Below are positions 1 to 64,000 of a stretch of 64,000 nt of DNA, one piece after another (position 1 is the stretch's first letter; each line of letters starts with the position of its first letter). This DNA is from Thermosipho melanesiensis BI429 (GTDB lineage: Bacteria; Thermotogota; Thermotogae; Thermotogales; Fervidobacteriaceae): contig NC_009616.1 of assembly GCF_000016905.1 (NCBI RefSeq), positions 1,240,001 through 1,304,000 on the forward strand. The letters are read 5' to 3'. A program made the translations under genes and the position numbers. Below the pieces are notes generated by a model. It searched no databases. It was not told where the DNA came from and saw nothing but the letters and a program-made list of their open reading frames with translations.

Positions 1-551
1 TTTTTTATACTTCAGCTGTTTCATGGGGTTTTGATAAGAATCAAGATATAGATCTAAAAGAAGCTTTGTCTTTATATTTTGGAGAACAAGTTTCTGAAAT
101 ATTATTGGAAGTTGGTAATGCTTATAAATTACTTGAGTTTGAAGTTCCAAATTCTTCTATTTTTGCATTGGTTTTCATAAAGCCTGAATTTATAAATAAA
201 AAGTTTATTTCTAAGTTAAAGATAGAAGCTCTTGTAAAGACTAAAGATTATTTAGAAGAAAGATTATCAAAGATAAATATCTTGAATGATAATTTAATAA
301 AATATGAATTAAAAAATGCCATTGAATTTTCTATCTTAGCAATTGAAATACTTTTATCAGCAAGAAAATCAAAATTAGATAGCTTAGAAGGTATTTCGCC
401 GGTTGCAAGGGAAGAATTTTCAATAAGATTAGAAAAATTGATTAATGAATTTGAAAAAATTTGGCTTAAGAGAAACAAAATGGGAGGTTTAAGCTATAGC
501 ATAGAAAAGTTAAGAAAGATCCAAAATATTTTTAAGGAGTTAAAAAAATGA
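1..551 (+). CDS. C-terminal part of a glycoside hydrolase, probably family 20 (beta-N-acetylhexosaminidase-like)
   Basis: The reading frame is open from base 3 and ends at 551, so the gene starts before the window. The visible part begins with FYTSAVSWGFDKN and continues as an alpha-helical segment ending in an LKRNKMGGLSYS motif. A TS.WG turn followed by helices and a W..RN..GGL..S end resembles the tail of GH20-type hexosaminidases; this is family knowledge applied by eye. The catalytic Asp-Glu pair would lie upstream and is not visible. The stop overlaps the next start by 4 nt, so the two are probably translationally coupled. Confidence 0.5.
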   Translation, partial: FYTSAVSWGFDKNQDIDLKEALSLYFGEQVSEILLEVGNAYKLLEFEVPNSSIFALVFIKPEFINKKFISKLKIEALVKTKDYLEERLSKINILNDNLIKYELKNAIEFSILAIEILLSARKSKLDSLEGISPVAREEFSIRLEKLINEFEKIWLKRNKMGGLSYSIEKLRKIQNIFKELKK

Positions 552-1291
552 ATGTGAAAATTTTATGTAATGATGAGGCAAAAGATGGTTTTTACGAAGA
601 ACATGGTTTATCAATATTGGTAAACGATGAGATACTTTTTGATACAGGTGCAAGTGATGTTTTTATAAAAAATGCAAAAAAGATGAAAGTGGATCTTAGA
701 GGTATTAAAAAAATAGTCGTTTCCCATGGTCATTATGACCATGTAGGTGGTTTAAAGTATTTGATTGGAAAAGTTAATGCGCCAGTGTATATTCACAAAA
801 ATGCTGTTATTCCAAAGTACAGTGGTGATCGATTTGTTGGAAGTCCTTTTGAAATAGAAAATCTTAAATTAGAAAAGAAATTTATAAAGGGAAATATAAA
901 AATAGATAATCTTTATGTCATAAATAACGTTCCACTTGAAAAAAATACAATTGATAAAAAGTATAAAATAAATGGGGGACGTGATTTTTTTCATGATGAG
1001 ATAAATATAGTTATTGATAATATTCTTTTTACAGGGTGTGCTCATAGAGGAATTGAAAATATTTTGAAGGTCGCTTTAAAAACTCATGCTATAAAATATG
1101 TAATTGGAGGATTTCACCTTATAAATGCTTCTTTAGAGAGAATAAGAAATATTGTAGAAATTTTTGGAAAAAATAATTTGGTTGTTATTCCTTTACACTG
1201 CACAGGTGTCAAAGCAATATCCATAATGAAAAGTATCCTTAAAGAAAATTGCATAATTTTAAAGGCAGGTGATGAGTGGGATTTGTTATGA
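548..1291 (+). CDS. Metallo-beta-lactamase-fold hydrolase (archaeal dihydropteroate synthase-like / TM0207-like family)
   Basis: The 247-residue protein carries the zinc-binding HGHYDH motif (H60, H62, D64, H65) followed by GG. Later metal ligands are probably in GCAHRG, GGFHL and PLHCTG. This arrangement, with SHGHYDHVGG placed about 60 residues in, is typical of the MBL subgroup annotated as 7,8-dihydropterin-6-methyl-aminobenzene-5'-phosphate synthase; the true substrate in bacteria is uncertain. The start ATG overlaps the upstream stop, and the gene's own stop overlaps the PadR start. Confidence 0.75.
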   Translation: MNVKILCNDEAKDGFYEEHGLSILVNDEILFDTGASDVFIKNAKKMKVDLRGIKKIVVSHGHYDHVGGLKYLIGKVNAPVYIHKNAVIPKYSGDRFVGSPFEIENLKLEKKFIKGNIKIDNLYVINNVPLEKNTIDKKYKINGGRDFFHDEINIVIDNILFTGCAHRGIENILKVALKTHAIKYVIGGFHLINASLERIRNIVEIFGKNNLVVIPLHCTGVKAISIMKSILKENCIILKAGDEWDLL

Positions 1292-1650
1292 GTAAGAAAG
1301 GAGCTGGAAAATATAGAAAAAAATTTATCGAACCATTTGTATTGTTAATTATAGCGGAAAATCCGATGCATGGTTATGAAATTGCCAATAAGCTCTTTGA
1401 GTATGGAATTGAACTAACTGGTCTTGGGCAAATGGGGAATATTTATAGGATTCTTTCAAAATTGGAAAGTGAAGGATTTGTAATTTCTAAATGGGATAAT
1501 TCATCTCAAGGACCATCAAAGAAAATTTATTATATAACTAAAAAAGGAATTGAACAATTGCTGGTTAGTAAAGATGAATTTATCAATATAATATCTAAAT
1601 TAGAGACTTTTATTGAAAAAGTTTCCAAGTTTACTGAAAATGTTTATTGA
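1288..1650 (+). CDS. PadR-family transcriptional regulator
   Basis: This 120-residue protein has a winged-helix fold typical of PadR: FVLLIIAENPMHGYEIANKL followed by GNIYRILSKLESEGFV and a wing leading to YYITKKG. The ATG at 1288 overlaps the preceding TGA; an in-frame GTG at 1276 is possible but less likely. The family usually represses nearby genes in response to small ligands. AT-rich repeats (TTACATAC twice, 1729-1750) lie between this gene and the oxidoreductase at 1767, which may be its target. That link is inference. Confidence 0.85.
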   Translation: MSKKGAGKYRKKFIEPFVLLIIAENPMHGYEIANKLFEYGIELTGLGQMGNIYRILSKLESEGFVISKWDNSSQGPSKKIYYITKKGIEQLLVSKDEFINIISKLETFIEKVSKFTENVY

Positions 1651-1674
1651 CTTTTTCACAAGCAGTTGTATAAT
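1647..1674 (+). promoter_or_regulatory. Sigma-A promoter for the flavin oxidoreductase gene
   Basis: TTGACT (1647-1652), a 16-bp spacer and TATAAT (1669-1674) form a near-consensus promoter. The -35 box overlaps the PadR stop codon, so the downstream gene has its own transcription start. Confidence 0.75.
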
Positions 1675-1766
1675 TTAAATGTATATATATGTAAATTGTA
1701 TATAATATTGTGAAAAATATATCATTATGTTACATACATATTACATACTATTGGGGAGGGATTTTT

Positions 1767-3107
1767 ATGAAGAAGTACGATGTAATAATAATTGGTGGAA
1801 GTGCGGCAGGGATAGTTGCTGCAACAACGGGAAAGTGTTGTTATAAAGATAAAAGTTTTTTAATGATTAGAAAAGACAGGGATGCTTTAGTTCCGTGTGG
1901 GATTCCATATGTGTTTGGAGTATTGGGAACAACTCAGAAAAACATAATTCCTCTCGAAGCAATTACAAAATCTGGAGTTGAATTTTTAAATGACGAGGTA
2001 GTAAAGATTGACAGAGAATCTAAAATAGTTGTTACTAAACAAGGGGAACAATTTCAATATGAAAAGCTTATTTTGGCAACAGGTTCAAAACCTTTTGTTC
2101 CCAATATAAAAGGTAAAGAACTTAAAAATACGTTTGTTGTTCCTAAAAATAAAGAATATCTTGATAAGATGATTGAAGAGTTAAAGAGTTTGGATAAAAT
2201 AGTTGTTATTGGTGCAGGTTTTATAGGTGTTGAAGTTTCAGAACAGCTTGCAAAGGTTGGAAAAAATGTAACTATAGTGGAAATATTACCTCATATTTTA
2301 GGTAAGGCATTTGATAGTGAAATTGCAAAAATTGCACAAGAAGAATTGGAAAAATTGGGAATAAGGGTATATACAAATACCAAAGTTGTTGAAATAAAAG
2401 GCGATGAGAAGGTAAGAGAAGTATTGCTTGACAATGGAGAGCTATTGGAAAGTGATGCTGTTATTTTTGCAACAGGTTATGTTCCAAATACAGAGCTTGC
2501 AAAGGAGGCAGGTCTTGAATTGAACAAATATAATGCTATTCGTGTTGATAGTTATATGAGAACAAGTGATCCAGATATTTTTGCTATTGGGGACTGTGCG
2601 CAAAAAGTGGATTTTATTACTAGAAAAAGTGTACCAGTAATGCTTGCTTCTACTGCTACTTCCGAGGCAAGAATTGCGGCTATGAATTTATATAAACTTT
2701 CTACTGTAAGAAGTTTTTTGGGGACAATTGCAATTTTTTCGACCAAAATTGGAAATAGAGTGTTTGCATCTGCAGGTCTGACGGAAGAAGAGGCAAAAAA
2801 GAATAATTTTGATATAAAAGTTGGTTATTTTGAAGGAGTGGATAAACATCCTGGTTCGCTCCCAAACACAAATAAGCAAATAGTAAAATTAATAGTTTCT
2901 AAAGAATCTGATATAATTATTGGTGGAGAAGTTGTAGGAGGAGATTCAGCAGGGGAATTGATAAATGTTATTGGTATGGAAATACAAAATTCAGTAACAA
3001 TTACCGAACTTTTCATTTCACAGATAGGTACTCATCCGCTTTTAACGTCAGCTCCTACGGCTTATCCATTAATAAAAGCTGCGGAAAAGGTATTTATGTC
3101 AAAATAG
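1767..3107 (+). CDS. FAD/NAD(P)H-dependent disulfide oxidoreductase (CoA-disulfide reductase / NADH oxidase family)
   Basis: The 446-residue protein starts MKKYDVIIIGGSAAG, an FAD-binding GxxxxG fold, has a redox Cys44 in VPCGIPY, a second Rossmann motif VVIGAGFIGVE for NAD(P)H, an FAD motif IFAIGDCA and a C-terminal dimerisation domain ending near THPLLTSAPT. A single cysteine at about residue 44 is characteristic of CoA-disulfide reductases, NADH oxidases and polysulfide reductases. It probably handles oxygen or sulfur-derived stress in an anaerobe (inference). GGGGAGGG at 1753-1760 fixes the ATG at 1767 over the upstream in-frame start. It is transcribed alone and ends at a strong terminator. 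Confidence 0.85.
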   Translation: MKKYDVIIIGGSAAGIVAATTGKCCYKDKSFLMIRKDRDALVPCGIPYVFGVLGTTQKNIIPLEAITKSGVEFLNDEVVKIDRESKIVVTKQGEQFQYEKLILATGSKPFVPNIKGKELKNTFVVPKNKEYLDKMIEELKSLDKIVVIGAGFIGVEVSEQLAKVGKNVTIVEILPHILGKAFDSEIAKIAQEELEKLGIRVYTNTKVVEIKGDEKVREVLLDNGELLESDAVIFATGYVPNTELAKEAGLELNKYNAIRVDSYMRTSDPDIFAIGDCAQKVDFITRKSVPVMLASTATSEARIAAMNLYKLSTVRSFLGTIAIFSTKIGNRVFASAGLTEEEAKKNNFDIKVGYFEGVDKHPGSLPNTNKQIVKLIVSKESDIIIGGEVVGGDSAGELINVIGMEIQNSVTITELFISQIGTHPLLTSAPTAYPLIKAAEKVFMSK

Positions 3108-3156
3108 GAAGTTAATTTTTTCAATTAATTAAAAGTAAAACAATCGTTTTGTTTTA

Positions 3157-3185
3157 GTTCATCCCCAGTTGGGGATGAACTTTTT
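3157..3185 (+). terminator. Rho-independent terminator after the oxidoreductase gene
   Basis: A perfect 10-bp stem (GTTCATCCCC / GGGGATGAAC) with an AGTT loop is followed by five Ts. Confidence 0.9.
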
Positions 3186-3295
3186 AATAGGTTAGCCTTA
3201 ATATGGATTGTAAAAAGTTTTTTGTCAATAAGAGATGCATTATTGAATTCATAAGATTTGTTGTAACATATATTTAACTAAAATTACTACGAATA

Positions 3296-3304
3296 TGATA
3301 TAAT
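3296..3304 (+). promoter_or_regulatory. Extended -10 promoter element before cysE
   Basis: TGATATAAT gives TG, one base, then a perfect TATAAT. No good -35 box is seen at the usual distance. The same element precedes several other genes in the window. Confidence 0.55.
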
Positions 3305-3343
3305 CTAATTAGTGCAACCTAATTTGGAGGTGAGTTTTATGGG

Positions 3344-3910
3344 GTGCAAGGATTTGTAAAAGATTTTATAGTAACTATTAGGGCTATCAGAAAAGACAAA
3401 GAAGAACTTATGAAAAAAGATCCTTCCATTGAAAGAACATACCAGATATTCTTTCACACGGGTTTTCAACTTTTGATTTTGTACAGACTTTCCCACCTGT
3501 TTTATAGATATGAATTAAGATTTCTCTCATTTTTAATTCATTATATTTCAAAAATTTTGTATTCAGCGGATATTAGTCCAGCTGCAGTTATTGATCCAGG
3601 TGTTGTTATTGATCATGCAATTGGAGTTGTTATTGGTTCAACAACAACTGTGGGTAGTGGTACTTTGATTTATCATAATGTTACCCTTGGTGCAAGAAAC
3701 ATTCAAAAGGGGAAAAGACATCCTGATATTGGAAAAAATGTGTTAATAGGTTCTGGAGCGAAAATTTTAGGCCCTGTAAGAATTGGTGATAATGCTAGAA
3801 TAGGTGCAAATTCAGTAGTTTTAGATGATGTTCCAAATGGTGCAACATTTGTTGGGATACCTGCAAGGCAGGTTTTTGAAAATTTAGAAAAAATAGAATG
3901 GATTATATAA
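3344..3910 (+). CDS. cysE: Serine O-acetyltransferase
   Basis: This 188-residue enzyme makes O-acetylserine from serine and acetyl-CoA, the first step of cysteine synthesis. The N-terminal part is helical and the C-terminal half is a left-handed beta-helix of hexapeptide repeats (for example VIGSTTTVGSGTLIYHNVTLG, with the active-site His inside) ending in GIPARQV. The length matches the short EpsC-type. The GTG start at 3344 lies 12 nt after GGAGG; an ATG at 3339 is better spaced but opens a 6-codon out-of-frame ORF (see findings). cysK follows directly. Confidence 0.9.
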   Translation: MQGFVKDFIVTIRAIRKDKEELMKKDPSIERTYQIFFHTGFQLLILYRLSHLFYRYELRFLSFLIHYISKILYSADISPAAVIDPGVVIDHAIGVVIGSTTTVGSGTLIYHNVTLGARNIQKGKRHPDIGKNVLIGSGAKILGPVRIGDNARIGANSVVLDDVPNGATFVGIPARQVFENLEKIEWII

Positions 3911-3922
3911 AGGGGTGAAGAT

Positions 3923-4780
3923 ATGATAGGCAATACTCCAATGGTTTATATAGATGAATTGAGAATATTTGCAAAATTAGAAAAAAATAATCCAGGAGGT
4001 AGTGTAAAAGATAGAGCAGCATTTTTTATGCTAAAAGGTGCAATTAAAGATGGTATAAAGACGCGTAAAATAGTTGAACCTACAAGTGGTAATACTGGTA
4101 TAGCGTTAGCTTGGATAGGTAGAAAACTAGGTTTTGATGTTATTCTTACCATGCCAGATACTATGACAAAAGAGAGAATAGACATAATGAGATCTTTTGG
4201 TGCAGATGTGGTATTAACTCCTGGAGATAAGGGTATGAAAGGTGCAATTGAAAAAGCAAAAGAAATAGTTAATGAAAAAAATGCGTTTATGCCGAATCAA
4301 TTTTCAAATAAGTACAATATTTTGGCACATAAATTAACTACTGGTCCGGAGGTTTTGGAGCAGATGAGATTTGATGTAGATGTCTTTGTTGCAGGTGTGG
4401 GAACAGGTGGAACTATCACTGGAGTGGGAAATGTTTTAAAAAGTATTTTAGGTGAAAGAGTAAAGATAGTTGCAGTTGAACCGGAAAATTCGCCTGTGTT
4501 ATCTGGTGGAAATCCAGGTAAGCATAAAATTCAGGGAATTGGTGCAGGATTTATACCGAAGATTTTAGATTTGGATGTTATAGATGAAATTGTAAAGGTA
4601 TCCGATGAGGAAGTTTTAAAAATGTTTGTGTATTTAAATAGGAAGTTAGGTTTAAATGTTGGAATTTCATCTGCAGCCAATGCATTAGTTGCAGCAAGAT
4701 TTGCAAATTTTGGTAAGGTGGTAACTATCTTTCCTGATGATGTTAGTAAGTATATTTCAGTTTTAAATGTTTTGAATTAA
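3923..4780 (+). CDS. cysK: Cysteine synthase (O-acetylserine sulfhydrylase)
   Basis: A PLP enzyme of 285 residues that converts O-acetylserine and sulfide to cysteine. The PLP lysine is K29 in NNPGGSVKDRA, the substrate loop is PTSGNTG, and the phosphate loop is GVGTGGTITG. It is slightly shorter than the usual 300-310 residues. The ATG at 3923 follows AAAGGGGTGAAG, 12 nt after cysE, so the two pathway steps are encoded together. Confidence 0.93.
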   Translation: MIGNTPMVYIDELRIFAKLEKNNPGGSVKDRAAFFMLKGAIKDGIKTRKIVEPTSGNTGIALAWIGRKLGFDVILTMPDTMTKERIDIMRSFGADVVLTPGDKGMKGAIEKAKEIVNEKNAFMPNQFSNKYNILAHKLTTGPEVLEQMRFDVDVFVAGVGTGGTITGVGNVLKSILGERVKIVAVEPENSPVLSGGNPGKHKIQGIGAGFIPKILDLDVIDEIVKVSDEEVLKMFVYLNRKLGLNVGISSAANALVAARFANFGKVVTIFPDDVSKYISVLNVLN

Positions 4781-4802
4781 CTGATTTGTAACTTTTATAG
4801 TA

Positions 4803-4832
4803 TTGACTGTTTGTTTTTTTACGTGATATACT
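4803..4832 (+). promoter_or_regulatory. Promoter of the purine operon
   Basis: TTGACT (4803-4808), an 18-bp spacer and TATACT (4827-4832) predict a transcript start near 4838-4840, only a few bases before the PyrR-type hairpin. Confidence 0.8.
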
Positions 4833-4842
4833 TAAAGTGTAC

Positions 4843-4875
4843 CCTTTAATTTGGTCCAGAGAGGCCAAAAAGGAG
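4843..4875 (+). promoter_or_regulatory. PyrR-binding-type RNA hairpin sequestering the leader ORF ribosome site
   Basis: The RNA contains GGUCCAGAGAGGCC, which fits the PyrR binding-loop consensus ARUCCNGNGAGGYU. The upper stem is UUUGGUC (4850-4856) with GGCCAAA (4863-4869) around a CAGAGA loop. A lower stem CCUUU (4843-4847) can pair with AAAGG (4869-4873), burying the AAGGAG ribosome site at 4870-4875. The layout at the very 5' end of the message matches known pyr leaders, but the genes downstream are purine genes. Identity as a PyrR site is by sequence and structure only. Confidence 0.75.
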
Positions 4876-4883
4876 TGAAAGAT

Positions 4884-4973
4884 ATGAGTTATACATTTGG
4901 TTTATGTGTATTAAAAAATATGAATATTAATAAAGCTCCTACCTTTTTCATGGTAGGAGCTTTTTGCTTTTAA
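4884..4973 (+). CDS. 29-residue leader peptide of the purine operon
   Basis: ATG at 4884 follows AAGGAG by 8 nt. The peptide starts MSYTFGLCVLKNMN, ends VGAFCF, and runs to TAA at 4971-4973. It reads through the entire terminator hairpin (4932-4963), so a translating ribosome would melt it. No run of a regulatory amino acid is evident, which suggests that translation itself, and not stalling on a particular codon, is the signal (inference). Confidence 0.6.
   Translation: MSYTFGLCVLKNMNINKAPTFFMVGAFCF
4932..4970 (+). terminator. Attenuator terminator of the purine operon leader
   Basis: A perfect 12-bp stem (AAAGCTCCTACC / GGTAGGAGCTTT, 4932-4943 with 4952-4963) with an 8-nt loop is followed by a T-rich tail. 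It lies between the promoter and purE, inside the leader peptide reading frame. Confidence 0.9.
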
Positions 4974-4986
4974 GGGGGTGTGAATT

Positions 4987-5439
4987 TTGATTGCTGTTAT
5001 TGCGGGGAGCAAGAGTGATTCTCCTGTGGTTGATAAGGTAGTGTCCGTTTTAGAAAATTTTGGAGTGAGCTATAGGATAAAGTATTTATCTGCTCACAGA
5101 ACACCTAAACTTTTAGAGGAGTTTATTGACGAGTGTGAAAAAGGTGGGGTAAAGGTTTATATTGCAGTTGCAGGTGGTGCGGCCCATTTACCAGGAGTTG
5201 TTGCTTCAAAAACCGTAAAGCCTGTTATAGGTGTTCCAGTAAAGTCCGAAGATTTAGGGGGGTTAGATTCTTTACTTTCAATTGTTCAAATGCCCAATGA
5301 TATACCAGTGGCAACAGTGGGGATTAACAGGGGGAAAAATGCGGCAATTTTAGCTATTGAAATGCTAGCTTTGGATAACAAAGAACTTTCAAAAAAGTTA
5401 AAAGAATTCCGCTCAAAGCTTGTGGGGAAGTATCTTTAA
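4987..5439 (+). CDS. purE: N5-carboxyaminoimidazole ribonucleotide mutase, PurE
   Basis: This 150-residue protein has the class I PurE motifs GSKSD near the N terminus and SAHRTP with the catalytic His37, then GGAAHLPGVVAS and GVPVKS. It converts N5-CAIR to CAIR in de novo purine synthesis. The start is TTG at 4987 after AAGGGGGTGTG. No purK lies beside it, so the N5-CAIR synthetase must be encoded elsewhere or another route is used. First gene of purE-C-S-Q-L. Confidence 0.93.
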   Translation: MIAVIAGSKSDSPVVDKVVSVLENFGVSYRIKYLSAHRTPKLLEEFIDECEKGGVKVYIAVAGGAAHLPGVVASKTVKPVIGVPVKSEDLGGLDSLLSIVQMPNDIPVATVGINRGKNAAILAIEMLALDNKELSKKLKEFRSKLVGKYL

Positions 5440-5452
5440 GGGGGAAGAGTAT

Positions 5453-6139
5453 ATGGAGGGAAAAACAAAAATTGTAGACAGATTTGATGATTATGTTATT
5501 TTAAATTTTAAAGATGATATTACAGCTGGTGATGGGGAGAAGCATAATGTATTATCTGGAAAAGGTGAAATATGTGCTGAGATTACGGCTATAACTATGA
5601 AATATTTAAACTCAAGGGGGATATATACACAATTTTTAGATTTTGAAAGACCTAACAAAATAAAGGCGGTTTCTTTAGAAATGTTTCCGTTGGAAGTGGT
5701 TGTTAGGTTAAAAAAAGCAGGTTCGTTTATTAGAAGATATGGTGGCGAAGAAGGAGAAGAATTTAAAGAACCACTTGTTGAGTTTTTCATAAAGGATGAT
5801 GAAAAACATGATCCAATGGTTTGTAAGAATCATTTAGTGCTTTTTGGAATTTGTTCAGAAAAACAAGTAGATGAAATGATTGACGCTGCAAAGAAAACAG
5901 CGTCAGAATTAAAGAAATTTTTTGGGAACTTAGGATTTGATTTATGGGATATGAAATTTGAGTACGGTGTTGACAAAGATGGTAAAATTTGTTTGGGAGA
6001 TGAGATTTCTCCAGATACATTAAGGCTTAGAAAGACAGCAGAAATATTTGATAAGGATGTTTATAGAAAAGATTTGGGGGATCCTCTTGAAAAATATAGG
6101 GAGGTTTTAGAAGCATGCAGAAGTTTAAATTTGTTGTAG
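5453..6139 (+). CDS. purC: SAICAR synthase, PurC
   Basis: The enzyme joins CAIR and aspartate using ATP. Motifs are MEGKTK at the start, LSGKGEI, a RRYGGEEGEEF-type loop, and SPDTLRL near the C terminus, in the usual compact length of 228 residues. The ATG at 5453 follows AAGGGGGAAGAG; an earlier in-frame TTG inside purE is unlikely. The 3' end overlaps purS by 25 nt. Confidence 0.93.
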   Translation: MEGKTKIVDRFDDYVILNFKDDITAGDGEKHNVLSGKGEICAEITAITMKYLNSRGIYTQFLDFERPNKIKAVSLEMFPLEVVVRLKKAGSFIRRYGGEEGEEFKEPLVEFFIKDDEKHDPMVCKNHLVLFGICSEKQVDEMIDAAKKTASELKKFFGNLGFDLWDMKFEYGVDKDGKICLGDEISPDTLRLRKTAEIFDKDVYRKDLGDPLEKYREVLEACRSLNLL

Positions 6140-6363
6140 ATATTCAATACAAAAGTAACGTAAGGGATCCAAGAGGAGAGACTATAGCAAGGGTACTAAG
6201 GGAAGAAAATGATATTCCAGTGGAAAGTATTAGAATAGGGAAGTCTATTCATGGTGAAATATTGGCAAATGATAAAGCTGAAGCAGAAAGAAAGGTTGTT
6301 GAAGCATGTGAAAAGTTGTTGGTAAATCCCGTTACAGAAGAATATGAGGTGAAGATAGAATGA
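6115..6363 (+). CDS. purS: FGAM synthase small subunit, PurS
   Basis: An 82-residue protein with the PurS pattern of a ferredoxin-like fold: VDIQYKSNVRDPRGETI, then ESIRIGKSIHGEI. It bridges PurQ and PurL in the three-part formylglycinamidine synthase. It starts inside the purC end with GGAGG about 14 nt upstream, and its TGA overlaps the purQ ATG. Confidence 0.93.
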   Translation: MQKFKFVVDIQYKSNVRDPRGETIARVLREENDIPVESIRIGKSIHGEILANDKAEAERKVVEACEKLLVNPVTEEYEVKIE

Positions 6364-6992
6364 GAGCAGGGGTGATTGTTTATCCTGGTTCAAATTGTGA
6401 CAGAGATGCATATTATGCGCTGGAATTGGCAGGATTTAAAACATATTATATAACAACAAGGGATAATTTAGATTCTTTTGATTTGATAATATTACCTGGT
6501 GGTTTTTCTTATGGAGATTACTTAAGACCAGGTGCGGTGTCTGCTAGAGAATCACTTGCTGTCAAAGAATTTGCAGAAAATGGTGGAATGGTAATAGGGA
6601 TTTGTAATGGTTTTCAGATATTGGTTGAAATGGGATTGTTATCTGGTGCTCTTTTACAAAACGATTCTGGAAAGTTTATTTGTAAGTTTGTTGAACTTGA
6701 GATAGTGGATAATACAACTCCTTTTACTATGTTATACAAAAAAGGTGAAAAAATAAGGCTTCCTGTAGCACATGGATTTGGTAGATATGTATCTGTTGGT
6801 AATCCAAATGTGGTTTTTAAGTACAAAGAAAATATTAACGGGTCCGATGATTTTATTGCAGGTATATACAATGGAAATGTTTTAGGAATGATGCCTCATC
6901 CTGAAAGAGCAGTAGATGAGTTTTTGGGAAGTGTTGACGGATTAAAACTTTTTAAGTCAGTTTTTGAGTATATTAGAGGTGGTAATAGATGA
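6360..6992 (+). CDS. purQ: FGAM synthase glutaminase subunit, PurQ
   Basis: Class I glutamine amidotransferase of 210 residues. The nucleophile Cys82 lies in GICNGFQ and the His-Glu pair in MMPHPERA. It supplies ammonia to PurL through the PurS-containing complex. Both ends overlap neighbours by ATGA, indicating coupled translation of the subunits. Confidence 0.93.
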   Translation: MRAGVIVYPGSNCDRDAYYALELAGFKTYYITTRDNLDSFDLIILPGGFSYGDYLRPGAVSARESLAVKEFAENGGMVIGICNGFQILVEMGLLSGALLQNDSGKFICKFVELEIVDNTTPFTMLYKKGEKIRLPVAHGFGRYVSVGNPNVVFKYKENINGSDDFIAGIYNGNVLGMMPHPERAVDEFLGSVDGLKLFKSVFEYIRGGNR

Positions 6993-8761
6993 AATATTTA
7001 AATATTTTAGAAGAGAAACTTGAAAGAAAGGCAACTTTTACCGAAAAGGAAGCTTTCACAGTGATGTGGAGTGAGCATTGTGGTTATTCACATACAAAAA
7101 GGTATATAAAACAATTGCCGCTAATTAGTCTGGAATCTGGAAATGCAGGGCTTGTTTCCCTTAATGAAGACTATGCACTTGCTTTTAAAATTGAGAGTCA
7201 TAATCATCCAAGTGCAATTGAACCATATAATGGTGCTGCAACTGGAGTGGGGGGAATAATAAGGGATGTACTTGCAATGGGAGCAAGACCTACGGCAATT
7301 TTGGATTCGTTACATATGCATAAGATTATTGATGGAATAATTGAAGGTATTGCTGATTATGGAAACTCAATTGGAGTACCTACTGTAGGTGGAGAACTTA
7401 GGATAAGTGATGCGTATAGATACAATCCATTGGTTAATGTTATGGCAGCAGGTATTGTAAAACATAAAGATATTATCCCATCTAAGGCAATGTCAAAAGG
7501 TCAGGTTATTATTGTATTTGGTGGTGCAACTGGAAGAGATGGGATTCATGGTGCATCTTTTGCTTCTGAGGATTTAACTGGGGAAAAGGCAAATAAGCTA
7601 TCTATTCAAGTAGGTGATCCATTTGCTGAAAAAATGCTTATTGAGGCATTTTTAAGAATGGTTGAAGAAGGTTTAGTTGAGGGTGCCCAAGATTTGGGTG
7701 CAGGTGGTGTTTTGTCTGCAACATCTGAATTAGTAGCAAAAGGTGGATTTGGTGCGGTTATACATTTGGAAAGACTTCCTTTAAGAGAGCCAGATATGAA
7801 TCCTGTTGAGATTTTGATTAGTGAAAGTCAGGAAAGAATGGCCGTGATAACATCGCCTGAAAAGGCAGAAAGAGTATTAAATATAGTAAAAGACCATTTG
7901 TTGTACGGTGCTATTTTAGGTGAAGTAACAGATGATGGAATTTATCATGCAATGTATAAAGGTGAAACAATACTAAAAATTCCAGCGCAATTGTTATCAA
8001 ATGCGCCAGAAGAAGAGATTTATGATTTTTTTAGTGAATCTTTGCCAAAAAATGTTTCGATAACTTTTAGTGATGTGGATGCATCGCAGGTGTATACCCA
8101 ATACGATCACATGGTAGGAACTGATACAGTTCTTTTACCAGGTTATGGTCCTGCTGTAATGAGGATAAAGGGAACGGATATATTTTATTCACTCCTTACT
8201 CATAGTAGAGCTGATATTGGTGATAAAAGTCCATATTGGGGTTCATTTATTGCTGTTTTAGAAAGTGTTAGAAAGACTTTGTCAGTAGGTGGAGAACCTT
8301 TTGGGATTACCGACTGTATAAATTATGGAGATCCTGATGTTGAACCGATGGGGCTTTCGGCTATGATGAAAGGGTTGAAAGATGCTTGTGAATTTTCAAA
8401 TGTTGGTGTTGCAAGTGGAAATGCTTCACTCTATAATACCAATAAAGGTATACCTATCCCTCCAACTATGGTTATTGGAATGGTTGGTAAGGTAAAAAAA
8501 GTTGTAAAACCTAAAAAGGGAGATATATATTTAATTGGATGGGAAGATTTTTCCTTGGAAAGAGAGAAGATTTTGTGGGGTGAAATTAGAAAACAAGTAT
8601 CTAAGGGTAATTTTGTTATTTCTTCGACTAGATATGATAAATTGACTTATTTAAAAAATTTGAACTTAAAACTTCCTCCGTTAAAACATTCTCCTATTCA
8701 CCAGCTCGTTGTGGTTATAGGAAATAATGTAAGAAGTGACCTTCCTATTAGAAAGATTTAG
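6989..8761 (+). CDS. purL: FGAM synthase synthetase subunit, PurL (small type)
   Basis: The 590-residue protein has the small-PurL features WSEHCGYSH, KIESHNHPSA, the glycine-rich GAATGVGG and VGGEL loops, and two AIR-synthase-like halves. It is at the short end for the small PurL type, and no N-terminal or glutaminase domain is fused. It is the last gene of the operon; purF, purD, purM, purN and purH are not here. Confidence 0.93.
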   Translation: MKYLNILEEKLERKATFTEKEAFTVMWSEHCGYSHTKRYIKQLPLISLESGNAGLVSLNEDYALAFKIESHNHPSAIEPYNGAATGVGGIIRDVLAMGARPTAILDSLHMHKIIDGIIEGIADYGNSIGVPTVGGELRISDAYRYNPLVNVMAAGIVKHKDIIPSKAMSKGQVIIVFGGATGRDGIHGASFASEDLTGEKANKLSIQVGDPFAEKMLIEAFLRMVEEGLVEGAQDLGAGGVLSATSELVAKGGFGAVIHLERLPLREPDMNPVEILISESQERMAVITSPEKAERVLNIVKDHLLYGAILGEVTDDGIYHAMYKGETILKIPAQLLSNAPEEEIYDFFSESLPKNVSITFSDVDASQVYTQYDHMVGTDTVLLPGYGPAVMRIKGTDIFYSLLTHSRADIGDKSPYWGSFIAVLESVRKTLSVGGEPFGITDCINYGDPDVEPMGLSAMMKGLKDACEFSNVGVASGNASLYNTNKGIPIPPTMVIGMVGKVKKVVKPKKGDIYLIGWEDFSLEREKILWGEIRKQVSKGNFVISSTRYDKLTYLKNLNLKLPPLKHSPIHQLVVVIGNNVRSDLPIRKI

Positions 8762-8790
8762 TCCCCCAGTTTTGGGGGATATTATTTTAA
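8762..8790 (+). terminator. Terminator after purL
   Basis: TCCCCCA / TGGGGGA (7 bp, GTTT loop) begins one base after the purL stop and is followed by TATTATTTT. The T tract is interrupted, so termination strength is uncertain. Confidence 0.7.
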
Positions 8791-8889
8791 ATAGAGTAAT
8801 TAAGTCCAAATATTTAATTTGTACTTTAATATGCTTTTTTTTAGTAAAGTATAATAATTAATCGTCAATTTTTATATAACTATGTTTGT

Positions 8890-8898
8890 TGTTATAAT
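8890..8898 (+). promoter_or_regulatory. Extended -10 promoter element before pckA
   Basis: TGTTATAAT 25 bp before the gene, with only a weak AT-rich -35 region (TTTATA near 8871). Confidence 0.55.
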
Positions 8899-8922
8899 CT
8901 TCTCTGTAGAGGGGGAGATATG

Positions 8923-10542
8923 ATGGCAACTAAAGAATATTTTAAAATTGAGGAAATTTCTAAAACCAATCCTATCTTTTCACCCATGCGGATGACGGTG
9001 GAAACTGCCTTTTACAGAAATAACGTAGAGCTTGTTACATCTCCAAAAGAGGCATATAAACTTGCCGAAAGTTCACCTGGAACAATTGTTACAAGTTGGG
9101 AAGTTTATAAACCTGAAATGTTAGGACTTGATAAAGAAACAAGAATTTTACTTTTTAATGATGGTGCAGTTACAGGGAGGTATGCGGCGGGAAGAAGAAT
9201 TTTGGGAACAGCTGATGATAAGAAATATCTTGAGATTGTTAGGGAGGCTGTGTATAGGACAAGGTATAGAAAGATGTACCATGGTATTTCTTTTTCTGGC
9301 CTTTCAAAAGAGTTTATGGTAAAAAATCATATTTTGATTCCTGAGGGTCATGAAAACTTGTTGTACAATTGGATTTTGAATTTTCAATATCCATCTCCAG
9401 AGTACGAAAAGATGTACAGTGAATCGAAAGAATATAGTGAAGGAGATATATATGTGTTTGTTGATCCAGATTGGACACATCCAGATTATCCATTAGGTCT
9501 TGCAATTTTTGATCCAGAGCATAATTGTGCAGCTATTCTTGGGATGAGATATTTTGGAGAGTTAAAAAAAGGAACTTTGACACTTGCTTGGAGCATTGCA
9601 AATAGAAATAATTTTGTTTCTTGTCACGGAGGATTAAAGAGGTTAAAAAATAGTAAAGTAGACTTTGTGGCTGCATTTTTCGGATTGTCTGGTTCTGGAA
9701 AGTCAACTTTAACCCATGCAAAGCATTCAGATTATGAAGTTACCGTTTTACATGATGATGCGTTTATAATATCTACCGAAGATTTGTCATCTGTGGCTCT
9801 AGAACCTTCATATTTTGATAAAACAGCGGATTACCCATCTATCTTTGATGATAATAAATATTTGTTAACTATACAAAACTGTGGTGCAACAAAAGATGAA
9901 AATGGTAATATTGTTCCAGTTATGGAGGATTTAAGAAACGGTAATGGAAGAGCTATAAAGTCAAAATTGTGGTCTCCAAATAGAGTTGATCGAATTAAAA
10001 GCCCAATTGATGCCATATTTTGGTTGATGAAAGATCCAATTTTACCACCAATTGTGAAGGTTGAGTCTCCGAGCGTTGCCTCATCTATGGGAGCACTTTT
10101 AACGACAAAAAGAACATCTGCAGAGAAACTTGATAGTAGTGTTGATCCAAGTGCTTTGGTTTTTGAACCATATGCTAATCCGTTTAGAACGTATCTATTA
10201 AGCGAGGATTATTATAAGTTCAAGTTGTTATTTGAAAAAGGTGTAGCATGTTATATTTTAAATACGGGGTATTTTTTGGATAAAAAAGTTCCAAAACGGC
10301 TTACAATAAAGCTTGTTGAAAAGGTAGTCGAAGATAAAATAAATTGGATTAAATGGTTCGATGGTTTTTATTATGCAGATTTAGATGATTTTGTTCCTGA
10401 CATGCAAGATAAAACATATCTTCTTTCTTTGAAACAATCATTTTTAAAGAGAAAGGATTTTGTTTTATCAAAGGTAGGAACAAGGGATGAATTGCCGAAG
10501 GAAGTTTTAACGGCAATAGATGGTATTATAGGGCTGCTTTAG
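8923..10542 (+). CDS. pckA: Phosphoenolpyruvate carboxykinase (ATP) family protein
   Basis: About 540 residues, the normal length for ATP-dependent PEPCK. The P-loop is FGLSGSGKSTL near residue 253, a kinase-2-like LHDDAF follows at about 277, and a DRIKSPIDAIFWLM block follows the P-loop domain. It interconverts oxaloacetate and PEP at the branch between glycolysis and C4 acids. LHDDAF replaces the usual LIGDDEH-like motif, so this is a divergent member. Two ATGs lie side by side; 8923 is better spaced from GGGGGAG than 8920. Confidence 0.8.
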   Translation: MATKEYFKIEEISKTNPIFSPMRMTVETAFYRNNVELVTSPKEAYKLAESSPGTIVTSWEVYKPEMLGLDKETRILLFNDGAVTGRYAAGRRILGTADDKKYLEIVREAVYRTRYRKMYHGISFSGLSKEFMVKNHILIPEGHENLLYNWILNFQYPSPEYEKMYSESKEYSEGDIYVFVDPDWTHPDYPLGLAIFDPEHNCAAILGMRYFGELKKGTLTLAWSIANRNNFVSCHGGLKRLKNSKVDFVAAFFGLSGSGKSTLTHAKHSDYEVTVLHDDAFIISTEDLSSVALEPSYFDKTADYPSIFDDNKYLLTIQNCGATKDENGNIVPVMEDLRNGNGRAIKSKLWSPNRVDRIKSPIDAIFWLMKDPILPPIVKVESPSVASSMGALLTTKRTSAEKLDSSVDPSALVFEPYANPFRTYLLSEDYYKFKLLFEKGVACYILNTGYFLDKKVPKRLTIKLVEKVVEDKINWIKWFDGFYYADLDDFVPDMQDKTYLLSLKQSFLKRKDFVLSKVGTRDELPKEVLTAIDGIIGLL

Positions 10543-10555
10543 GCAGCCCTTTTTT
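10531..10555 (+). terminator. Terminator overlapping the end of pckA
   Basis: GGGCTGC / GCAGCCC (7 bp) with the pckA stop codon TAG in the loop, followed by six or more Ts. Confidence 0.88.
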
Positions 10556-10556
10556 G

Positions 10557-10565
10557 TGATATAAT
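10557..10565 (+). promoter_or_regulatory. Extended -10 element before the PrcB_C-type gene
   Basis: TGATATAAT directly after the pckA terminator T tract, 20 bp before the next ATG. Confidence 0.5.
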
Positions 10566-10584
10566 CTTTTTTGGAGGTGATATT

Positions 10585-11337
10585 ATGAAAAAGAAAATTA
10601 TTTTTTTGTTTTTATTTCTTGTTTCTGTAGCTTTTTCAAGTGGGGTTATGATATTTAAAGTGGATAAAGTATTGCCAGATGATTTGTTTGAAGTTATTGG
10701 AACAAAAAGTAATACTATATATTACTTTAAACTATTTGATGATGGTGTGCAAAAGGGATATGTGATTAAGGGATGGTATTTTACACCTAACAATTTCATA
10801 GGAAAAACCAACGTAAAAATAATAAGTAGTTTAAGTAGCTTTTTAGTGGAGATTGGTAACGAAAGAAAGGGAAATTATTCTGTTATTCCAACATTTATGT
10901 TAATTTGCCCATCTGATTCAAAAGTTGTATTGGATAAATACGAAATTGATCAAAAAATGCTAAAAGCGGAGATAGGTGATATTGTTATGCCGAGATTTAA
11001 TGAAATGGGTATCTATACAGGTATATTTGAAAAAAAGTTTATCCAAAAAGATATTTTCTCTCAAGATGATGAAATATATGTTGTTATTTCTATGGGGTTG
11101 CGCAAGACAGGAGGTTATTCATTGGAGCTAGAAAGTTACGAAATAAAAGAAAATGAAATTATAATTAATTTGAATTTAAAAAGTCCTGGAAAAGGTGATA
11201 TGGTAACCCAAGCTTTTACAATTCCATCATATAATCTAAAATTGGGTAAATTGAAAAGGGGAAAATATACTATAAAGGTTTTTGTGAGGAAAGGAGAAAA
11301 CATAGAAAGGTTTTTAAAAAACATTGAGGTAAAATAG
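10585..11337 (+). CDS. Exported protein with a C-terminal PrcB_C-like domain
   Basis: A 250-residue protein with an N-terminal signal peptide (KKK, then a hydrophobic stretch ending near VAFSSG). The last 90 residues, from RKTGGYSLELESYEI to SYNLKLGKL, follow the PrcB_C pattern of TGGYS, a beta-strand with many hydrophobics, and a Q...PS/PY strand. That domain occurs in exported proteins of unclear role, some linked to proteases. The first half is not recognised. The stop lies against the ribosome site of psuG, so they are cotranscribed. Confidence 0.6.
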   Translation: MKKKIIFLFLFLVSVAFSSGVMIFKVDKVLPDDLFEVIGTKSNTIYYFKLFDDGVQKGYVIKGWYFTPNNFIGKTNVKIISSLSSFLVEIGNERKGNYSVIPTFMLICPSDSKVVLDKYEIDQKMLKAEIGDIVMPRFNEMGIYTGIFEKKFIQKDIFSQDDEIYVVISMGLRKTGGYSLELESYEIKENEIIINLNLKSPGKGDMVTQAFTIPSYNLKLGKLKRGKYTIKVFVRKGENIERFLKNIEVK

Positions 11338-11348
11338 GAGGTGTAATT

Positions 11349-12227
11349 ATTATAGAAATCTCAGAAAGGATAAGGAGCGCTATAGACAAAAATAATCCCG
11401 TTGTTGCATTGGAAAGTACAGTTATTGCACATGGACTTCCCTATCCGGAAAATTTAGAGGTTTTTAGTAGATTAGAAGAGATTGTATATAGTAATGGGTG
11501 TATTCCTGCAACTGTTGGAGTTTTAAAGGGAAAGGTTAAAGTTGGATTATCGAAAGAAGAAGTTATTGAACTTGTGGAAGATGATCCAATAAAAGTTGGT
11601 ACAAGAGAACTTCCATATGCAGTTGCTCTGAAAAAATCTGCGGCTACCACTGTTAGTTCAACTGCAAGAATAGCAAATTTAGCTGGTATCGAAGTATTTG
11701 CAACTGGTGGAATAGGAGGAGTACATAGAGGTCCCTGGGATGTTTCACAAGACATACTGGAATTGGCTGAAACAAGTATAATAGTTGTTTCTGCAGGGGG
11801 TAAATCAATTTTAGATGTAAAGAAAACATTGGAATTTTTGGAGACGTTTCAGATTTTAACAGTGGGGTATAAAACAGAATATTTTCCAATGTTTTACAAT
11901 GGGTTATCGAAAGAAAAGATTTATAGGGTAGATAGTGAAGAAAAGATTGCAGATATATTTGTACAAAAGAGAAAATTGGGAATAAAAAGTGCTATTTTGG
12001 TTGCAAATCCAATACCAAAAGAATTTGAAATAAGCGGTGAAGAAGTGGAAAAATATTTAGAGATCATTGAAAAGGAGATGGAAGGTGTAAAGGGAAAAGA
12101 AGTGACCCCTTATCTGTTGAAAAGACTGGTTGAATTATCAAATGGAAGGACTTTGAAATCGAATATAAAGCTTCTTGAAAATAATGTTGAACTTGCTTGT
12201 AAAATAGCGCAAAGTTTAAAAAAATAA
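11349..12227 (+). CDS. psuG: Pseudouridine-5'-phosphate glycosidase
   Basis: PsuG reversibly splits pseudouridine 5'-phosphate to uracil and ribose 5-phosphate. Family motifs are VVALESTVIAHGLPYPEN, TVSSTARIANLAGI, VFATGGIGGVHRG and SAGGKSILD. The conserved N-terminal IRSAIDKNNPVVALEST lies before the first ATG/GTG/TTG in frame (TTG 11409), so translation must begin further upstream. A strong TAGGAGGTG (11335-11343) is followed in frame by ATT at 11346 and 11349 and ATA at 11352; ATT 11349 has the best spacing. No psuK kinase gene is adjacent. Confidence 0.88.
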   Translation: MIEISERIRSAIDKNNPVVALESTVIAHGLPYPENLEVFSRLEEIVYSNGCIPATVGVLKGKVKVGLSKEEVIELVEDDPIKVGTRELPYAVALKKSAATTVSSTARIANLAGIEVFATGGIGGVHRGPWDVSQDILELAETSIIVVSAGGKSILDVKKTLEFLETFQILTVGYKTEYFPMFYNGLSKEKIYRVDSEEKIADIFVQKRKLGIKSAILVANPIPKEFEISGEEVEKYLEIIEKEMEGVKGKEVTPYLLKRLVELSNGRTLKSNIKLLENNVELACKIAQSLKK

Positions 12228-12299
12228 AATATTTTAAAGTTAAGAGTTATTAAGTGTTGTTTTCCAAGATTTTATAACTATGACCTTAAAGTTTTTTTC

Positions 12300-12308
12300 T
12301 GTTATATT
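12300..12308 (+). promoter_or_regulatory. Extended -10 element before yfcE
   Basis: TGTTATATT, one base off TGnTATAAT, lies 18 bp before the GTG start. Confidence 0.4.
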
Positions 12309-12325
12309 AAAGAAGGGGTGGAATT

Positions 12326-12880
12326 GTGAGAATTTTAGTAATTTCTGATACACACGGTTCATTGAAAAATTGGGAGAAGATTAAAAATATAGTAGATAGT
12401 GTAGATGAAGTTTTTCATTTAGGAGATATTTTATACCATGGTCCTAGAAATCCATTACCGGATGGTTATGATCCAAAGAATTTGGCAGAGGAATTGAAGA
12501 AGACAAATGTAAATTACGTAAGGGGCAATTGTGACGCAGATGTAGATTTGAAAGTTTTAAATATACAAGAAATGCCAAAGCAGATAATTGAGTATTTTGG
12601 AAATTTGCCCGTTTATTTTTTTCATGGAGAAGTTATTGAAGATGATGGATTTGATTTAATAGCTTTTGCCAAAAAACATGATGTAAAAATAGTTTTACAT
12701 GGACATACACATATTCCAAAAATTGAGGAAATAGAAGGAGTTGTAGTTGCAAATCCGGGAAGTCTTTCACTTCCTAAAAGGGGATTTCCAAAGACATATA
12801 TGATTATTGATATAGATGATAAAGTTACACTTACAATTTTTGATTTAGAGGGGAAAGAGGTGCTTAAGAAGACCCTATGA
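12326..12880 (+). CDS. yfcE: YfcE/MJ0936-family metallophosphodiesterase
   Basis: The 184-residue calcineurin-like enzyme has all metal-binding motifs in order: SDTHG, HLGDI, RGNCD, FHGE, LHGHTHIP and NPGS. Family members hydrolyse phosphodiesters; the natural substrate is unknown. It starts with GTG after AGAAGGGGTGG and its TGA overlaps the next ATG. Confidence 0.9.
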   Translation: MRILVISDTHGSLKNWEKIKNIVDSVDEVFHLGDILYHGPRNPLPDGYDPKNLAEELKKTNVNYVRGNCDADVDLKVLNIQEMPKQIIEYFGNLPVYFFHGEVIEDDGFDLIAFAKKHDVKIVLHGHTHIPKIEEIEGVVVANPGSLSLPKRGFPKTYMIIDIDDKVTLTIFDLEGKEVLKKTL

Positions 12881-13470
12881 ATGGGTACAAAACAATATTT
12901 GGAATATATGAAGGGAAAAAGAATATAAAAAGGTCACAGTTTATTGCAACATTTTCACACGTTGAAAGTGTAAAAGAAGCAAAAAGTTTTATAAGAGAAA
13001 TTTCGAAGAAATATAATGATGCAACTCATAATTGTCCTGCCTATAGGGTAATGGAAAATAAACAAATAATTGAGTTTTCTTCTGACAATGGTGAACCATC
13101 TGGAACTGCAGGAAGACCTATATTGGGAGCATTGAAGAAATTTGATTTGTTAAATGTTGCAGTAGTTGTTACTAGGTACTTTGGAGGTGTAAAACTTGGC
13201 GTTAGAGGACTTATTGATGCTTATTCTAGTATTGTGGAAGAAACATTGAAAGGTATAAAGATTGTAAAACTTATACCAGTAGAGGTGTATAAGTTAAAGG
13301 TACCCTATGAAGTGTATGGAAAGGCTATGCAAGAATTACATTATCTAAATTTTGAAATAATTAATACGGAATACAAAGGAAATTTTGCATACATTACAAT
13401 AAAAGGTAACCAGGAACTTGAGGGGTATGAAATAGTGGAAAAAAAGAAAATTCTTTTTAAGGAGGAATGA
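12877..13470 (+). CDS. yigZ: YigZ/IMPACT-family protein
   Basis: The 197-residue protein has the UPF0029/IMPACT N-terminal domain with RSQFIA, DATHNCPAYR, DNGEPSGTAGRPIL and VVTRYFGGVKLG. A DUF1949-like ferredoxin fold makes up the C-terminal part. The family is linked to translation or ribosome stress, with no settled reaction. It is coupled to yfcE through an ATGA overlap. Confidence 0.9.
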   Translation: MNGYKTIFGIYEGKKNIKRSQFIATFSHVESVKEAKSFIREISKKYNDATHNCPAYRVMENKQIIEFSSDNGEPSGTAGRPILGALKKFDLLNVAVVVTRYFGGVKLGVRGLIDAYSSIVEETLKGIKIVKLIPVEVYKLKVPYEVYGKAMQELHYLNFEIINTEYKGNFAYITIKGNQELEGYEIVEKKKILFKEE

Positions 13471-13473
13471 CCA

Positions 13474-14664
13474 ATGTTATCAAAAAGAGCAAATATTGTT
13501 CCTGCAAGTCCAATTAGAAGGCTAGTTCCGTATGCCGATGATGCAAAGAAAAGAGGTATCCATGTTTATCACTTAAACATAGGACAACCTGATATTGAAA
13601 CTCCAAAGCAATTTTATGAGTATATTGAAAAGTACAAGAATGAAGTTGTTGCGTATACACATTCGCAAGGTATTTTAGAACTTAGGGAGAAGTTTTCGGA
13701 GTATTACAAATCTTGGAACATAGATGTTCAACCAGATGAAATAATGGTAACCAATGGTGGAAGCGAAGCTATAATGTTTGCACTTGGTGTGATTTGTGAC
13801 CCAGGAGATGAGGTAATTGTAATTGAGCCATTTTATGCAAATTATGCTGGGTTTGCAGCGTATTTGAACGTAAAACTTGTTCCCGTGACCACAACACCAG
13901 AAGAAGGATATAGAATGCCAAGTTATGGTGAATTTAAAAAGGTTGTTTCACCAAAAACCAAGGCGATTTTATTTTCAAATCCTTCAAATCCAACGGGGGT
14001 AGTATATACTAAAGAAGAGCTTGAAGTTGTTGCAAAGTTTGCAAAAGAATATAACTTAACGATAATTTCTGATGAAGTATACAGGGAGTTTACGTTTGAC
14101 GGGTCAAAAGCACTTTCTATGTTTGAATTTGAAGATATCAGAAATCAGTTGATTATTGTAGATAGTTTGTCAAAAAGATATAGTGCATGTGGTGCAAGGA
14201 TTGGAACGTTTGTTACTAAAAATAAAGAATTTTACAGTGCAGCTTTGAAATTTGCACAAGCAAGGCTTTGTCCTGCAGAGACAACTCAATATGGTGCACT
14301 TGGTCTTTTGGAAGCAGATGAGGAATACATGAAAAAAGTAATAGAAGAATACAAAATTAGAAGAGATGTAGCTTTTGAGGAAATTAGCAAGATACAAGAT
14401 GTAGTTGTAAAAAAACCACAAGGTGCATTTTATTTAGCCGCAAAGTTGCCTGTTGTTGATTCTGAAGAATTTATAAAATGGATGCTTTCTAACTTTGAAA
14501 TAAATGGCAAAACAACTATGGTAGCACCTTTATCGGGTTTTTATGCAACACCGGGTTTGGGTAAAAGTGAAATAAGAATTGCGTACGTTTTAAACGCAGA
14601 AAAATTAAGGGATGCTATATTGATTATAGCAAAAGCCGTTGAGGAATATAACAAATCCAAGTAA
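13474..14664 (+). CDS. Class I/II PLP-dependent aminotransferase
   Basis: A 396-residue fold-type I aminotransferase: LNIGQPDIETP substrate loop, NGGSEAIMFA, SNPSNPTGVVYT, ISDEVYREF, and PLP lysine in IVDSLSKRYSACGARIG. C-terminal Arg in SEIRIAYVL binds substrate carboxylate. It resembles the aspartate/aromatic type with broad specificity; the exact substrate cannot be set. It begins 3 nt after yigZ with AAGGAGG, and its last codons form half of a shared terminator. Confidence 0.85.
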   Translation: MLSKRANIVPASPIRRLVPYADDAKKRGIHVYHLNIGQPDIETPKQFYEYIEKYKNEVVAYTHSQGILELREKFSEYYKSWNIDVQPDEIMVTNGGSEAIMFALGVICDPGDEVIVIEPFYANYAGFAAYLNVKLVPVTTTPEEGYRMPSYGEFKKVVSPKTKAILFSNPSNPTGVVYTKEELEVVAKFAKEYNLTIISDEVYREFTFDGSKALSMFEFEDIRNQLIIVDSLSKRYSACGARIGTFVTKNKEFYSAALKFAQARLCPAETTQYGALGLLEADEEYMKKVIEEYKIRRDVAFEEISKIQDVVVKKPQGAFYLAAKLPVVDSEEFIKWMLSNFEINGKTTMVAPLSGFYATPGLGKSEIRIAYVLNAEKLRDAILIIAKAVEEYNKSK

Positions 14665-14686
14665 CCCGTGCGGGTTACTTGGATTT
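14653..14686. terminator. Bidirectional terminator shared by the ends of two convergent genes
   Basis: A perfect 15-bp inverted repeat (14653-14667 with 14672-14686) around a GTGC loop. Its two arms encode the last codons and stop of the aminotransferase and of purB, so both proteins end in Lys-Ser-Lys. AT-rich tails flank both sides. Confidence 0.85.
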
Positions 14687-15958
14687 AAATTTATCGAATA
14701 TATAGTTAATATTTCTTAGGTAGTAATTTGAATTAAAGATTTCATTTATCTCACTTTCTAAAAGGTTAAATTCTTTTTTTACTTCTTCCTTGAAAGATTT
14801 TTTATTTTTCCAACATTGAAGCGCTATCTTTTGTACTCTTTTATATGCCTCTTCCCTTGTGAGTCCTTTTTCAACTAATTTTAGCAACACTCTTTGAGAA
14901 TACACCAATCCTTTTGTAATATCAATGTTTTTTTCTACATTTTCTTTAAAAATGAATAAGTTTTCGATTAAATACTTTGTTTTTGAAATCATATAGTACA
15001 ATGTCATTGTAACATCAGGGAACATATAACGTTCAACTGAAGAATGCGAAATATCTCTTTCGTGCCACAAAGGAACATTTTCAAGTGCTGCATTTATGTA
15101 ACTTCTAATAACCCTGGACATACCAGTTAGTCTTTCACACAAAATGGGATTTTTTTTATGTGGCATAGCAGATGAACCCCTTTGTCCTTTTTTGAACGGT
15201 TCCTGTACTTCTAAAGTTTCAGTTTTTTGTAGATGCCTTATTTCAATTGCAATTCTTTCTATACCACTTGCAATTAGTGCAAATATTTCAATTAGTAGTG
15301 CGTGAATATCCCTTGGAATAACTTGTGTTGCTACTTTTGTGGGTTTTAGGCCAAGGTAGGATAGCGCAAGTTCCTCTACTTTAGGATCAATATTTGCATA
15401 ATTTCCCACAGCGCCGGAGAGCTTTCCTATGGAAATTTCATCTAATGCGAATTCCAACCTCTTTATATTTCTTTCTGTTTCGGCACCCCAAGATAAAAAT
15501 TTTAATCCAAAAGATGTAGGTTCTGCATGAACCCCATGGGTTCTCCCAATTGTGGGTAGATCTTTAAATTCATTAGCTTTTTTTATTAAAATGTTATAAA
15601 GGGATTTTAATTCATCTAATATAATTTTAGTTGCTCTTACTAAAGCAAGACTATTTGCTGTATCCACAATATCAGATGATGTGAGACCAAAGTGAAAGAA
15701 CCTTGATTCATCCCCCATTTTTGATGTAGCAACTTTTATAAACGCAATTACATCGTGGTCCACCGTTTTTTCAACATCTAGTATTTCTTCGACGTTAATG
15801 TATGAATTTTTTTGAGCTTTTTCAAAAGTTCCTTTTGGTGCAATTCCAAGTTCTTCGTACGCTCGAATAACGGCAAGTTCAACTTCTAACCATCTTTCAT
15901 ATTGTTTTTTTAATGACCATAAAGATTTTAATGGTTCAAGCGCATATCTTTCTACCAT
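14675..15958 (-). CDS. purB: Adenylosuccinate lyase
   Basis: The 427-residue fumarase-superfamily enzyme carries the signature GSSAMPHKKNP, plus TVDHDVIAF, HFGLTSSDIVDTA and GRTHGVHAEPTSFG. It removes fumarate from SAICAR and adenylosuccinate, so it acts after PurC. It is unlinked to the purE operon and transcribed on the opposite strand, convergent with the aminotransferase. An extended -10 TGTTATACT lies about 30 bp upstream. Confidence 0.93.
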   Translation of the reverse strand: MVERYALEPLKSLWSLKKQYERWLEVELAVIRAYEELGIAPKGTFEKAQKNSYINVEEILDVEKTVDHDVIAFIKVATSKMGDESRFFHFGLTSSDIVDTANSLALVRATKIILDELKSLYNILIKKANEFKDLPTIGRTHGVHAEPTSFGLKFLSWGAETERNIKRLEFALDEISIGKLSGAVGNYANIDPKVEELALSYLGLKPTKVATQVIPRDIHALLIEIFALIASGIERIAIEIRHLQKTETLEVQEPFKKGQRGSSAMPHKKNPILCERLTGMSRVIRSYINAALENVPLWHERDISHSSVERYMFPDVTMTLYYMISKTKYLIENLFIFKENVEKNIDITKGLVYSQRVLLKLVEKGLTREEAYKRVQKIALQCWKNKKSFKEEVKKEFNLLESEINEIFNSNYYLRNINYIFDKFKSK

Positions 15959-15988
15959 ACTTTACCCCCCTTTTCTATTTACATTCAA

Positions 15989-15997
15989 AGTATAACA
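15989..15997 (-). promoter_or_regulatory. Extended -10 promoter element of purB
   Basis: The minus strand reads TGTTATACT 31 bp before the purB ATG, with GGGGGG just before the start as ribosome site. Confidence 0.5.
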
Positions 15998-16032
15998 TTA
16001 AAAAATTTTTATGTATGATTTTTAATGAAAAC

Positions 16033-16061
16033 TTTACAAAATTTGTATTTTATCATATAAT
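16033..16061 (+). promoter_or_regulatory. Promoter and possible operator of the ArsR-CDF pair
   Basis: TTTACA (16033-16038), a 17-bp spacer and TATAAT (16056-16061). An 8-bp palindrome TACATGTA overlaps the start region just downstream (about 16063-16070), where ArsR/SmtB repressors commonly bind; operator function is inferred. Confidence 0.7.
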
Positions 16062-16098
16062 ATACATGTACAATTATTCATATAGAGGAGATGAAAAA

Positions 16099-16395
16099 GT
16101 GATATATGAATTATCTGAGTTTTTTAAAATTTTAAGTGATCAAACAAGGTTAAAAATTTTAGTTTTACTTTTTGAAAAAGAACAAAATGTATCTGAATTA
16201 CAAAGACAAATAGGTGTTACTCAATCTAATATTTCACACCAATTAAGAATTTTAAGGCAGGCTAATCTTGTAAGGTATAGAAAAATTGGGAGAAATGTGT
16301 ATTACAGACTTTATGATGAACATGTTGAAATTATAATAAAGTATGCAATGGAACATTTAAAAGAGTTTGGAGGGATTGAGGATGCACAGTCATGA
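16099..16395 (+). CDS. ArsR/SmtB-family metal-sensing repressor
   Basis: A 98-residue winged-helix protein: ILSDQTRLKILVLL, NVSELQRQIGVTQSNISHQLRILR and a wing with YRLYDEHV. The C-terminal helix has D and H residues (YDEHVEII) like the alpha-5 metal sites of zinc sensors. The GTG at 16099 is 8 nt after GAGGAG; the ATG at 16091 is out of frame. Its end overlaps the CDF transporter by 14 nt, so it probably represses this pair and responds to zinc or a similar ion (inference). Confidence 0.88.
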   Translation: MIYELSEFFKILSDQTRLKILVLLFEKEQNVSELQRQIGVTQSNISHQLRILRQANLVRYRKIGRNVYYRLYDEHVEIIIKYAMEHLKEFGGIEDAQS

Positions 16396-17266
16396 ACACC
16401 ATCATGATGTAGTTGAAAGAAAATTAATATTTTCAGTTATTTTTAATTTTTTAATTACTGCTTCGGAAATAATTGGAGGAATTGTGTCTGGAAGTTTAGC
16501 ACTAATCTCAGATGCTTTACATAACTTAAGTGATACAGGAGCTTTGCTCATAAGTTACTTTGCAAGGAAAATTTCTAAAAAGCCAGTTGATAATAAATAT
16601 ACATATGGGTATAAAAGAGCAGAACTTGTTGCTTCAGTTATAAATATAACTGTTTTACTTTCGATTTCTTTTTCTTTGATTTTAGAAGGGATAAAGAAAA
16701 TTTTAAGTCCAGTTCAAATAAATACTTCGATTATGCTAATAGTTGCATATGTGGGATTAGTAGGGAATCTTTTAACAGCAATTTTATTATCATCACATAG
16801 TAAAGAAAACTTGAATTTAAAATCAGCCTTTTTGCATATACTAAGTGATATGTTTTCATCTGTGGGGATTATAATTACAGGGCATGTTATGAGTTATTAC
16901 AATATATGGATATTGGATCCTATAATAACATTTGTAATTTCTGGTTATATAATAATAGAATCGATAAAGATTTTAAAAGAGTCAATTAGAGTAGTTATGC
17001 AAGGAATACCCAAAGGGGTGGATTTAGATAAAGTAAAAAAAATTATACAAAACTTTTCATTTGTGAAAGATGTACATCATATTCACGTTTGGTCTTTGGA
17101 CGGGATTGAATTGTATCTAGAAATGCATGTGACAGTAGATGGTAAAGACTATGATGATTATTTAAGGAGAATAAAAGAGACGTTAAAAGAACATGGTTTT
17201 AGACATTCAACTATTCAACTAGAACAGATAAATTGTGGGGAAAATTGTATTGCTGAAATTCAATAG
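16382..17266 (+). CDS. Cation diffusion facilitator (CzcD/ZitB-like) metal efflux protein
   Basis: The protein of about 294 residues has a His-rich start (MHSHEHHHD), six predicted membrane segments, paired HxxxD zinc sites in SDALHNLSDTGALL and HILSDMFSSVG, and a cytoplasmic C-terminal domain with HHIHVWSLDG. It exports Zn2+ or similar ions in exchange for protons. The ATG at 16382 follows GGAGGGATTGAGG inside the repressor gene. Confidence 0.9.
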   Translation: MHSHEHHHDVVERKLIFSVIFNFLITASEIIGGIVSGSLALISDALHNLSDTGALLISYFARKISKKPVDNKYTYGYKRAELVASVINITVLLSISFSLILEGIKKILSPVQINTSIMLIVAYVGLVGNLLTAILLSSHSKENLNLKSAFLHILSDMFSSVGIIITGHVMSYYNIWILDPIITFVISGYIIIESIKILKESIRVVMQGIPKGVDLDKVKKIIQNFSFVKDVHHIHVWSLDGIELYLEMHVTVDGKDYDDYLRRIKETLKEHGFRHSTIQLEQINCGENCIAEIQ

Positions 17267-17278
17267 GTATGTTAAAAT
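17250..17278 (+). promoter_or_regulatory. Promoter of the tRNA-Pro gene
   Basis: TTGCTG (17250-17255), 17-bp spacer, TAAAAT (17273-17278) with a preceding TGT (extended -10). It overlaps the end of the CDF gene. Confidence 0.6.
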
Positions 17279-17289
17279 AAAAACGATGT

Positions 17290-17366
17290 CTGGGCGTAGT
17301 TCAGATGGCTAGAACGCCAGAATCGGGATCTGGAGGCCGTGGGTTCAAGTCCCACCGCCCAGACCA
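17290..17366 (+). tRNA. tRNA-Pro, anticodon CGG
   Basis: Full cloverleaf: acceptor CTGGGCG / CGCCCAG, discriminator A and encoded CCA; D stem GTTC / GAAC; anticodon stem CCAGA / TCTGG around loop ATCGGGA, giving anticodon CGG; T stem GTGGG / CCCAC with TTCAAGT loop. Length 77 nt. Confidence 0.95.
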
Positions 17367-17662
17367 GTATTGTAAACCACGGGATGTTTTTAGATTAGGC
17401 ATTTAAGATATTTAGAAATGTTACACTTTAGTTAATGGTTCGGGAAAAAGTATGCTGAATTACATAACCGCTCACGTGAAAACACCCCAAAAGTGGTGAA
17501 CAACTATCAAAGGGTGTTTTTCTTTTTTAGTGGTGAAGTTAGAAAAGCACAATAGCATATATATATTCTGAGTATTTTTTCATTTTTTATAAAATAATTA
17601 CACTAGAATGATGGAGCTAAGTCTAAGATGAAAAATCTCATAATTTAGAACGTTTAATTCAA
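17367..17662. other. Intergenic stretch with one terminator-like hairpin and no recognisable gene
   Basis: No convincing reading frame. A 9-bp stem, AAAACACCC (17479-17487) with GGGTGTTTT (17512-17520), has a 24-nt loop and is followed by TCTTTTTT; it may end the tRNA transcript. The sequence around it looks like decayed DNA but matches no element I recognise. Confidence 0.5.
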
Positions 17663-17694
17663 AAAAACTCTCTACCAATTGGTAGAGAGTTTTT
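17663..17694. terminator. Palindromic terminator after the exported-protein genes
   Basis: A 14-bp stem (AAAAACTCTCTACC / GGTAGAGAGTTTTT) around AATT. The flanking A and T runs let it act in both directions; it lies just past the minus-strand gene ending at 17708. Confidence 0.9.
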
Positions 17695-17707
17695 GGTTTT
17701 TATTTGT

Positions 17708-18166
17708 TTAGAATGAAACAGTTGGTTGGAAAGTGAGGCTTAGATAGACCGTGTAGTCTCCGGCTGGAAGATCTGGATCCACGCTGTTAATTTGAAAACT
17801 TATGTTATATGTACCATCACTAATTGGTGAAGTTGGTGCAAATGGTACACCATCTTTTAGAACTATAAAATCTGCGTCAACCCACGCATCTAAACCATTA
17901 AAATCTGCATAAGGTATAACTGCAACGTCTGCGTTTGAATCTAATGTAAAGTTTAATACTCCAACCTCTCCAAATTCCTGGTCGTAATCACATATATCGA
18001 ATTCAGAGATTAACCATTCATAATCTAAATCCATCCATTGATGCACGTAAATTGTTATGGAACTGTCAATTGTATAACTTTCAAATTCACATCCTGGTAC
18101 ATGTACATTTTCTGCTAATAAAACTAATGCAAATAAACTTAATAAACCTACCAATATCTTTCTCAT
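17708..18166 (-). CDS. Small exported beta-rich protein, module A protein 1
   Basis: The 152-residue protein has a clear signal peptide ending near LLAEN. The mature part is predicted all-beta, with C26 in VPGCEF, a conserved VHQWMDLDYEW block, a second cysteine in FDICDY, a DSNADV strand and a C-terminal PAGDYTVYLSLTFQPTVSF edge. Its neighbour (18189-18767) shares the pattern: Cys, QW.DL.W, ICD, DSNA, DP(G/D)L, PAG.Y, PTV(S/T)(F/W). The final strand resembles fimbrial SCPU-type or WxL-type domains, but no family is certain. ATG follows GGAGGGGAAATT. A decayed paralogue lies at 20537-21001. Confidence 0.7.
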   Translation of the reverse strand: MRKILVGLLSLFALVLLAENVHVPGCEFESYTIDSSITIYVHQWMDLDYEWLISEFDICDYDQEFGEVGVLNFTLDSNADVAVIPYADFNGLDAWVDADFIVLKDGVPFAPTSPISDGTYNISFQINSVDPDLPAGDYTVYLSLTFQPTVSF

Positions 18167-18188
18167 AATTTCCCCTCCTTAGATTTTT

Positions 18189-18767
18189 TTACCAAGTTAC
18201 TGTAGGATAAAAAACAATTCTTACGGGTAAGTGATAAATTCCGGCAGGTGTTTCTAAACTACCGGGATCAGATGTTACAGTGTTTAGCGTAAAAAGAATA
18301 ACACCATTCATTGCTTCTGGAAGCCATACGGGAAGTGATGTATCTGTTCCCATCCTTGTTAAGTCTCCTAAGTTATAGTTAAATTGGAAATAGCTTTCTT
18401 CGTTTATTGCGTCAAAAGACTTTACAAAGAAGTATATAGAGATATTTTCCAGAATATCACCAAGCTCATTTCTAAATCTTGGATCAGGAAAGTCAATGCT
18501 TATGTTTAAACTTGCGTTGGAATCATAGCCAACGGATAACAAGACAAAACCATCATCATAGTACAATTCATTTGTTTCTTTGTCGCAAATTACAAACGGT
18601 GTTGCATCCCATGTGAGGTCTAACCATTGGTGAACACGTATATTTATTTCATTTGATAATTCCAAACTTTCCCAGCTGCATCCTGAAGCATGTATGGTTG
18701 TGTTGGATGTGGCAAATGATAATGTGAAAAATAATAACAATAATGTAGCAATGAATTTAATTTTCAC
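18189..18767 (-). CDS. Exported beta-rich protein, module A protein 2
   Basis: About 192 residues starting at a GTG 5 nt after GGAGGGGGAG; an upstream GTG (18785) would place the ribosome site inside the gene. After a signal peptide ending near SFATSN come a Cys in ASGCSW, VHQWLDLTWD, FVICDKET, DSNASLNIS, a longer middle part, and PAGIYHLPVRIVFYPTVTW at the C terminus. It is a larger relative of the protein encoded just downstream, and both are probably made from one transcript. Function unknown; a surface or fibre subunit is a reasonable inference. Confidence 0.7.
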   Translation of the reverse strand: MKIKFIATLLLLFFTLSFATSNTTIHASGCSWESLELSNEINIRVHQWLDLTWDATPFVICDKETNELYYDDGFVLLSVGYDSNASLNISIDFPDPRFRNELGDILENISIYFFVKSFDAINEESYFQFNYNLGDLTRMGTDTSLPVWLPEAMNGVILFTLNTVTSDPGSLETPAGIYHLPVRIVFYPTVTW

Positions 18768-18841
18768 TTCTCCCCCTCCTTTCACTTATATTTGGGACAA
18801 CATAAATATAATAGAATAAAGAAACTGCAAAAATACAGAAG

Positions 18842-18906
18842 TTGAATAATATTTCCAATCAAAAAAAATATATTTATTATTCAATTTTATATTTATATGT
18901 TATAAT
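18842..18906. promoter_or_regulatory. Divergent control region between the exported proteins and the SARP regulator
   Basis: A perfect 9-bp inverted repeat TTGAATAAT (18842-18850) / ATTATTCAA (18876-18884) lies upstream of an extended -10 TGTTATAAT (18898-18906) for the plus-strand regulator. The repeat may be an operator for the regulator. It is not kept in the equivalent region of module B (21602-21759), although an AAAATATATTTA block is. Confidence 0.5.
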
Positions 18907-18923
18907 AATTTTGGAGGTGAAGA

Positions 18924-19766
18924 ATGTACATACAAACATTTGGAGATTTTAAAATTAATGGAAAGTTTATTACTTTATCAAAAAAAGAAATAGAATTGTT
19001 GGTATATTCTATAATTAAAAATCCATATGCTACAATTGAAAATTTAATTGAGAACGTATGGGCAGGATTTATTCAACCAAGCAGGAATGATGTGGGAACG
19101 TATTTTTCAAAAATTAACAAAAAGATTAATGAGTTTTTTGTAAGGCTAAGGATAAAAAACGGAAAAGTTATAGTTGAAGGAAAAGTAGAGTTAGATACGA
19201 AGCTTTTTGAAAAAAACTCTCGGGATTTTCTAAATGATAATTTAAAATTGTTTGATAAGATTTTAGAACTGTACAAAGGTCCATTTTTAGGTGGTATAGA
19301 TTCTGTTTGGGTAGAAAATTACAGGGAATATTTTGAGGAATTGTTTTTTGAAATGATGTTGGTAATGATAAAAGTAGAAAACAATGCATCAAGAAGGTTG
19401 AAAATTTTAGGTAATTTGGTGAATTTGTGTCTTGATTTAGAAAAAGTGAATGATATTTTAAATTTTGTTAGAAAAATAGAGTTTTCATATCAAAGCTATG
19501 TAAACAGAGATATATTTGATTATTTATATGAAAAAGATAAGAATCTAAGACATTCAAGATACATAAAATTGATTTTGAAATTAAAAGAAGCAAATGAACT
19601 TTTATTTAAAATAAGAAGAGGAGATGTAATTTATAAAGAAAGTGATAAGATTTATTATATTTTACTTGAGACAAGTGGAAATGATGTAAATACTGATATA
19701 AAAAAGTTTAGTTATAGGTTAGTTAATATGGGAGTAAAGATAAAATATATAGGTATAGTTAATTAA
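18924..19766 (+). CDS. SARP-type transcriptional regulator (winged helix plus BTAD-like domain)
   Basis: The 280-residue protein begins MYIQTFGDFKINGKFITLSK, then a helix-turn-helix region with LLVYSIIKNPYATIENLIENVW, SRNDVGTYFSKINKKI and a wing, as in the OmpR-like domain of SARP activators. A helical bacterial transcriptional activator-like domain follows, with LELYKGPFLGGIDSVWVENYR. No sensor or ATPase domain is attached. ATG follows GGAGGTGAAGA. It diverges from the two exported-protein genes and probably controls them. A frameshifted paralogue is at 21760-22603. Confidence 0.72.
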   Translation: MYIQTFGDFKINGKFITLSKKEIELLVYSIIKNPYATIENLIENVWAGFIQPSRNDVGTYFSKINKKINEFFVRLRIKNGKVIVEGKVELDTKLFEKNSRDFLNDNLKLFDKILELYKGPFLGGIDSVWVENYREYFEELFFEMMLVMIKVENNASRRLKILGNLVNLCLDLEKVNDILNFVRKIEFSYQSYVNRDIFDYLYEKDKNLRHSRYIKLILKLKEANELLFKIRRGDVIYKESDKIYYILLETSGNDVNTDIKKFSYRLVNMGVKIKYIGIVN

Positions 19767-19865
19767 AAAATTTCTCTGCTAGATGCACTGAACCCAATAA
19801 ATGAGACACATAAAAAAACACCTCCGGAAGTGATAAAATATAAATACTTTTGGAGGTGTTTTTCA

Positions 19866-20040
19866 TTGGCAAAGAAATGGCAAAAATTCAAAAAGTATTC
19901 TTCTGAGTTAAAATATCAGGTTATTAAACTTTTCATTGAAGAAAATCTTCCTGAAAAATTATTGCTTTTCTTTTTGGTATTCCACCAGATAGAGTTTGTC
20001 TTTGGATTAATATAGAAAAAATAGATAATAAGCTCAAAAA
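19866..20040 (+). pseudogene. IS150-type orfA remnant
   Basis: TTG start followed by MAKKWQKFKKYSSELKYQV and IKLFIEENLPEK, the typical helix-turn-helix start of IS3 OrfA. A frameshift near 19966 moves the continuation, FGIPPDRVCLWI, into another frame. Confidence 0.75.
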
Positions 20041-20470
20041 GATTTAAAAGCAAAAGACCGTTTGAAAAGTTTGTAAGTGATATAACCTAAGTAAAAACAA
20101 TTGATGGAAAATGGGGTTTGTATAATAATGAAATAATAGAATATTCAATAGGTAAAAATAATAATTTGTAACTAGTAGATAATACAATAAAGAGATGGTT
20201 AAAAAGTGGGAAATATAGAAAAGGAGGTATATTACATACAGATAGAGGATTTCAATACACACATATGTTGACAGCAAAGATGTTAAAAGAAAAAGGAATA
20301 ATCCAAAGCATGTCAAGAAAAGGTGTACCACAAGATAATGGACCAGCAGAAAGTTTTTTCAGTCATCAAGCCAATAGAAGAATATATACGATTCTACAAT
20401 AAAGAAAGAACCAGGCAAGATTAAAAAACATGGCTCCGGTGGAATACCGAAACCATGCTGTTTGAAAAGT
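20041..20470 (+). pseudogene. IS150-type orfB (DDE transposase) remnant
   Basis: Fragments in several frames include FVSDIT (first Asp region), GGILHTDRGFQYT (second Asp), IIQSMSRKGVPQDNGPAESF (Glu region) and IEEYIRFYNKERTRQ with a following NMAPVEYRNHAV. Internal stops and a missing N-terminal half show it is dead. Confidence 0.8.
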
Positions 20471-20536
20471 GTATAGTTATTTTTTTTATCCGTTTCACTT
20501 TCGGGGGAAGTCCAAAATAGCAAAGAGGTTTTGTTC

Positions 20537-21001
20537 TTAGAATTCAATTGTTGGAATGAAGGTAAGTACAATACTGACTATGTATTCTCCAGCTGGTAAA
20601 TCTGGATCTACACTGTTAATTATGTAACTTATATTATATGTCCCATCTTCAATTTGTAATTGTGGAGCGAATGTGATTGGATTACCATCTTTTGTTATTT
20701 TAATTTCTCCAGAAACTTTTTCAGCTAAAAGCCCAGAATCTACAAATAAATCAATATTAACATCAGCATTTGAATCTAATTTAAATGAAAGTAAATCAAT
20801 TTTAGTAAATGGTCCTTTGTAATCAAAAATATCAAAGCTATTGAGTTTCCATTCATAAGTGATGTCCATTCATTGATAAACGTTAACAGTAATGTCAGTA
20901 CTTATTCTATAGCTTTCACTGTTTGCGACATGAACTTCAGTTGGTTCTGCTAAAGTAATTAATGCGAGTAAACTTAACAATACAACCAATAACTTTTTCA
21001 T
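20537..21001 (-). pseudogene. Module B copy of exported protein 1, broken by a nonsense codon
   Basis: From ATG at 21001 (after GGAGGGAATTTTT) the frame encodes MKKLLVVLLSLLALITLAEP as signal peptide, then VHVANSESYRIST and VYQ followed by TGA (20870-20872) where module A has Trp (QWMDL). The frame then continues to the normal end at PAGEYIVSIVLTFIPTIEF. TGG to TGA is a one-base change. Both cysteines of the module A protein are absent here. Restart at the ATG right after TGA is possible but would lack a signal peptide. Confidence 0.8.
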
Positions 21002-21029
21002 AAAAATTCCCTCCTTAAATTAAAAATTT

Positions 21030-21601
21030 TTAAAAAGTTACTGTTGGTTGAAAATTAATAATTACAGGCAGACAATAAACTCCAGCAGGTGTTTCTAAAT
21101 ATCCAGGATCGGATGTTAGCGTGTTTAAAGTAAATAGAATACAACCATTTTTAGATTGTGGTAGATCTACAGGTGAATCAAAAACCCCATAAGTATTAGC
21201 TTGTCTAAAGAATAACTTGCTTGAAAATAACTGTTTTCATTAGTAGAGATGTCAGATTTTACAAAGAAAAAAATTACAATATTTTCCAGAGCTTTCCCAA
21301 AACTGTTTTTGAACGTACCATAAGGGAAATCTACTGATACTTTTAGTTCGGAATTTGAATTATAGTTTATTTCAAGAAATTTGAAACCATTATCAACGTA
21401 TTGTACATAAGTTTCTTTATCTCGGATATTGAGAGGTGTAGAATTCCATGTAATATCGAACCATTGGTAGACTCTTACATCGATGTCATTAGATAAAGTA
21501 AAGTTTGTCCAATCGTTACCGGATTTGTGAACAGAAGTTGTTTGAGCATAAGAAATAAGTAAGACAGAAAAAAGTATGATTATAACAAGTTTTTTTCTCA
21601 A
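21030..21601 (-). pseudogene. Module B copy of exported protein 2, frameshifted
   Basis: TTG start after GGAGGTGAATT, signal peptide (KKLVIIILFSVLLISYAQ), then VHKSGNDW, VYQWFDITWNSTPLNIRD and on to a frameshift near 21179-21188 in an AAAAACCCC run. The other frame restores LPQSKNGCILFTLNTLTSDP and ends PAGVYCLPVIINFQPTVTF. Both module A cysteine positions (GC and ICD) have changed, to GN and IRD, while two new cysteines appear near the C terminus. Confidence 0.8.
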
Positions 21602-21759
21602 AATTCACCTCCTTTCTTTCGTAGCTTCCAGTTCCATTATTATGGTAATAAAATTTTTAAAAAATAATTTAAAAACCAATAAAGAAATTAGTAAAAAATA
21701 TATTTAAATTGTAATTAAATGGTAAAATATTCTTTAGAAAGGAAATAGGGGTGGTAGTT

Positions 21760-22603
21760 ATGTATATAAAGACTTTTGGTGGATTTAGCATTGAGAAAAA
21801 TTATACTGATTTTACGAAAAACAAAATAGAAATATTTATTTATTCAGTAATAAAAAGAAATTACATTAATGTTGAGAATTTAATAAATAATGTGTGGTTT
21901 GAAAATGACAATAAACCTCTAAAAAAAGATATAGCAGTTTATTTTTCGAAAATAAATAAAAAGTTAAAAAATTATTCTGTAAGGTTAAGAATTAGAAATG
22001 TAAGAGTTATTTTAGAAGGAAAGTTAGATATAGATACTGAACTATTTGAAAGTATAGCTAATAAATTTTTTGAAACAAATGATTTAAATTTATTAGATGA
22101 GATTTTAAAAATATATAAAGGTCCGTTTTTATTAGAAACTGATTCTTTATGGGCTGAAAGTTATAGAAAATATTACGAAGAGATTTTTTTGAAGTATTAA
22201 CAACTGCTCTGAAATTGGAAAAAAATTTTCAACGAAGGGTTGATATATTGAGAAAAGTTGTAAACTTGTGTAATGATATTGAAAAAAACAAACGAGTTAA
22301 TAGATTTTGTAAAAAAATTAGAGTTTTTATATAAGAGTTATGTTAACAAGGAATTATTTGATTTTTTGTATGGAAGGGATAAAAGTTTGAGAAATCCAAG
22401 GTATACAAAGGTGATATTAGAATTAGTTGAAAAAAGAGTTGTTGTTTAATTTGAGAAAGGGAGATATTGTTTATAAGGAGACGGACAAGTTATATCAAAT
22501 ATTGATGGAAAGTAATGAAAATAAAGAGGAATCTGTAAGAAAATTTATTGAGAGGTTAAAATCACAAGGAATAAAAATAAAAAAATTTTCTGTAATAAAA
22601 TAA
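21760..22603 (+). pseudogene. Module B copy of the SARP-type regulator, frameshifted
   Basis: ATG 21760 opens MYIKTFGGFSIEKNYTDF and runs through the winged helix and IYKGPFLLETDSLWAESYR to a stop at 22198-22200. The homologous continuation is found in other frames: VDILRKVVNLCNDIEK, LEFLYKSYVNKELFDFLYG, then LRKGDIVYKETDKLYQILM and an end at 22601-22603. At least three frameshifts are needed (about 22190, 22285, 22435). The DNA-binding part is still intact and could in principle be made. Confidence 0.85.
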
Positions 22604-22605
22604 AA

Positions 22606-22621
22606 CTCCCCAGGTGGGGAG
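22606..22621. terminator. Terminator between the module B regulator and the secretin operon
   Basis: CTCCCC / GGGGAG with an AGGT loop; TTTTT follows on the plus strand and TTTTATTTT on the minus strand, so it can serve both converging units. Confidence 0.75.
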
Positions 22622-22625
22622 CTTT

Positions 22626-23912
22626 TTACCATGATATACCTATTCCTGTTCCGAAATTGGATTTGGAGTCTATGGAAAATTTTGATTCGAAATTTAGAAA
22701 CTTTAAAAGTATTTCAAAAGAGAGAAGTTTGTTTGAATCAATGTACGTACTGAAATTTGTTTTCAGATTTTCAAAGTTAAATTCAATACCTAGCCCTGCT
22801 TTTAAGAGTAGGTTATTTAATATACTATCAAAATTTATGTTGGAAAATTCAAAATTTGAATTTGCAATTAGTTTTAGATAAAACGGATTTAAATTAAGTG
22901 TATCTTGTAACAAAAAGTAAAGTTTGTCAACAGTTGAAATATTTGTATACGCTCCTATTGTAAAGTTTTTATTTAAGTTAAAATTTGTGCCTAAGTAATA
23001 TTCATCATTTTTGTAAATTAAAAATGTTTCAAGCTCGTTAAATGATATTGATAGCGAAAAAGTTTGTGAACTTTGATATGTAATTGAGATTTTGTTGGAA
23101 GTATTTTTAGTTAGTATGTAGTTTTCTATAGGTTTTAACTTTTTTGTTGTTATTAGGACAATAAATTTTCCGAATTTTCCATTTAATATATTTTTGTATT
23201 CTCCTTCTTTAAATGGAATTTGGAAGTTAACTCCATCTTTATCCTTAGTTATTGAAAAATTTATTTCCTTTTCGTTAGTTGTTGCTTTTATGTTTATATG
23301 ACCCGTTGATTCAAAATTTATGTTGTTTCCGGTAAAGAAACCGCTGGAATTTGTTATAAATAAAGCTTTTGAATTTACAATAGAGTATATATTATCATTT
23401 AAATTGAATTTTTCAATTTCTTCATTTGTAAGATAATAAACTATATAGGAAATTGTTAAGTTTTCCGCTTTGCTATCCAACATTTTTAATTGTTTTTTGT
23501 AATAATTCCACTTTGAGTCTGGACAATAGACAATTATGCTTTCCGGTGTAGTATAAATATTTGGAATGTTTATGTATTTTATTATTTCTTCTGAGGACCT
23601 GTTTAAAGGATAATATACATGTGATTTAAAATATTCAATCATTTTCGGCGAAATTACAATGTAAATATTATCCTTTTTTTCATAATAATAATCAAAATTT
23701 GATAGTATTATTTTTAATGCAGTTTCCAGATTTACGTTATATAACTCAACATTAACTATGCCGTTAATATCATTTGGAAATATAATAGTTTTGTTATACA
23801 TTTGACCAAGTTTTATCAATACATCTTTTATATCTTCGTTTTGAAAGTATATATCTACTGATAAATACAAAGATGAAAGTAGAATTAAAAATATAATAAG
23901 TATTTTTTTCAT
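22626..23912 (-). CDS. Hybrid protein: secretin-type N-domains joined to a predicted outer-membrane beta-barrel
   Basis: 428 residues. A signal peptide (ending near SLYLSVD) is followed by an STN/N0-like domain (DIKDVLIKLGQMYNKTIIFP, VELYNVNLETALKIIL) and an N1-like domain (YINIPNIYTTPESIIVYCP) that align with the secretin encoded upstream. The secretin core signature is absent. From about residue 230 the sequence becomes amphipathic beta with alternating aromatic and polar residues and ends FGTGIGISW, an aromatic C terminus as in outer-membrane barrels. Last gene of a three-gene ATGA-coupled operon. Function unknown. Confidence 0.65.
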   Translation of the reverse strand: MKKILIIFLILLSSLYLSVDIYFQNEDIKDVLIKLGQMYNKTIIFPNDINGIVNVELYNVNLETALKIILSNFDYYYEKKDNIYIVISPKMIEYFKSHVYYPLNRSSEEIIKYINIPNIYTTPESIIVYCPDSKWNYYKKQLKMLDSKAENLTISYIVYYLTNEEIEKFNLNDNIYSIVNSKALFITNSSGFFTGNNINFESTGHINIKATTNEKEINFSITKDKDGVNFQIPFKEGEYKNILNGKFGKFIVLITTKKLKPIENYILTKNTSNKISITYQSSQTFSLSISFNELETFLIYKNDEYYLGTNFNLNKNFTIGAYTNISTVDKLYFLLQDTLNLNPFYLKLIANSNFEFSNINFDSILNNLLLKAGLGIEFNFENLKTNFSTYIDSNKLLSFEILLKFLNFESKFSIDSKSNFGTGIGISW

Positions 23913-25018
23913 TTCATATCACCTGCCCATTTAGCTTCTAAAGATATTATAATGATTTTCTTATTATTTTTTATTTCATTAGTTTTAAATAAATTTCCTA
24001 TTATAGGTAAATCTTTTAATCCAGGTATACCGCTTTCAATATTATTTGTCGTTTCAAACGATAACCCAGCTATATAGTAATGTTTATTATACTTTAGATC
24101 AAGTGAATTTGAGAATGTTAATCCTATTGTCTTATTGCTAGGGGAAAGTGCTTCCGCTCTAGCAGTTAGATTTAATGAAACATGATCAACAAAAACTGTT
24201 CCGCTTATTTCTATTTCATTTAGAAGTTTTTTTTCTATTACTTTATCATTAGATAATGTAAAGTCAATTGTTGTATATGCAGAAATTTTAGCACTTTCAT
24301 TTGCCTTAAGAAAAATAGTTCCATTCGTTAAGATTTTTGCTTTTCCAGAGCTTATTAATGCGGATATAATTGCAAAAAGATTTGTATCCATAAGGTCTAA
24401 GGAAAGTTGTAAGGCGTTGTTGTTATAACTTACCTTTAGAGTAGTTGTTTCATCGTTGGATGAAAATTCTACTCCAAATTTTCTAAGATCTTCTTCGTCA
24501 ATTTCATACAGTTTAATTTTTATTTCTGCAATGTGAGATTTTTTATCTATTAGATTTATTATTTCAGCAATTTGTGATGCAATTTTTGGTGGAGCATTTA
24601 TTAGTAATTCATTTTTGGAAGCAGTTGGATATATGTAGTTTTTTAAAACATTTGGTAGTGCGTTAGAAACATTTTCAAAGGTAACATAAGATAATTTTAT
24701 AATGTACTTGTTTGAAATTAGGGAAAAATTTGGATCGTTAGGATTGGCAGTTCCAACAAAATAGATATTATCTATTTTTTTCCAATAATATCCTAAAGGC
24801 AACAACATGTAATCAAGTGCTTTTTCTATTGTTGTGTTATATAGTTCAATTGTTATAAACCCTGTTAGAGAAGGACTGTATATTATAGTTATACCTTCTT
24901 GCATTGCAAATTGGCTTAGTGCATCTCTGATGTCAGTTTGATAAAAATACACATCAACACTAAATGATAATACTGAAACTAAAACGATTATTAAAAGTAT
25001 TTTTTTCACTGATCTCAT
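23909..25018 (-). CDS. Compact secretin (GspD/PilQ-like outer-membrane channel)
   Basis: 369 residues, much shorter than PilQ or GspD. A signal peptide precedes an STN/N0 domain (DIRDALSQFAMQEGITIIYS, IELYNTTIEKALDYMLLP), one N1/NolW-like domain (NVLKNYIYPTASKNELLINA), and a secretin core ending with the diagnostic GIPGLKDLPIIGNLF and IIIISLEA strands. It should assemble into a ring in the outer sheath membrane. ATG overlaps the stop of the chaperone-like gene, and its stop overlaps the hybrid gene, so the three are made together. Confidence 0.8.
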   Translation of the reverse strand: MRSVKKILLIIVLVSVLSFSVDVYFYQTDIRDALSQFAMQEGITIIYSPSLTGFITIELYNTTIEKALDYMLLPLGYYWKKIDNIYFVGTANPNDPNFSLISNKYIIKLSYVTFENVSNALPNVLKNYIYPTASKNELLINAPPKIASQIAEIINLIDKKSHIAEIKIKLYEIDEEDLRKFGVEFSSNDETTTLKVSYNNNALQLSLDLMDTNLFAIISALISSGKAKILTNGTIFLKANESAKISAYTTIDFTLSNDKVIEKKLLNEIEISGTVFVDHVSLNLTARAEALSPSNKTIGLTFSNSLDLKYNKHYYIAGLSFETTNNIESGIPGLKDLPIIGNLFKTNEIKNNKKIIIISLEAKWAGDMK

Positions 25019-26418
25019 CTCCCAATTTCTTTTGTATTTGTGAATTTATCATTTCCGTATGGTTTAAAAAGAATAAACGTACTATTTTTAACAATATCAT
25101 TAAAAGCAAAATCTAATTTTATGCCTTTTTCCTCTTTAGGAAAGATTAAGAATTCATCTGTTAAATCAGTTGTTTGCAATCCAGTTTTTCTAATTATTTT
25201 AGTTATTAATATTGTGTTTCCCGTATTTTTGATATTTATTGTAAAAGTATCGGTAGCTACATTGGTAATTTCTGAAGTACAATCAGTTATTAAATTTCCG
25301 TATCTTAAAATGACTTTTGGTCGGTTAAATAGAATTGCATTTTCGTTATTTGATTTAAACTCAAAAATGTTATCCCCATCATTCAAAGTTGTTTCTCTAC
25401 TGTCAAATTTTATAAATCCGTTTATTTTTGAATAGGGTGATAATCGGAGTTTTTTAGGGAATATTTCCATAGCTTTGTTTTTAGTAGATAAACTTATCTC
25501 ATACGAATTTGGTGATAGGTTTTGGAAAATAACTTTTGCGTTTTTTATTTTTGAATCTATATTTAGCAGTATTAATTCAGGATTAATAAGTAATGCGTTT
25601 TTACTGTTCTTGTATTTTTCAATTTTCATTTTAGATGAAGCAGTTACTCTAAGGCCTTGTGAAACACCATCTATTTGAGCTTCAAATGTCCCATTTGGAA
25701 ATATATAAGGTACAAAATATTCAAACTTTACCGTTCTTTCTGGAAAAACTATAAAGTCAGAATTTGATATGGGAATGGATGTAATAATCCTATTTATTGC
25801 TCTTGATATTAAACGTATTTCTCCATTTAGTGCGAGAACAGCATTGCCTTCATTTTCGATTGCTATTTCAATAACACTTCCAAAGTTTCCATATTTTTGA
25901 ATAAGAGATTTAGAAGCATCTGCTGTTAGGTCGTAAACTTTTAAATCTTTTATTCTAGGTCTCATTATTTTTGATTTTGGGAAATCAAGAATAATTAAAG
26001 AGATGTAATCAAAAACAGTTTCAAACATACCTCTTTTTTCACCTTTTTGTTTAAAATGTATTGCACCAAAAGCTTGAGCTCCGTCAAAGTTGTTTGGTAT
26101 ATTTATTTTTATAGGATAATCTATAACCTTACCAGGTTGCAATGTTAGTTCTGTGGATTCCAATGTAATCCAATTTTTGATGCTATATTTGTACTCATCT
26201 TTTGTATCATATAAATAATTTGTACCTTCGATTATAAAATCCGAAAGTTCTATTATGACTTCTGCAGCTACAGGTGATTGATTTGCTACTTGAATTGTAA
26301 TTTCTGTATTATCAAGATTGGGTGTGATGTTTATTCTGTTTACGAGTGGATAGATAGTAATAGTAAAGTTAATAATTGAAAATATAAAAATGAAAATTAA
26401 TAAAGCCACCTTTTTCAT
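25015..26418 (-). CDS. Exported chaperone-like protein with Ig-type domains (PapD-like or DUF916-like)
   Basis: 467 residues with a signal peptide and all-beta domains. The first 130 residues follow the PapD/DUF916 pattern: ITIYPLVNRINITPN, ITIQVANQSPVAAEVIIELS, NWITLESTELTLQPGKVID, then a FGAIHFKQ strand. Two or three further Ig-like repeats follow; no membrane anchor is seen at the C terminus. Such proteins hold beta-sandwich subunits (pili) or interact with WxL-type surface proteins. ATG 26418 follows GGAGGGAAAACTT; the earlier TTG lies before this site. First gene of the secretin operon. Confidence 0.6.
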   Translation of the reverse strand: MKKVALLIFIFIFSIINFTITIYPLVNRINITPNLDNTEITIQVANQSPVAAEVIIELSDFIIEGTNYLYDTKDEYKYSIKNWITLESTELTLQPGKVIDYPIKINIPNNFDGAQAFGAIHFKQKGEKRGMFETVFDYISLIILDFPKSKIMRPRIKDLKVYDLTADASKSLIQKYGNFGSVIEIAIENEGNAVLALNGEIRLISRAINRIITSIPISNSDFIVFPERTVKFEYFVPYIFPNGTFEAQIDGVSQGLRVTASSKMKIEKYKNSKNALLINPELILLNIDSKIKNAKVIFQNLSPNSYEISLSTKNKAMEIFPKKLRLSPYSKINGFIKFDSRETTLNDGDNIFEFKSNNENAILFNRPKVILRYGNLITDCTSEITNVATDTFTINIKNTGNTILITKIIRKTGLQTTDLTDEFLIFPKEEKGIKLDFAFNDIVKNSTFILFKPYGNDKFTNTKEIGR

Positions 26419-26549
26419 AAGTTTTCCCTCCAATTTTTTGTTCTTTTATTATTATATAATAAAAAATTCATTTTATTACGAATTTTAAATCATATTTATA
26501 ATAAAAAATTATAGAAAAAATTTAAAGAGATTAATAAGAGATTAATGCG

Positions 26550-26558
26550 TGATATAAT
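26550..26558 (+). promoter_or_regulatory. Extended -10 promoter element of queD
   Basis: TGATATAAT 33 bp before the start codon; no clear -35. Confidence 0.55.
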
Positions 26559-26591
26559 AATGTTAGCAAATCTAATTAAGGGGTGAGAAAA

Positions 26592-26954
26592 TTGATATTT
26601 GTAACAAAAGAATTTACTTTCGATGCAGCACATAATTTGATAAAATATCATGGAAAATGTGAGAAACTCCATGGACATACGTATAAGTTATTAGTAACTG
26701 TTGCAGGAAAAAAAGATGAAGAAGGTATGGTTATCGACTTTTTAGAATTAAAGAAGATTGTTAAAGAAAACGTATTGAACATTTTAGATCACTCGTATAT
26801 AAACGAGATAATTGAGCAACCAAGTGCTGAAAATATAGCAGAATGGATTTGGGAAAGGCTTAAGGAAAAATTAAACACCGAGAGATATTTTTTGTATGAA
26901 ATAAAACTTTATGAAACTCCTACTTCTTATGTTACTTTAAGGGGGAGTTACTAG
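26592..26954 (+). CDS. queD: 6-carboxytetrahydropterin synthase (QueD/PTPS family)
   Basis: About 120 residues with zinc ligands His in FDAAHNL and KLHGHTYKL, catalytic His-Asp near LDHSYIN, and the substrate Glu in LYETPTSY. It acts in queuosine (7-deazaguanine) synthesis. TTG 26592 is spaced properly from AAGGGGTGAG; the GTG at 26583 lies inside that ribosome site. No other queuosine genes are adjacent. The last base of the stop region overlaps the next GTG. Confidence 0.88.
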   Translation: MIFVTKEFTFDAAHNLIKYHGKCEKLHGHTYKLLVTVAGKKDEEGMVIDFLELKKIVKENVLNILDHSYINEIIEQPSAENIAEWIWERLKEKLNTERYFLYEIKLYETPTSYVTLRGSY

Positions 26955-28072
26955 TGTTTAATAATGTGCCGAATAGAAAAGGAACAAATTCTTTTAAATG
27001 GGATTTAAAACCTAATGTGTTACCATTGTGGGTTGCAGATATGGACTTTGAAGTATCAGAAGAAATAAAAGAAGCAATTAAAAGTAGGGTAAATCATGGG
27101 GTATATGGTTACACATTTAGACCAAAAAGTTATTATGAGGCTATAATTAATTGGTTTAGAAATTATCATGCTTTCGATATAAAAAGAGAATGGATAGTAC
27201 CAATTCCTGGTGTTGTACCAGGTATATCTTTTGCCATTCAAGCTTTTACTTTACCAGGCGATAAAATAATAATACAACCGCCAGTTTATAGACCTTTTCA
27301 TGAAGTTGTTGTAGAGTTAGGTAGACGTCTAATATATAATAAACTAATTGAAAGTGATGGTTATTATAAAATGGATTTTGAAGATTTAGAAAATAAAATA
27401 GATAAAGATGTAAAAATGTTGATTTTATGCAGTCCTCATAATCCGGTGGGAAGAGTTTGGAAAGAAGAAGAATTGAAAAGATTAGGAGAAATTTGTTTGA
27501 GAAATAACATAATTGTAGTATCTGATGAAATACATGCGGATATTGTCTATAAGAGAAAGCATAATGTTTTTTTGGGCGTAAATGAAAAATTTTTCAAAAA
27601 TTCAATTGTTTTAACTTCTCCAAATAAAAGTTTTAATATTGCTGGTTTGCAATCTGGAAATGCAATTATACCTAATAAATGCTTAAGGGAAAGGTTTGAG
27701 AAGATTATCAATTCACAACATTTAGGATTGTCAAATATTTTTGCTATAGTAGCTACTGAAGTTGCATATAATTATGGAAGACAGTGGTTGGAGAAATTAT
27801 TAGATTATCTTTATCAAAATGTTTTGTTGGTAAAAGAATTTTTGGAAAAAGAACTTAATATAAAAGTTAGTGTTCCAGAAGGTACTTTTCTTATGTGGCT
27901 TGATTTTAGAAAATTTGATGATGCGTATAATAGAGTTTTAAATGCAGGTGTTTGGTTAAACGATGGTAAAGATTTTGGACCAGGTGGTGAAGGATTTCTT
28001 CGTATGAACATAGCTACTTCAAGAGAGATATTAAATGAAGCACTAAAAAGGATTAAATCTATAACTTTTTAA
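26954..28072 (+). CDS. PatB/MalY-type PLP aminotransferase, probable cystathionine beta-lyase (C-S lyase)
   Basis: 372 residues. Family hallmarks are WVADMDFEVSEEI, GVYGYTFRPKSYYEAI, CSPHNPVGRVW, VVSDEIHADIVY, the PLP lysine in TSPNKSFNIAGLQ and FLRMNIATSREIL. PatB-type enzymes cleave cystathionine or cysteine to homocysteine or H2S plus pyruvate. The GTG start overlaps the queD stop. Confidence 0.88.
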   Translation: MFNNVPNRKGTNSFKWDLKPNVLPLWVADMDFEVSEEIKEAIKSRVNHGVYGYTFRPKSYYEAIINWFRNYHAFDIKREWIVPIPGVVPGISFAIQAFTLPGDKIIIQPPVYRPFHEVVVELGRRLIYNKLIESDGYYKMDFEDLENKIDKDVKMLILCSPHNPVGRVWKEEELKRLGEICLRNNIIVVSDEIHADIVYKRKHNVFLGVNEKFFKNSIVLTSPNKSFNIAGLQSGNAIIPNKCLRERFEKIINSQHLGLSNIFAIVATEVAYNYGRQWLEKLLDYLYQNVLLVKEFLEKELNIKVSVPEGTFLMWLDFRKFDDAYNRVLNAGVWLNDGKDFGPGGEGFLRMNIATSREILNEALKRIKSITF

Positions 28073-28507
28073 CCATGCCTTTTACAGGGGTTATTTGTTT
28101 TTGTTAAAATTTTTTGGTATGTATGTTTAAGCCTTTGTTATGTGCTTTTTCAGTTGACAACTGTTTGGCTTTTACCCCATTTTAAAAAGATTTTAATAAT
28201 TTTTATTTTAAAAAATTGCTCTAAAACATGGCACTTAATTCTAAAAGTGCCAAGGACCTACAAGATTTGGTGCTAAAACGATTATTGATAATCTAATGTT
28301 TTAGTTTTACTAAGTGTAAGTTTATATACAAGCTTTTAGAGCGATTTTTTGATAATGTTTTTATAAAATAAGTTCTTGTGGAAAATTATATGAGAAGTTA
28401 TAACTAAAAATTATAAAAGAGATGGTAAAGAAAGAGCGAAAGTAAAAAATTTTATGTAATAGGGGATAAAATAATACATTTGAAAATTCAAATAAGGGAT
28501 GAATGAA
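28073..28507. other. Gene-free gap between convergent genes
   Basis: 435 bp without a plausible coding frame. It contains a small palindrome CAGTTGACAACTG (28151-28163) and the structured inverted-repeat element at 28210-28350. The remainder is AT-rich and unremarkable. Confidence 0.6.
28210..28350. repeat. Inverted-repeat-bounded element with internal hairpins (possible MITE or structured RNA)
   Basis: Outer arms AAAAAATTGCTCTAAAA (28210-28226) and TTTTAGAGCGATTTTTT (28334-28350) pair with one G-T mismatch position. Inside are TGGCACTT / AAGTGCCA (about 28229-28252) and CTAAAAC / GTTTTAG (28273-28304) enclosing GATTAT / ATAATC. No promoter or protein frame is evident. Confidence 0.45.
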
Positions 28508-29989
28508 TTATTTTTTTATTTTTTCTTTTAGATCGTTGATAAGTTTAGCAATTGCATATATAATTACAAGAAATTCCAATCTTCCAGTGAACATGGCAAC
28601 GGTTAAAGTCCACATTGCACCAAGTGGCATAGTAGGTTTTGTTATTCCCACAGATAACCCTACACCGTTCATAGCAGATGCAAATTCAAACATAGAACTT
28701 GTAAGATCATAACCATATGCAGATAATATAATACTACCTAAAAAGAAGGTAAAGAGATACATGGAGAATATCAAAAATATTTCCTTAACATCATCATTTG
28801 TAATGGTATTTTTATTTTGTCCTTTCCATGCAAATATTTTTGTTACGCTTTTTGATGGAAGTAAAAATTCTTTTATAGAATGTAAAACAACTTTTATAGT
28901 GATCCAAATTCTGTATTGTTTTAACCCACCCGCTGTGGAATCCATACCACCACCGGCTATCATTAGCGAAGTTAATATAAACATAGCAAGGCCAAAGCTT
29001 ATCCATATAGGATTTGTGAGATCTACAGTTGAAAAACCCGTACCAGTGATTGCCGAAGAAGTTTGAAATATTGCTTGCCTAAAACCATCCGAGAAATTAT
29101 TAAATATTTTACCAATACCGTTAATACTTATTAATGTTGAGGTTATAAACACAGTGGAAAGCATAAGCCAAGGCTCTCCATTTTTTATAAAAGCTTTAAA
29201 ATTACCTTTCCAAAGTGTATAATGAACTCCAAAACCTGTACCGCCTAAAAACATTAATATTATAACTATGATTTCCAAAGAGAGGTTATTGTATTCTCCA
29301 ATGCTGCCATTTCTAACGGAAAATCCACCAGTTGCAAGTGCAGTTAAAGAATGATTAAAAGCATCAAAAAGTGGCATGCCAAAAACATCTAATAAAATTG
29401 TACCAATAATTGCGTAAGTTACGTATATAAATGATATAATTCTTGCGGATCTTTTAATGTTTGGGGCTATGTTGTCTACTCTTCCTTCTGCATGATATAA
29501 GCCAAAGCCTTTTGGTCCTATAACTGAGCCCATCATTATAAGTGCAAACCCTGCTCCACCAATAAATTGCATAAAACTTCTCCATACGAGGATTAATTTT
29601 GAAACAGTTGTTACGTCTGTAAACATGGTAAGACCTGTTGTAGTAAATCCGCTGGTTGATTCAAAAACTGCTTGAGAAAATGTCAAATGTTCAATAATCA
29701 TAAAAGGAATAGCACCTATTAGGACAACCGATAACCACGTAAAAAGTACAATAACTGCTCCTTCTCTCACGGTTACCGTCTGAGATGATTTTATGTTGGA
29801 AAGCTTAAAAAGAAAGTATCCTATTATAAAGGAAAGGATAGCTGCGAATATAAAAGCAAAAGCATTTTTTGCTTCATTTGGATAGAAAAATACTAAAAAT
29901 GTTGGAAACAAAAGTAATAAAGTATAATACATTAGAATTAATCCAAGATTGTGTATTATGACTTTGTATTGTTCTTTTTTCTTAGGCAT
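28508..29989 (-). CDS. trkH: Potassium uptake protein TrkH
   Basis: 493 residues with many membrane segments and four pore-loop repeats, each with its filter glycine: STSGFTTTGLT, SLTALATGGFS, SSAITGTGFS and SAMNGVGLS. It is the K+-conducting subunit of a Trk/Ktr system gated by RCK proteins, which are encoded immediately upstream. ATG follows GGAGGAATAAA. Confidence 0.93.
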   Translation of the reverse strand: MPKKKEQYKVIIHNLGLILMYYTLLLLFPTFLVFFYPNEAKNAFAFIFAAILSFIIGYFLFKLSNIKSSQTVTVREGAVIVLFTWLSVVLIGAIPFMIIEHLTFSQAVFESTSGFTTTGLTMFTDVTTVSKLILVWRSFMQFIGGAGFALIMMGSVIGPKGFGLYHAEGRVDNIAPNIKRSARIISFIYVTYAIIGTILLDVFGMPLFDAFNHSLTALATGGFSVRNGSIGEYNNLSLEIIVIILMFLGGTGFGVHYTLWKGNFKAFIKNGEPWLMLSTVFITSTLISINGIGKIFNNFSDGFRQAIFQTSSAITGTGFSTVDLTNPIWISFGLAMFILTSLMIAGGGMDSTAGGLKQYRIWITIKVVLHSIKEFLLPSKSVTKIFAWKGQNKNTITNDDVKEIFLIFSMYLFTFFLGSIILSAYGYDLTSSMFEFASAMNGVGLSVGITKPTMPLGAMWTLTVAMFTGRLEFLVIIYAIAKLINDLKEKIKK

Positions 29990-29990
29990 T

Positions 29991-30650
29991 TTATTCCTCC
30001 GTTAATATTTTTAATATTTCTGTTTGAGCTGTAGGAAGACTGACTATATACAATCTATCTCCTGCTTTTATTTGGGTGTTTCCATGCGGAATTATAACTT
30101 CCCCTTTTCTTAAAATGCCTCCGACTACACACTCATGCGGAAGGTTTAAATTTTTTAAGAATTTTCCAATAGCTTGTGAATTTTCTGGTATATCAACTTT
30201 TAGAAATGATAATTTGCCTTCTTCTATAGCCAAAAATTCTTCTAGCTCCTTTCCAAATAATAGGTTTTCAACAGCCTTTTGAAGCATAGTTGTTGTACTA
30301 ACAACAGCTGTTATTCCAAGTTTTTCAAATAATTCTATATTATCAGGGTTATTTACAAGAGTTACTATATTTTTTACACCAAAAATTTTTTTTGCAAATT
30401 GTGTTATTATTAAGTTTTCTTTATCTTTGTTTGTAAGAACAACTATGATATCTTCTTCTTCTATATCAAGCTGTTCTAACAATTTCTTTTTAGTTGCATC
30501 ACCGTGTATAACCACTGCTTTGAGGTCTCTTGCAAAATCCTCACAAAGTTTTTGATCTTTATTAACTAGATATGTTTTGTAGCCTTTACTCGAGAATGAC
30601 TTTGCCAAAAAATATGCTATTTTCTCTCCGCCTATTATGACCACTTTCAT
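29991..30650 (-). CDS. trkA: TrkA-type potassium channel regulator (RCK_N plus RCK_C)
   Basis: 219 residues. An RCK_N Rossmann fold (VVIIGGEKIAYFLAKSF, VIHGDATKKKLL) is followed by an RCK_C domain (FLKVDIPENSQAIGKFL to RLYIVSL). The nucleotide loop is GGEKIA in place of GxGxxG, so nucleotide binding may be altered or lost. It overlaps the second RCK gene by 4 nt. The arrangement matches TM1088B of T. maritima as I recall it. Confidence 0.88.
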   Translation of the reverse strand: MKVVIIGGEKIAYFLAKSFSSKGYKTYLVNKDQKLCEDFARDLKAVVIHGDATKKKLLEQLDIEEEDIIVVLTNKDKENLIITQFAKKIFGVKNIVTLVNNPDNIELFEKLGITAVVSTTTMLQKAVENLLFGKELEEFLAIEEGKLSFLKVDIPENSQAIGKFLKNLNLPHECVVGGILRKGEVIIPHGNTQIKAGDRLYIVSLPTAQTEILKILTEE

Positions 30651-31072
30651 TTTAAATCACCAACCAGTATTTGTTTTAGTTCGCCAATTATTAATAAAGT
30701 AGGAGAAATTACTTCTATGTCAAATTCTTGGAATAAAGTCGTGTTGTCCGGATCATAAACACGGGTTATTATTCGTTTTGCTCCAAAGTAATATTTACAC
30801 ATTAGTGATATTAGGAAATTTGTATTATCGTCTTGTGTTAATACAAGTACATAATCGGCTTTATTAACTTTTGCATTTTCCAAAACTTCTTTTTCAGTAG
30901 CATCCCCTACAATTGTAAAACCCGTAAAATCAGGCGAAAGATTTTCAAACGAGTTTTCTTCTTTATCTATTACTACTACACTATGCCCTATGGATGATGC
31001 GATACTAGCAACGTTTCCACCAACTTTTCCACAGCCTATTACTACCAAATAAAGCTCATTTATCTTTCTCAT
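30647..31072 (-). CDS. Second TrkA-type protein, RCK_N domain only
   Basis: About 141 residues containing just the Rossmann domain with an intact GCGKVGG loop and IVGDATEKEVLENA. No RCK_C domain follows. It probably pairs with the neighbour, which has RCK_C but a degraded loop, to build the gating ring. ATG 31072 is 6 nt from GAGGTGG; the ATG at 31087 lies before this site. Confidence 0.85.
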   Translation of the reverse strand: MRKINELYLVVIGCGKVGGNVASIASSIGHSVVVIDKEENSFENLSPDFTGFTIVGDATEKEVLENAKVNKADYVLVLTQDDNTNFLISLMCKYYFGAKRIITRVYDPDNTTLFQEFDIEVISPTLLIIGELKQILVGDLK

Positions 31073-31649
31073 TATTTTCCACCTCATCTAAGGCTTTTGC
31101 AGCTTTTAGATGTTTTTCAGCAAGTGTTGCATTTCCTCTTTTTTTTAACAATTCGTACATCAAATAGTGGGGTATAGGTGATGAAGGGGCAATTGCAAAC
31201 ATTTGTTTTATCATTTTTTCAGCTTTGTTTAAATCTCCTGTTTCTAGATATTTGTTTGCTATTCTCAGTGATTTATCAAATGATTCTTTTTCTTCTTCAA
31301 GAAGTTCTTTGACTTTGGTTTGTAGTTCATCTTTCGTGAAAGGTTTTGAAAGAAAGTCAACGTTTTCGTATTTGAACATTTCGGAAAGTATTTCAGGTTT
31401 TACATATGCTGATACAACTAAAATAGGACAATTGTAAACATTTTTTCTTAGTTCTCTAATTAACTCAAGCCCTGATTTTCCTGGCAATTTTAGGTCTGTA
31501 ATTATTAGATCATATTTTGTGTTATTTTCTAAAATTTTCTTAAGAGCTTCTTCTGCGCTAACTAATGAATCCACTTCATAGTCTTCCAAAAATTTTTCTA
31601 TTAGCATCCTTACATTTCTTTCATCATCAATTACAAGAATTTTTTTCAT
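31056..31649 (-). CDS. Response regulator receiver protein with a C-terminal TPR-like domain
   Basis: 197 residues. The receiver domain has acidic D8-D9, the phosphorylation site D52 in IITDLKLPG and Lys in LSKPF. After a short linker the rest is a helical hairpin repeat (ANKYLETGDLNKAEKMIKQM, GNATLAEKHLKAAKAL), TPR-like. There is no DNA-binding domain, so it acts by protein contacts. No histidine kinase is nearby. It overlaps the RCK-only gene, which suggests a role with K+ uptake (inference). Confidence 0.85.
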   Translation of the reverse strand: MKKILVIDDERNVRMLIEKFLEDYEVDSLVSAEEALKKILENNTKYDLIITDLKLPGKSGLELIRELRKNVYNCPILVVSAYVKPEILSEMFKYENVDFLSKPFTKDELQTKVKELLEEEKESFDKSLRIANKYLETGDLNKAEKMIKQMFAIAPSSPIPHYLMYELLKKRGNATLAEKHLKAAKALDEVENNEKDK

Positions 31650-31664
31650 TAGAGTCCCTCCTAA

Positions 31665-31695
31665 AAGAAAAAAGCTAGGGGAAAATCCCCTAGCT
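31665..31695 (-). terminator. Terminator of the gap-pgk-tpi operon
   Basis: A perfect 10-bp stem (AGCTAGGGGA / TCCCCTAGCT, AAA loop in plus-strand terms) lies just after tpi and is followed on the minus strand by a T-rich run. Confidence 0.88.
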
Positions 31696-31699
31696 ACTA

Positions 31700-32455
31700 T
31701 TATATCACCATGTTCATTATTTTGCCAAGCTCAATGAAACTTTCTTTTAAACTAGCTCCACCTACCAATCCTCCATCTATATCTGGTTGTATTATGAGAT
31801 TGAAGAGGTTATTTGGTTTAATACTTCCACCGTATAGTATTCTAATATTTTCAGCGGCTTCTGGACTATACATTTCCGAAATTAGCTTTCGTATGAATTT
31901 GTGTACTTCTTGAGCTTGATGTGATGTTGCAACTTTTCCCGTACCAATTGCCCATACAGGCTCATAAGCAATTATTACTTTTTCAATATCTTTTACGTCC
32001 TTTAATCCTTTTCTTATTTGAGTTTCTATTACTGCAAAAGTTAGTGAACTTTCTCTTTCTTCTAGTTTTTCTCCTATGCAAAAGATAGGTTTTAACCCTA
32101 CTTCAAGAGCTTTAAGTACTTTTTTGTTTATCATTTCATCTGATTCATTGAAAATATTTCTTCTTTCACTATGACCTATTATTACATATTCAACACCCAC
32201 ATCTTTAAGCATCTTCCAAGATATCTCGCCAGTGAATGCGCCTTCATCTTCAAAGTACATATTTTGTGCGGCAACTTTAATTTTTGAGTCCTTTAGAATT
32301 TCATATACAGAAGGTATTGAAATAAAAGGTGGTGCAACTATTATTTCAAAGTCTTTTGCTTCGACAAAACCGTTTAACAAAATGGAAGCAAAATGTGCAG
32401 CTTCGGTTGGTGTTTTGTGCATTTTCCAGTTTCCAGCCAAAATTAATTTTCTATT
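31700..32455 (-). CDS. tpiA: Triosephosphate isomerase domain, read as a -1 frameshift extension of pgk
   Basis: TIM motifs are complete: AGNWKMHKT, a VIIGHSERR loop, the catalytic Glu in [12 protein letters not shown], and ILYGGSIKP. No ATG or GTG precedes the core; the only start is TTG (32438-32440) inside the first beta strand (KLILAGNW), with no ribosome site. The frame is open up to a TAA at 32462-32464 and overlaps the end of pgk in the -1 frame, so TIM is most likely made only as the C-terminal half of a PGK-TIM fusion, as reported for T. maritima. The fusion would have about 650 residues. Confidence 0.88.
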
Positions 32456-33651
32456 TTTTTTTTACTTGCTATTGATGCAATACCTGGCAATTCTTTTCCT
32501 TCAAGAAATTCTAGTGAAGCACCTCCACCTGTTGATACGTGTGAAACTTTATTTTTTAGATTGAATTTTGCAATTGCTGCTGCACTATCTCCACCACCGA
32601 TAACTGTAGTTGCACCCTTTTCAGTTTCAGCGGCTATTGAAATAGCTACTTCTTTTGTTCCAGTTTCAAAGTCTTCTATTTCAAATACACCCATAGGTCC
32701 ATTCCAAACTATGGTTTTTGCCCCGGATATTTTTTCTTTGAAAAGTTTGATTGATTCTGGCCCTATATCAAGTCCCATCCAACCTTCTGGTATGCCATCA
32801 TTAATTCTAAATGTTTTTGTTTCAACACCACTTTCAATTTTTTGAGCACATACTGCATCTACTGGAAGAACAAACTCCACGCCTTTTTCCTTTGCTTCTT
32901 CTAATATTCTCTTTGCAAGGTCTAACTTGTCTTCTTCTACTAATGATGAACCAACATTTTTACCAAGTGCTTTTAGAAATGTAAACATCATAGCACCACC
33001 AATAAGTATTTTATCTGCTTTATTTAGTAAATTTGTAATTACTCCTATCTTGTCGGAAACCTTTGCCCCACCTAATATAACAACATATGGTTTTTCAGGA
33101 TTTAAAGTGGCTTTTGAAAGAAATTTTATTTCTTTTTCCATTAAAAACCCAGCTACACTGGGGATGTATTGGGATATTCCTACATTACTTGCATGAGCTC
33201 TATGAGCTGTACCGAATGCATCGTTTACGTGAATGTCTGCAAGATCGGCCCATTTTTTTGCAAGTTCAGGATCGTTTTTTGTTTCTCCCTTATCAAACCT
33301 CGTATTTTCTAAAAGAATTACATCTCCAGGTTTTGCATTGTCAATGGCCATTTTAACTTCTTCACCATATAGTTCTGGGACAAATGTAACTTGTTTACCT
33401 AAAAGTTCACTTAATCTTTCGGAAACTGGTTTTAATGAAAATTCAGGTTTTCTTTCACCTTTTGGCCTTCCTAAGTGAGAGAGAAGTATTACAACAGCAT
33501 TATTTTCAATTGCGTATTTTATAGTAGGGAGAGCTTCAACAATTCTTGTATCATCTGTAATTTTTCCATCTTTTAATGGCACGTTAAAATCAACTCTCAT
33601 GATAACCTTTTTATTTTTTATATCTATGTCTCTAATCGTTAATTTTTCCAT
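32443..33651 (-). CDS. pgk: Phosphoglycerate kinase
   Basis: 402 residues. It has [29 protein letters not shown], the substrate [33 protein letters not shown] and the nucleotide loop GGGDSAAAI, and makes ATP from 1,3-bisphosphoglycerate. ATG follows AAAGGAGGGAAATT. The C-terminal KKKIEN is encoded by the slippery A10 run, and ribosomes that slip continue into the TIM domain. Confidence 0.95.
32454..32463 (-). other. Probable -1 frameshift (slippery A10) site joining pgk to tpi
   Basis: The minus strand has ten consecutive As. The pgk frame reads A-S-K-K-K-I-E-N-stop; after slipping back one base on A-AAA-AAA the frame reads [15 protein letters not shown]. Transcriptional slippage on the same run is an alternative. 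Confidence 0.8.
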
Positions 33652-33671
33652 GTAATTTCCCTCCTTTTTAA

Positions 33672-33697
33672 TAATGGGGGCAAAAAAGCCCCCATTA
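33672..33697. other. Stable hairpin between gap and pgk
   Basis: A perfect 10-bp stem (TAATGGGGGC / GCCCCCATTA) with a six-base A/T loop. On the gene strand it is followed by AAAAAGGAGG, so it lacks the U tract of a terminator; the U tract is on the plus strand. It may stabilise or process the gap mRNA, or end antisense transcripts. Confidence 0.6.
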
Positions 33698-33718
33698 ATT
33701 TTTTTTATTTATGAAATG

Positions 33719-34756
<1,038 letters not shown>

Positions 34757-34810
34757 TTACTATCTTTTTTTAACAATCATTCATCAAATTTGATAAAGAT
34801 TTTGTTACAA

Positions 34811-35524
34811 TTAGTATAAAAACTCTATAGTGTGAATATTATCTGTTCTAATAAACATTACTCCTATAGCTGTTTCTATCAAAAAGCTATTTGACTCAAA
34901 CTTAAGTATTTTTGAATAGATTTTTGCCCCATCTTTTAAAATAAAAACAGTTGAATACTTTGTATTTTCTGGATAGACGACCAATTTTATTAAATTTGTT
35001 GGAATGGATATAATTCCTCTTTCAACTGTGAAAGTAATTACATCTCCAAGTCTGGACGAAAAGTTAGCACTAAATGTTCCATTGTTTTTTAATGTTATTT
35101 TTAATTTATCTGTTTTCCCTGGAATTATAGATGTTGTTTGTTTGTTTGCTAATGGTTTTTCCGTTTCGGCAAAGTTTGAGTACTTAATTGCATTTCTACT
35201 TGAAAAAACAAAAGTACCGTTATCTGGTAATAATACAGTTCCAGAGTTTCCATCAAATTTAGTTAATTTGCCTGGAATGTTAATCCATTCATTTTCGTTA
35301 GGTTCTATCCATATACCAACAATTGGTGTTGCTGTTTCATCAAAATAAATTTCTTTTACCAAATCAGTGTATGAGACAATTTGTCCTACTATTGATTTTA
35401 TGCTTATTATGTTTGAATTAACAGTTTGAATTTCTCCTTTTATTTGACTTCCATCCTTTAGTACAATTGTCTCAGAAAAGGAAACAGTTGTTAGAATTAA
35501 TAATAGAAAAAGGAATTTTTTCAT
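34811..35524 (-). CDS. Exported protein of unknown function with KDGxxIKG-type beta motifs
   Basis: 237 residues with a signal peptide (KKFLFLLLILTTVSFSE). The mature part is predicted beta. Two similar blocks bracket it: IVLKDGSQIKGEIQTVNSN near the start and FILKDGAKIYSKILKFESN near the end, each followed by a hydrophobic I.TAIG/IVGQ strand, suggesting an internal duplication. It follows the outer-membrane protein gene by 12 nt on the same strand, so both are probably envelope proteins from one transcript. Confidence 0.6.
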   Translation of the reverse strand: MKKFLFLLLILTTVSFSETIVLKDGSQIKGEIQTVNSNIISIKSIVGQIVSYTDLVKEIYFDETATPIVGIWIEPNENEWINIPGKLTKFDGNSGTVLLPDNGTFVFSSRNAIKYSNFAETEKPLANKQTTSIIPGKTDKLKITLKNNGTFSANFSSRLGDVITFTVERGIISIPTNLIKLVVYPENTKYSTVFILKDGAKIYSKILKFESNSFLIETAIGVMFIRTDNIHTIEFLY

Positions 35525-35536
35525 CTTTTTTCCTCC

Positions 35537-36856
35537 TTACAAACTTAATTCGAAAAAAGCACTAATTTCAATTATATTTTTGTCCTTATCGGAAGGAGAA
35601 AAATACGGCAACTTATTTGCATCATCTGGTATTACTTTTTCAAGGACATTAAATATTTTTCCAAATTTTGACCTTATTCCCAAAGTAATTATATCAAAAT
35701 TTTTTACTATATTTAAATAAAAAAACACACATTTTTCCAGTTTACTTTCGTTTAATAGGTTAAAGTTTGGTTCAAAGGTATCTTTATCTGTCCAAGGATT
35801 TATAGGGGATTTTGTTCCTGACACAACCAATTCGACGGCGGTGTTAAATTTAATATTACCATTATATTCTGCAGCCACCATAAAAGCAATATTGTTTTCA
35901 CCATATTTATAGCCCACATATGTATCTTCATAGCTAATGGGATATCCATTTATTTCGAGTGTATTATAGTAAGTATATCCATAATAAAAAGCATTACTTG
36001 AGGTAGCTATGCTTGATGGTTGAAATGTATATTTTGTGGCTCCTGCGTGAAAAAGCTTTATTTTTAATTTGTTGTATTGAAAAACGGTTCCAAAAGACCA
36101 AGCCATTTTATCTACAGTATCGTTTTGCGGGTTAAAAAATCTATTTGCGTTAAAATCATCAATTAATATTTGTCCAAAGATTGTATATTTTTCTCCTTTG
36201 TAGTTACCAAAAAAGCCCATTAGACTATTATCGTTAAAGATATTTCCATAGAGGTTATTTACTCTGTAGTATTGAATAAAAAAATTTGGGAGTGGATTTG
36301 ATAGATATTCAAAATCGAAGATTCTGTTTACATATACTGCGGTTTCTTCAAAGCCAAATGTAAAGTTATTTAATTTAATTGCGTAATATTTGAGGTTTAT
36401 TCCTTTGTTAATTGTTTCGTTTGCTTTGTAAGAAGAAAGCATATACCTTGATTCATATAAAAATTTTTGATCTTCGTATTTTATTGAAATAATTGGTTTA
36501 GAATGGCCTAGGGAAGATATAAACAAAGAATAAGGTGAATTGATTATATCGTAATTCTTAAAATTTCCCATTTTAACTTCTATATTTTCTAAAGAGAGTA
36601 TTATTCCAGCATCTTGGAATTTTATATAGTAGTCTTTATAAAATTCATTGTAAAATGGAGGGTATTTTCCGTCATTTGAAAATTTCATGGATGCTATGAA
36701 TTTGAAATTATCCGATGTATATGAAATCTTTGGAATAAATGTGTTTGAAAAATATTTAGTGCCGTTGAATATGGTATTTTCATAAAATATCGAAAAATTC
36801 ACTGAAAATATGATAAGTGGTAAAATGGTAATTGCAAAGATAAATATTTTTTTCAT
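35537..36856 (-). CDS. Predicted outer-membrane beta-barrel protein
   Basis: 439 residues with a signal peptide, then alternating aromatic/polar beta strands throughout, many Asn, Tyr and Phe residues and no predicted helix; ends FFELSL. A stretch around SPYSLFISSLGHSKPIISI may resemble Wzi-like capsule-assembly barrels, but this is weak. It lies 11 nt after fliI on the minus strand. Confidence 0.6.
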   Translation of the reverse strand: MKKIFIFAITILPLIIFSVNFSIFYENTIFNGTKYFSNTFIPKISYTSDNFKFIASMKFSNDGKYPPFYNEFYKDYYIKFQDAGIILSLENIEVKMGNFKNYDIINSPYSLFISSLGHSKPIISIKYEDQKFLYESRYMLSSYKANETINKGINLKYYAIKLNNFTFGFEETAVYVNRIFDFEYLSNPLPNFFIQYYRVNNLYGNIFNDNSLMGFFGNYKGEKYTIFGQILIDDFNANRFFNPQNDTVDKMAWSFGTVFQYNKLKIKLFHAGATKYTFQPSSIATSSNAFYYGYTYYNTLEINGYPISYEDTYVGYKYGENNIAFMVAAEYNGNIKFNTAVELVVSGTKSPINPWTDKDTFEPNFNLLNESKLEKCVFFYLNIVKNFDIITLGIRSKFGKIFNVLEKVIPDDANKLPYFSPSDKDKNIIEISAFFELSL

Positions 36857-36867
36857 CTTAATTCCTC

Positions 36868-38172
36868 CTATATTTTTTTGGCTATTGAAATTAAGTATTG
36901 TACTGTATCATCAAAACTCATGCTTTCATCTATTGATTGTTTTAGAAATTTATTTATTTCATCAATTAATTCAATGGATTTATCTATTTTTGGATTTGTT
37001 CCTTTTTTATATGCACCAACATCGATTAAATCCTTTGCATCGTAATATGTTGCTATTAAGTCTTTAAGTTTCATAGCGGAAATTTTATGTTCTTTTGTTA
37101 CAATGTCGTTCATTAATCTACTCACACTCATTAATACGTCAATTGCAGGATAATGTGCTGATTCTGCAAGTTTTCTCGAAAGGATTATATGACCGTCTAC
37201 TATTCCTCTAACCGTATCTGAAATAGGCTCATTAAAGTCATCGGCTTCTACAAGAACAGTGTAAATACCTGTTATACTTCCTTTGTCAGAATTTCCAGCT
37301 CTTTCTAATATTTTTGGTAATCCAGCAAAAACACTTGGTGGATAACCTCTTGTTGTTGGCGGTTCACCGGTTGCAAGTCCCACTTCCCTTTGTGCCATAG
37401 CCCATCTGGTTAAAGAATCTACCATCAACAACACGTTGTATCCCTTATCTCTGAAATATTCTGCTATCGATGTTGCTGTTAAAAGTGCTTTTACTCTAAG
37501 TAAGGCAGGTTGGTCGGATGTAGAAACAACGACAATTGAACGTTTTAATCCTTCTTTTTTTAAGTCTTTTTCTATAAATTCCCTAACTTCTCTTCCTCTT
37601 TCACCAATTAGAGAAATTACGTTTATATCGGCAGAAGTATTTCTAGCTATCATACCAAGTAGCGTACTTTTTCCCACACCACTACCAGCAAAAATACCAA
37701 TTCTTTGACCGTATCCAAGAGTTAGAAAACCATCAATTGCCCTTATTCCAACTGAAATAGGCGTCGTTATTCTTTTTCTAATGAGCGGATTTGGTGCTTC
37801 TCGAACTATTGGAATTTTTTCTTTAGAAAGAATTTTCTTACCATCTAGAGGCCTTCCGAGAGCATCAACTACCCTACCCAAGAGTTCTTCGGATACAGGT
37901 ATACTTACATATTGGTTGGTTTTTATTACTTGACACCCTTTTTTTAAACCAGAAATATCTTCTAATGGCATTAATATAACGCCATTTTCGTTAAACCCTA
38001 CTACTTCTGCGTATGACTTTTTGTATTCTGTGATTATCTTACAAAGTTCTCCCAAAAAGGCATCTGGACCTTTTGATTCTATTGTGAGTCCCACTATTTT
38101 ACTGACTGCCCCTATTTTTTGATAAGGATTGTACTCGGATAATCTTTTTTTTAACAATTCCAGTCTATCCAT
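36868..38172 (-). CDS. fliI: Flagellar protein export ATPase FliI
   Basis: 434 residues, homologous to F1 beta subunits. Walker A is GIFAGSGVGKST (residues 160-170), Walker B lies in VLLMVDSLTRWAMAQRE, and GEPPTTRGYPPSVF is the family signature. It powers flagellar type III export with FliH, whose gene overlaps it by 8 nt. Only these two export genes are in this cluster. Confidence 0.93.
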   Translation of the reverse strand: MDRLELLKKRLSEYNPYQKIGAVSKIVGLTIESKGPDAFLGELCKIITEYKKSYAEVVGFNENGVILMPLEDISGLKKGCQVIKTNQYVSIPVSEELLGRVVDALGRPLDGKKILSKEKIPIVREAPNPLIRKRITTPISVGIRAIDGFLTLGYGQRIGIFAGSGVGKSTLLGMIARNTSADINVISLIGERGREVREFIEKDLKKEGLKRSIVVVSTSDQPALLRVKALLTATSIAEYFRDKGYNVLLMVDSLTRWAMAQREVGLATGEPPTTRGYPPSVFAGLPKILERAGNSDKGSITGIYTVLVEADDFNEPISDTVRGIVDGHIILSRKLAESAHYPAIDVLMSVSRLMNDIVTKEHKISAMKLKDLIATYYDAKDLIDVGAYKKGTNPKIDKSIELIDEINKFLKQSIDESMSFDDTVQYLISIAKKI

Positions 38173-38854
38173 TTTTTAAAACCTCATCTATGATTTCATT
38201 TATTAATTTCATTTGAAATTTTAAATCCGTGTTTATATTTCCCATTTCTGTTTCAGCTACAACACCATATTGAACATTTGAATCTTCTATTATTTCAATT
38301 CCTTTATTCCTTAAGTTTGATAAAATATCTTCATCTAGAAGTTTTAAATCATCGGGATTAATATATAGTTTTATTTTTTTCATTCCAATGATATGAGTTA
38401 GTATTTTATTTAATTTTCTTTTTGTAGTTTCTTCATCTATTTCTTTTTCTAGAAGTTTTGTAACTATTATTTTTGTGATTTCCAACAAATCGTTTTCAAT
38501 TTTTTTAGTTGTTTTATCTATAGTTTCTTCAAATTTTTTTGCTAAAAAGTTTATTCTTTCATTTAAGGTTTTTACCATGTTTTCTATACTTTGTTTCTGG
38601 GTTGTTATTAATTCTTCTTTTTCCTTTATCGCTTCTTTTTTTATATTTTCAGACTTTTGTTTAGCAATTTCAATAATTTCACTTGCTTTTTGTTTTGCCT
38701 GATTAATTATTTCATCTGCCTTTCTTTTGGCTTCTTCGATTATTCTTTTTTGTTCTTCTAAAATTTTTAAGTTATTTTCAGATGATTTTTCAATTTTTTT
38801 TTCGTTAATTGTTTGTGGGGTATCTATATATACATATCTTTTTTTTATTATCAT
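38165..38854 (-). CDS. fliH: Flagellar export regulator FliH
   Basis: 229 residues. A short N-terminal segment is followed by a long charged coiled coil (Lys/Glu/Gln-rich, about residues 25-125) and a C-terminal V-type ATPase subunit E-like domain. It binds and restrains FliI. ATG 38854 follows GAGGTGTTTAGT; a TTG 30 nt upstream is less likely. Identity is supported mostly by architecture and by overlap with fliI. Confidence 0.82.
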   Translation of the reverse strand: MIIKKRYVYIDTPQTINEKKIEKSSENNLKILEEQKRIIEEAKRKADEIINQAKQKASEIIEIAKQKSENIKKEAIKEKEELITTQKQSIENMVKTLNERINFLAKKFEETIDKTTKKIENDLLEITKIIVTKLLEKEIDEETTKRKLNKILTHIIGMKKIKLYINPDDLKLLDEDILSNLRNKGIEIIEDSNVQYGVVAETEMGNINTDLKFQMKLINEIIDEVLKNG

Positions 38855-38873
38855 ACTAAACACCTCTAATAAA

Positions 38874-38892
38874 AGGCTGGACAAGCCAGCCT
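38874..38892 (-). terminator. Weak terminator after ackA
   Basis: AGGCTGG / CCAGCCT (7 bp, 5-nt loop) directly after the ackA stop, with only TTTTATT as tail. fliH starts 20 nt later without visible promoter, so read-through is likely. Confidence 0.6.
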
Positions 38893-38893
38893 A

Positions 38894-40114
38894 TTAATAC
38901 TCAAGTTGTTTTAAACCTTTTTCTATAATTTCTTTTGTATCTCTTGCAATCATAAGTTCTTCGTTTGTTGGAACAACTAAAACTTTAACTTTAGAATCTG
39001 GAGTTGATATAATCCTTTCTTCACCTTTTACATTATTTTTTTCTTTATCTATTTTTATTCCTAGAAAGCTTAAATAGTTTACACAAATTTCTTCACGAGT
39101 AATTGGGGAATTTTCACCTACACCAGCAGTAAATGAGATTGCATCAACACCATTCATTGCTGCAGCATATGCTCCTATATATTTTGCTATTCTATATTCA
39201 TAAATGTCGAGAACTAACCTGCATAGAGGATCATTTTCAAGTGCTTTATCTTCAATATCTCTCATATCAGAACTAAAGTTTTTAGAGAGTCCTAAGACAC
39301 CGCTTTTTTTGTTTAGGATTGTGTATACTTCTTCTGCACTTAGTCCTTCTTTTTCCATTAAAAATGTCACAATAGAAGGATCGAGATCTCCTGAACGTGT
39401 TCCCATTACTAACCCTTCTAAAGGAGTGAATCCCATTGATGTATCAACGCTTTTTCCATTTTTTACAGCCGCAATTGATGCTCCATTTCCAAGGTGAACT
39501 GTTACAATTTTTGCTTTATTGTAATCTAATCCAAGTATTTCAGCTGTTCTTTTTGAAACGTATCTATGACTTGTTCCATGAAAACCATATCTTCTAATTT
39601 TATATTTTTCATAAAATTCGTATGGAATAGCGTAGAGGTATGCTTTTTCAGGCATCTTTGCGTGGAATGCGGTGTCAAAAACTCCAATATTTGGAACACC
39701 AGGTAGTAATTTCATAATTGCTTTTATTCCCATTAAATTTGGTGGATTGTGTAGTGGTGCAAGATAGGAAAATTCTTCAATTGCTTTAATTACTTCATCA
39801 TCAATTAGGACAGAACCAGAAAATTTTTCTCCACCGTGTACAACTCTGTGTCCAACTGCATCAATTTCTTTAAAGTCTTTTATTGCGCCTAGTTTTTCAT
39901 CTTTTAAAACTTCCAAAACAATTTTCAAAGCTTCATCGTGATTTGGCATAGGTTTTTCTACTATGAATTTTTCTCCGGCTTTTTTGTGAACAATTCTACT
40001 TCCAGGAATGCCTATTCTTTCAGCCAACCCTTTACATAGAACTTTTTCGTTATCCATATCCAAAAGTTGATACTTAATAGAAGAACTTCCACTGTTTACA
40101 ACAAGAACAATCAT
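38894..40114 (-). CDS. ackA: Acetate kinase
   Basis: 406 residues. Family motifs include VLVVNSGSSSIKYQLL at the start, HRVVHGGEKF, GVFDTAFH, RRYGFHGTSHRYV, VTVHLGNGAS and TRSGDLDPSI. It makes ATP and acetate from acetyl phosphate, the final energy step of fermentation. It follows fba by 22 nt, in line with a central-carbon operon. Confidence 0.96.
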   Translation of the reverse strand: MIVLVVNSGSSSIKYQLLDMDNEKVLCKGLAERIGIPGSRIVHKKAGEKFIVEKPMPNHDEALKIVLEVLKDEKLGAIKDFKEIDAVGHRVVHGGEKFSGSVLIDDEVIKAIEEFSYLAPLHNPPNLMGIKAIMKLLPGVPNIGVFDTAFHAKMPEKAYLYAIPYEFYEKYKIRRYGFHGTSHRYVSKRTAEILGLDYNKAKIVTVHLGNGASIAAVKNGKSVDTSMGFTPLEGLVMGTRSGDLDPSIVTFLMEKEGLSAEEVYTILNKKSGVLGLSKNFSSDMRDIEDKALENDPLCRLVLDIYEYRIAKYIGAYAAAMNGVDAISFTAGVGENSPITREEICVNYLSFLGIKIDKEKNNVKGEERIISTPDSKVKVLVVPTNEELMIARDTKEIIEKGLKQLEY

Positions 40115-40136
40115 CTTGATTCCTCCTTTTTGTTTT

Positions 40137-41072
40137 TTAAGCTTTACCAGCGGTGTTCAGGAATTCTAACCTTTCCATGACTACTTCTTTTACGAACTCC
40201 ATACCTTCTTTGAAATATTTTCGCGGATCGAATTCTTTTTCGTTTTCAGAAAGGTGTTTTCTAAGTCCGGCAAGGAATGCAATTCTTAGGTCTGTATCAG
40301 TATTTACTTTATTTATACCTAATTCCACGCATTTTTTGATGTCTTCTTGTGGTACACCTTTTGCTCCGCCTAAATTTGCTCCGTATTTTTCTGCAAGTTC
40401 AACAAATTTTGTTGGTACACTTGAAGCCCCGTGTAATACCAAAGGAATTTTTGTTAATTCTTTTACTCTTTTAAGTCTTTCAAAGTCGAGCTTTGCTTCT
40501 CCTTTAAATTTAAATGCACCGTGACTTGTTCCAATAGCTGGAGCGAGAAAGTCCACATTAGTTTCTTCAACAAAAATTTTTGCTTGTTGAGGGTCTACTA
40601 GAACATTTTCTTTTGCTACTACATTATCTTCAATGCCTGCTAATTGGCCAAGCTCTGCTTCAACAGAAACACCTGCAGCATGTGCCCATTTAACAACTTC
40701 TTTTGTTATTTCTAGGTTTTTTTCAAATTCTTCGTGTGAAGCATCTATCATGACGGATGAATATCCAGCTTTAATTGCAGCTGCTATATATTCGAGGTTT
40801 TTACCGTGGTCAAGATGTAATGCAACTGGAATATCTAGGCTTTCTGCATAATTTTTAACGGTTTCTGCAAAAAATCTTGCCCCTCTTAAGGGATTACCAT
40901 TTCCAGCATACTTAATAGCTCCTTCACTGGTTTCGATTATAATAGGAGCCTTTTTCTCGACGGCGCCTTGAAGAATTGCCATTAAAAATTCTAAGTTGTT
41001 GATGTTGAATGCGGGAACTGCGTAGTATTTTTTACTTGCATCTTCCAAAATTTCTTTGGTGTTTACGTACAT
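40137..41072 (-). CDS. fba: Class II fructose-bisphosphate aldolase
   Basis: 311 residues. Zinc ligands are in LHLDHGKN and LHGASSVP; VMIDASHEEFEKN and VEAELGQLAG are the family signatures. It cleaves fructose 1,6-bisphosphate. ATG 41072 is 9 nt after AAAGGAGG; an in-frame TTG at 41081 is inside that spacing. The RNase P RNA gene is just upstream on the same strand. Confidence 0.95.
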   Translation of the reverse strand: MYVNTKEILEDASKKYYAVPAFNINNLEFLMAILQGAVEKKAPIIIETSEGAIKYAGNGNPLRGARFFAETVKNYAESLDIPVALHLDHGKNLEYIAAAIKAGYSSVMIDASHEEFEKNLEITKEVVKWAHAAGVSVEAELGQLAGIEDNVVAKENVLVDPQQAKIFVEETNVDFLAPAIGTSHGAFKFKGEAKLDFERLKRVKELTKIPLVLHGASSVPTKFVELAEKYGANLGGAKGVPQEDIKKCVELGINKVNTDTDLRIAFLAGLRKHLSENEKEFDPRKYFKEGMEFVKEVVMERLEFLNTAGKA

Positions 41073-41118
41073 ATTATTCAACCTCCTTTAATCTATATAA
41101 GTAGTTATTTTTTTAATC

Positions 41119-41434
41119 GAGTGGAGCAGTAAGCCGGATTCTGTTTTTGGAGGCATCTATCTGGGGAATTTGTTACCAAATTCCTCAAGCGGTCTACCCG
41201 AGCTATAGGGCGGGCCACCCAAGCTCTGCTTGACCTTGCTCCAGGTAGGGGTTACCAAGCGTATGGATTACTCCATACCTGGTGAGCTCTTACCTCACCG
41301 TTCCACCCTTACCATTAAGGTGGTTTTCTTTTCTATGGCCCTATCCAGGGATCACTCCCTCCGGACGTTATCCGGTACCTTGCCCCTGGAGTCCGGACTT
41401 TCCTCGGCTTTAGCCGCGCCTCCTCGCTCCACTC
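41119..41434 (-). ncRNA. rnpB: RNase P RNA (bacterial type A)
   Basis: The outer P1 helix GCTCCACTC / GAGTGGAGC joins both ends. The minus strand carries the conserved GAGGAAAGTCCGGACTCC block near the 5' end and CAGAATCCGGCTTACTG near the 3' end, with a GC-rich, highly paired interior unlike its surroundings. About 316 nt, close to Thermotoga RNase P RNA. It provides the catalytic part of tRNA 5' maturation. Confidence 0.96.
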
Positions 41435-41459
41435 AATGTTATGAGAAAAAATAAAGTTA

Positions 41460-41468
41460 TGTTAAAAT
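41460..41468 (+). promoter_or_regulatory. Extended -10 promoter of the division gene cluster
   Basis: TGTTAAAAT ends 7 bp before the ATG at 41476, so the predicted transcript starts at or next to the start codon. The same element precedes tRNA-Pro. Confidence 0.55.
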
Positions 41469-41475
41469 ATCAGTG

Positions 41476-41955
41476 ATGTTTGACAGAAAAATTGTGTTTT
41501 TATGGATTATAACTTTTTTTATTATATTTATCTCTTTTTTCACTAATAACCAAAAAATTCATAAAAAAAATATTGATTATCCTCCTATGTTTATTTTACC
41601 ATATGAGGGTAATTTGTGGATAGTTTCTGAAAATGGTAAAATTATTGATGTGGTGGATGATTATAATGTTATTGTTACATTGCCTGTTTTTGTAATACCT
41701 GAGGATTATGTTGATTTTTTTAGTGGGACAATTAATGAAAAATTTTTGAAAAAAATACCGATAAAAGTTCCTAATTTTATTTTTGAGATAAATTTTGTTG
41801 AAAATTACATGGTTTTAAATAACAATTCTAAAGTATTTTTTAATGAATATTTTGATTTTCAAATGTATTTTGAAAAGCTGAAAATAGTGTATAAATATAT
41901 TGAACCTAACAAGATTTATTTTTTTTCAAATGACAAGTTAGTAAAGGTGAGGTGA
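41476..41955 (+). CDS. Short FtsQ/DivIB-like membrane protein
   Basis: 159 residues: a brief cytoplasmic N terminus (MFDRK), one membrane helix (IVFLWIITFFIIFISFF) and an extracytoplasmic domain of about 130 residues. Its place directly before ftsA and ftsZ is that of ftsQ, and the topology fits, but no POTRA domain can be read and it is much shorter than usual. No ribosome site precedes the ATG. Assignment rests on position and topology. Confidence 0.55.
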   Translation: MFDRKIVFLWIITFFIIFISFFTNNQKIHKKNIDYPPMFILPYEGNLWIVSENGKIIDVVDDYNVIVTLPVFVIPEDYVDFFSGTINEKFLKKIPIKVPNFIFEINFVENYMVLNNNSKVFFNEYFDFQMYFEKLKIVYKYIEPNKIYFFSNDKLVKVR

Positions 41956-41960
41956 AATCT

Positions 41961-43223
41961 ATGTCTAGATGGGAACCCATTACTTCAATAGATATTGGAA
42001 ATCATAGTATAAAAGGAGTTGTAGTTAATGATACAAATGAGGGTAAAGAAGTTGTGGCTTATTCAACAATAAAAGCTAAGGGAATAGAATCTGGGGATAT
42101 AAAGGATGCTAATGCACTTAATGAATCTATGGAAAATTTAATAGAAAATTTAGAAGAACAAGTTGGGAAAAATTTAAAAGATAATTTCTTAATCTCTTCA
42201 AGTATCGGAAATTTTAAATTTCAAGAAATTATTGAAGAATTAATATTAGTTGAGGGAGATAACGCTGTTACTGTTAACGAAAAACACGTAGAGGAACTAA
42301 GGGAAAATGTTTTAAAGACGGTTCTTGGTGATAGCAATAGTGTGTATCATTCATATATAAAGAAATATATCCTTGATGGAAATAAAATTGTTTTTAACCC
42401 TGTTAGTATGAATGCACGAAGGTTGGAAGGGGCATATTCATTTATTATAGGAGATAGTGTTCATAGGAGTAGTGTTGATTATGCAACAAGGAAAACCATA
42501 GGAGAAGCAGAATATTTTATATCGCCAGTTTCAGCTTCTGAAGCTGTTTTAACAAGTTCTGAAAAAGATAGTGGTGTTGTTCATGTTGATTTAGGTTATC
42601 ATACCACTGTAGTTACCGTATTTTTGAATAATGCTCCAATAAGATTTGAAAGATTATCTAAATCCATAAAACATGTTGTGTTTGATATTGCAAAGGTTTT
42701 AAAAACATCGGTAAATGAAGCGGAAAGATTGTTGAAGATTTATGGAGTAGCAGATTATAGAAATATTGAGCCTGGGATAATAGAATATAAAGCGCTTGAT
42801 AATAGGACTACTTTGGAAACGAGTAGAGAGCTTCTAGCTAGGATAATATATGCTAGATTAAGAGAAATCTTTTTGAATGTGAGGAAAGTTTATAGGAATG
42901 TAATATTTGATTACAGTGAATTTAGAGATTTGGGAATTCCTGGTGGAATAGTTTTAACAGGAGGCGGTGCGAAAATTTTAAAAATTACAGATGTTGCCTC
43001 AGATGTTTTGAAGAGTTCTGTCAGGGTTGGTTCTTTTGTGAATATTGAAGAATTTCAAATAGAAGAAAATGAACAAATTTTAACCGATCCTCAATTTGCA
43101 GCAGTATTTGGAAACATTCTTCAATATGAAAAGAAAGAAAATATTGAAATTTTCCAGAAAAAGTCTAGAAAAAATTCGTTTGGATTTGGTGAAATTCTTA
43201 GAAAATTGTTTAAGGGGGAATAA
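41961..43223 (+). CDS. ftsA: Cell division protein FtsA
   Basis: 420 residues of the actin/Hsp70 fold: phosphate-1 motif TSIDIGNHSIKGVV, phosphate-2 HVDLGYHTTVV, and adenosine motif IVLTGGGAKI. A C-terminal FGEILRKLFKGE could be the membrane-targeting amphipathic helix. It anchors FtsZ to the membrane. ATG 41961 is 6 nt after GAGGTGA. Confidence 0.93.
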   Translation: MSRWEPITSIDIGNHSIKGVVVNDTNEGKEVVAYSTIKAKGIESGDIKDANALNESMENLIENLEEQVGKNLKDNFLISSSIGNFKFQEIIEELILVEGDNAVTVNEKHVEELRENVLKTVLGDSNSVYHSYIKKYILDGNKIVFNPVSMNARRLEGAYSFIIGDSVHRSSVDYATRKTIGEAEYFISPVSASEAVLTSSEKDSGVVHVDLGYHTTVVTVFLNNAPIRFERLSKSIKHVVFDIAKVLKTSVNEAERLLKIYGVADYRNIEPGIIEYKALDNRTTLETSRELLARIIYARLREIFLNVRKVYRNVIFDYSEFRDLGIPGGIVLTGGGAKILKITDVASDVLKSSVRVGSFVNIEEFQIEENEQILTDPQFAAVFGNILQYEKKENIEIFQKKSRKNSFGFGEILRKLFKGE

Positions 43224-43225
43224 AT

Positions 43226-44320
43226 ATGGTATTCAATGTGAGAAAGGAAGATAGCTTTTCCAAAAAGATGCCAATAATAAAAGTGGTAGGTGTTGGAGGA
43301 GCAGGGTGTAATGCAGTAAATAGAATGGTTGAATCAGGCATAGATAAAGTAAAATTTATTGCGGTGAATACTGATGCGCAAGTTCTAGAAGTGAGTAAAG
43401 CGGATGAAGTTGTACAAATTGGAGAAAAGTTAACCAAAGGTTTGGGGGCAGGTGGGAATCCAAAAGTTGGTGAAGAAGCGGCTTTGGAAGATAGAAAAAA
43501 ACTAGAAGAGATTTTAAGAGGAACTGATATGTTGTTTATTACAGCTGGGTTTGGTGGAGGGACTGGTACAGGTGCAACACCGGTGATTGCAGAAGTTGCC
43601 AAAGGTCTTGGGATTTTGACTGTTGCTGTTGTTACAACACCTTTCTTTTTTGAAGGTTCTCCAAGATGGAATGCCGCCATGGAAGGTATTAAGAAATTAC
43701 ATAAAAATGTTGATACGCTAATTAAAATAAGTAATAATAAATTATTGGAAGAGTTTCCTGCGGATATTACTTTTCTTGATGCATTTAAAAAGGCAGATGA
43801 GACGTTATATCATGGAATAAAAGGTATATCAGAATTAATTACCAAACGTGGAGTTATAAATCTAGATTTTGCAGATATTAAATCAGTGATGAAAGATGCA
43901 GGTGCTGCGATGCTTGGTATTGGTGTGGGTAAAGGTAAAGATAAAGCAACTATTGCTGCAAGAAAAGCTCTTGAAAGTAAGTTAGTTGAACATCCTATTG
44001 AGAATGCAAATTCTATTATTTTGAACATTACAGCACCAAGTACATTTAAATTGCAGGAAATGCAAGAAGCTGCTGTTATAATAAGGCAAACATGTAGTGA
44101 AGATGCTGATTTAAAACTAGGAGTTAACGTTGATCCAGCACTTCCGGAGGATGAGTTAATTGTAACATTAATTGCTACAGGTCTTGAAAGAGAAGAAGAC
44201 TTTTTGTATGCACAAGATGATATACCTGCTTTGTATAAATTTGGGCTGGAGTTAATGGGAATGAATAATGTTAAGGAATACGATGTTGCCGAAGAAGGAG
44301 ATGAAGAAAAAAATGCTTGA
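43226..44320 (+). CDS. ftsZ: Cell division protein FtsZ
   Basis: 364 residues. The N-terminal GVGGAGCNAVNRM and tubulin signature GFGGGTGTGATPV (G-box about residues 108-120) bind GTP; NLDFADIKSVM is the T7 synergy loop, with catalytic acids. The C-terminal tail is short and acidic after LELMGMNN. It begins 2 nt after ftsA and overlaps the ATPase gene by 8 nt. Confidence 0.96.
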   Translation: MVFNVRKEDSFSKKMPIIKVVGVGGAGCNAVNRMVESGIDKVKFIAVNTDAQVLEVSKADEVVQIGEKLTKGLGAGGNPKVGEEAALEDRKKLEEILRGTDMLFITAGFGGGTGTGATPVIAEVAKGLGILTVAVVTTPFFFEGSPRWNAAMEGIKKLHKNVDTLIKISNNKLLEEFPADITFLDAFKKADETLYHGIKGISELITKRGVINLDFADIKSVMKDAGAAMLGIGVGKGKDKATIAARKALESKLVEHPIENANSIILNITAPSTFKLQEMQEAAVIIRQTCSEDADLKLGVNVDPALPEDELIVTLIATGLEREEDFLYAQDDIPALYKFGLELMGMNNVKEYDVAEEGDEEKNA

Positions 44321-46004
44321 AAAGAGATATAAAAGATTGGGAGATATTTTAATTGAAAAAGGAATAATTTCAAATGATGATCTTGAATATGCATTGCAGA
44401 TTCAAAAAAAGACGAGAAAACCTATAGGAGAAGTTTTGGTGGAACTTGGTTTTTGTACTTGGAGTCAAATAATTAAAGCTTTAGCTGAACAATATGAAGT
44501 GCCATTTTTTGAAGAAAAGCCAAGGGTAGATCCTACGTTAAATTTAAATATGAAAAGGGAACTTATGGAAGAACTTAGAGCAATCCCAATAAGAATGGAA
44601 AATGACAAGATAGTGGTTATTACAGATAATGTATACAATGTTTCATTGATAAAGAGAAGATTAAAATTTTTATTTGGGAAAGATATAGAGATTTACCTTG
44701 TTGCTCCTGATATATTTGAAGAAGTTATGATGGATGTTTCTTCTGAAAGAACAGTAGAGTTTGAGGTTTCAGATGTTCTAGTAGAAGAACAGGAAGAGCC
44801 CCAAGAAAACTTAGAGGAAATTGAGAATGAAGATACGCCAATTGTAAGATTGGTAAATAACTTGCTTACACATGCTATAGAACTTGATGCAAGTGATATA
44901 CACATTGAACCCAGGGAAAGAAAGAATGTTGTTGTAAGATATAGAATTGATGGAGTTTTGAGAAAAATTACTGAATATCCGAAAAATAGTCATAATTCAG
45001 TGGTTGCAAGAATAAAGATATTATCAAAATTGGATATTACGGAAAGAAGAATACCACAGGACGGAAAGTTTTTTATGAATGTTAGAGGAGAGCAATATGA
45101 TTTTAGGGTTTCTACTATGCCATCTGTTAATGGGGAGAAAGTAGTAATGAGGATTTTAAAAGTGTCACAATCCAATAAAAAATTGGAGGAATTGGGATAT
45201 AGTAGTTATAACTTTGAAAGAATAAAAAGGTTAATTAGTCATCCGTATGGAATTATCTTGGTTACAGGACCTACTGGTAGTGGAAAAAGTACTACTTTAG
45301 TTGGGATAATTAACTCTTTGAATAATGAATCGGTAAATATTGTAACAGCGGAAGATCCAGTGGAATATACAATAGAAGGCGTTACGCAATGTCAGGTAAA
45401 TCCAGAGATTGGTTTAACTTTTGCAAAATATTTAAGGGCTTTTTTAAGGCAAGATCCTGATATTATAATGGTTGGAGAAATTAGAGATAGAGAAACCGCT
45501 AATTTGGCAGTTGAAGCATCTTTAACGGGGCATTTGGTGTTATCAACTCTTCACACAAACACAGCTGCGGGAGCAGTTGACAGATTGCTCAATATGGGAG
45601 TTGATCCTAGTCTCATTAGTTCCTCATTAATTGGAGTTATAGGGCAGCGACTTGTAAGAAAAGTATGTAATAATTGTGCAAAAGAGGTTGCGCTTGATCC
45701 AGAGTATGGAGCTTTTGCACAAAAAGTTTTTCCTGATATGCAATTAAATCAAAAGATAGCAGTTGGTTGTGATGCATGTAATAATACGGGATATAAAGGA
45801 AGAACTGCTATAAATGAAGTGTTAATTGTCGATGATGAATTAAGAACTTTAATAAATAAAAGAGCATCACTTTCTGAAATAACAAATGCTGCAAAAAAGG
45901 GTGGAATGAGAACTTTGTTTGAAGATGGCCTTTACAAAGTTTTAAGTGGTGAAACTACCCTTGAGGAAGTAATCAGAGTTACAGGTGGGATGTATGAAGA
46001 ATAA
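44313..46004 (+). CDS. pilB: Type II secretion/type IV pilus assembly ATPase (PilB/GspE family)
   Basis: 563 residues. An N-terminal MshEN/T2SSE_N domain (KRLGDILIEKGIISNDDLEY) precedes the motor: Walker A ILVTGPTGSGKSTT, Asp box, Walker B in DPDIIMVGEIRDRETA, His box TGHLVLSTLHTN, and a four-Cys zinc knuckle CNNC...CDAC. ATG 44313 is 12 nt from GAAGGAG; another ATG at 44301 touches that site. It lies beside ftsZ, not in a pilus operon. Confidence 0.9.
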   Translation: MLEKRYKRLGDILIEKGIISNDDLEYALQIQKKTRKPIGEVLVELGFCTWSQIIKALAEQYEVPFFEEKPRVDPTLNLNMKRELMEELRAIPIRMENDKIVVITDNVYNVSLIKRRLKFLFGKDIEIYLVAPDIFEEVMMDVSSERTVEFEVSDVLVEEQEEPQENLEEIENEDTPIVRLVNNLLTHAIELDASDIHIEPRERKNVVVRYRIDGVLRKITEYPKNSHNSVVARIKILSKLDITERRIPQDGKFFMNVRGEQYDFRVSTMPSVNGEKVVMRILKVSQSNKKLEELGYSSYNFERIKRLISHPYGIILVTGPTGSGKSTTLVGIINSLNNESVNIVTAEDPVEYTIEGVTQCQVNPEIGLTFAKYLRAFLRQDPDIIMVGEIRDRETANLAVEASLTGHLVLSTLHTNTAAGAVDRLLNMGVDPSLISSSLIGVIGQRLVRKVCNNCAKEVALDPEYGAFAQKVFPDMQLNQKIAVGCDACNNTGYKGRTAINEVLIVDDELRTLINKRASLSEITNAAKKGGMRTLFEDGLYKVLSGETTLEEVIRVTGGMYEE

Positions 46005-47145
46005 TAATGAAGAGTATAGGAAAAAGATTGAGGAAAAAGAGAAAAAGTTAAAAGAGGAAATACAAAATTACAGAAGAAGAAGCGTTTACATTCTTTTTGT
46101 CAATATTATAGTTGTTTTGGTGATTTTTTTCCTATTTAAGAACATTAACGTTTCTTCTAAGAATTTGGTAGATGGTTTTCAGATTGTTATAAAACACAAA
46201 CAGGAGTTTTACTCCGATGAATATATTGATGCAAAAGTTTATCTGATAAATACAAGAAATGGTGAAAGAAGTTTTGTTATAAATAACTTTCGTTTTAAGA
46301 TAGTCGATGAAAACAATGTACCAGTATATAATTTTTACTATGATTCTACTGTAAATTCTAGAGTTGGAAAACTTTCAAGTGTGCTTGTTTTTGATCTAAG
46401 AAGGGAAACAGCAGTAAAAACTTTAAAAAAAGGAATATATAATATTATTGTAGAACTGAATCTTAATGGGAACAAAATAAATGTAGAAGATACCTTCGAA
46501 ATAAAAGAAGAAGTTTTAAAAGAGTTAAAGATAGATCCATTTTATTTAGTTGAGGAAGAGATTTATCCGCAACTTATGTTTGAGAACAAAACTTCAACAT
46601 CGGTTATTTTAAATATAAACTCGATAGAGTGGAATTTTAATGATAAGATGTTTAAAGATGTATTGTCGGAAAATTACAAGCTTTTTAGTGGAGAAAAGCT
46701 TTTTTTAGAATCCTCAAAGCCATTTATTATAGATAAAGCTGGGATATATAATGTAAAATGTAATGTATATTACAACAATAGATTGGAGACTATTTCAAAG
46801 GAAATAGTCGTAATAGATAAACCTGAAAAGAACTTAGAAGGATTAAGTTTAAGAATATATTCAAATGAATATTTAAAAGTCAATTCCCCGATAAATTTTA
46901 TCTTTGAAGTAAGTAATTTAGAAAACAGGGAAAAATATTTAGTAATAGATAAGGTTAACATATTAATACCTGAGCAAAATTACTCTTATGAGACAAGAAA
47001 CGTGAAAGTTTTATTAAACAAGTACGGTGCAATAAATCTTGTAGAGTTACCACTTACCTTTAGAGAAAAAGGAAAATATACAATAATTTTTAGAATTGTA
47101 TCTGGCAAGGAAATATCAAAAGTTTTAACGATAAATATTGAATGA
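45994..47145 (+). CDS. Membrane-anchored protein with extracytoplasmic Ig-like domains, function unknown
   Basis: 383 residues: a charged cytoplasmic N terminus with coiled-coil character (about 35 residues), one membrane helix (VYILFVNIIVVLVIFFLF), then about 310 residues of predicted beta structure in two or three Ig-like repeats (for example DTFEIKEEV, KEIVVIDKPEK, SKVLTINIE at domain ends). It overlaps the ATPase gene by 11 nt. It could be a surface or division accessory protein; I do not recognise a family. Confidence 0.65.
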   Translation: MKNNNEEYRKKIEEKEKKLKEEIQNYRRRSVYILFVNIIVVLVIFFLFKNINVSSKNLVDGFQIVIKHKQEFYSDEYIDAKVYLINTRNGERSFVINNFRFKIVDENNVPVYNFYYDSTVNSRVGKLSSVLVFDLRRETAVKTLKKGIYNIIVELNLNGNKINVEDTFEIKEEVLKELKIDPFYLVEEEIYPQLMFENKTSTSVILNINSIEWNFNDKMFKDVLSENYKLFSGEKLFLESSKPFIIDKAGIYNVKCNVYYNNRLETISKEIVVIDKPEKNLEGLSLRIYSNEYLKVNSPINFIFEVSNLENREKYLVIDKVNILIPEQNYSYETRNVKVLLNKYGAINLVELPLTFREKGKYTIIFRIVSGKEISKVLTINIE

Positions 47146-47147
47146 TG

Positions 47148-47156
47148 TGATATAAT
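47148..47156 (+). promoter_or_regulatory. Extended -10 promoter element of frr
   Basis: TGATATAAT 41 bp before the frr ATG; no clear -35. Confidence 0.55.
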
Positions 47157-47196
47157 ATTTCAAAGGAAAAAATAAAAATGCATAGGAGGTGTCTAG

Positions 47197-47754
47197 ATGA
47201 AAGATCCAATAGTAAAAAAAACAGAAGAAAAAATGAAGAAAAGTGTAAATTCAATTGATGAGGAGTTAAAAAAACTTAGAACGGGAAGGCCTTCGCCTGC
47301 TCTTTTAGAAGAAATAAAAGTAGATTATTATGGAGTGCCCACACCGATAAATCAAGTAGCAACGGTTAACGTAACTGAGGAAAGATCCCTTATTATTAAA
47401 CCTTGGGAAAAGAATTTACTTAACGCAGTTGAGAAGGCAATACAGGCAAGTGATTTGGGATTAAATCCTATGAACGATGGGAATGTTATAAGGTTAGTTT
47501 TTCCAACCCCAACTACAGAGCAAAGACAAAAGTGGGTAAAGAAGGCAAAAGATATAGTGGAACATGGAAAGATTGCAGTAAGAAATATCAGAAGAGAAAT
47601 TTTAAAGGAATTAAAGGATTTGAAAAAGAATGGTGAAATTTCTGAAGATGATGAAAGAAGATTAGAAAAAGAGATTCAAAACTTAACGGATAAATACGTT
47701 GAAGAATTGGATAAATTATTTGAGAGAAAAGAAAAGGAGATTATGGAATTTTGA
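47197..47754 (+). CDS. frr: Ribosome recycling factor
   Basis: 185 residues with [21 protein letters not shown], the family's [15 protein letters not shown] block, [12 protein letters not shown], and a three-helix C terminus with [19 protein letters not shown]. It splits post-termination ribosomes with EF-G. ATG follows AGGAGGTG. uppS follows 1 nt after the stop. Confidence 0.96.
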
Positions 47755-47755
47755 T

Positions 47756-48433
47756 ATGTTAAAACATATAGCCTTTATAATGGATGGTAATGGTAGATGG
47801 GCTCAGAAAAGGAATAAGCCTAGGATGTATGGGCATTATGTAGGAGCGTATAAAATAGAGGAGGTTGTAAGATGGTGTGCGAAACGTGGTGTAAAATACA
47901 CCACGTTTTATGCTTTTTCAACGGAAAATTGGAAAAGACCGAAGGGAGAAGTAAATTTTATATTTGGTTTACTTCAAAGTAAAATTTCGGAGTTTTATGA
48001 GCGAATGAATAAAGAAGGGGTAAAGCTTGTTTTTTCTGGACGATTGGAGGAGCTGGGGAAAAATATTTACAATATTTGTAAGGAATATGAAGAAAAGACA
48101 AAAAATAACGAAAAAATAGTTGTTAATATGGCTATTAACTATGGCGGAAGAGCGGAAATAGTAGATGCGGTAAAAAAATTTTTAGAGCAGAGGCAAAAAG
48201 AAATAGATGAGGAAACTTTTAGAAAATTTCTGTATAGACCAGAAGTACCTGATCCTGATTTGATAATAAGAACTTCGGGTGAAATGAGATTAAGTAACTT
48301 TCTAACATGGCAATCTGCATATAGTGAGCTTTATTTTACAGATGTTTTATGGCCTGATTTTTCAGAGGATGATTTACAAAAAGCTTTGGAAGATTATGAA
48401 AAAAGAAACAGAAAATTTGGGGGGATAAAGTGA
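47756..48433 (+). CDS. uppS: Undecaprenyl diphosphate synthase
   Basis: 225 residues of cis-prenyltransferase: IAFIMDGNGRWAQKRN holds the catalytic Asp, YTTFYAFSTENWKRP the substrate helix, and DPDLIIRTSGEMRLSNFL binds the diphosphate. It makes the lipid carrier for peptidoglycan. The ATG at 47756 has no strong ribosome site and follows the frr stop by one base, so translation is probably coupled. Confidence 0.94.
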   Translation: MLKHIAFIMDGNGRWAQKRNKPRMYGHYVGAYKIEEVVRWCAKRGVKYTTFYAFSTENWKRPKGEVNFIFGLLQSKISEFYERMNKEGVKLVFSGRLEELGKNIYNICKEYEEKTKNNEKIVVNMAINYGGRAEIVDAVKKFLEQRQKEIDEETFRKFLYRPEVPDPDLIIRTSGEMRLSNFLTWQSAYSELYFTDVLWPDFSEDDLQKALEDYEKRNRKFGGIK

Positions 48434-49242
48434 AACAAGAGACTAAAATTAGACTTTTTTCTGCTTTAGTTGTTGCTCCATTTGTGGTTGCATGTTTTAT
48501 TTCTTATCAAAGTTTAATAGGGTTAGTTTCTGCAATTGTTTTTCTATCATCATCTGAGTTGTATTTTTCGACTTTGATTAAGTATAAAAAAATGGGAATT
48601 GTTGTAATTTACATTGGGATTGTTTCGGCATTTCCAATATTATTTGGACTTTGGTTTTTAAACTTTTCTATGGAGTTGTTTAGTGTTTTTTATATAATCG
48701 GAATTTCTTTAACGTTGATGTTGGTTAAAAGTAAGGATGTAATAATGGAATATTTTGGGATTTTTTCCATATCAATGATATATATATCATTTAATCTTTC
48801 GTTTTTTATACCTATTTACAAATACTTTGGTGTTGCACTTGCGTTGCTTACTTTGACTTTATCATGGGCTTATGATAGTTTTGCATATTTTTTTGGACTT
48901 TCTTTTGGAAAACATAAGTTGTCAAAAGTATATAGTCCAAATAAAAGTTACGAGGGGCTTTTTGGTGGAATTTTCGGTACCTTTATTTATGTGTTAGTTT
49001 ATTTCTATATTATCAACAATTTTTTCGATTATAATATAAGTTATTGGTATGCGGTACCATTTTCCATTATCACAGGGATATTTGACACATTGGGAGATTT
49101 ATTTGAATCAGCTATTAAAAGAGCTTATGGTGTGAAGCATATAGGAAAATTTTTGCCAGGACATGGTGGTATGTTAGATAGAATTGATGGTTTATTGTTT
49201 GTTGCTCCTGTTATTTATATTTTCTTAAGATTTTTCAGTTGA
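48430..49242 (+). CDS. cdsA: Phosphatidate cytidylyltransferase
   Basis: 270 residues with seven or eight membrane segments and the CdsA signature near the C terminus, [20 protein letters not shown] followed by [11 protein letters not shown]. It makes CDP-diacylglycerol. GTG start overlapping the uppS stop (GTGA), giving the common frr-uppS-cdsA order. Confidence 0.94.
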
Positions 49243-49255
49243 AGGAGGTAAATAT

Positions 49256-51835
49256 ATGCTAAGTGAAGAGATAAGGCAATTGTTTTTAGAGTTTTTTGAA
49301 AAAAAGGGCCATAAAATTTTACCAAGTGCGTCTTTAATTCCCGATGATCCTCAGTTAATGTTTACAGTTGCTGGTATGGTTCCGTTTAAACCCATCTTTT
49401 GGGGAAAAGTAGATCCTGTGTACCCAAGAGTTACAACTTGCCAAAAATGTATTAGGACTACTGACATAGAAAACGTTGGTAGAACACCAAGACACCATAC
49501 ATTCTTTGAAATGCTTGGAAATTTTTCTTTTGGTGATTATTTTAAAAGAGAAGCAATTGAATGGGCTTGGGAATTTGTTACGCAAGTTTTAAAAATCCCA
49601 GAAGAAAGGTTATGGATATCTGTTTACGAAGAAGATGAAGAAGCCTATGATATTTGGAGAAAAATAGGTGTTTCATCAAATAAAATAGTTAAATTGGGAA
49701 AAGAAGATAATTTTTGGGGGCCTGCTGGACCTACGGGGCCTTGTGGTCCTGATACGGAGATTTTTTACGATACAGGTAAAGAAGTTCCTATAACTGATGG
49801 TAAGGAACCAAATCCTGGTAATACTGAAGGAAGGTTTGTCGAAATTTGGAATTTGGTGTTTACTGAATACTACCAGGATGAAAACGGTCAATTGTTACCT
49901 TTAAAGAGGAAAAACATCGATACAGGTGCTGGATTAGAAAGAATAGCTGCTATGATGCAAGGAGTATATTACAACTTTGACACAGATCTTTTTTTGCCAA
50001 TCATTAATAGAATTACAGACGTGTTAAATGTTGAATATGGAAGAGATGAAAAGCATGATGTGTCTATACGGGTTATAGCTGATCATATAAGAGCTTTGGT
50101 GTTTTTGATATCTGATGGTGTATTTCCTTCAAATGAAGGAAGGGGTTACATTTTAAGGAGAATTTTGAGAAGAGCAGCAAGACATGGAAAAATGCTTGGG
50201 TCTGAGAAACCGTTTTTGCATAATATAGTTGATGCTGTGGTTGAGAAAATGGGAAAAATTTATCCTGAGATAGTAGAGAAACAATCTTTTGTAAAGGAAA
50301 TAATTTACGGTGAAGAAGAAAGATTTTTGCAGAATTTAAACAAGGGCCTTGATATAGTAGATAAGATTGTTAAAGAAACAGGTGGGAAGATAGATGGGGA
50401 AGCTGCTTTTAAACTTTACGATACTTATGGTTTTCCACTTGATATATTGAGGGATCTTGCGAATGAAAATGGTTATATTTTGGATGAAGAAGGTTTTAAT
50501 AAATATATGGAACAACAAAGAAAAAAGGCTAGAGAAGCTGCAGGAGAAGTTGAATTTTCAGAAAGAACAGATTATGAAACATTGGATATTAGTACAAAGT
50601 TTGTTGGTTATGATGTGCTTAGTACAAATGCAAGGGTTTTGAAAATAAGAACGGAGAAATTTGTTGATGAAGTAAAAGATGTGGAGTGTGAATTAATTTT
50701 AGATGAAACACCATTTTATCCAGAAAAAGGCGGTCAAGTTGCAGACAAAGGTGTTATTAAAGGCAAAAATGGAGAGTTTGTTGTAACAAATGTTTATGTT
50801 CCCGTTGAGGGGATAATTGTTCATAAGGGGAAATTGAAAGGAAAAATAAGAGTTGGTGATGCAATTTTTGCATCAGTAGATGAGAAAAAAAGAAAAGCAA
50901 CTGCAAGAAATCATACTGCTACTCATTTACTACATGCAGCACTAAGAAAAGTTCTTGGAACACATGTAAGACAAGCAGGTTCTTTAGTTGCGCCTGAAAG
51001 ATTGAGATTTGATTTTACTCATTATGCGGCTTTAACAAAAGAAGAAATTGAAAAGATAGAGAAAATGGTTAATGAAAAAATTTTAGAAGCTATAGATGTG
51101 AATACAAAAGTTATGTCTTATGATGAGGCAATAAAAAATGGTGCAATGGCTTTATTTGAGGAGAAATATGGTGATAAAGTAAGAGTTGTAAGGATAAGAG
51201 ATTTTAGTGAGGAGTTGTGTGGAGGAACACATGTGAAAAATACAGGTGAGATTGGTTTATTTAAAATAATAAGTGAAAGTTCTGTGAGTGCCGGTGTAAG
51301 GAGAATAGAGGCAATCACAGGTTTTGCTAGCTTAACTTATTTAGAGAACTTGGAAACAAATTGGAAAAAAATTAAAGAAGAACTTGATGCAACGGATGAG
51401 AATGTTTTTGTAAAAATAGAAAAATTAAAGGAAGGGATAAAACAACTTGAGTTAAAAATTAAAGAAATTCAAAAGAATATGATAAATATAAAGCAGATAT
51501 TAAATAACGTTCAAATTGAAAATGAAATAAAATATCTAGTTTATGAATTTGAAGGTGTGGAGCAAAATACTTTAAGAGATTTAGCAGATAAGCTAATAGA
51601 TAGAGGAGTAGACCTTGTGGTGTTTTTTAACAAGCAAGGTGATAAAGTTATTTTGATTGTTAAGAGAAAAAAGACTTTTGAAAAATTGCATGCAGGAAAC
51701 ATTGCAAAGTCTTTATCTAAGATTCTTGATGGTGGTGGCGGTGGTAGACCTGATTTTGCCCAAGCAGGTGGAAAAGATGTTTCCAAAATTAATGAAGCAA
51801 AAAGTAAATTAATAGAGATATTAAGGGAGTGTTAG
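49256..51835 (+). CDS. alaS: Alanyl-tRNA synthetase
   Basis: 859 residues. Class II motifs ([31 protein letters not shown]), the editing zinc site [14 protein letters not shown] further on, and a C-terminal C-Ala domain ending [19 protein letters not shown] follows GAAGGAGG. Confidence 0.96.
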
Positions 51836-51837
51836 AT

Positions 51838-52851
51838 ATGTTTAAAAGATATGATATGGGAATAGACTTGGGAACGGCAAATACCTTGGTTTATGTAAAA
51901 GATAAAGGAATTGTTGTAAACGAACCGTCCGTGGTTGCTATAAACGTTGAGAATGATGAAGTCTTAAAGGTGGGAAATGAAGCAAAAAATATGATTGGTA
52001 AAACCCCAGCTTATATAAAGGCAATTCGTCCATTAAAAGATGGTGTTATTGCTGATTATAATGTAGCATTGGCTATGCTTACGTATTTTATAAACCGTTC
52101 GCAAAATGGATTTTCATTTTTTAGACCCATGGTTGTTGTAGGGGTGCCAGTTGGAATTACTGAAGTGGAAAGTCGTGCTATACTTGAAGCAGGGAATGAA
52201 GCAGGAGCTAAAAGGGTTTTTTTAATTGAAGAACCTATGGCAACTGCAATTGGTGCAAATTTAAACGTAGAAGAACCCACAGGAAATATGGTGGTTGATA
52301 TTGGAGGAGGTACAACAGAGATCGCGATAATTTCGCTAGGGAGTTTAGTTACATGGACGTCAATTAGGGTAGCAGGTGATGAACTTGATGAAGCTATCAT
52401 ACAATATGTAAGAGAAGTTTACAGAGTAACGATTGGAGAAAGGACTGCAGAGAGGGTAAAAATAGAAATAGGTAATGTATTTCCCGAAAAAGAATATGAT
52501 GAGTTAGAAACAAGTGTGACAGGAATAGATTTATCTAGTGGCCTTCCAAAGAAATTAATATTAAAAGGTGGAGAGATTAGAGAGGCTTTAAAACCTATAA
52601 TAATGCAAATAATTGACTCAACAAAGGCTACTTTGGAGAAGACTCCTCCTGAACTTGTTGCAGATATTACTGAAAAAGGGATTGTAGTTGCAGGTGGTGG
52701 AGCTTTGCTTCGTGGTATTACAACGTTGATTAGAAAAGAAACAGGAATAGATGCATATGTGGCAGATGAACCTATGACTTGTGTTGCACGTGGAGCTGGA
52801 ATGGTTTTAGATAAGGTATCAATTTTGTCAAGGTTGAGGAGAAACGAATGA
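51838..52851 (+). CDS. mreB: Rod-shape determining actin homologue MreB
   Basis: 337 residues: phosphate-1 [13 protein letters not shown], phosphate-2 [24 protein letters not shown], and adenosine [13 protein letters not shown]. It organises wall synthesis in rod cells. ATG 51838 is about 9 nt after GGGAG and 2 nt past the alaS stop. Confidence 0.95.
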
Positions 52852-53462
52852 AAAAATTGGAAATATTGTTGCTAAGTTTTTTAATACTTATATTTGTGTT
52901 TGTTTTAAATTTTGTCTTTGAAGGTAAAATTACAGATGATGTTTCATTTGTTTTGAAAAAATGTGCTTATCCATTTTTTTATCTAAGGGAATCTTTAAAT
53001 AGTCTTTTTGAGAAAAAAGTAGAATATAAATTAATTTATTTGGATATAAAAGAAGATGAATTAAATCCTTTAAGTTTTTCCGAAAAAGGAATATACTTTT
53101 ATAACATTAATGCTACGGGTGTGATAATAACCGATGAAAAGAAGTTTTTTGGAATAGCAAGAGATGTTGGAAAATTTGTTTTTGTAAGAAAATGGTGGTA
53201 TGATAAATTCAAGGTAACAATTGTAACGGATATATTTGAGATGGAGGCATTTCATAATAATGGTATATTAGAATTTGTTGATAACGTTGAAGTGAAAAAT
53301 GGTGATATTTTTCTTTCTAAGAAAACACCTTATGGTGTTTTTCTGTGGCGAAATAATGTGAAATTGGGGACAATAAGAGATGGGAAGATATATTGGAATA
53401 TACCAAAATTGAACTTAAAAACACATTTCTTTTTATTAAAAGATTATAATGGGAGGAGATAG
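52848..53462 (+). CDS. Divergent MreC-like protein
   Basis: 204 residues: one N-terminal membrane helix, a short linker and a beta domain. [20 protein letters not shown] fits the family's GDxVxTSGxxGxFPxGI pattern, and [16 protein letters not shown] the earlier GxVxxVGxxxAxV. The long coiled coil of typical MreC is almost absent. ATGA overlap with mreB supports the call. Confidence 0.65.
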
Positions 53463-53463
53463 G

Positions 53464-54057
53464 ATGGGTGAATACGAAAAATTTTCAAAAGAGGAATTAA
53501 TTGCTAAAATTAAGGAATTAGAGGATGAGGTTTTAATGTTGAGGACCCGTCAAAATGAATTAGAAAGTTTATTAACAGAGTATTCTGAAATTGTCAAGAA
53601 ACAATTTGAAGTTTTTGATGACTTCATAAAAGATTTGGGGACAAAGAGAATGGTAGATCCACTAACAAGGGTTTATTCAAAAGAGCATATTTTAAAATTG
53701 ATAAGTTATTATCATCAAAAGGCTTTTGAAGAAAACTTTGAATATGCCATTATTATGATAAAACTAACAAATATAAAAGATAAAGAAGATTTTGAAAAAG
53801 AACGGATAATAATAACTTTGGGAAAGGTTTTAAGAGAAGCGGTTAGAGTACCTTTAGATAGCATTGGAAGATATTCTTATGATTCATTTTTAATTTTGTT
53901 AACTGAAATAACAAAAGAAAATGCCAAAGTGGTAGAAGAAAGGATAAAAAAATTAATTAGTATTAAACTTCCAGATGTTGAGTTCGAAATAAAAATGGCA
54001 GTTTATCCTCATGATTCTAAGAATTTAGAGGAGTTAATTAATATTGTTAATAAATGA
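53464..54057 (+). CDS. Coiled-coil protein with a degenerate GGDEF domain
   Basis: 197 residues. Residues 1-55 form a coiled coil; the rest is a diguanylate-cyclase fold with [12 protein letters not shown] in place of DxLTGLxNR and [13 protein letters not shown] in place of RxGGDEFxxLL. The catalytic GGDEF is missing, so no cyclase activity is expected; a binding or scaffold role is possible. It lies between mreC-like and murA, and overlaps neither start by chance: its ATG is one base past the preceding stop. Confidence 0.7.
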
Positions 54058-54067
54058 GGGGATTAAA

Positions 54068-55318
54068 TTGGGATACTTTATTTTGGAAAAATCACATCTT
54101 AATGGTGAAGTGAAAATCTCAGGTGCGAAAAATGCCGCATTGCCTATTCTAGCTGCATCATTGTTAGTAGATGATGGGTTAGAGATAAAGAATGTTCCAG
54201 ATCTTTTAGATGTTAGAACAATGATTGAAATTTTAAAGACTATTGGGAAAAGTGTTAAGTTTGAGAATAATATTGTTAAGATCTCTGGGGATGTAAAAAA
54301 TAAAGTGGTACCTTATGATTTAGTTCGAAAAATGAGGGCATCATTTAATGTGTTGGGACCATTAGTTTTAAAATTGGGAGAAGGTCAAGTTTCATTACCT
54401 GGAGGTTGTGCTATTGGTGTTAGACCTGTCGATTTTCATATAATGGGGTTAAAAAAACTTGGGTTTGAAATAGATATAGAACATGGAGAGGTATTCGCAA
54501 AAAAAGAAAACTGTGAAAAAGAAGTAATTATAAATCTTCCATTTCCAAGTGTTGGAGCAACAGAACATTTGATGACAACAGCATCATTGCTTAATGGTGT
54601 GAAAGTTACAATTGAAAATGCCGCTATGGAACCGGAAGTAGTGGATTTACAGAATTTTCTAAATAAAATGGGAGCAATTATTACAGGAGCTGGTACTAGA
54701 AAGATATTTATAAAAGGTGTAAAGAAACTTAGAGGTGGTAGCTATACAGTTGTTCCAGATAGAATAGAAGCAGGTACATATGCGCTTTCAATTGCAGCTA
54801 CTTTCGGTGAAGGATTGGTAAAGAACATAGTTCCAGAACACTTGGAAGTTTTATGGGAAGTGTTGAAAGAAACGGGGACAGATGTAAAAATTTTTGATAA
54901 ATCGGTTTATGTTAATGGAAAAAACAAAAAGAAGGCAATTAATATAAATGTACAGCCGTATCCGGGATTTCCAACAGATTTACAGCCCCAGATAATGGTG
55001 TATCTTTCCGTTGCACATGGTACTAGCATGATTATAGAGAACGTATTTAAAAATAGATTTCACCATGTAGATGAGTTAGTAAGAATGGGTGCAAAGATAA
55101 AAGTAATTGATGGAACGGCTATTATTGAAGGCGTTGAAAAATTAAGTGGTGCAAAGGTTGAAGGAACAGATTTGCGTGCTACCGCAGCTCTTATAATTGC
55201 GGGATTTATGGCAGATGGTGTTACAGAAGTACATAATGATTTTCATGTGTTAAGAGGATATGAGAATATTATACCTAAATTTGAAGGAATAGGTGGAAAG
55301 ATCAAGCATTTGAGGTGA
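54068..55318 (+). CDS. murA: UDP-N-acetylglucosamine 1-carboxyvinyltransferase, MurA
   Basis: 416 residues. Lys22 in [10 protein letters not shown] and the catalytic Cys (about residue 114) in [15 protein letters not shown] are present, the Cys that fosfomycin attacks. It commits UDP-GlcNAc to peptidoglycan. TTG 54068 is 6 nt after GAGGGG; an upstream TTG would start inside the preceding gene. Confidence 0.95.
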
Positions 55319-55323
55319 TTTTT

Positions 55324-57108
55324 TTGAACAGGAAATTTTTATTGTTCTTAGTAGATATATTTTCTACGTTTTTAGCGGGAATATTATCTCTATTTGTTAG
55401 GTTTGGTTTTAATTTTAGAGAAATGAGTAAATATGATGAATCTATATATATATACATTCTCATTTCCTCAATCGTATATATCTTTAATGGGAATTATAAG
55501 ATAGTTTGGAGATATGCTAATCAAAAAGATTTTTTAAAGCTTTTCAGGTCGTCAATAATTTCTTACTTTTTAGTTCTTACATTTTTCCATTTTGCAAACA
55601 ATATTGTTTTACCTAGATCCGTTGGATTTGTAATGTTTTTATCTTCTTTTACTATTTTAGTTGGGGTGAGGTTATTTTACCAATTTATTTTGGAAAATAG
55701 AAGAAATTCGGAAAGAAGGTATTTGATAATTGGAAGTGGTGATGTTGCAGTTTCAATTGCTGAAGAAATAATTAAATCTGGTTTAGGTGATGTTGTAGGT
55801 TTTATAGGTGATGATGCGAGTAAAATAGGGCGTACAATCTTTGGAAAAAAGGTTTTAGGCCCATTGATAAAATTAGAGGATTATTTAAAATTGTTTGATT
55901 ATGATGAAGTTATTATTGCGCAGCCAAATTTAAATAGTAAGCAAATAAATGATATTATTGAGAAAGTAAATTTGAAGAGAACAAAGGTTAAAGTAATTCC
56001 ATCATTTGAAGAATTATTTAAGGAGAAAATTGGTATAGAAGATATAAGGGAAATTTCATTGGAGGATATTATAGGAAGAGAACCTGTAAAAGTAAGTTTA
56101 AATGATATAAAAGAATGTATTAAGGACAGAGTTGTCTTAGTTACGGGAGCAGGTGGAAGTATTGGCTCTGAAATATGTAGACAGATTGCTTTTCAAAAAC
56201 CAAAAGAGTTATTATTACTTGGCAGGGGAGAAAATAGTATTTACGAAATTAATGAAGAATTAAATGAAAAATTTCCTGACTTAAAAGTTTCAAGAATCAT
56301 TGCCGATGTGGAAAATTATAAGTGGATGGAAGAAATTTTTAAGAGATATAAGCCAGAAATTGTTTTTCATACAGCTGCTCATAAACATGTTCCACTTATG
56401 GAAGAAAATCCCTATGAGGCTATAAGAGTTAATGTTTTTGGTACTATTAATTTGGTTAAACTTTCATGTGTTTTTAATGTTGAAAAATTTGTTTTCATAT
56501 CAACAGATAAAGCGGTGAATCCCACGTCTTTTATGGGGTTAAGTAAAAGAATTTCCGAACTGTATGTACTATCAAAAAAGTGTAGTACAAGGTTTTCTAT
56601 CGTAAGATTTGGAAATGTTATTGGAAGTAGAGGCAGCGTGCTATGGAAATTTAAAAAACAAATTGAGAATGGGAAACCTGTTACAATTACTCATCCCGAG
56701 ATGAAAAGGTATTTTATGAGTATTCCAGAAGCAGTTTCTTTGGTTTTGCAATCTATAGTACTAAATGGTAATTTATTTGTTTTGGATATGGGGAAACAAA
56801 TTAGTGTTGAACAGATTGCAGGAAAACTGGCAAAACTTCTTGGTAAGGAAGATATCGATGTGGTGTATACAGGAATTAGAGGAGGTGAAAAACTGTATGA
56901 AGAATTGTTTTATCCTTATGAAATACCTAAAAATACGGAACATCCAAAGATTTATTCTGTGGATTTTAGGCCAAATATTAGTGAAAACGAAATTGAATAT
57001 ATTTCTAAAGAAATACTGGAAAGTTTAATGCATTTTAATATAGAAAAAGCTGAAATGCTGGCGAAAAAAATAGTACCAGAATTTAAATTTAGAGGAGGAG
57101 TAAAATGA
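55324..57108 (+). CDS. Membrane-bound nucleotide-sugar 4,6-dehydratase (CapD/PglF/WbpM type)
   Basis: 594 residues: four N-terminal membrane helices, a CoA-binding-like Rossmann domain (RRYLIIGSGDVAVSIA), and a C-terminal SDR domain with VLVTGAGGSIGSEI. The usual YxxxK is MGLSK, the Met-for-Tyr change seen in WbpM/PglF relatives. These enzymes dehydrate UDP-GlcNAc for surface polysaccharide or glycoprotein sugars. TTG 55324 is 5 nt after GAGGTGA. Confidence 0.88.
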   Translation: MNRKFLLFLVDIFSTFLAGILSLFVRFGFNFREMSKYDESIYIYILISSIVYIFNGNYKIVWRYANQKDFLKLFRSSIISYFLVLTFFHFANNIVLPRSVGFVMFLSSFTILVGVRLFYQFILENRRNSERRYLIIGSGDVAVSIAEEIIKSGLGDVVGFIGDDASKIGRTIFGKKVLGPLIKLEDYLKLFDYDEVIIAQPNLNSKQINDIIEKVNLKRTKVKVIPSFEELFKEKIGIEDIREISLEDIIGREPVKVSLNDIKECIKDRVVLVTGAGGSIGSEICRQIAFQKPKELLLLGRGENSIYEINEELNEKFPDLKVSRIIADVENYKWMEEIFKRYKPEIVFHTAAHKHVPLMEENPYEAIRVNVFGTINLVKLSCVFNVEKFVFISTDKAVNPTSFMGLSKRISELYVLSKKCSTRFSIVRFGNVIGSRGSVLWKFKKQIENGKPVTITHPEMKRYFMSIPEAVSLVLQSIVLNGNLFVLDMGKQISVEQIAGKLAKLLGKEDIDVVYTGIRGGEKLYEELFYPYEIPKNTEHPKIYSVDFRPNISENEIEYISKEILESLMHFNIEKAEMLAKKIVPEFKFRGGVK

Positions 57109-57611
57109 GATTTATCGATTCATTTGTATTTAAATATGTAAAAAAAGATAAGAAAAATTTGTTGTTAAATGCAGTGAAAGATTTATCAAAATTATCAGAA
57201 TTAGGTTTAAGTGTAAGCATTAAACCTAATGAGAATGTGGGAAGATTAAGGCTAGAACTTTACGAAACGGATGAGGTGAAAGATCTCCTGTTGTTTAAAG
57301 GTCTATTGTTTACAAGTATAGATGAGATTGATTTTTCTCTTTTAAGAGATTATTCCGAGATAAGTTTACCAAATGGTATTATTTTGGATTATAAAATTTC
57401 AGAAGTTCTTGGAGATATTGTAAAGGGTTTGATTTTGGATAATGATTTTGTATATGCAGTTGTAGATGAGGAAAAAACAAATGATTTTACAAATAAGGAG
57501 CTTGCTAAGTTAGTTCTAAAACATATTGTTGAAGATATTTTTGAAGGCGAATTTAATGAAGATAATTACGAGATTGAAATTGAAACAGAAATAACAGATT
57601 ATTTTATTTAG
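57105..57611 (+). CDS. Conserved-looking protein of unknown function
   Basis: 168 residues, soluble, no signal peptide or membrane segment, acidic C-terminal third (EGEFNEDNYEIEIETEI). ATG overlaps the dehydratase stop (ATGA) and the next gene follows by 9 nt, so it belongs to this operon. No family recognised. Confidence 0.6.
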   Translation: MRFIDSFVFKYVKKDKKNLLLNAVKDLSKLSELGLSVSIKPNENVGRLRLELYETDEVKDLLLFKGLLFTSIDEIDFSLLRDYSEISLPNGIILDYKISEVLGDIVKGLILDNDFVYAVVDEEKTNDFTNKELAKLVLKHIVEDIFEGEFNEDNYEIEIETEITDYFI

Positions 57612-57620
57612 GGTGAGAAG

Positions 57621-57908
57621 ATGATTACAGGAATAATTTTATTGTCAATTGGAGTGTTGTTATTACTTTCTATATTTTTTTCTTTTTCTTTTTCACTTTT
57701 ATTTTTCTTTGGATTGTTTATATCTGTGTTTGGAATGTACAAGGTAATAACTGGTTTTCCAAAAGGAATTGCAGCGTTACTGTTGGGAATATTGATTATT
57801 TTACACGGTGTTGGACTGATTAATATGACTTTCTTTGATTTTATTCTAGTTTTGTTAAGTTCTGGTTTAATAGAAGTGGGGATTGGGTATATTGTAAAAA
57901 AAAGGTAA
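57621..57908 (+). CDS. Small hydrophobic membrane protein
   Basis: 95 residues, nearly all in three or four membrane segments (ILLSIGVLLLLSIFF, LLFFFGLFISVFGMY, IAALLLGILIILHGV, FILVLLSSGLIEVG). ATG follows GGGTGAGAAG. Function unknown; last gene before a new promoter. Confidence 0.6.
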   Translation: MITGIILLSIGVLLLLSIFFSFSFSLLFFFGLFISVFGMYKVITGFPKGIAALLLGILIILHGVGLINMTFFDFILVLLSSGLIEVGIGYIVKKR

Positions 57909-57916
57909 CTAGAATG

Positions 57917-57925
57917 TGATATAAT
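57917..57925 (+). promoter_or_regulatory. Extended -10 promoter element of the EF-G2 gene
   Basis: TGATATAAT 34 bp before the start codon. Confidence 0.5.
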
Positions 57926-57958
57926 TGAATTTGTAATAAAATTACTGGAGGTGGGCTA

Positions 57959-60016
57959 ATGGGTACTGTTGACAAAAAAAGAACCATCACATTAATAGGA
58001 CATAACAGTGCTGGTAAGAGTTTACTTTTATCTGCAATGTTAGTTAATGCCGGCAAATTGGAAAAAGTTGTAAGCAAAGAAGTGGATTATGATCCTATTG
58101 AAAGTGAGAGAGGTTCAAGTATAACTTCTCACGTTGCAAAATTTGATATAGACAATTATCAGTTTACTGTTATTGATACACCAGGCTTTAGCGATTTTGT
58201 AGGAGATGTTATTAATGCAATTTTTGTGACAGAAAATATTGTTTCCGTGGTTAATGCAATTGCTGGTGTGGAAATTCAAACTGAAAGGACTTGGAGTATT
58301 GCAGAAGAAATGAAAAAACCAATTTCAGTATTTATAAACCAAATGGATAAAGAAAGGGCCAGCTACGAAGAAACATTAAATAGTTTAAAAGAAAGATTTG
58401 AAAGAAAGTTTGTCCCTGTTTTTTATCCAATAGGTAGTGAAGAAAATTTCAGAGGTATCGTTAATGTATTTTCAGGAGAGGCATTTGAATATGAAAATGG
58501 CAAGGCAAAAAAAATTGAAATTCCCTCAGATATTTTAGATAAGGTTGAAGAGTTAAAGTCTTCTATGATTGAGGATATAGTTTCATTAGATGAAGAATTA
58601 ATGGAAAGATATTTTGCAGATGAGGAGATAAGTTCTGAGGAACTTTTAAAGACATTGAAAATAGGATATAAAAATGGAGAAATTGTTCCTGTATTCTGTG
58701 GTTCGGCTGAGAAGAATATTGGTGTTGATAAATTTTTAGAGGTAATGTCTATTTTAGGAGTTAATCCTTCGGAAGGAACTCCTTACAAAGCGGTTCTCGA
58801 ATCTGGTGATGAGGTTGAAGTGTTACCTATTGAAGAAGAACCGGTGGTTGCATATACTTTTAAGGCTATTGTTGACCAATTTGTTGGAAAGCTTAGTTTT
58901 TTAAAGGTTATAAGTGGAAAAGTTAGTTCAGGAGATACGCTTGTAAATGTAAATAGAGGTGTAAATGAGAAAATAGGCCATATTTATTATCCCGTGTTAA
59001 AAGAAACAGTAGAGATTTCAGAAGCAACATGTGGAGATATATTAGTTATTCCAAAATTAAAGGAAAGTGCTGTTGGTGACACAATGACACATAAAGATAG
59101 AAAGTTGAAAATAGTATTACCAGAATTTCCGGAACCAATGATTTCAAGAAGTATTAATCCAAAATCAAAATCTGATATTGATAAGATTAGTAATGGACTT
59201 GCAAGACTTGCAGATTCAGATCCTACGTTTAGTTGGGAATTTGATCCAGAAACTTCTGAAACGGTTATTTCTGGAATAGGGAACATTCATTTAGATGTTA
59301 TGGTTGAAAGACTTAAAAATATATTTGGAGTGGATGTAGAAGTTGGAAAACCAAAAATAGCATATAGAGAAACAATTACTGGAAAAGCAATTGGTGAGCA
59401 CAAGCATAAGAAGCAAACTGGTGGACATGGTCAGTATGGACACGTAAAGATTGAAATAGAACCAGTAGAAAGAGGAAAAGGATTTGAGTTTGTCGATAAG
59501 ATAGTTGGTGGGGTCATTCCAAAGAATTTTATTCCATCTGTTGAAAAAGGTATCAAAGAGGCAATGAAAAAAGGTTCATTAGCGGGCTTCCCAGTAGTTG
59601 ATATTAGGGTTACATTATTTGACGGTTCTTATCACGAAGTTGATTCGTCGGATATTTCATTCCAAATTGCGGCGATTCAAGCATTTAGAAAAGCATTTGA
59701 ACAAGCTCGACCTGTTCTCTTGGAACCAATAATGGAAGTTTCAGTTTTTGTTCCAGATGAAAGTGCAGGTGATGTTATGGGAGAAATAAGCTCCAGAAGG
59801 GGAAGACCTCATGGAATGGAACCAGCAGGTAAAGGTGTGACAAAAGTAACTGCTGAAGTTCCTCTTGCAGAGATGTTAGACTTTTCTGGAAGGTTATCAT
59901 CAATTACAAGTGGAAGAGGATACTTTACAATGAAGTTTTCCAAATATGATATTGTTCCACCGAATGTTCAAGAAAAGATTATTCAGGAAAGAAAAAGAGA
60001 ATTAGAACAAGAATAA
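57959..60016 (+). CDS. Elongation factor G-like GTPase (EF-G2)
   Basis: 685 residues with EF-G domains I-V. G1 is GHNSAGKS (standard EF-G: GHxDHGKT), G3 DTPGFSDF, G4 NQMDKE; domain IV contains KKQTGGHGQYGHVKI. No rpsL-rpsG-tuf genes are nearby, so this is the paralogue EF-G2, found beside true FusA in many bacteria, with an uncertain role. Single gene between a promoter element and a strong terminator. Confidence 0.9.
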   Translation: MGTVDKKRTITLIGHNSAGKSLLLSAMLVNAGKLEKVVSKEVDYDPIESERGSSITSHVAKFDIDNYQFTVIDTPGFSDFVGDVINAIFVTENIVSVVNAIAGVEIQTERTWSIAEEMKKPISVFINQMDKERASYEETLNSLKERFERKFVPVFYPIGSEENFRGIVNVFSGEAFEYENGKAKKIEIPSDILDKVEELKSSMIEDIVSLDEELMERYFADEEISSEELLKTLKIGYKNGEIVPVFCGSAEKNIGVDKFLEVMSILGVNPSEGTPYKAVLESGDEVEVLPIEEEPVVAYTFKAIVDQFVGKLSFLKVISGKVSSGDTLVNVNRGVNEKIGHIYYPVLKETVEISEATCGDILVIPKLKESAVGDTMTHKDRKLKIVLPEFPEPMISRSINPKSKSDIDKISNGLARLADSDPTFSWEFDPETSETVISGIGNIHLDVMVERLKNIFGVDVEVGKPKIAYRETITGKAIGEHKHKKQTGGHGQYGHVKIEIEPVERGKGFEFVDKIVGGVIPKNFIPSVEKGIKEAMKKGSLAGFPVVDIRVTLFDGSYHEVDSSDISFQIAAIQAFRKAFEQARPVLLEPIMEVSVFVPDESAGDVMGEISSRRGRPHGMEPAGKGVTKVTAEVPLAEMLDFSGRLSSITSGRGYFTMKFSKYDIVPPNVQEKIIQERKRELEQE

Positions 60017-60049
60017 AAAAAGCGGGACTTAAAGGTCCCGCTTTTTTTT
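60015..60049 (+). terminator. Terminator after the EF-G2 gene
   Basis: AGCGGGAC / GTCCCGCT with a TTAAAG loop, extended by matching A and T runs and ending in eight Ts. Confidence 0.95.
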
Positions 60050-60104
60050 AAGGAATATATGTAGAATATATAGAAAAATCTTAATGGGAAAAAGGAGGTA
60101 TTAT

Positions 60105-61052
60105 ATGGAAAAAAGAGGAAAACTTTTAAAGGTTTTATTGGCGTTTATAATTGCTATATTAGTTGTTTCGCTAATTTTTGTGTTTTCCTATTTCAGTTTC
60201 TTATTGAAAAATGTGTATGGTATAGAAGATGGTGTGTTTTCATATATTAAAAGTTATTCTGCTTATTTATTAAATAAAATTCCTGTTTTGAACAAGTATA
60301 TAAAATATGAACCATTGAAAGTCAATGAACCCAAAAAATTTTTCACAGAAGTTTTAGATGAGTATAAAAAAAATATTGAGGAGCTTATAAAGCAATCTGA
60401 AAAGAAATTAAAACAAGCTGAGAAGTTAAGATCTGAAAACGAACTTTTGTACAACTCGCTTAAAAGTATTGAGGAGAAATGGAAAGAAAGGAAAATTCAA
60501 GAGGAATTATCACAAATTCAAGTTTTTCAAACTTCAAAAAATTTAGATAAACTTGTTGAAATATTTAAGAATGGAGATGCAAATGCATTAATTCCATTGA
60601 TGAATAGTGAAGATATAAATGTAGACACACTGGCTGTGATTTTTCAACAGTTAAGTCCAGATTTAAGAAGTGAAATGGTTCAAGCTTTAGCAAGCGTTAA
60701 CCCAACAAAAGCAGCTGCGGTAGTAAATAAGATATATGATGTAAAAAGTATATTAAATGAAATTGAGACGAAATTAGAAGCATTGAGAAATAACATAAAT
60801 AACCTGTATTCATTGCAGGCACAGCTAGTTTCTTTAGAGGGATTTAATAAGGCTATAAGAGGATATTTGTCTTCTTTAGATGAGGAAGAAATATATTCAA
60901 TGATAAATTTGTACAAAGATTCACCAAGAATAGTTTATTATTTAATCTCCAATATAGATATTTCCATTTCAAAAAAACTCTTAAGACGTTTAAAGAATGA
61001 AAATGAAAAGTTATTTGTTGAGTTGATAAAACTTGGTGGTGGTATTGAATGA
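60105..61052 (+). CDS. MotE/FlbB-like flagellar protein
   Basis: 315 residues: N-terminal membrane helix, a periplasmic coiled coil (about 85-140), and a C-terminal FliG/MgtE_N-like stretch, VDTLAVIFQQLSPDLRSEMV followed by NPTKAAAVVNKI. This architecture matches MotE/FlbB, which stabilise stator parts around the flagellar motor. It lies just before fliK. ATG 60105 follows AAAGGAGGTATTAT. Confidence 0.72.
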   Translation: MEKRGKLLKVLLAFIIAILVVSLIFVFSYFSFLLKNVYGIEDGVFSYIKSYSAYLLNKIPVLNKYIKYEPLKVNEPKKFFTEVLDEYKKNIEELIKQSEKKLKQAEKLRSENELLYNSLKSIEEKWKERKIQEELSQIQVFQTSKNLDKLVEIFKNGDANALIPLMNSEDINVDTLAVIFQQLSPDLRSEMVQALASVNPTKAAAVVNKIYDVKSILNEIETKLEALRNNINNLYSLQAQLVSLEGFNKAIRGYLSSLDEEEIYSMINLYKDSPRIVYYLISNIDISISKKLLRRLKNENEKLFVELIKLGGGIE

Positions 61053-63259
61053 ATTTATTAAAATTACTTGAGGGGACATTGGAGTTAAAAGCTGATAAAA
61101 TAAAGATTAAAGATCAGAGAGGACAAGAAAATAGTGCTCTTTTTAAGAAAATAGTAGAGAGGCAAAAAATGGCCTTTGAAAATACTCTTTTGAAAAAATT
61201 GGAAAATTTACAGGAAGATAACAAAGTAAATTTGTTTGATGGGGAAAAGCTAATAGTTAAGGTGATAAAAAGTTTAAACAATATAGATTTAAAAGAAATA
61301 GCAACCAAAATGAAAGATGATACTAAAGTGGAAAATGAAAAGAAAAAGTTAATGAATAGAATGAAAACAACAAAAGTTATGTATGAGAAAGGAAAACTTG
61401 AAAATAAGATATTAATGAGGAAAGATAAACAAGCACAGAACAAAGAAGATAAACTTATCGGTGAAATGAAAGAAAGAAAAGGAGAAAAAGATGAAAAAGT
61501 TATTCAAAAAAACAAATTTGCGGAAAATAATCTTATAGATGAAGTAAAGAAAGATAAAAAGTCTAAGGTTTTAGATGAAGAAAATAAACAAGAGATACAA
61601 AATAAGAAAAGTAAATTTATAGGCAAAGCAAAAGAAGGTAAAGACGAAAAGGTTATTCAAAAAAACAAATTTACAGAAAGTGTAAATGAAGAAAAAAAAG
61701 TAGAGAAAAGTTTAAAATTTGTTGATATAAAAGAGAATAGGAAAGTAGTTGAAGAAAATAAGAGAAGTGACGATGGAAAGATGTTTAATGAGAAAAAAGA
61801 AGGTAAAGTGATAAAAAATACGAAGATATCAAAAAAAATCGTGTTTAAGCCAAAGACAGAGGATGTTCCTAAAGAATTTTTGAATTCTAGAATAGAAAAT
61901 GTTGTAGAGGTAAAAGACGAACTAAGTAAAGCAAAAGAAAGAGAGAATAGGTCAATATTAATATCGGGAAAAATTCAATCACTTGGAAATAATAGAAAAA
62001 CAGAAAAAGTTGTTCAAAAAAGCAAACAAATTGAAAATATAAATTCAAGGGAAATACCAGTAAAAAACTTAAAGTTTGAGAAAGACAATACAAAAATAAA
62101 TGAAGCGAATTTGATAAAAAGACATTTAGATGATAATGAGAAGGTTGAAATTAGAGATAATGAAACTTTGATAATAAATTATGTTGTAAAGGAAAATAGC
62201 ATAGAAAAAGTGGAAAAAAATACAGTACTTTCAAATAAAAAAGATGTTGTAGGGGAATTGAGAAAAAATAACAAGATAGCATTAAGGAATGGTATTGGGG
62301 GATTATCTTCTATTGTTGTTGCTAATATAAAAGTTAACGAGAAAAAAGTAAGTGTTTTGTTAAATAAAATGGCCGAAAATAAAGTGGTTTTAGTAAAAAA
62401 CGTGGTTTTGAATAAGAGTCAAAAGGATAAAAACCGTATTCCAAAGGTATCAGTGGAATTAGCACAAGAAGAAAATACGGTTATTTTAGAGAAAAAAATA
62501 GCGGTAGGAATAATGAAAGATAAATTTATAGAAGTTAAACCTCAAGTTGTTGTAGGAGATGAGTTTACAAAGAAAAACAAGGATTTAAAATTTGTGAATT
62601 TAAATGATATAAAAAATAAAGTATTTTCTTTGGAGCGCTTTGTTAGGAAAATAGAAGAGTCTATGAAGAATAATATAAATGAGGTAAAAGTAAAATTTTC
62701 GTTTGAAAAAACTACTACTTATTTAGATAGAAAAACTGTAAAACCAGACATTTCGAATATTTCAGATAAGATTGTAAAGTTTAAGGCGAAAAAGGTTTAT
62801 CAATCGAATGAACCCAGTGAAATACATTTTAATAATCAAAGTACAAAGATAGATACGACAAAAGTACTATTTGAGATACAAAATAGGAATATCGAAGAGA
62901 TTTATAAAAAGATAACAGAATTAATTGAAAACAAAGATGTTTACAAACAAAAAGCGGTTATCGATTTAAAACATCCTGCTTTTGGAAAATTGGAGATTAA
63001 TGTGGAAAAAATGAATGACGAAATAGTTATACGCTTTGTATTTGAGAATAAAGAATCTAAAGAGATTATTGAAAAGGGATTGCATATTCTAAGGGAAAGA
63101 ATGGGAAATCTAGGGCTCGAAGTAAAAGAATATTCATTTGAAATAAAGGAAGAACAGGAATGGTATGAAGAAGAAAAACGGGAAAGAGATTCTGAGCAAC
63201 ATAAAAGGCAAAGAAGAAGGTGGGTGAAAAACGATGATGAATTGGATACAGATGAATAG
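61049..63259 (+). CDS. fliK: Flagellar hook-length control protein FliK
   Basis: 736 residues, very rich in Lys, Glu and Asn through residue 600, as in the disordered ruler part of FliK. The C-terminal hook domain is recognisable as DLKHPAFGKLEINVEKM followed by IEKGLHILRERMGNLGLEVK, resembling the L.P..LG.V.V and LR..L...GL pattern. A 51-residue step separates two KDEKVIQKNKF copies (147-157, 198-208). Start overlaps the motE-like stop; flgD follows. Confidence 0.82.
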   Translation: MNLLKLLEGTLELKADKIKIKDQRGQENSALFKKIVERQKMAFENTLLKKLENLQEDNKVNLFDGEKLIVKVIKSLNNIDLKEIATKMKDDTKVENEKKKLMNRMKTTKVMYEKGKLENKILMRKDKQAQNKEDKLIGEMKERKGEKDEKVIQKNKFAENNLIDEVKKDKKSKVLDEENKQEIQNKKSKFIGKAKEGKDEKVIQKNKFTESVNEEKKVEKSLKFVDIKENRKVVEENKRSDDGKMFNEKKEGKVIKNTKISKKIVFKPKTEDVPKEFLNSRIENVVEVKDELSKAKERENRSILISGKIQSLGNNRKTEKVVQKSKQIENINSREIPVKNLKFEKDNTKINEANLIKRHLDDNEKVEIRDNETLIINYVVKENSIEKVEKNTVLSNKKDVVGELRKNNKIALRNGIGGLSSIVVANIKVNEKKVSVLLNKMAENKVVLVKNVVLNKSQKDKNRIPKVSVELAQEENTVILEKKIAVGIMKDKFIEVKPQVVVGDEFTKKNKDLKFVNLNDIKNKVFSLERFVRKIEESMKNNINEVKVKFSFEKTTTYLDRKTVKPDISNISDKIVKFKAKKVYQSNEPSEIHFNNQSTKIDTTKVLFEIQNRNIEEIYKKITELIENKDVYKQKAVIDLKHPAFGKLEINVEKMNDEIVIRFVFENKESKEIIEKGLHILRERMGNLGLEVKEYSFEIKEEQEWYEEEKRERDSEQHKRQRRRWVKNDDELDTDE
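61488..61681 (+). repeat. Imperfect direct repeat within fliK
   Basis: Two copies of a 37-40 bp segment (about 61488-61528 and 61641-61681) spaced 153 bp apart, each coding KDEKVIQKNKF and a preceding IG-K-KE region. In-frame spacing keeps the reading frame. Confidence 0.6.
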
Positions 63260-63899
63260 TATTTATCCTACAAATGTTACAAGGGAAAATGGTATAAAAA
63301 AAGAATTGGATAAAGAGGCATTTTTGGAATTGCTTGTTACTCAGTTGAAAAATCAAGATCCCCTTGAACCATTAAAAGATAGGGAATTTATCGCTCAAAT
63401 GACTCAGTTATCGACTTTGGAACAGATAACAAACATGAGTGAATCTGTTCAGAAGTTTGTTGAAAGTTCTGCTTCGTTGTATAGAGCACAAGTTTCATCA
63501 ATGGTGGGAAAATATGCGGTTGTAAAATCAAATATACTTGAGTTAAAAAATGGAAATGCAAGTACACAGGTTTTTAAATTGGAAGAGCCTTCGCATGTGA
63601 TTTTAAAAATCTATGATGAAAATGGAAAATTGGTAAAAGAAGAAGACCTTGGAAATTTAAATGCGGGGATGCAAACATTTTTATGGGATGGAAGGAATAA
63701 AGATGGTGTTAAATTACCAGATGGAAATTATACTTTTAATCTCTATTCAGTTGAAAGAGATGGAAGTTTGACTGAGATATCTGCTATGGATGGTGGAAAA
63801 GTAGAGGCTGTACAATTTAGAGATAACGATGTTTATGTGCTTGTAAATGGCAATTTATATCCCATAAGTTCAATAATAGAAATTTCGGAAGAGGGGTGA
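63234..63899 (+). CDS. flgD: Flagellar hook assembly scaffold FlgD
   Basis: 221 residues. FLELLVTQLKNQDPLEPLKD and FIAQMTQLSTLEQITNM are the FlgD signature; the C terminus has FlgD-Ig and Tudor-like domains (LWDGRNKDGVKLPDGNYTF). It caps the growing hook. The start overlaps the fliK end by 26 nt; ATG 63234 and 63237 are both possible. Confidence 0.92.
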   Translation: MMNWIQMNSIYPTNVTRENGIKKELDKEAFLELLVTQLKNQDPLEPLKDREFIAQMTQLSTLEQITNMSESVQKFVESSASLYRAQVSSMVGKYAVVKSNILELKNGNASTQVFKLEEPSHVILKIYDENGKLVKEEDLGNLNAGMQTFLWDGRNKDGVKLPDGNYTFNLYSVERDGSLTEISAMDGGKVEAVQFRDNDVYVLVNGNLYPISSIIEISEEG

Positions 63900-63904
63900 A
63901 ATAG

Positions 63905-64000
63905 ATGATAAGATCAATTTATAGTGGTGTTACAGGGCTTCAGGGATTTCAACAAGCAATCGATGTGGTTGGAAATAATATTGCAAATGTTAGTACAATA
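63905..64000 (+). CDS. flgE: Flagellar hook protein FlgE, N-terminal fragment
   Basis: The gene runs off the window. The visible 32 codons read [20 protein letters not shown] and [12 protein letters not shown], the rod/hook N-terminal signature. Directly after flgD, FlgE is the most likely of the rod/hook family. GAGGGGTGAAATAG supplies the ribosome site. Confidence 0.85.

Follow-up and report, generated by a model that had tools for sequence, protein, structure and literature searches.

What does a protein that joins secretin N-domains to a barrel-like C-terminus do beside a minimal secretin? We addressed this question in a window of 64,000 bases, positions 1,240,001-1,304,000 of a complete 1,915,238-base genome of the phylum Thermotogota whose named relatives are Thermosipho MAGs. 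Two minus-strand genes of this window define the problem. One encodes a 369-residue minimal secretin (23909-25018) with a signal peptide, N0 and N1 domains and a PF00263 core carrying IPGLKDLPIIGNLF; the other (22626-23912) encodes a 428-residue protein ending in ...GIGISW, which we term the barrel partner. Our analysis shows that the operon-like cluster in which the two lie, with its chaperone-like protein and pilin-like subunits, matters more than the secretin/partner pair alone.

Judged by its sequence, the 369-residue protein is a genuine small secretin with N0, N1 and core (Pfam: STN, E 1.1e-7; PF00263, E 1.6e-13 at residues 220-362). The partner likewise matches STN (E 5.5e-8), and neither PF00263 in a Pfam search nor a family-specific core HMM detects a secretin core in it, which agrees with the original prediction that only the upstream gene of the pair keeps one. 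In BLASTP, residues 1-86 of partner and secretin are 43% identical (E 7e-17), and partner and secretin family profiles align over 183 columns that cover N0 and N1 and run into the following domain (99.9% probability, E 1.3e-36). The two proteins had been proposed to align over their first 200 residues; the N0/N1 similarity is real, but it ends near residue 172. The partner as a whole comprises a signal peptide, N0-N1 (about 19-150), a soluble beta-domain (about 150-260) and a barrel (about 271-428). Overall, Pfam, the profiles and an AlphaFold2 model bear out the proposal that the gene next to a minimal secretin encodes N0-N1 fused to a C-terminus that is barrel-like and not of secretin type. 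Two outcomes had been named beforehand as refuting, an overlooked secretin core and a soluble C-terminal domain; neither occurred for the partner's last 155 residues, although a soluble beta-domain does intervene between N1 and the barrel. We also considered this middle domain of N0-N1 partners as a remnant of the secretin core, which we do not claim at hhalign E values of only 0.0055-0.064.

The AlphaFold2 model of the partner, built from 8 sequences (mean pLDDT 61), contains N0 and N1 at pLDDT about 70-90, the beta-domain at 184-259 and an antiparallel beta-meander at 273-428. Structural superposition matches the meander with closed barrels of 12 strands from outer membranes, including BrkA (Z 11.4), KdgM (Z 11.2), EspP and NalP, with an rmsd of 3.0-3.5 Å over 130-146 residues. 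Because residues 376-428 have pLDDT <50, strand number and closure are not firm, and we describe the C-terminus as a predicted outer-membrane-type beta-barrel of provisionally about 12 strands. A C-terminal aromatic residue is the usual outer-membrane signal; the partner ends in Trp, as had been read from the sequence, and 52 of 61 complete partners end in W, F or Y. Polar/apolar alternation over the last 160 residues exceeds z>2 against shuffles in 51 of 61 partners versus 4 of 62 other proteins, with a median z of 3.3 in the partner family. These aromatic ends, together with the alternation, support the outer-membrane barrel model.

An STN domain joined to an outer-membrane barrel is also the plan of the TonB-dependent transducers FecA, FpvA and PupA, and the partner could be a signalling receptor of this kind, to which a weak FecR_C match (2.4e-4, below the cut-off) might point. 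Unlike the transducers, however, the partner has an additional N1 domain and a secretin beside it, Pfam finds no plug or TonB-dependent receptor match, the barrel is modelled with about 12 strands and not 22, and half of the partners lack STN altogether. We give signalling almost no weight.

A third minus-strand gene (25015-26433) encodes a WxLIP/pilus-chaperone-like periplasmic protein of about 467-472 residues with Ig-like domains; its listed start is TTG, with an ATG 5 codons further in. The genes for the chaperone-like protein, the secretin and the partner overlap by 4 bp at each junction. We surveyed 103 Thermotogota genomes for this arrangement. The small-secretin query matched 73 of them, in part only through the large secretin of the pilus. 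For the partner query there were 51 matching genomes, some of them only through the N0-N1 of a secretin; a narrower secretin alignment yielded 7 related loci. A chaperone-like gene (470-550 residues) lies directly upstream, on the same strand, of 63 (from 54 genomes) of the 70 Thermotogota minimal secretins listed. Most of the remaining seven start at a contig end, and two, in genomes G020 and G021, have the chaperone-like gene in inverted orientation at a distance of a few kb. In all cases with sufficient contig left (40 downstream flanks, plus the loci inspected earlier), a signal-peptide protein fills the downstream partner slot. With such a protein behind the secretin and a chaperone-like gene before it, the unit is therefore chaperone-like protein, secretin and barrel partner. 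Its gene set, order, linkage and domain homologies are direct observations. A remnant of a second locus lies elsewhere in the same genome (L131:6942-7909; genome 899.9-900.9 kb), where secretin and partner are gone and a 96-residue stump of the chaperone-like gene stands with a SARP-like regulator.

The profile of the chaperone-like protein matches EfmWxLIP1 in the PDB (E 1.3e-6). PF06030, the peptidoglycan-binding domain of WxLIP, is found in 9 of 19 members (best 2.6e-8), and the window protein scores 4.8e-4, below the cut-off. Short relatives of about 270 residues from other phyla match EfmWxLIP1 at E 2e-8 and pilus chaperones weakly, all above E 0.01 (CfaA 0.015, 4ncd 0.018, EcpB 0.08). 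According to a published prediction (PMC10599100), the sandwich of WxL is completed by a hairpin strand inserted from WxLIP. From this kinship and the predicted strand insertion, it is a fair inference by analogy that the protein encoded at 25015-26433 acts as a strand-lending chaperone.

Beside the trio, two minus-strand genes encode secreted beta-sandwich subunits of 198 residues (18189-18785, C-terminal ...LETPAGIYHLPVRIVFYPTVTW) and 152 residues (17708-18166, ...LPAGDYTVYLSLTFQPTVSF), both ending in PAGxYxxxxxITFxPTVTF-like motifs. Similar small secreted proteins occur near the unit in nearly all loci inspected in full. In the model of the 152-residue subunit (pLDDT 77), the signal peptide is followed by an N-terminal extension without order and by six strands. 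Its closest folds are CanA cannulae (Z 7.8) and the Caf1, CfaB, FimI, PapK and Csu pilins (Z 5-6), although a Z below 8 may reflect a common arrangement; Foldseek gives E 4e-3 at best. Most of these nearest folds belong to fibres that assemble by strand exchange. Ten subunits gave no WxL or pilin family match in Pfam, and a PDB sequence search returned no subunit relatives. The modelled resemblance to donor-strand pilins is thus suggestive only.

A SARP-like regulator with a winged helix and BTAD, both weak matches, is encoded on the plus strand at 18924-19766, divergently from the subunits, and a relative is found again at many such loci. Between this block and the partner, positions 20540-22597 hold a diverged and decayed second subunit pair and SARP-like regulator, 67-69% identical in DNA to 17.7-19.7 kb. 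Frame breaks affect one subunit and the regulator of this copy: the homologue of the 198-residue subunit is broken across two frames (pair at 20540-21601, minus strand), and the regulator (21751-22597, plus strand) runs on in another frame. A very hydrophobic, low-complexity 95-residue ORF between the two subunit blocks (20044-20331, minus strand) is probably no gene. Elsewhere, duplicated subunit genes within one locus are nearly identical in DNA (L061:3507-4586 versus 7325-8401, 97.6%; L033:4503-4993 versus 6156-6646, 99.8%), a sign that surface subunits have recently been duplicated or have undergone gene conversion.

We propose, with a probability of roughly 55%, that the locus carries out chaperone-assisted export, and probably polymerisation, of the small beta-sandwich subunits, with the secretin in the usher's place. 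Sec would carry the subunits into the periplasm, where the WxLIP-like protein would cap them with a beta-strand of its own, in the manner of pilus chaperones and WxLIP; we infer both the chaperone and the subunit roles from predicted folds. The minimal secretin would then form a wide outer-membrane exit. As is known from autotransporters, folded subunits do not fit through a barrel of 12 strands, and the secretin is therefore a likelier exit than the partner. We found no ATPase, platform, pseudopilin or alignment-complex gene within the chaperone-secretin-partner-subunit cluster, and because neither an ATPase nor an inner-membrane platform is encoded there, the folding of subunits and the exchange of strands would supply the energy.

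The proposed pathway would work in the manner of the chaperone-usher systems (archaic and alternative, such as Csu and CFA/I). It shares with them secreted subunits, here modelled as beta-sandwiches that are incomplete and extended at the N-terminus, a putative strand-lending chaperone, an outer-membrane exit and a cluster that lacks an ATPase. It differs from them in that the usher family PF00577 has no match in a Pfam scan of the nine proteins of 17708-26433, a secretin and a secretin-derived barrel partner standing there instead, and in the additional Ig-like domains of the chaperone-like protein. The Gram-positive WxL/WxLIP (DUF916-DUF3324) clusters likewise combine a sequence relative of the chaperone-like protein with small secreted beta-sandwich partners, but the Thermotogota locus has no WxL match and a diderm setting with outer-membrane pore proteins. 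With the secretins of type II secretion and type IV pili (GspD, PilQ, HofQ), the protein at 23909-25018 shares N0, N1 and core; unlike those systems, its cluster lacks pseudopilins, ATPase, platform and alignment complex, and contains a dedicated barrel partner. The parts of the locus are thus of known kinds, and their combination appears to be new.

Instead, the type IV pilus machine, whose PilB-like ATPase gene (44268-46004) lies in the same window beside ftsA/ftsZ, might use the minimal secretin as an additional outlet; the distance of about 20 kb from the cluster is alone no bar. The pilus secretin of this genome is, however, a separate 1303-residue protein at 1.73 Mb, standing among PilM/N/O-like, PilC-like and pilin-like genes (labels assigned from size, order and sequence appearance), and we set the proximity of the PilB-like gene aside because the pilus secretin lies elsewhere. 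Moreover, in a genome of the same genus (G078) the only match to the minimal secretin is the C-terminal part of a 1306-residue protein, so that the large secretin is present there and the small one is not. A second pilus outlet is accordingly very improbable.

The exact job of the partner within the proposed chaperone-assisted export is a guess. It would be a duplicated secretin that has lost or exchanged its core and has a barrel of its own. Its probable place is next to the secretin in the outer membrane, with its N0-N1, or the core remnant of relatives, facing the periplasm. There it may help the secretin into the membrane or hold it in place, or it may take up complexes of chaperone and subunit and support the fibre at its base. 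Minimal secretins often require help in reaching the outer membrane, as established for pilotins. With this need and the strict gene neighbourhood of partner and secretin, the partner could be a barrel-type, pilotin-like assembly or anchoring factor for the secretin alone, the secretin serving some other task with no fibre involved. Such a role leaves the equally strict chaperone-like gene and the clustered subunits unexplained, and it fits poorly with four Petrotoga-like loci (L078, L079, L080, L084) in which a chaperone-like gene and an N0-N1 barrel partner occur without an adjacent secretin; we regard it as rather unlikely. In some Petrotoga-like genomes obvious subunits are absent as well, which also weighs against the proposed subunit export; in the four loci, an apparent response regulator and histidine kinase follow the pair.

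Partners in the Thermotogota slot fall into two groups, 30 of 61 with N0-N1 and 31 without, the partners of Thermotoga-type loci belonging to the latter. This division bears on the original suggestion of a mixed ring. In such a ring, secretin and partner would assemble through N0-N1 and the partner barrels would encircle or plug the pore. N0 and N1 are ring-forming domains that align strongly between the two families, and the two genes overlap, but the ring-sealing secretin core is undetectable in the partner. Moreover, because about half of the same-slot partners lack N0-N1, a mixed ring cannot be the general mode, and we consider it improbable.

In the group without N0-N1, 20 of 31 have at their start a segment that hhalign relates to the secretin core (E 6.5e-7, group alignment); such a remnant is demonstrated only in Thermotoga-type partners and in a 600-residue partner from another phylum. 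Barrel-to-barrel comparison of partners with and without N0-N1 gave E 2.7e-5 once and 1e-3 in a larger comparison, with reversed controls at about 1e-2. In an N0-N1 tree, all Thermotogota partners separate from all secretins with branch support 100/97, and they appear to have arisen as after one old secretin duplication.

The same gene order occurs in two genomes of one other phylum (L068, L137), with a cut locus in a further phylum. The partner of the two genomes has 600 residues: N0, N1 and a core, related to the secretin profile at 328 of 378 positions but without the usual lip motif, and about 230 residues more. The single such partner placed in the tree clusters with the secretin encoded next to it (support 98/90), which indicates a separate secretin duplication and not an ancestor of the Thermotogota partner. 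The chaperone-secretin-partner arrangement thus appears to have been built twice.

More tentatively, and at a little under even odds, we suggest that these loci represent an outer-membrane assembly pathway of a new class, "chaperone-secretin", whose usher function would fall to a secretin together with a dedicated barrel protein derived from a secretin. The pathway would be a main surface export route of Thermotogota, and at least one further phylum would have built its partner independently from its own secretin. Secretins are known from needle- and piston-driven machines; if the proposal is true, they can also serve a chaperone-type pathway, and a secretin duplicate can become a barrel partner. 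A link from the Gram-positive WxLIP to pilus chaperones would in turn connect two fields. In a survey of secretion systems, Thermotogae were the only diderm clade lacking every system searched for, and the authors suggested that the clade may have evolved its own (Abby et al., PMC4793230). The locus, present in most Thermotogota genomes searched, offers a concrete candidate surface export system that is testable in cultivable Thermotoga species. We found no description of it in the open-access papers searched, and likewise none of a secretin partner of the N0-N1-plus-barrel type, in keeping with the original prediction.

Three loci from other phyla (L073, L076, L077) show a further arrangement, in which a chaperone relative of about 270-345 residues adjoins a secreted protein of ~1000 residues and small secreted proteins. 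The ~1000-residue proteins have SdrD_B/CarboxypepD-like C-terminal domains, and a sequence search of the PDB brought up no usher related to them; the arrangement is possibly an undescribed usher-like system.
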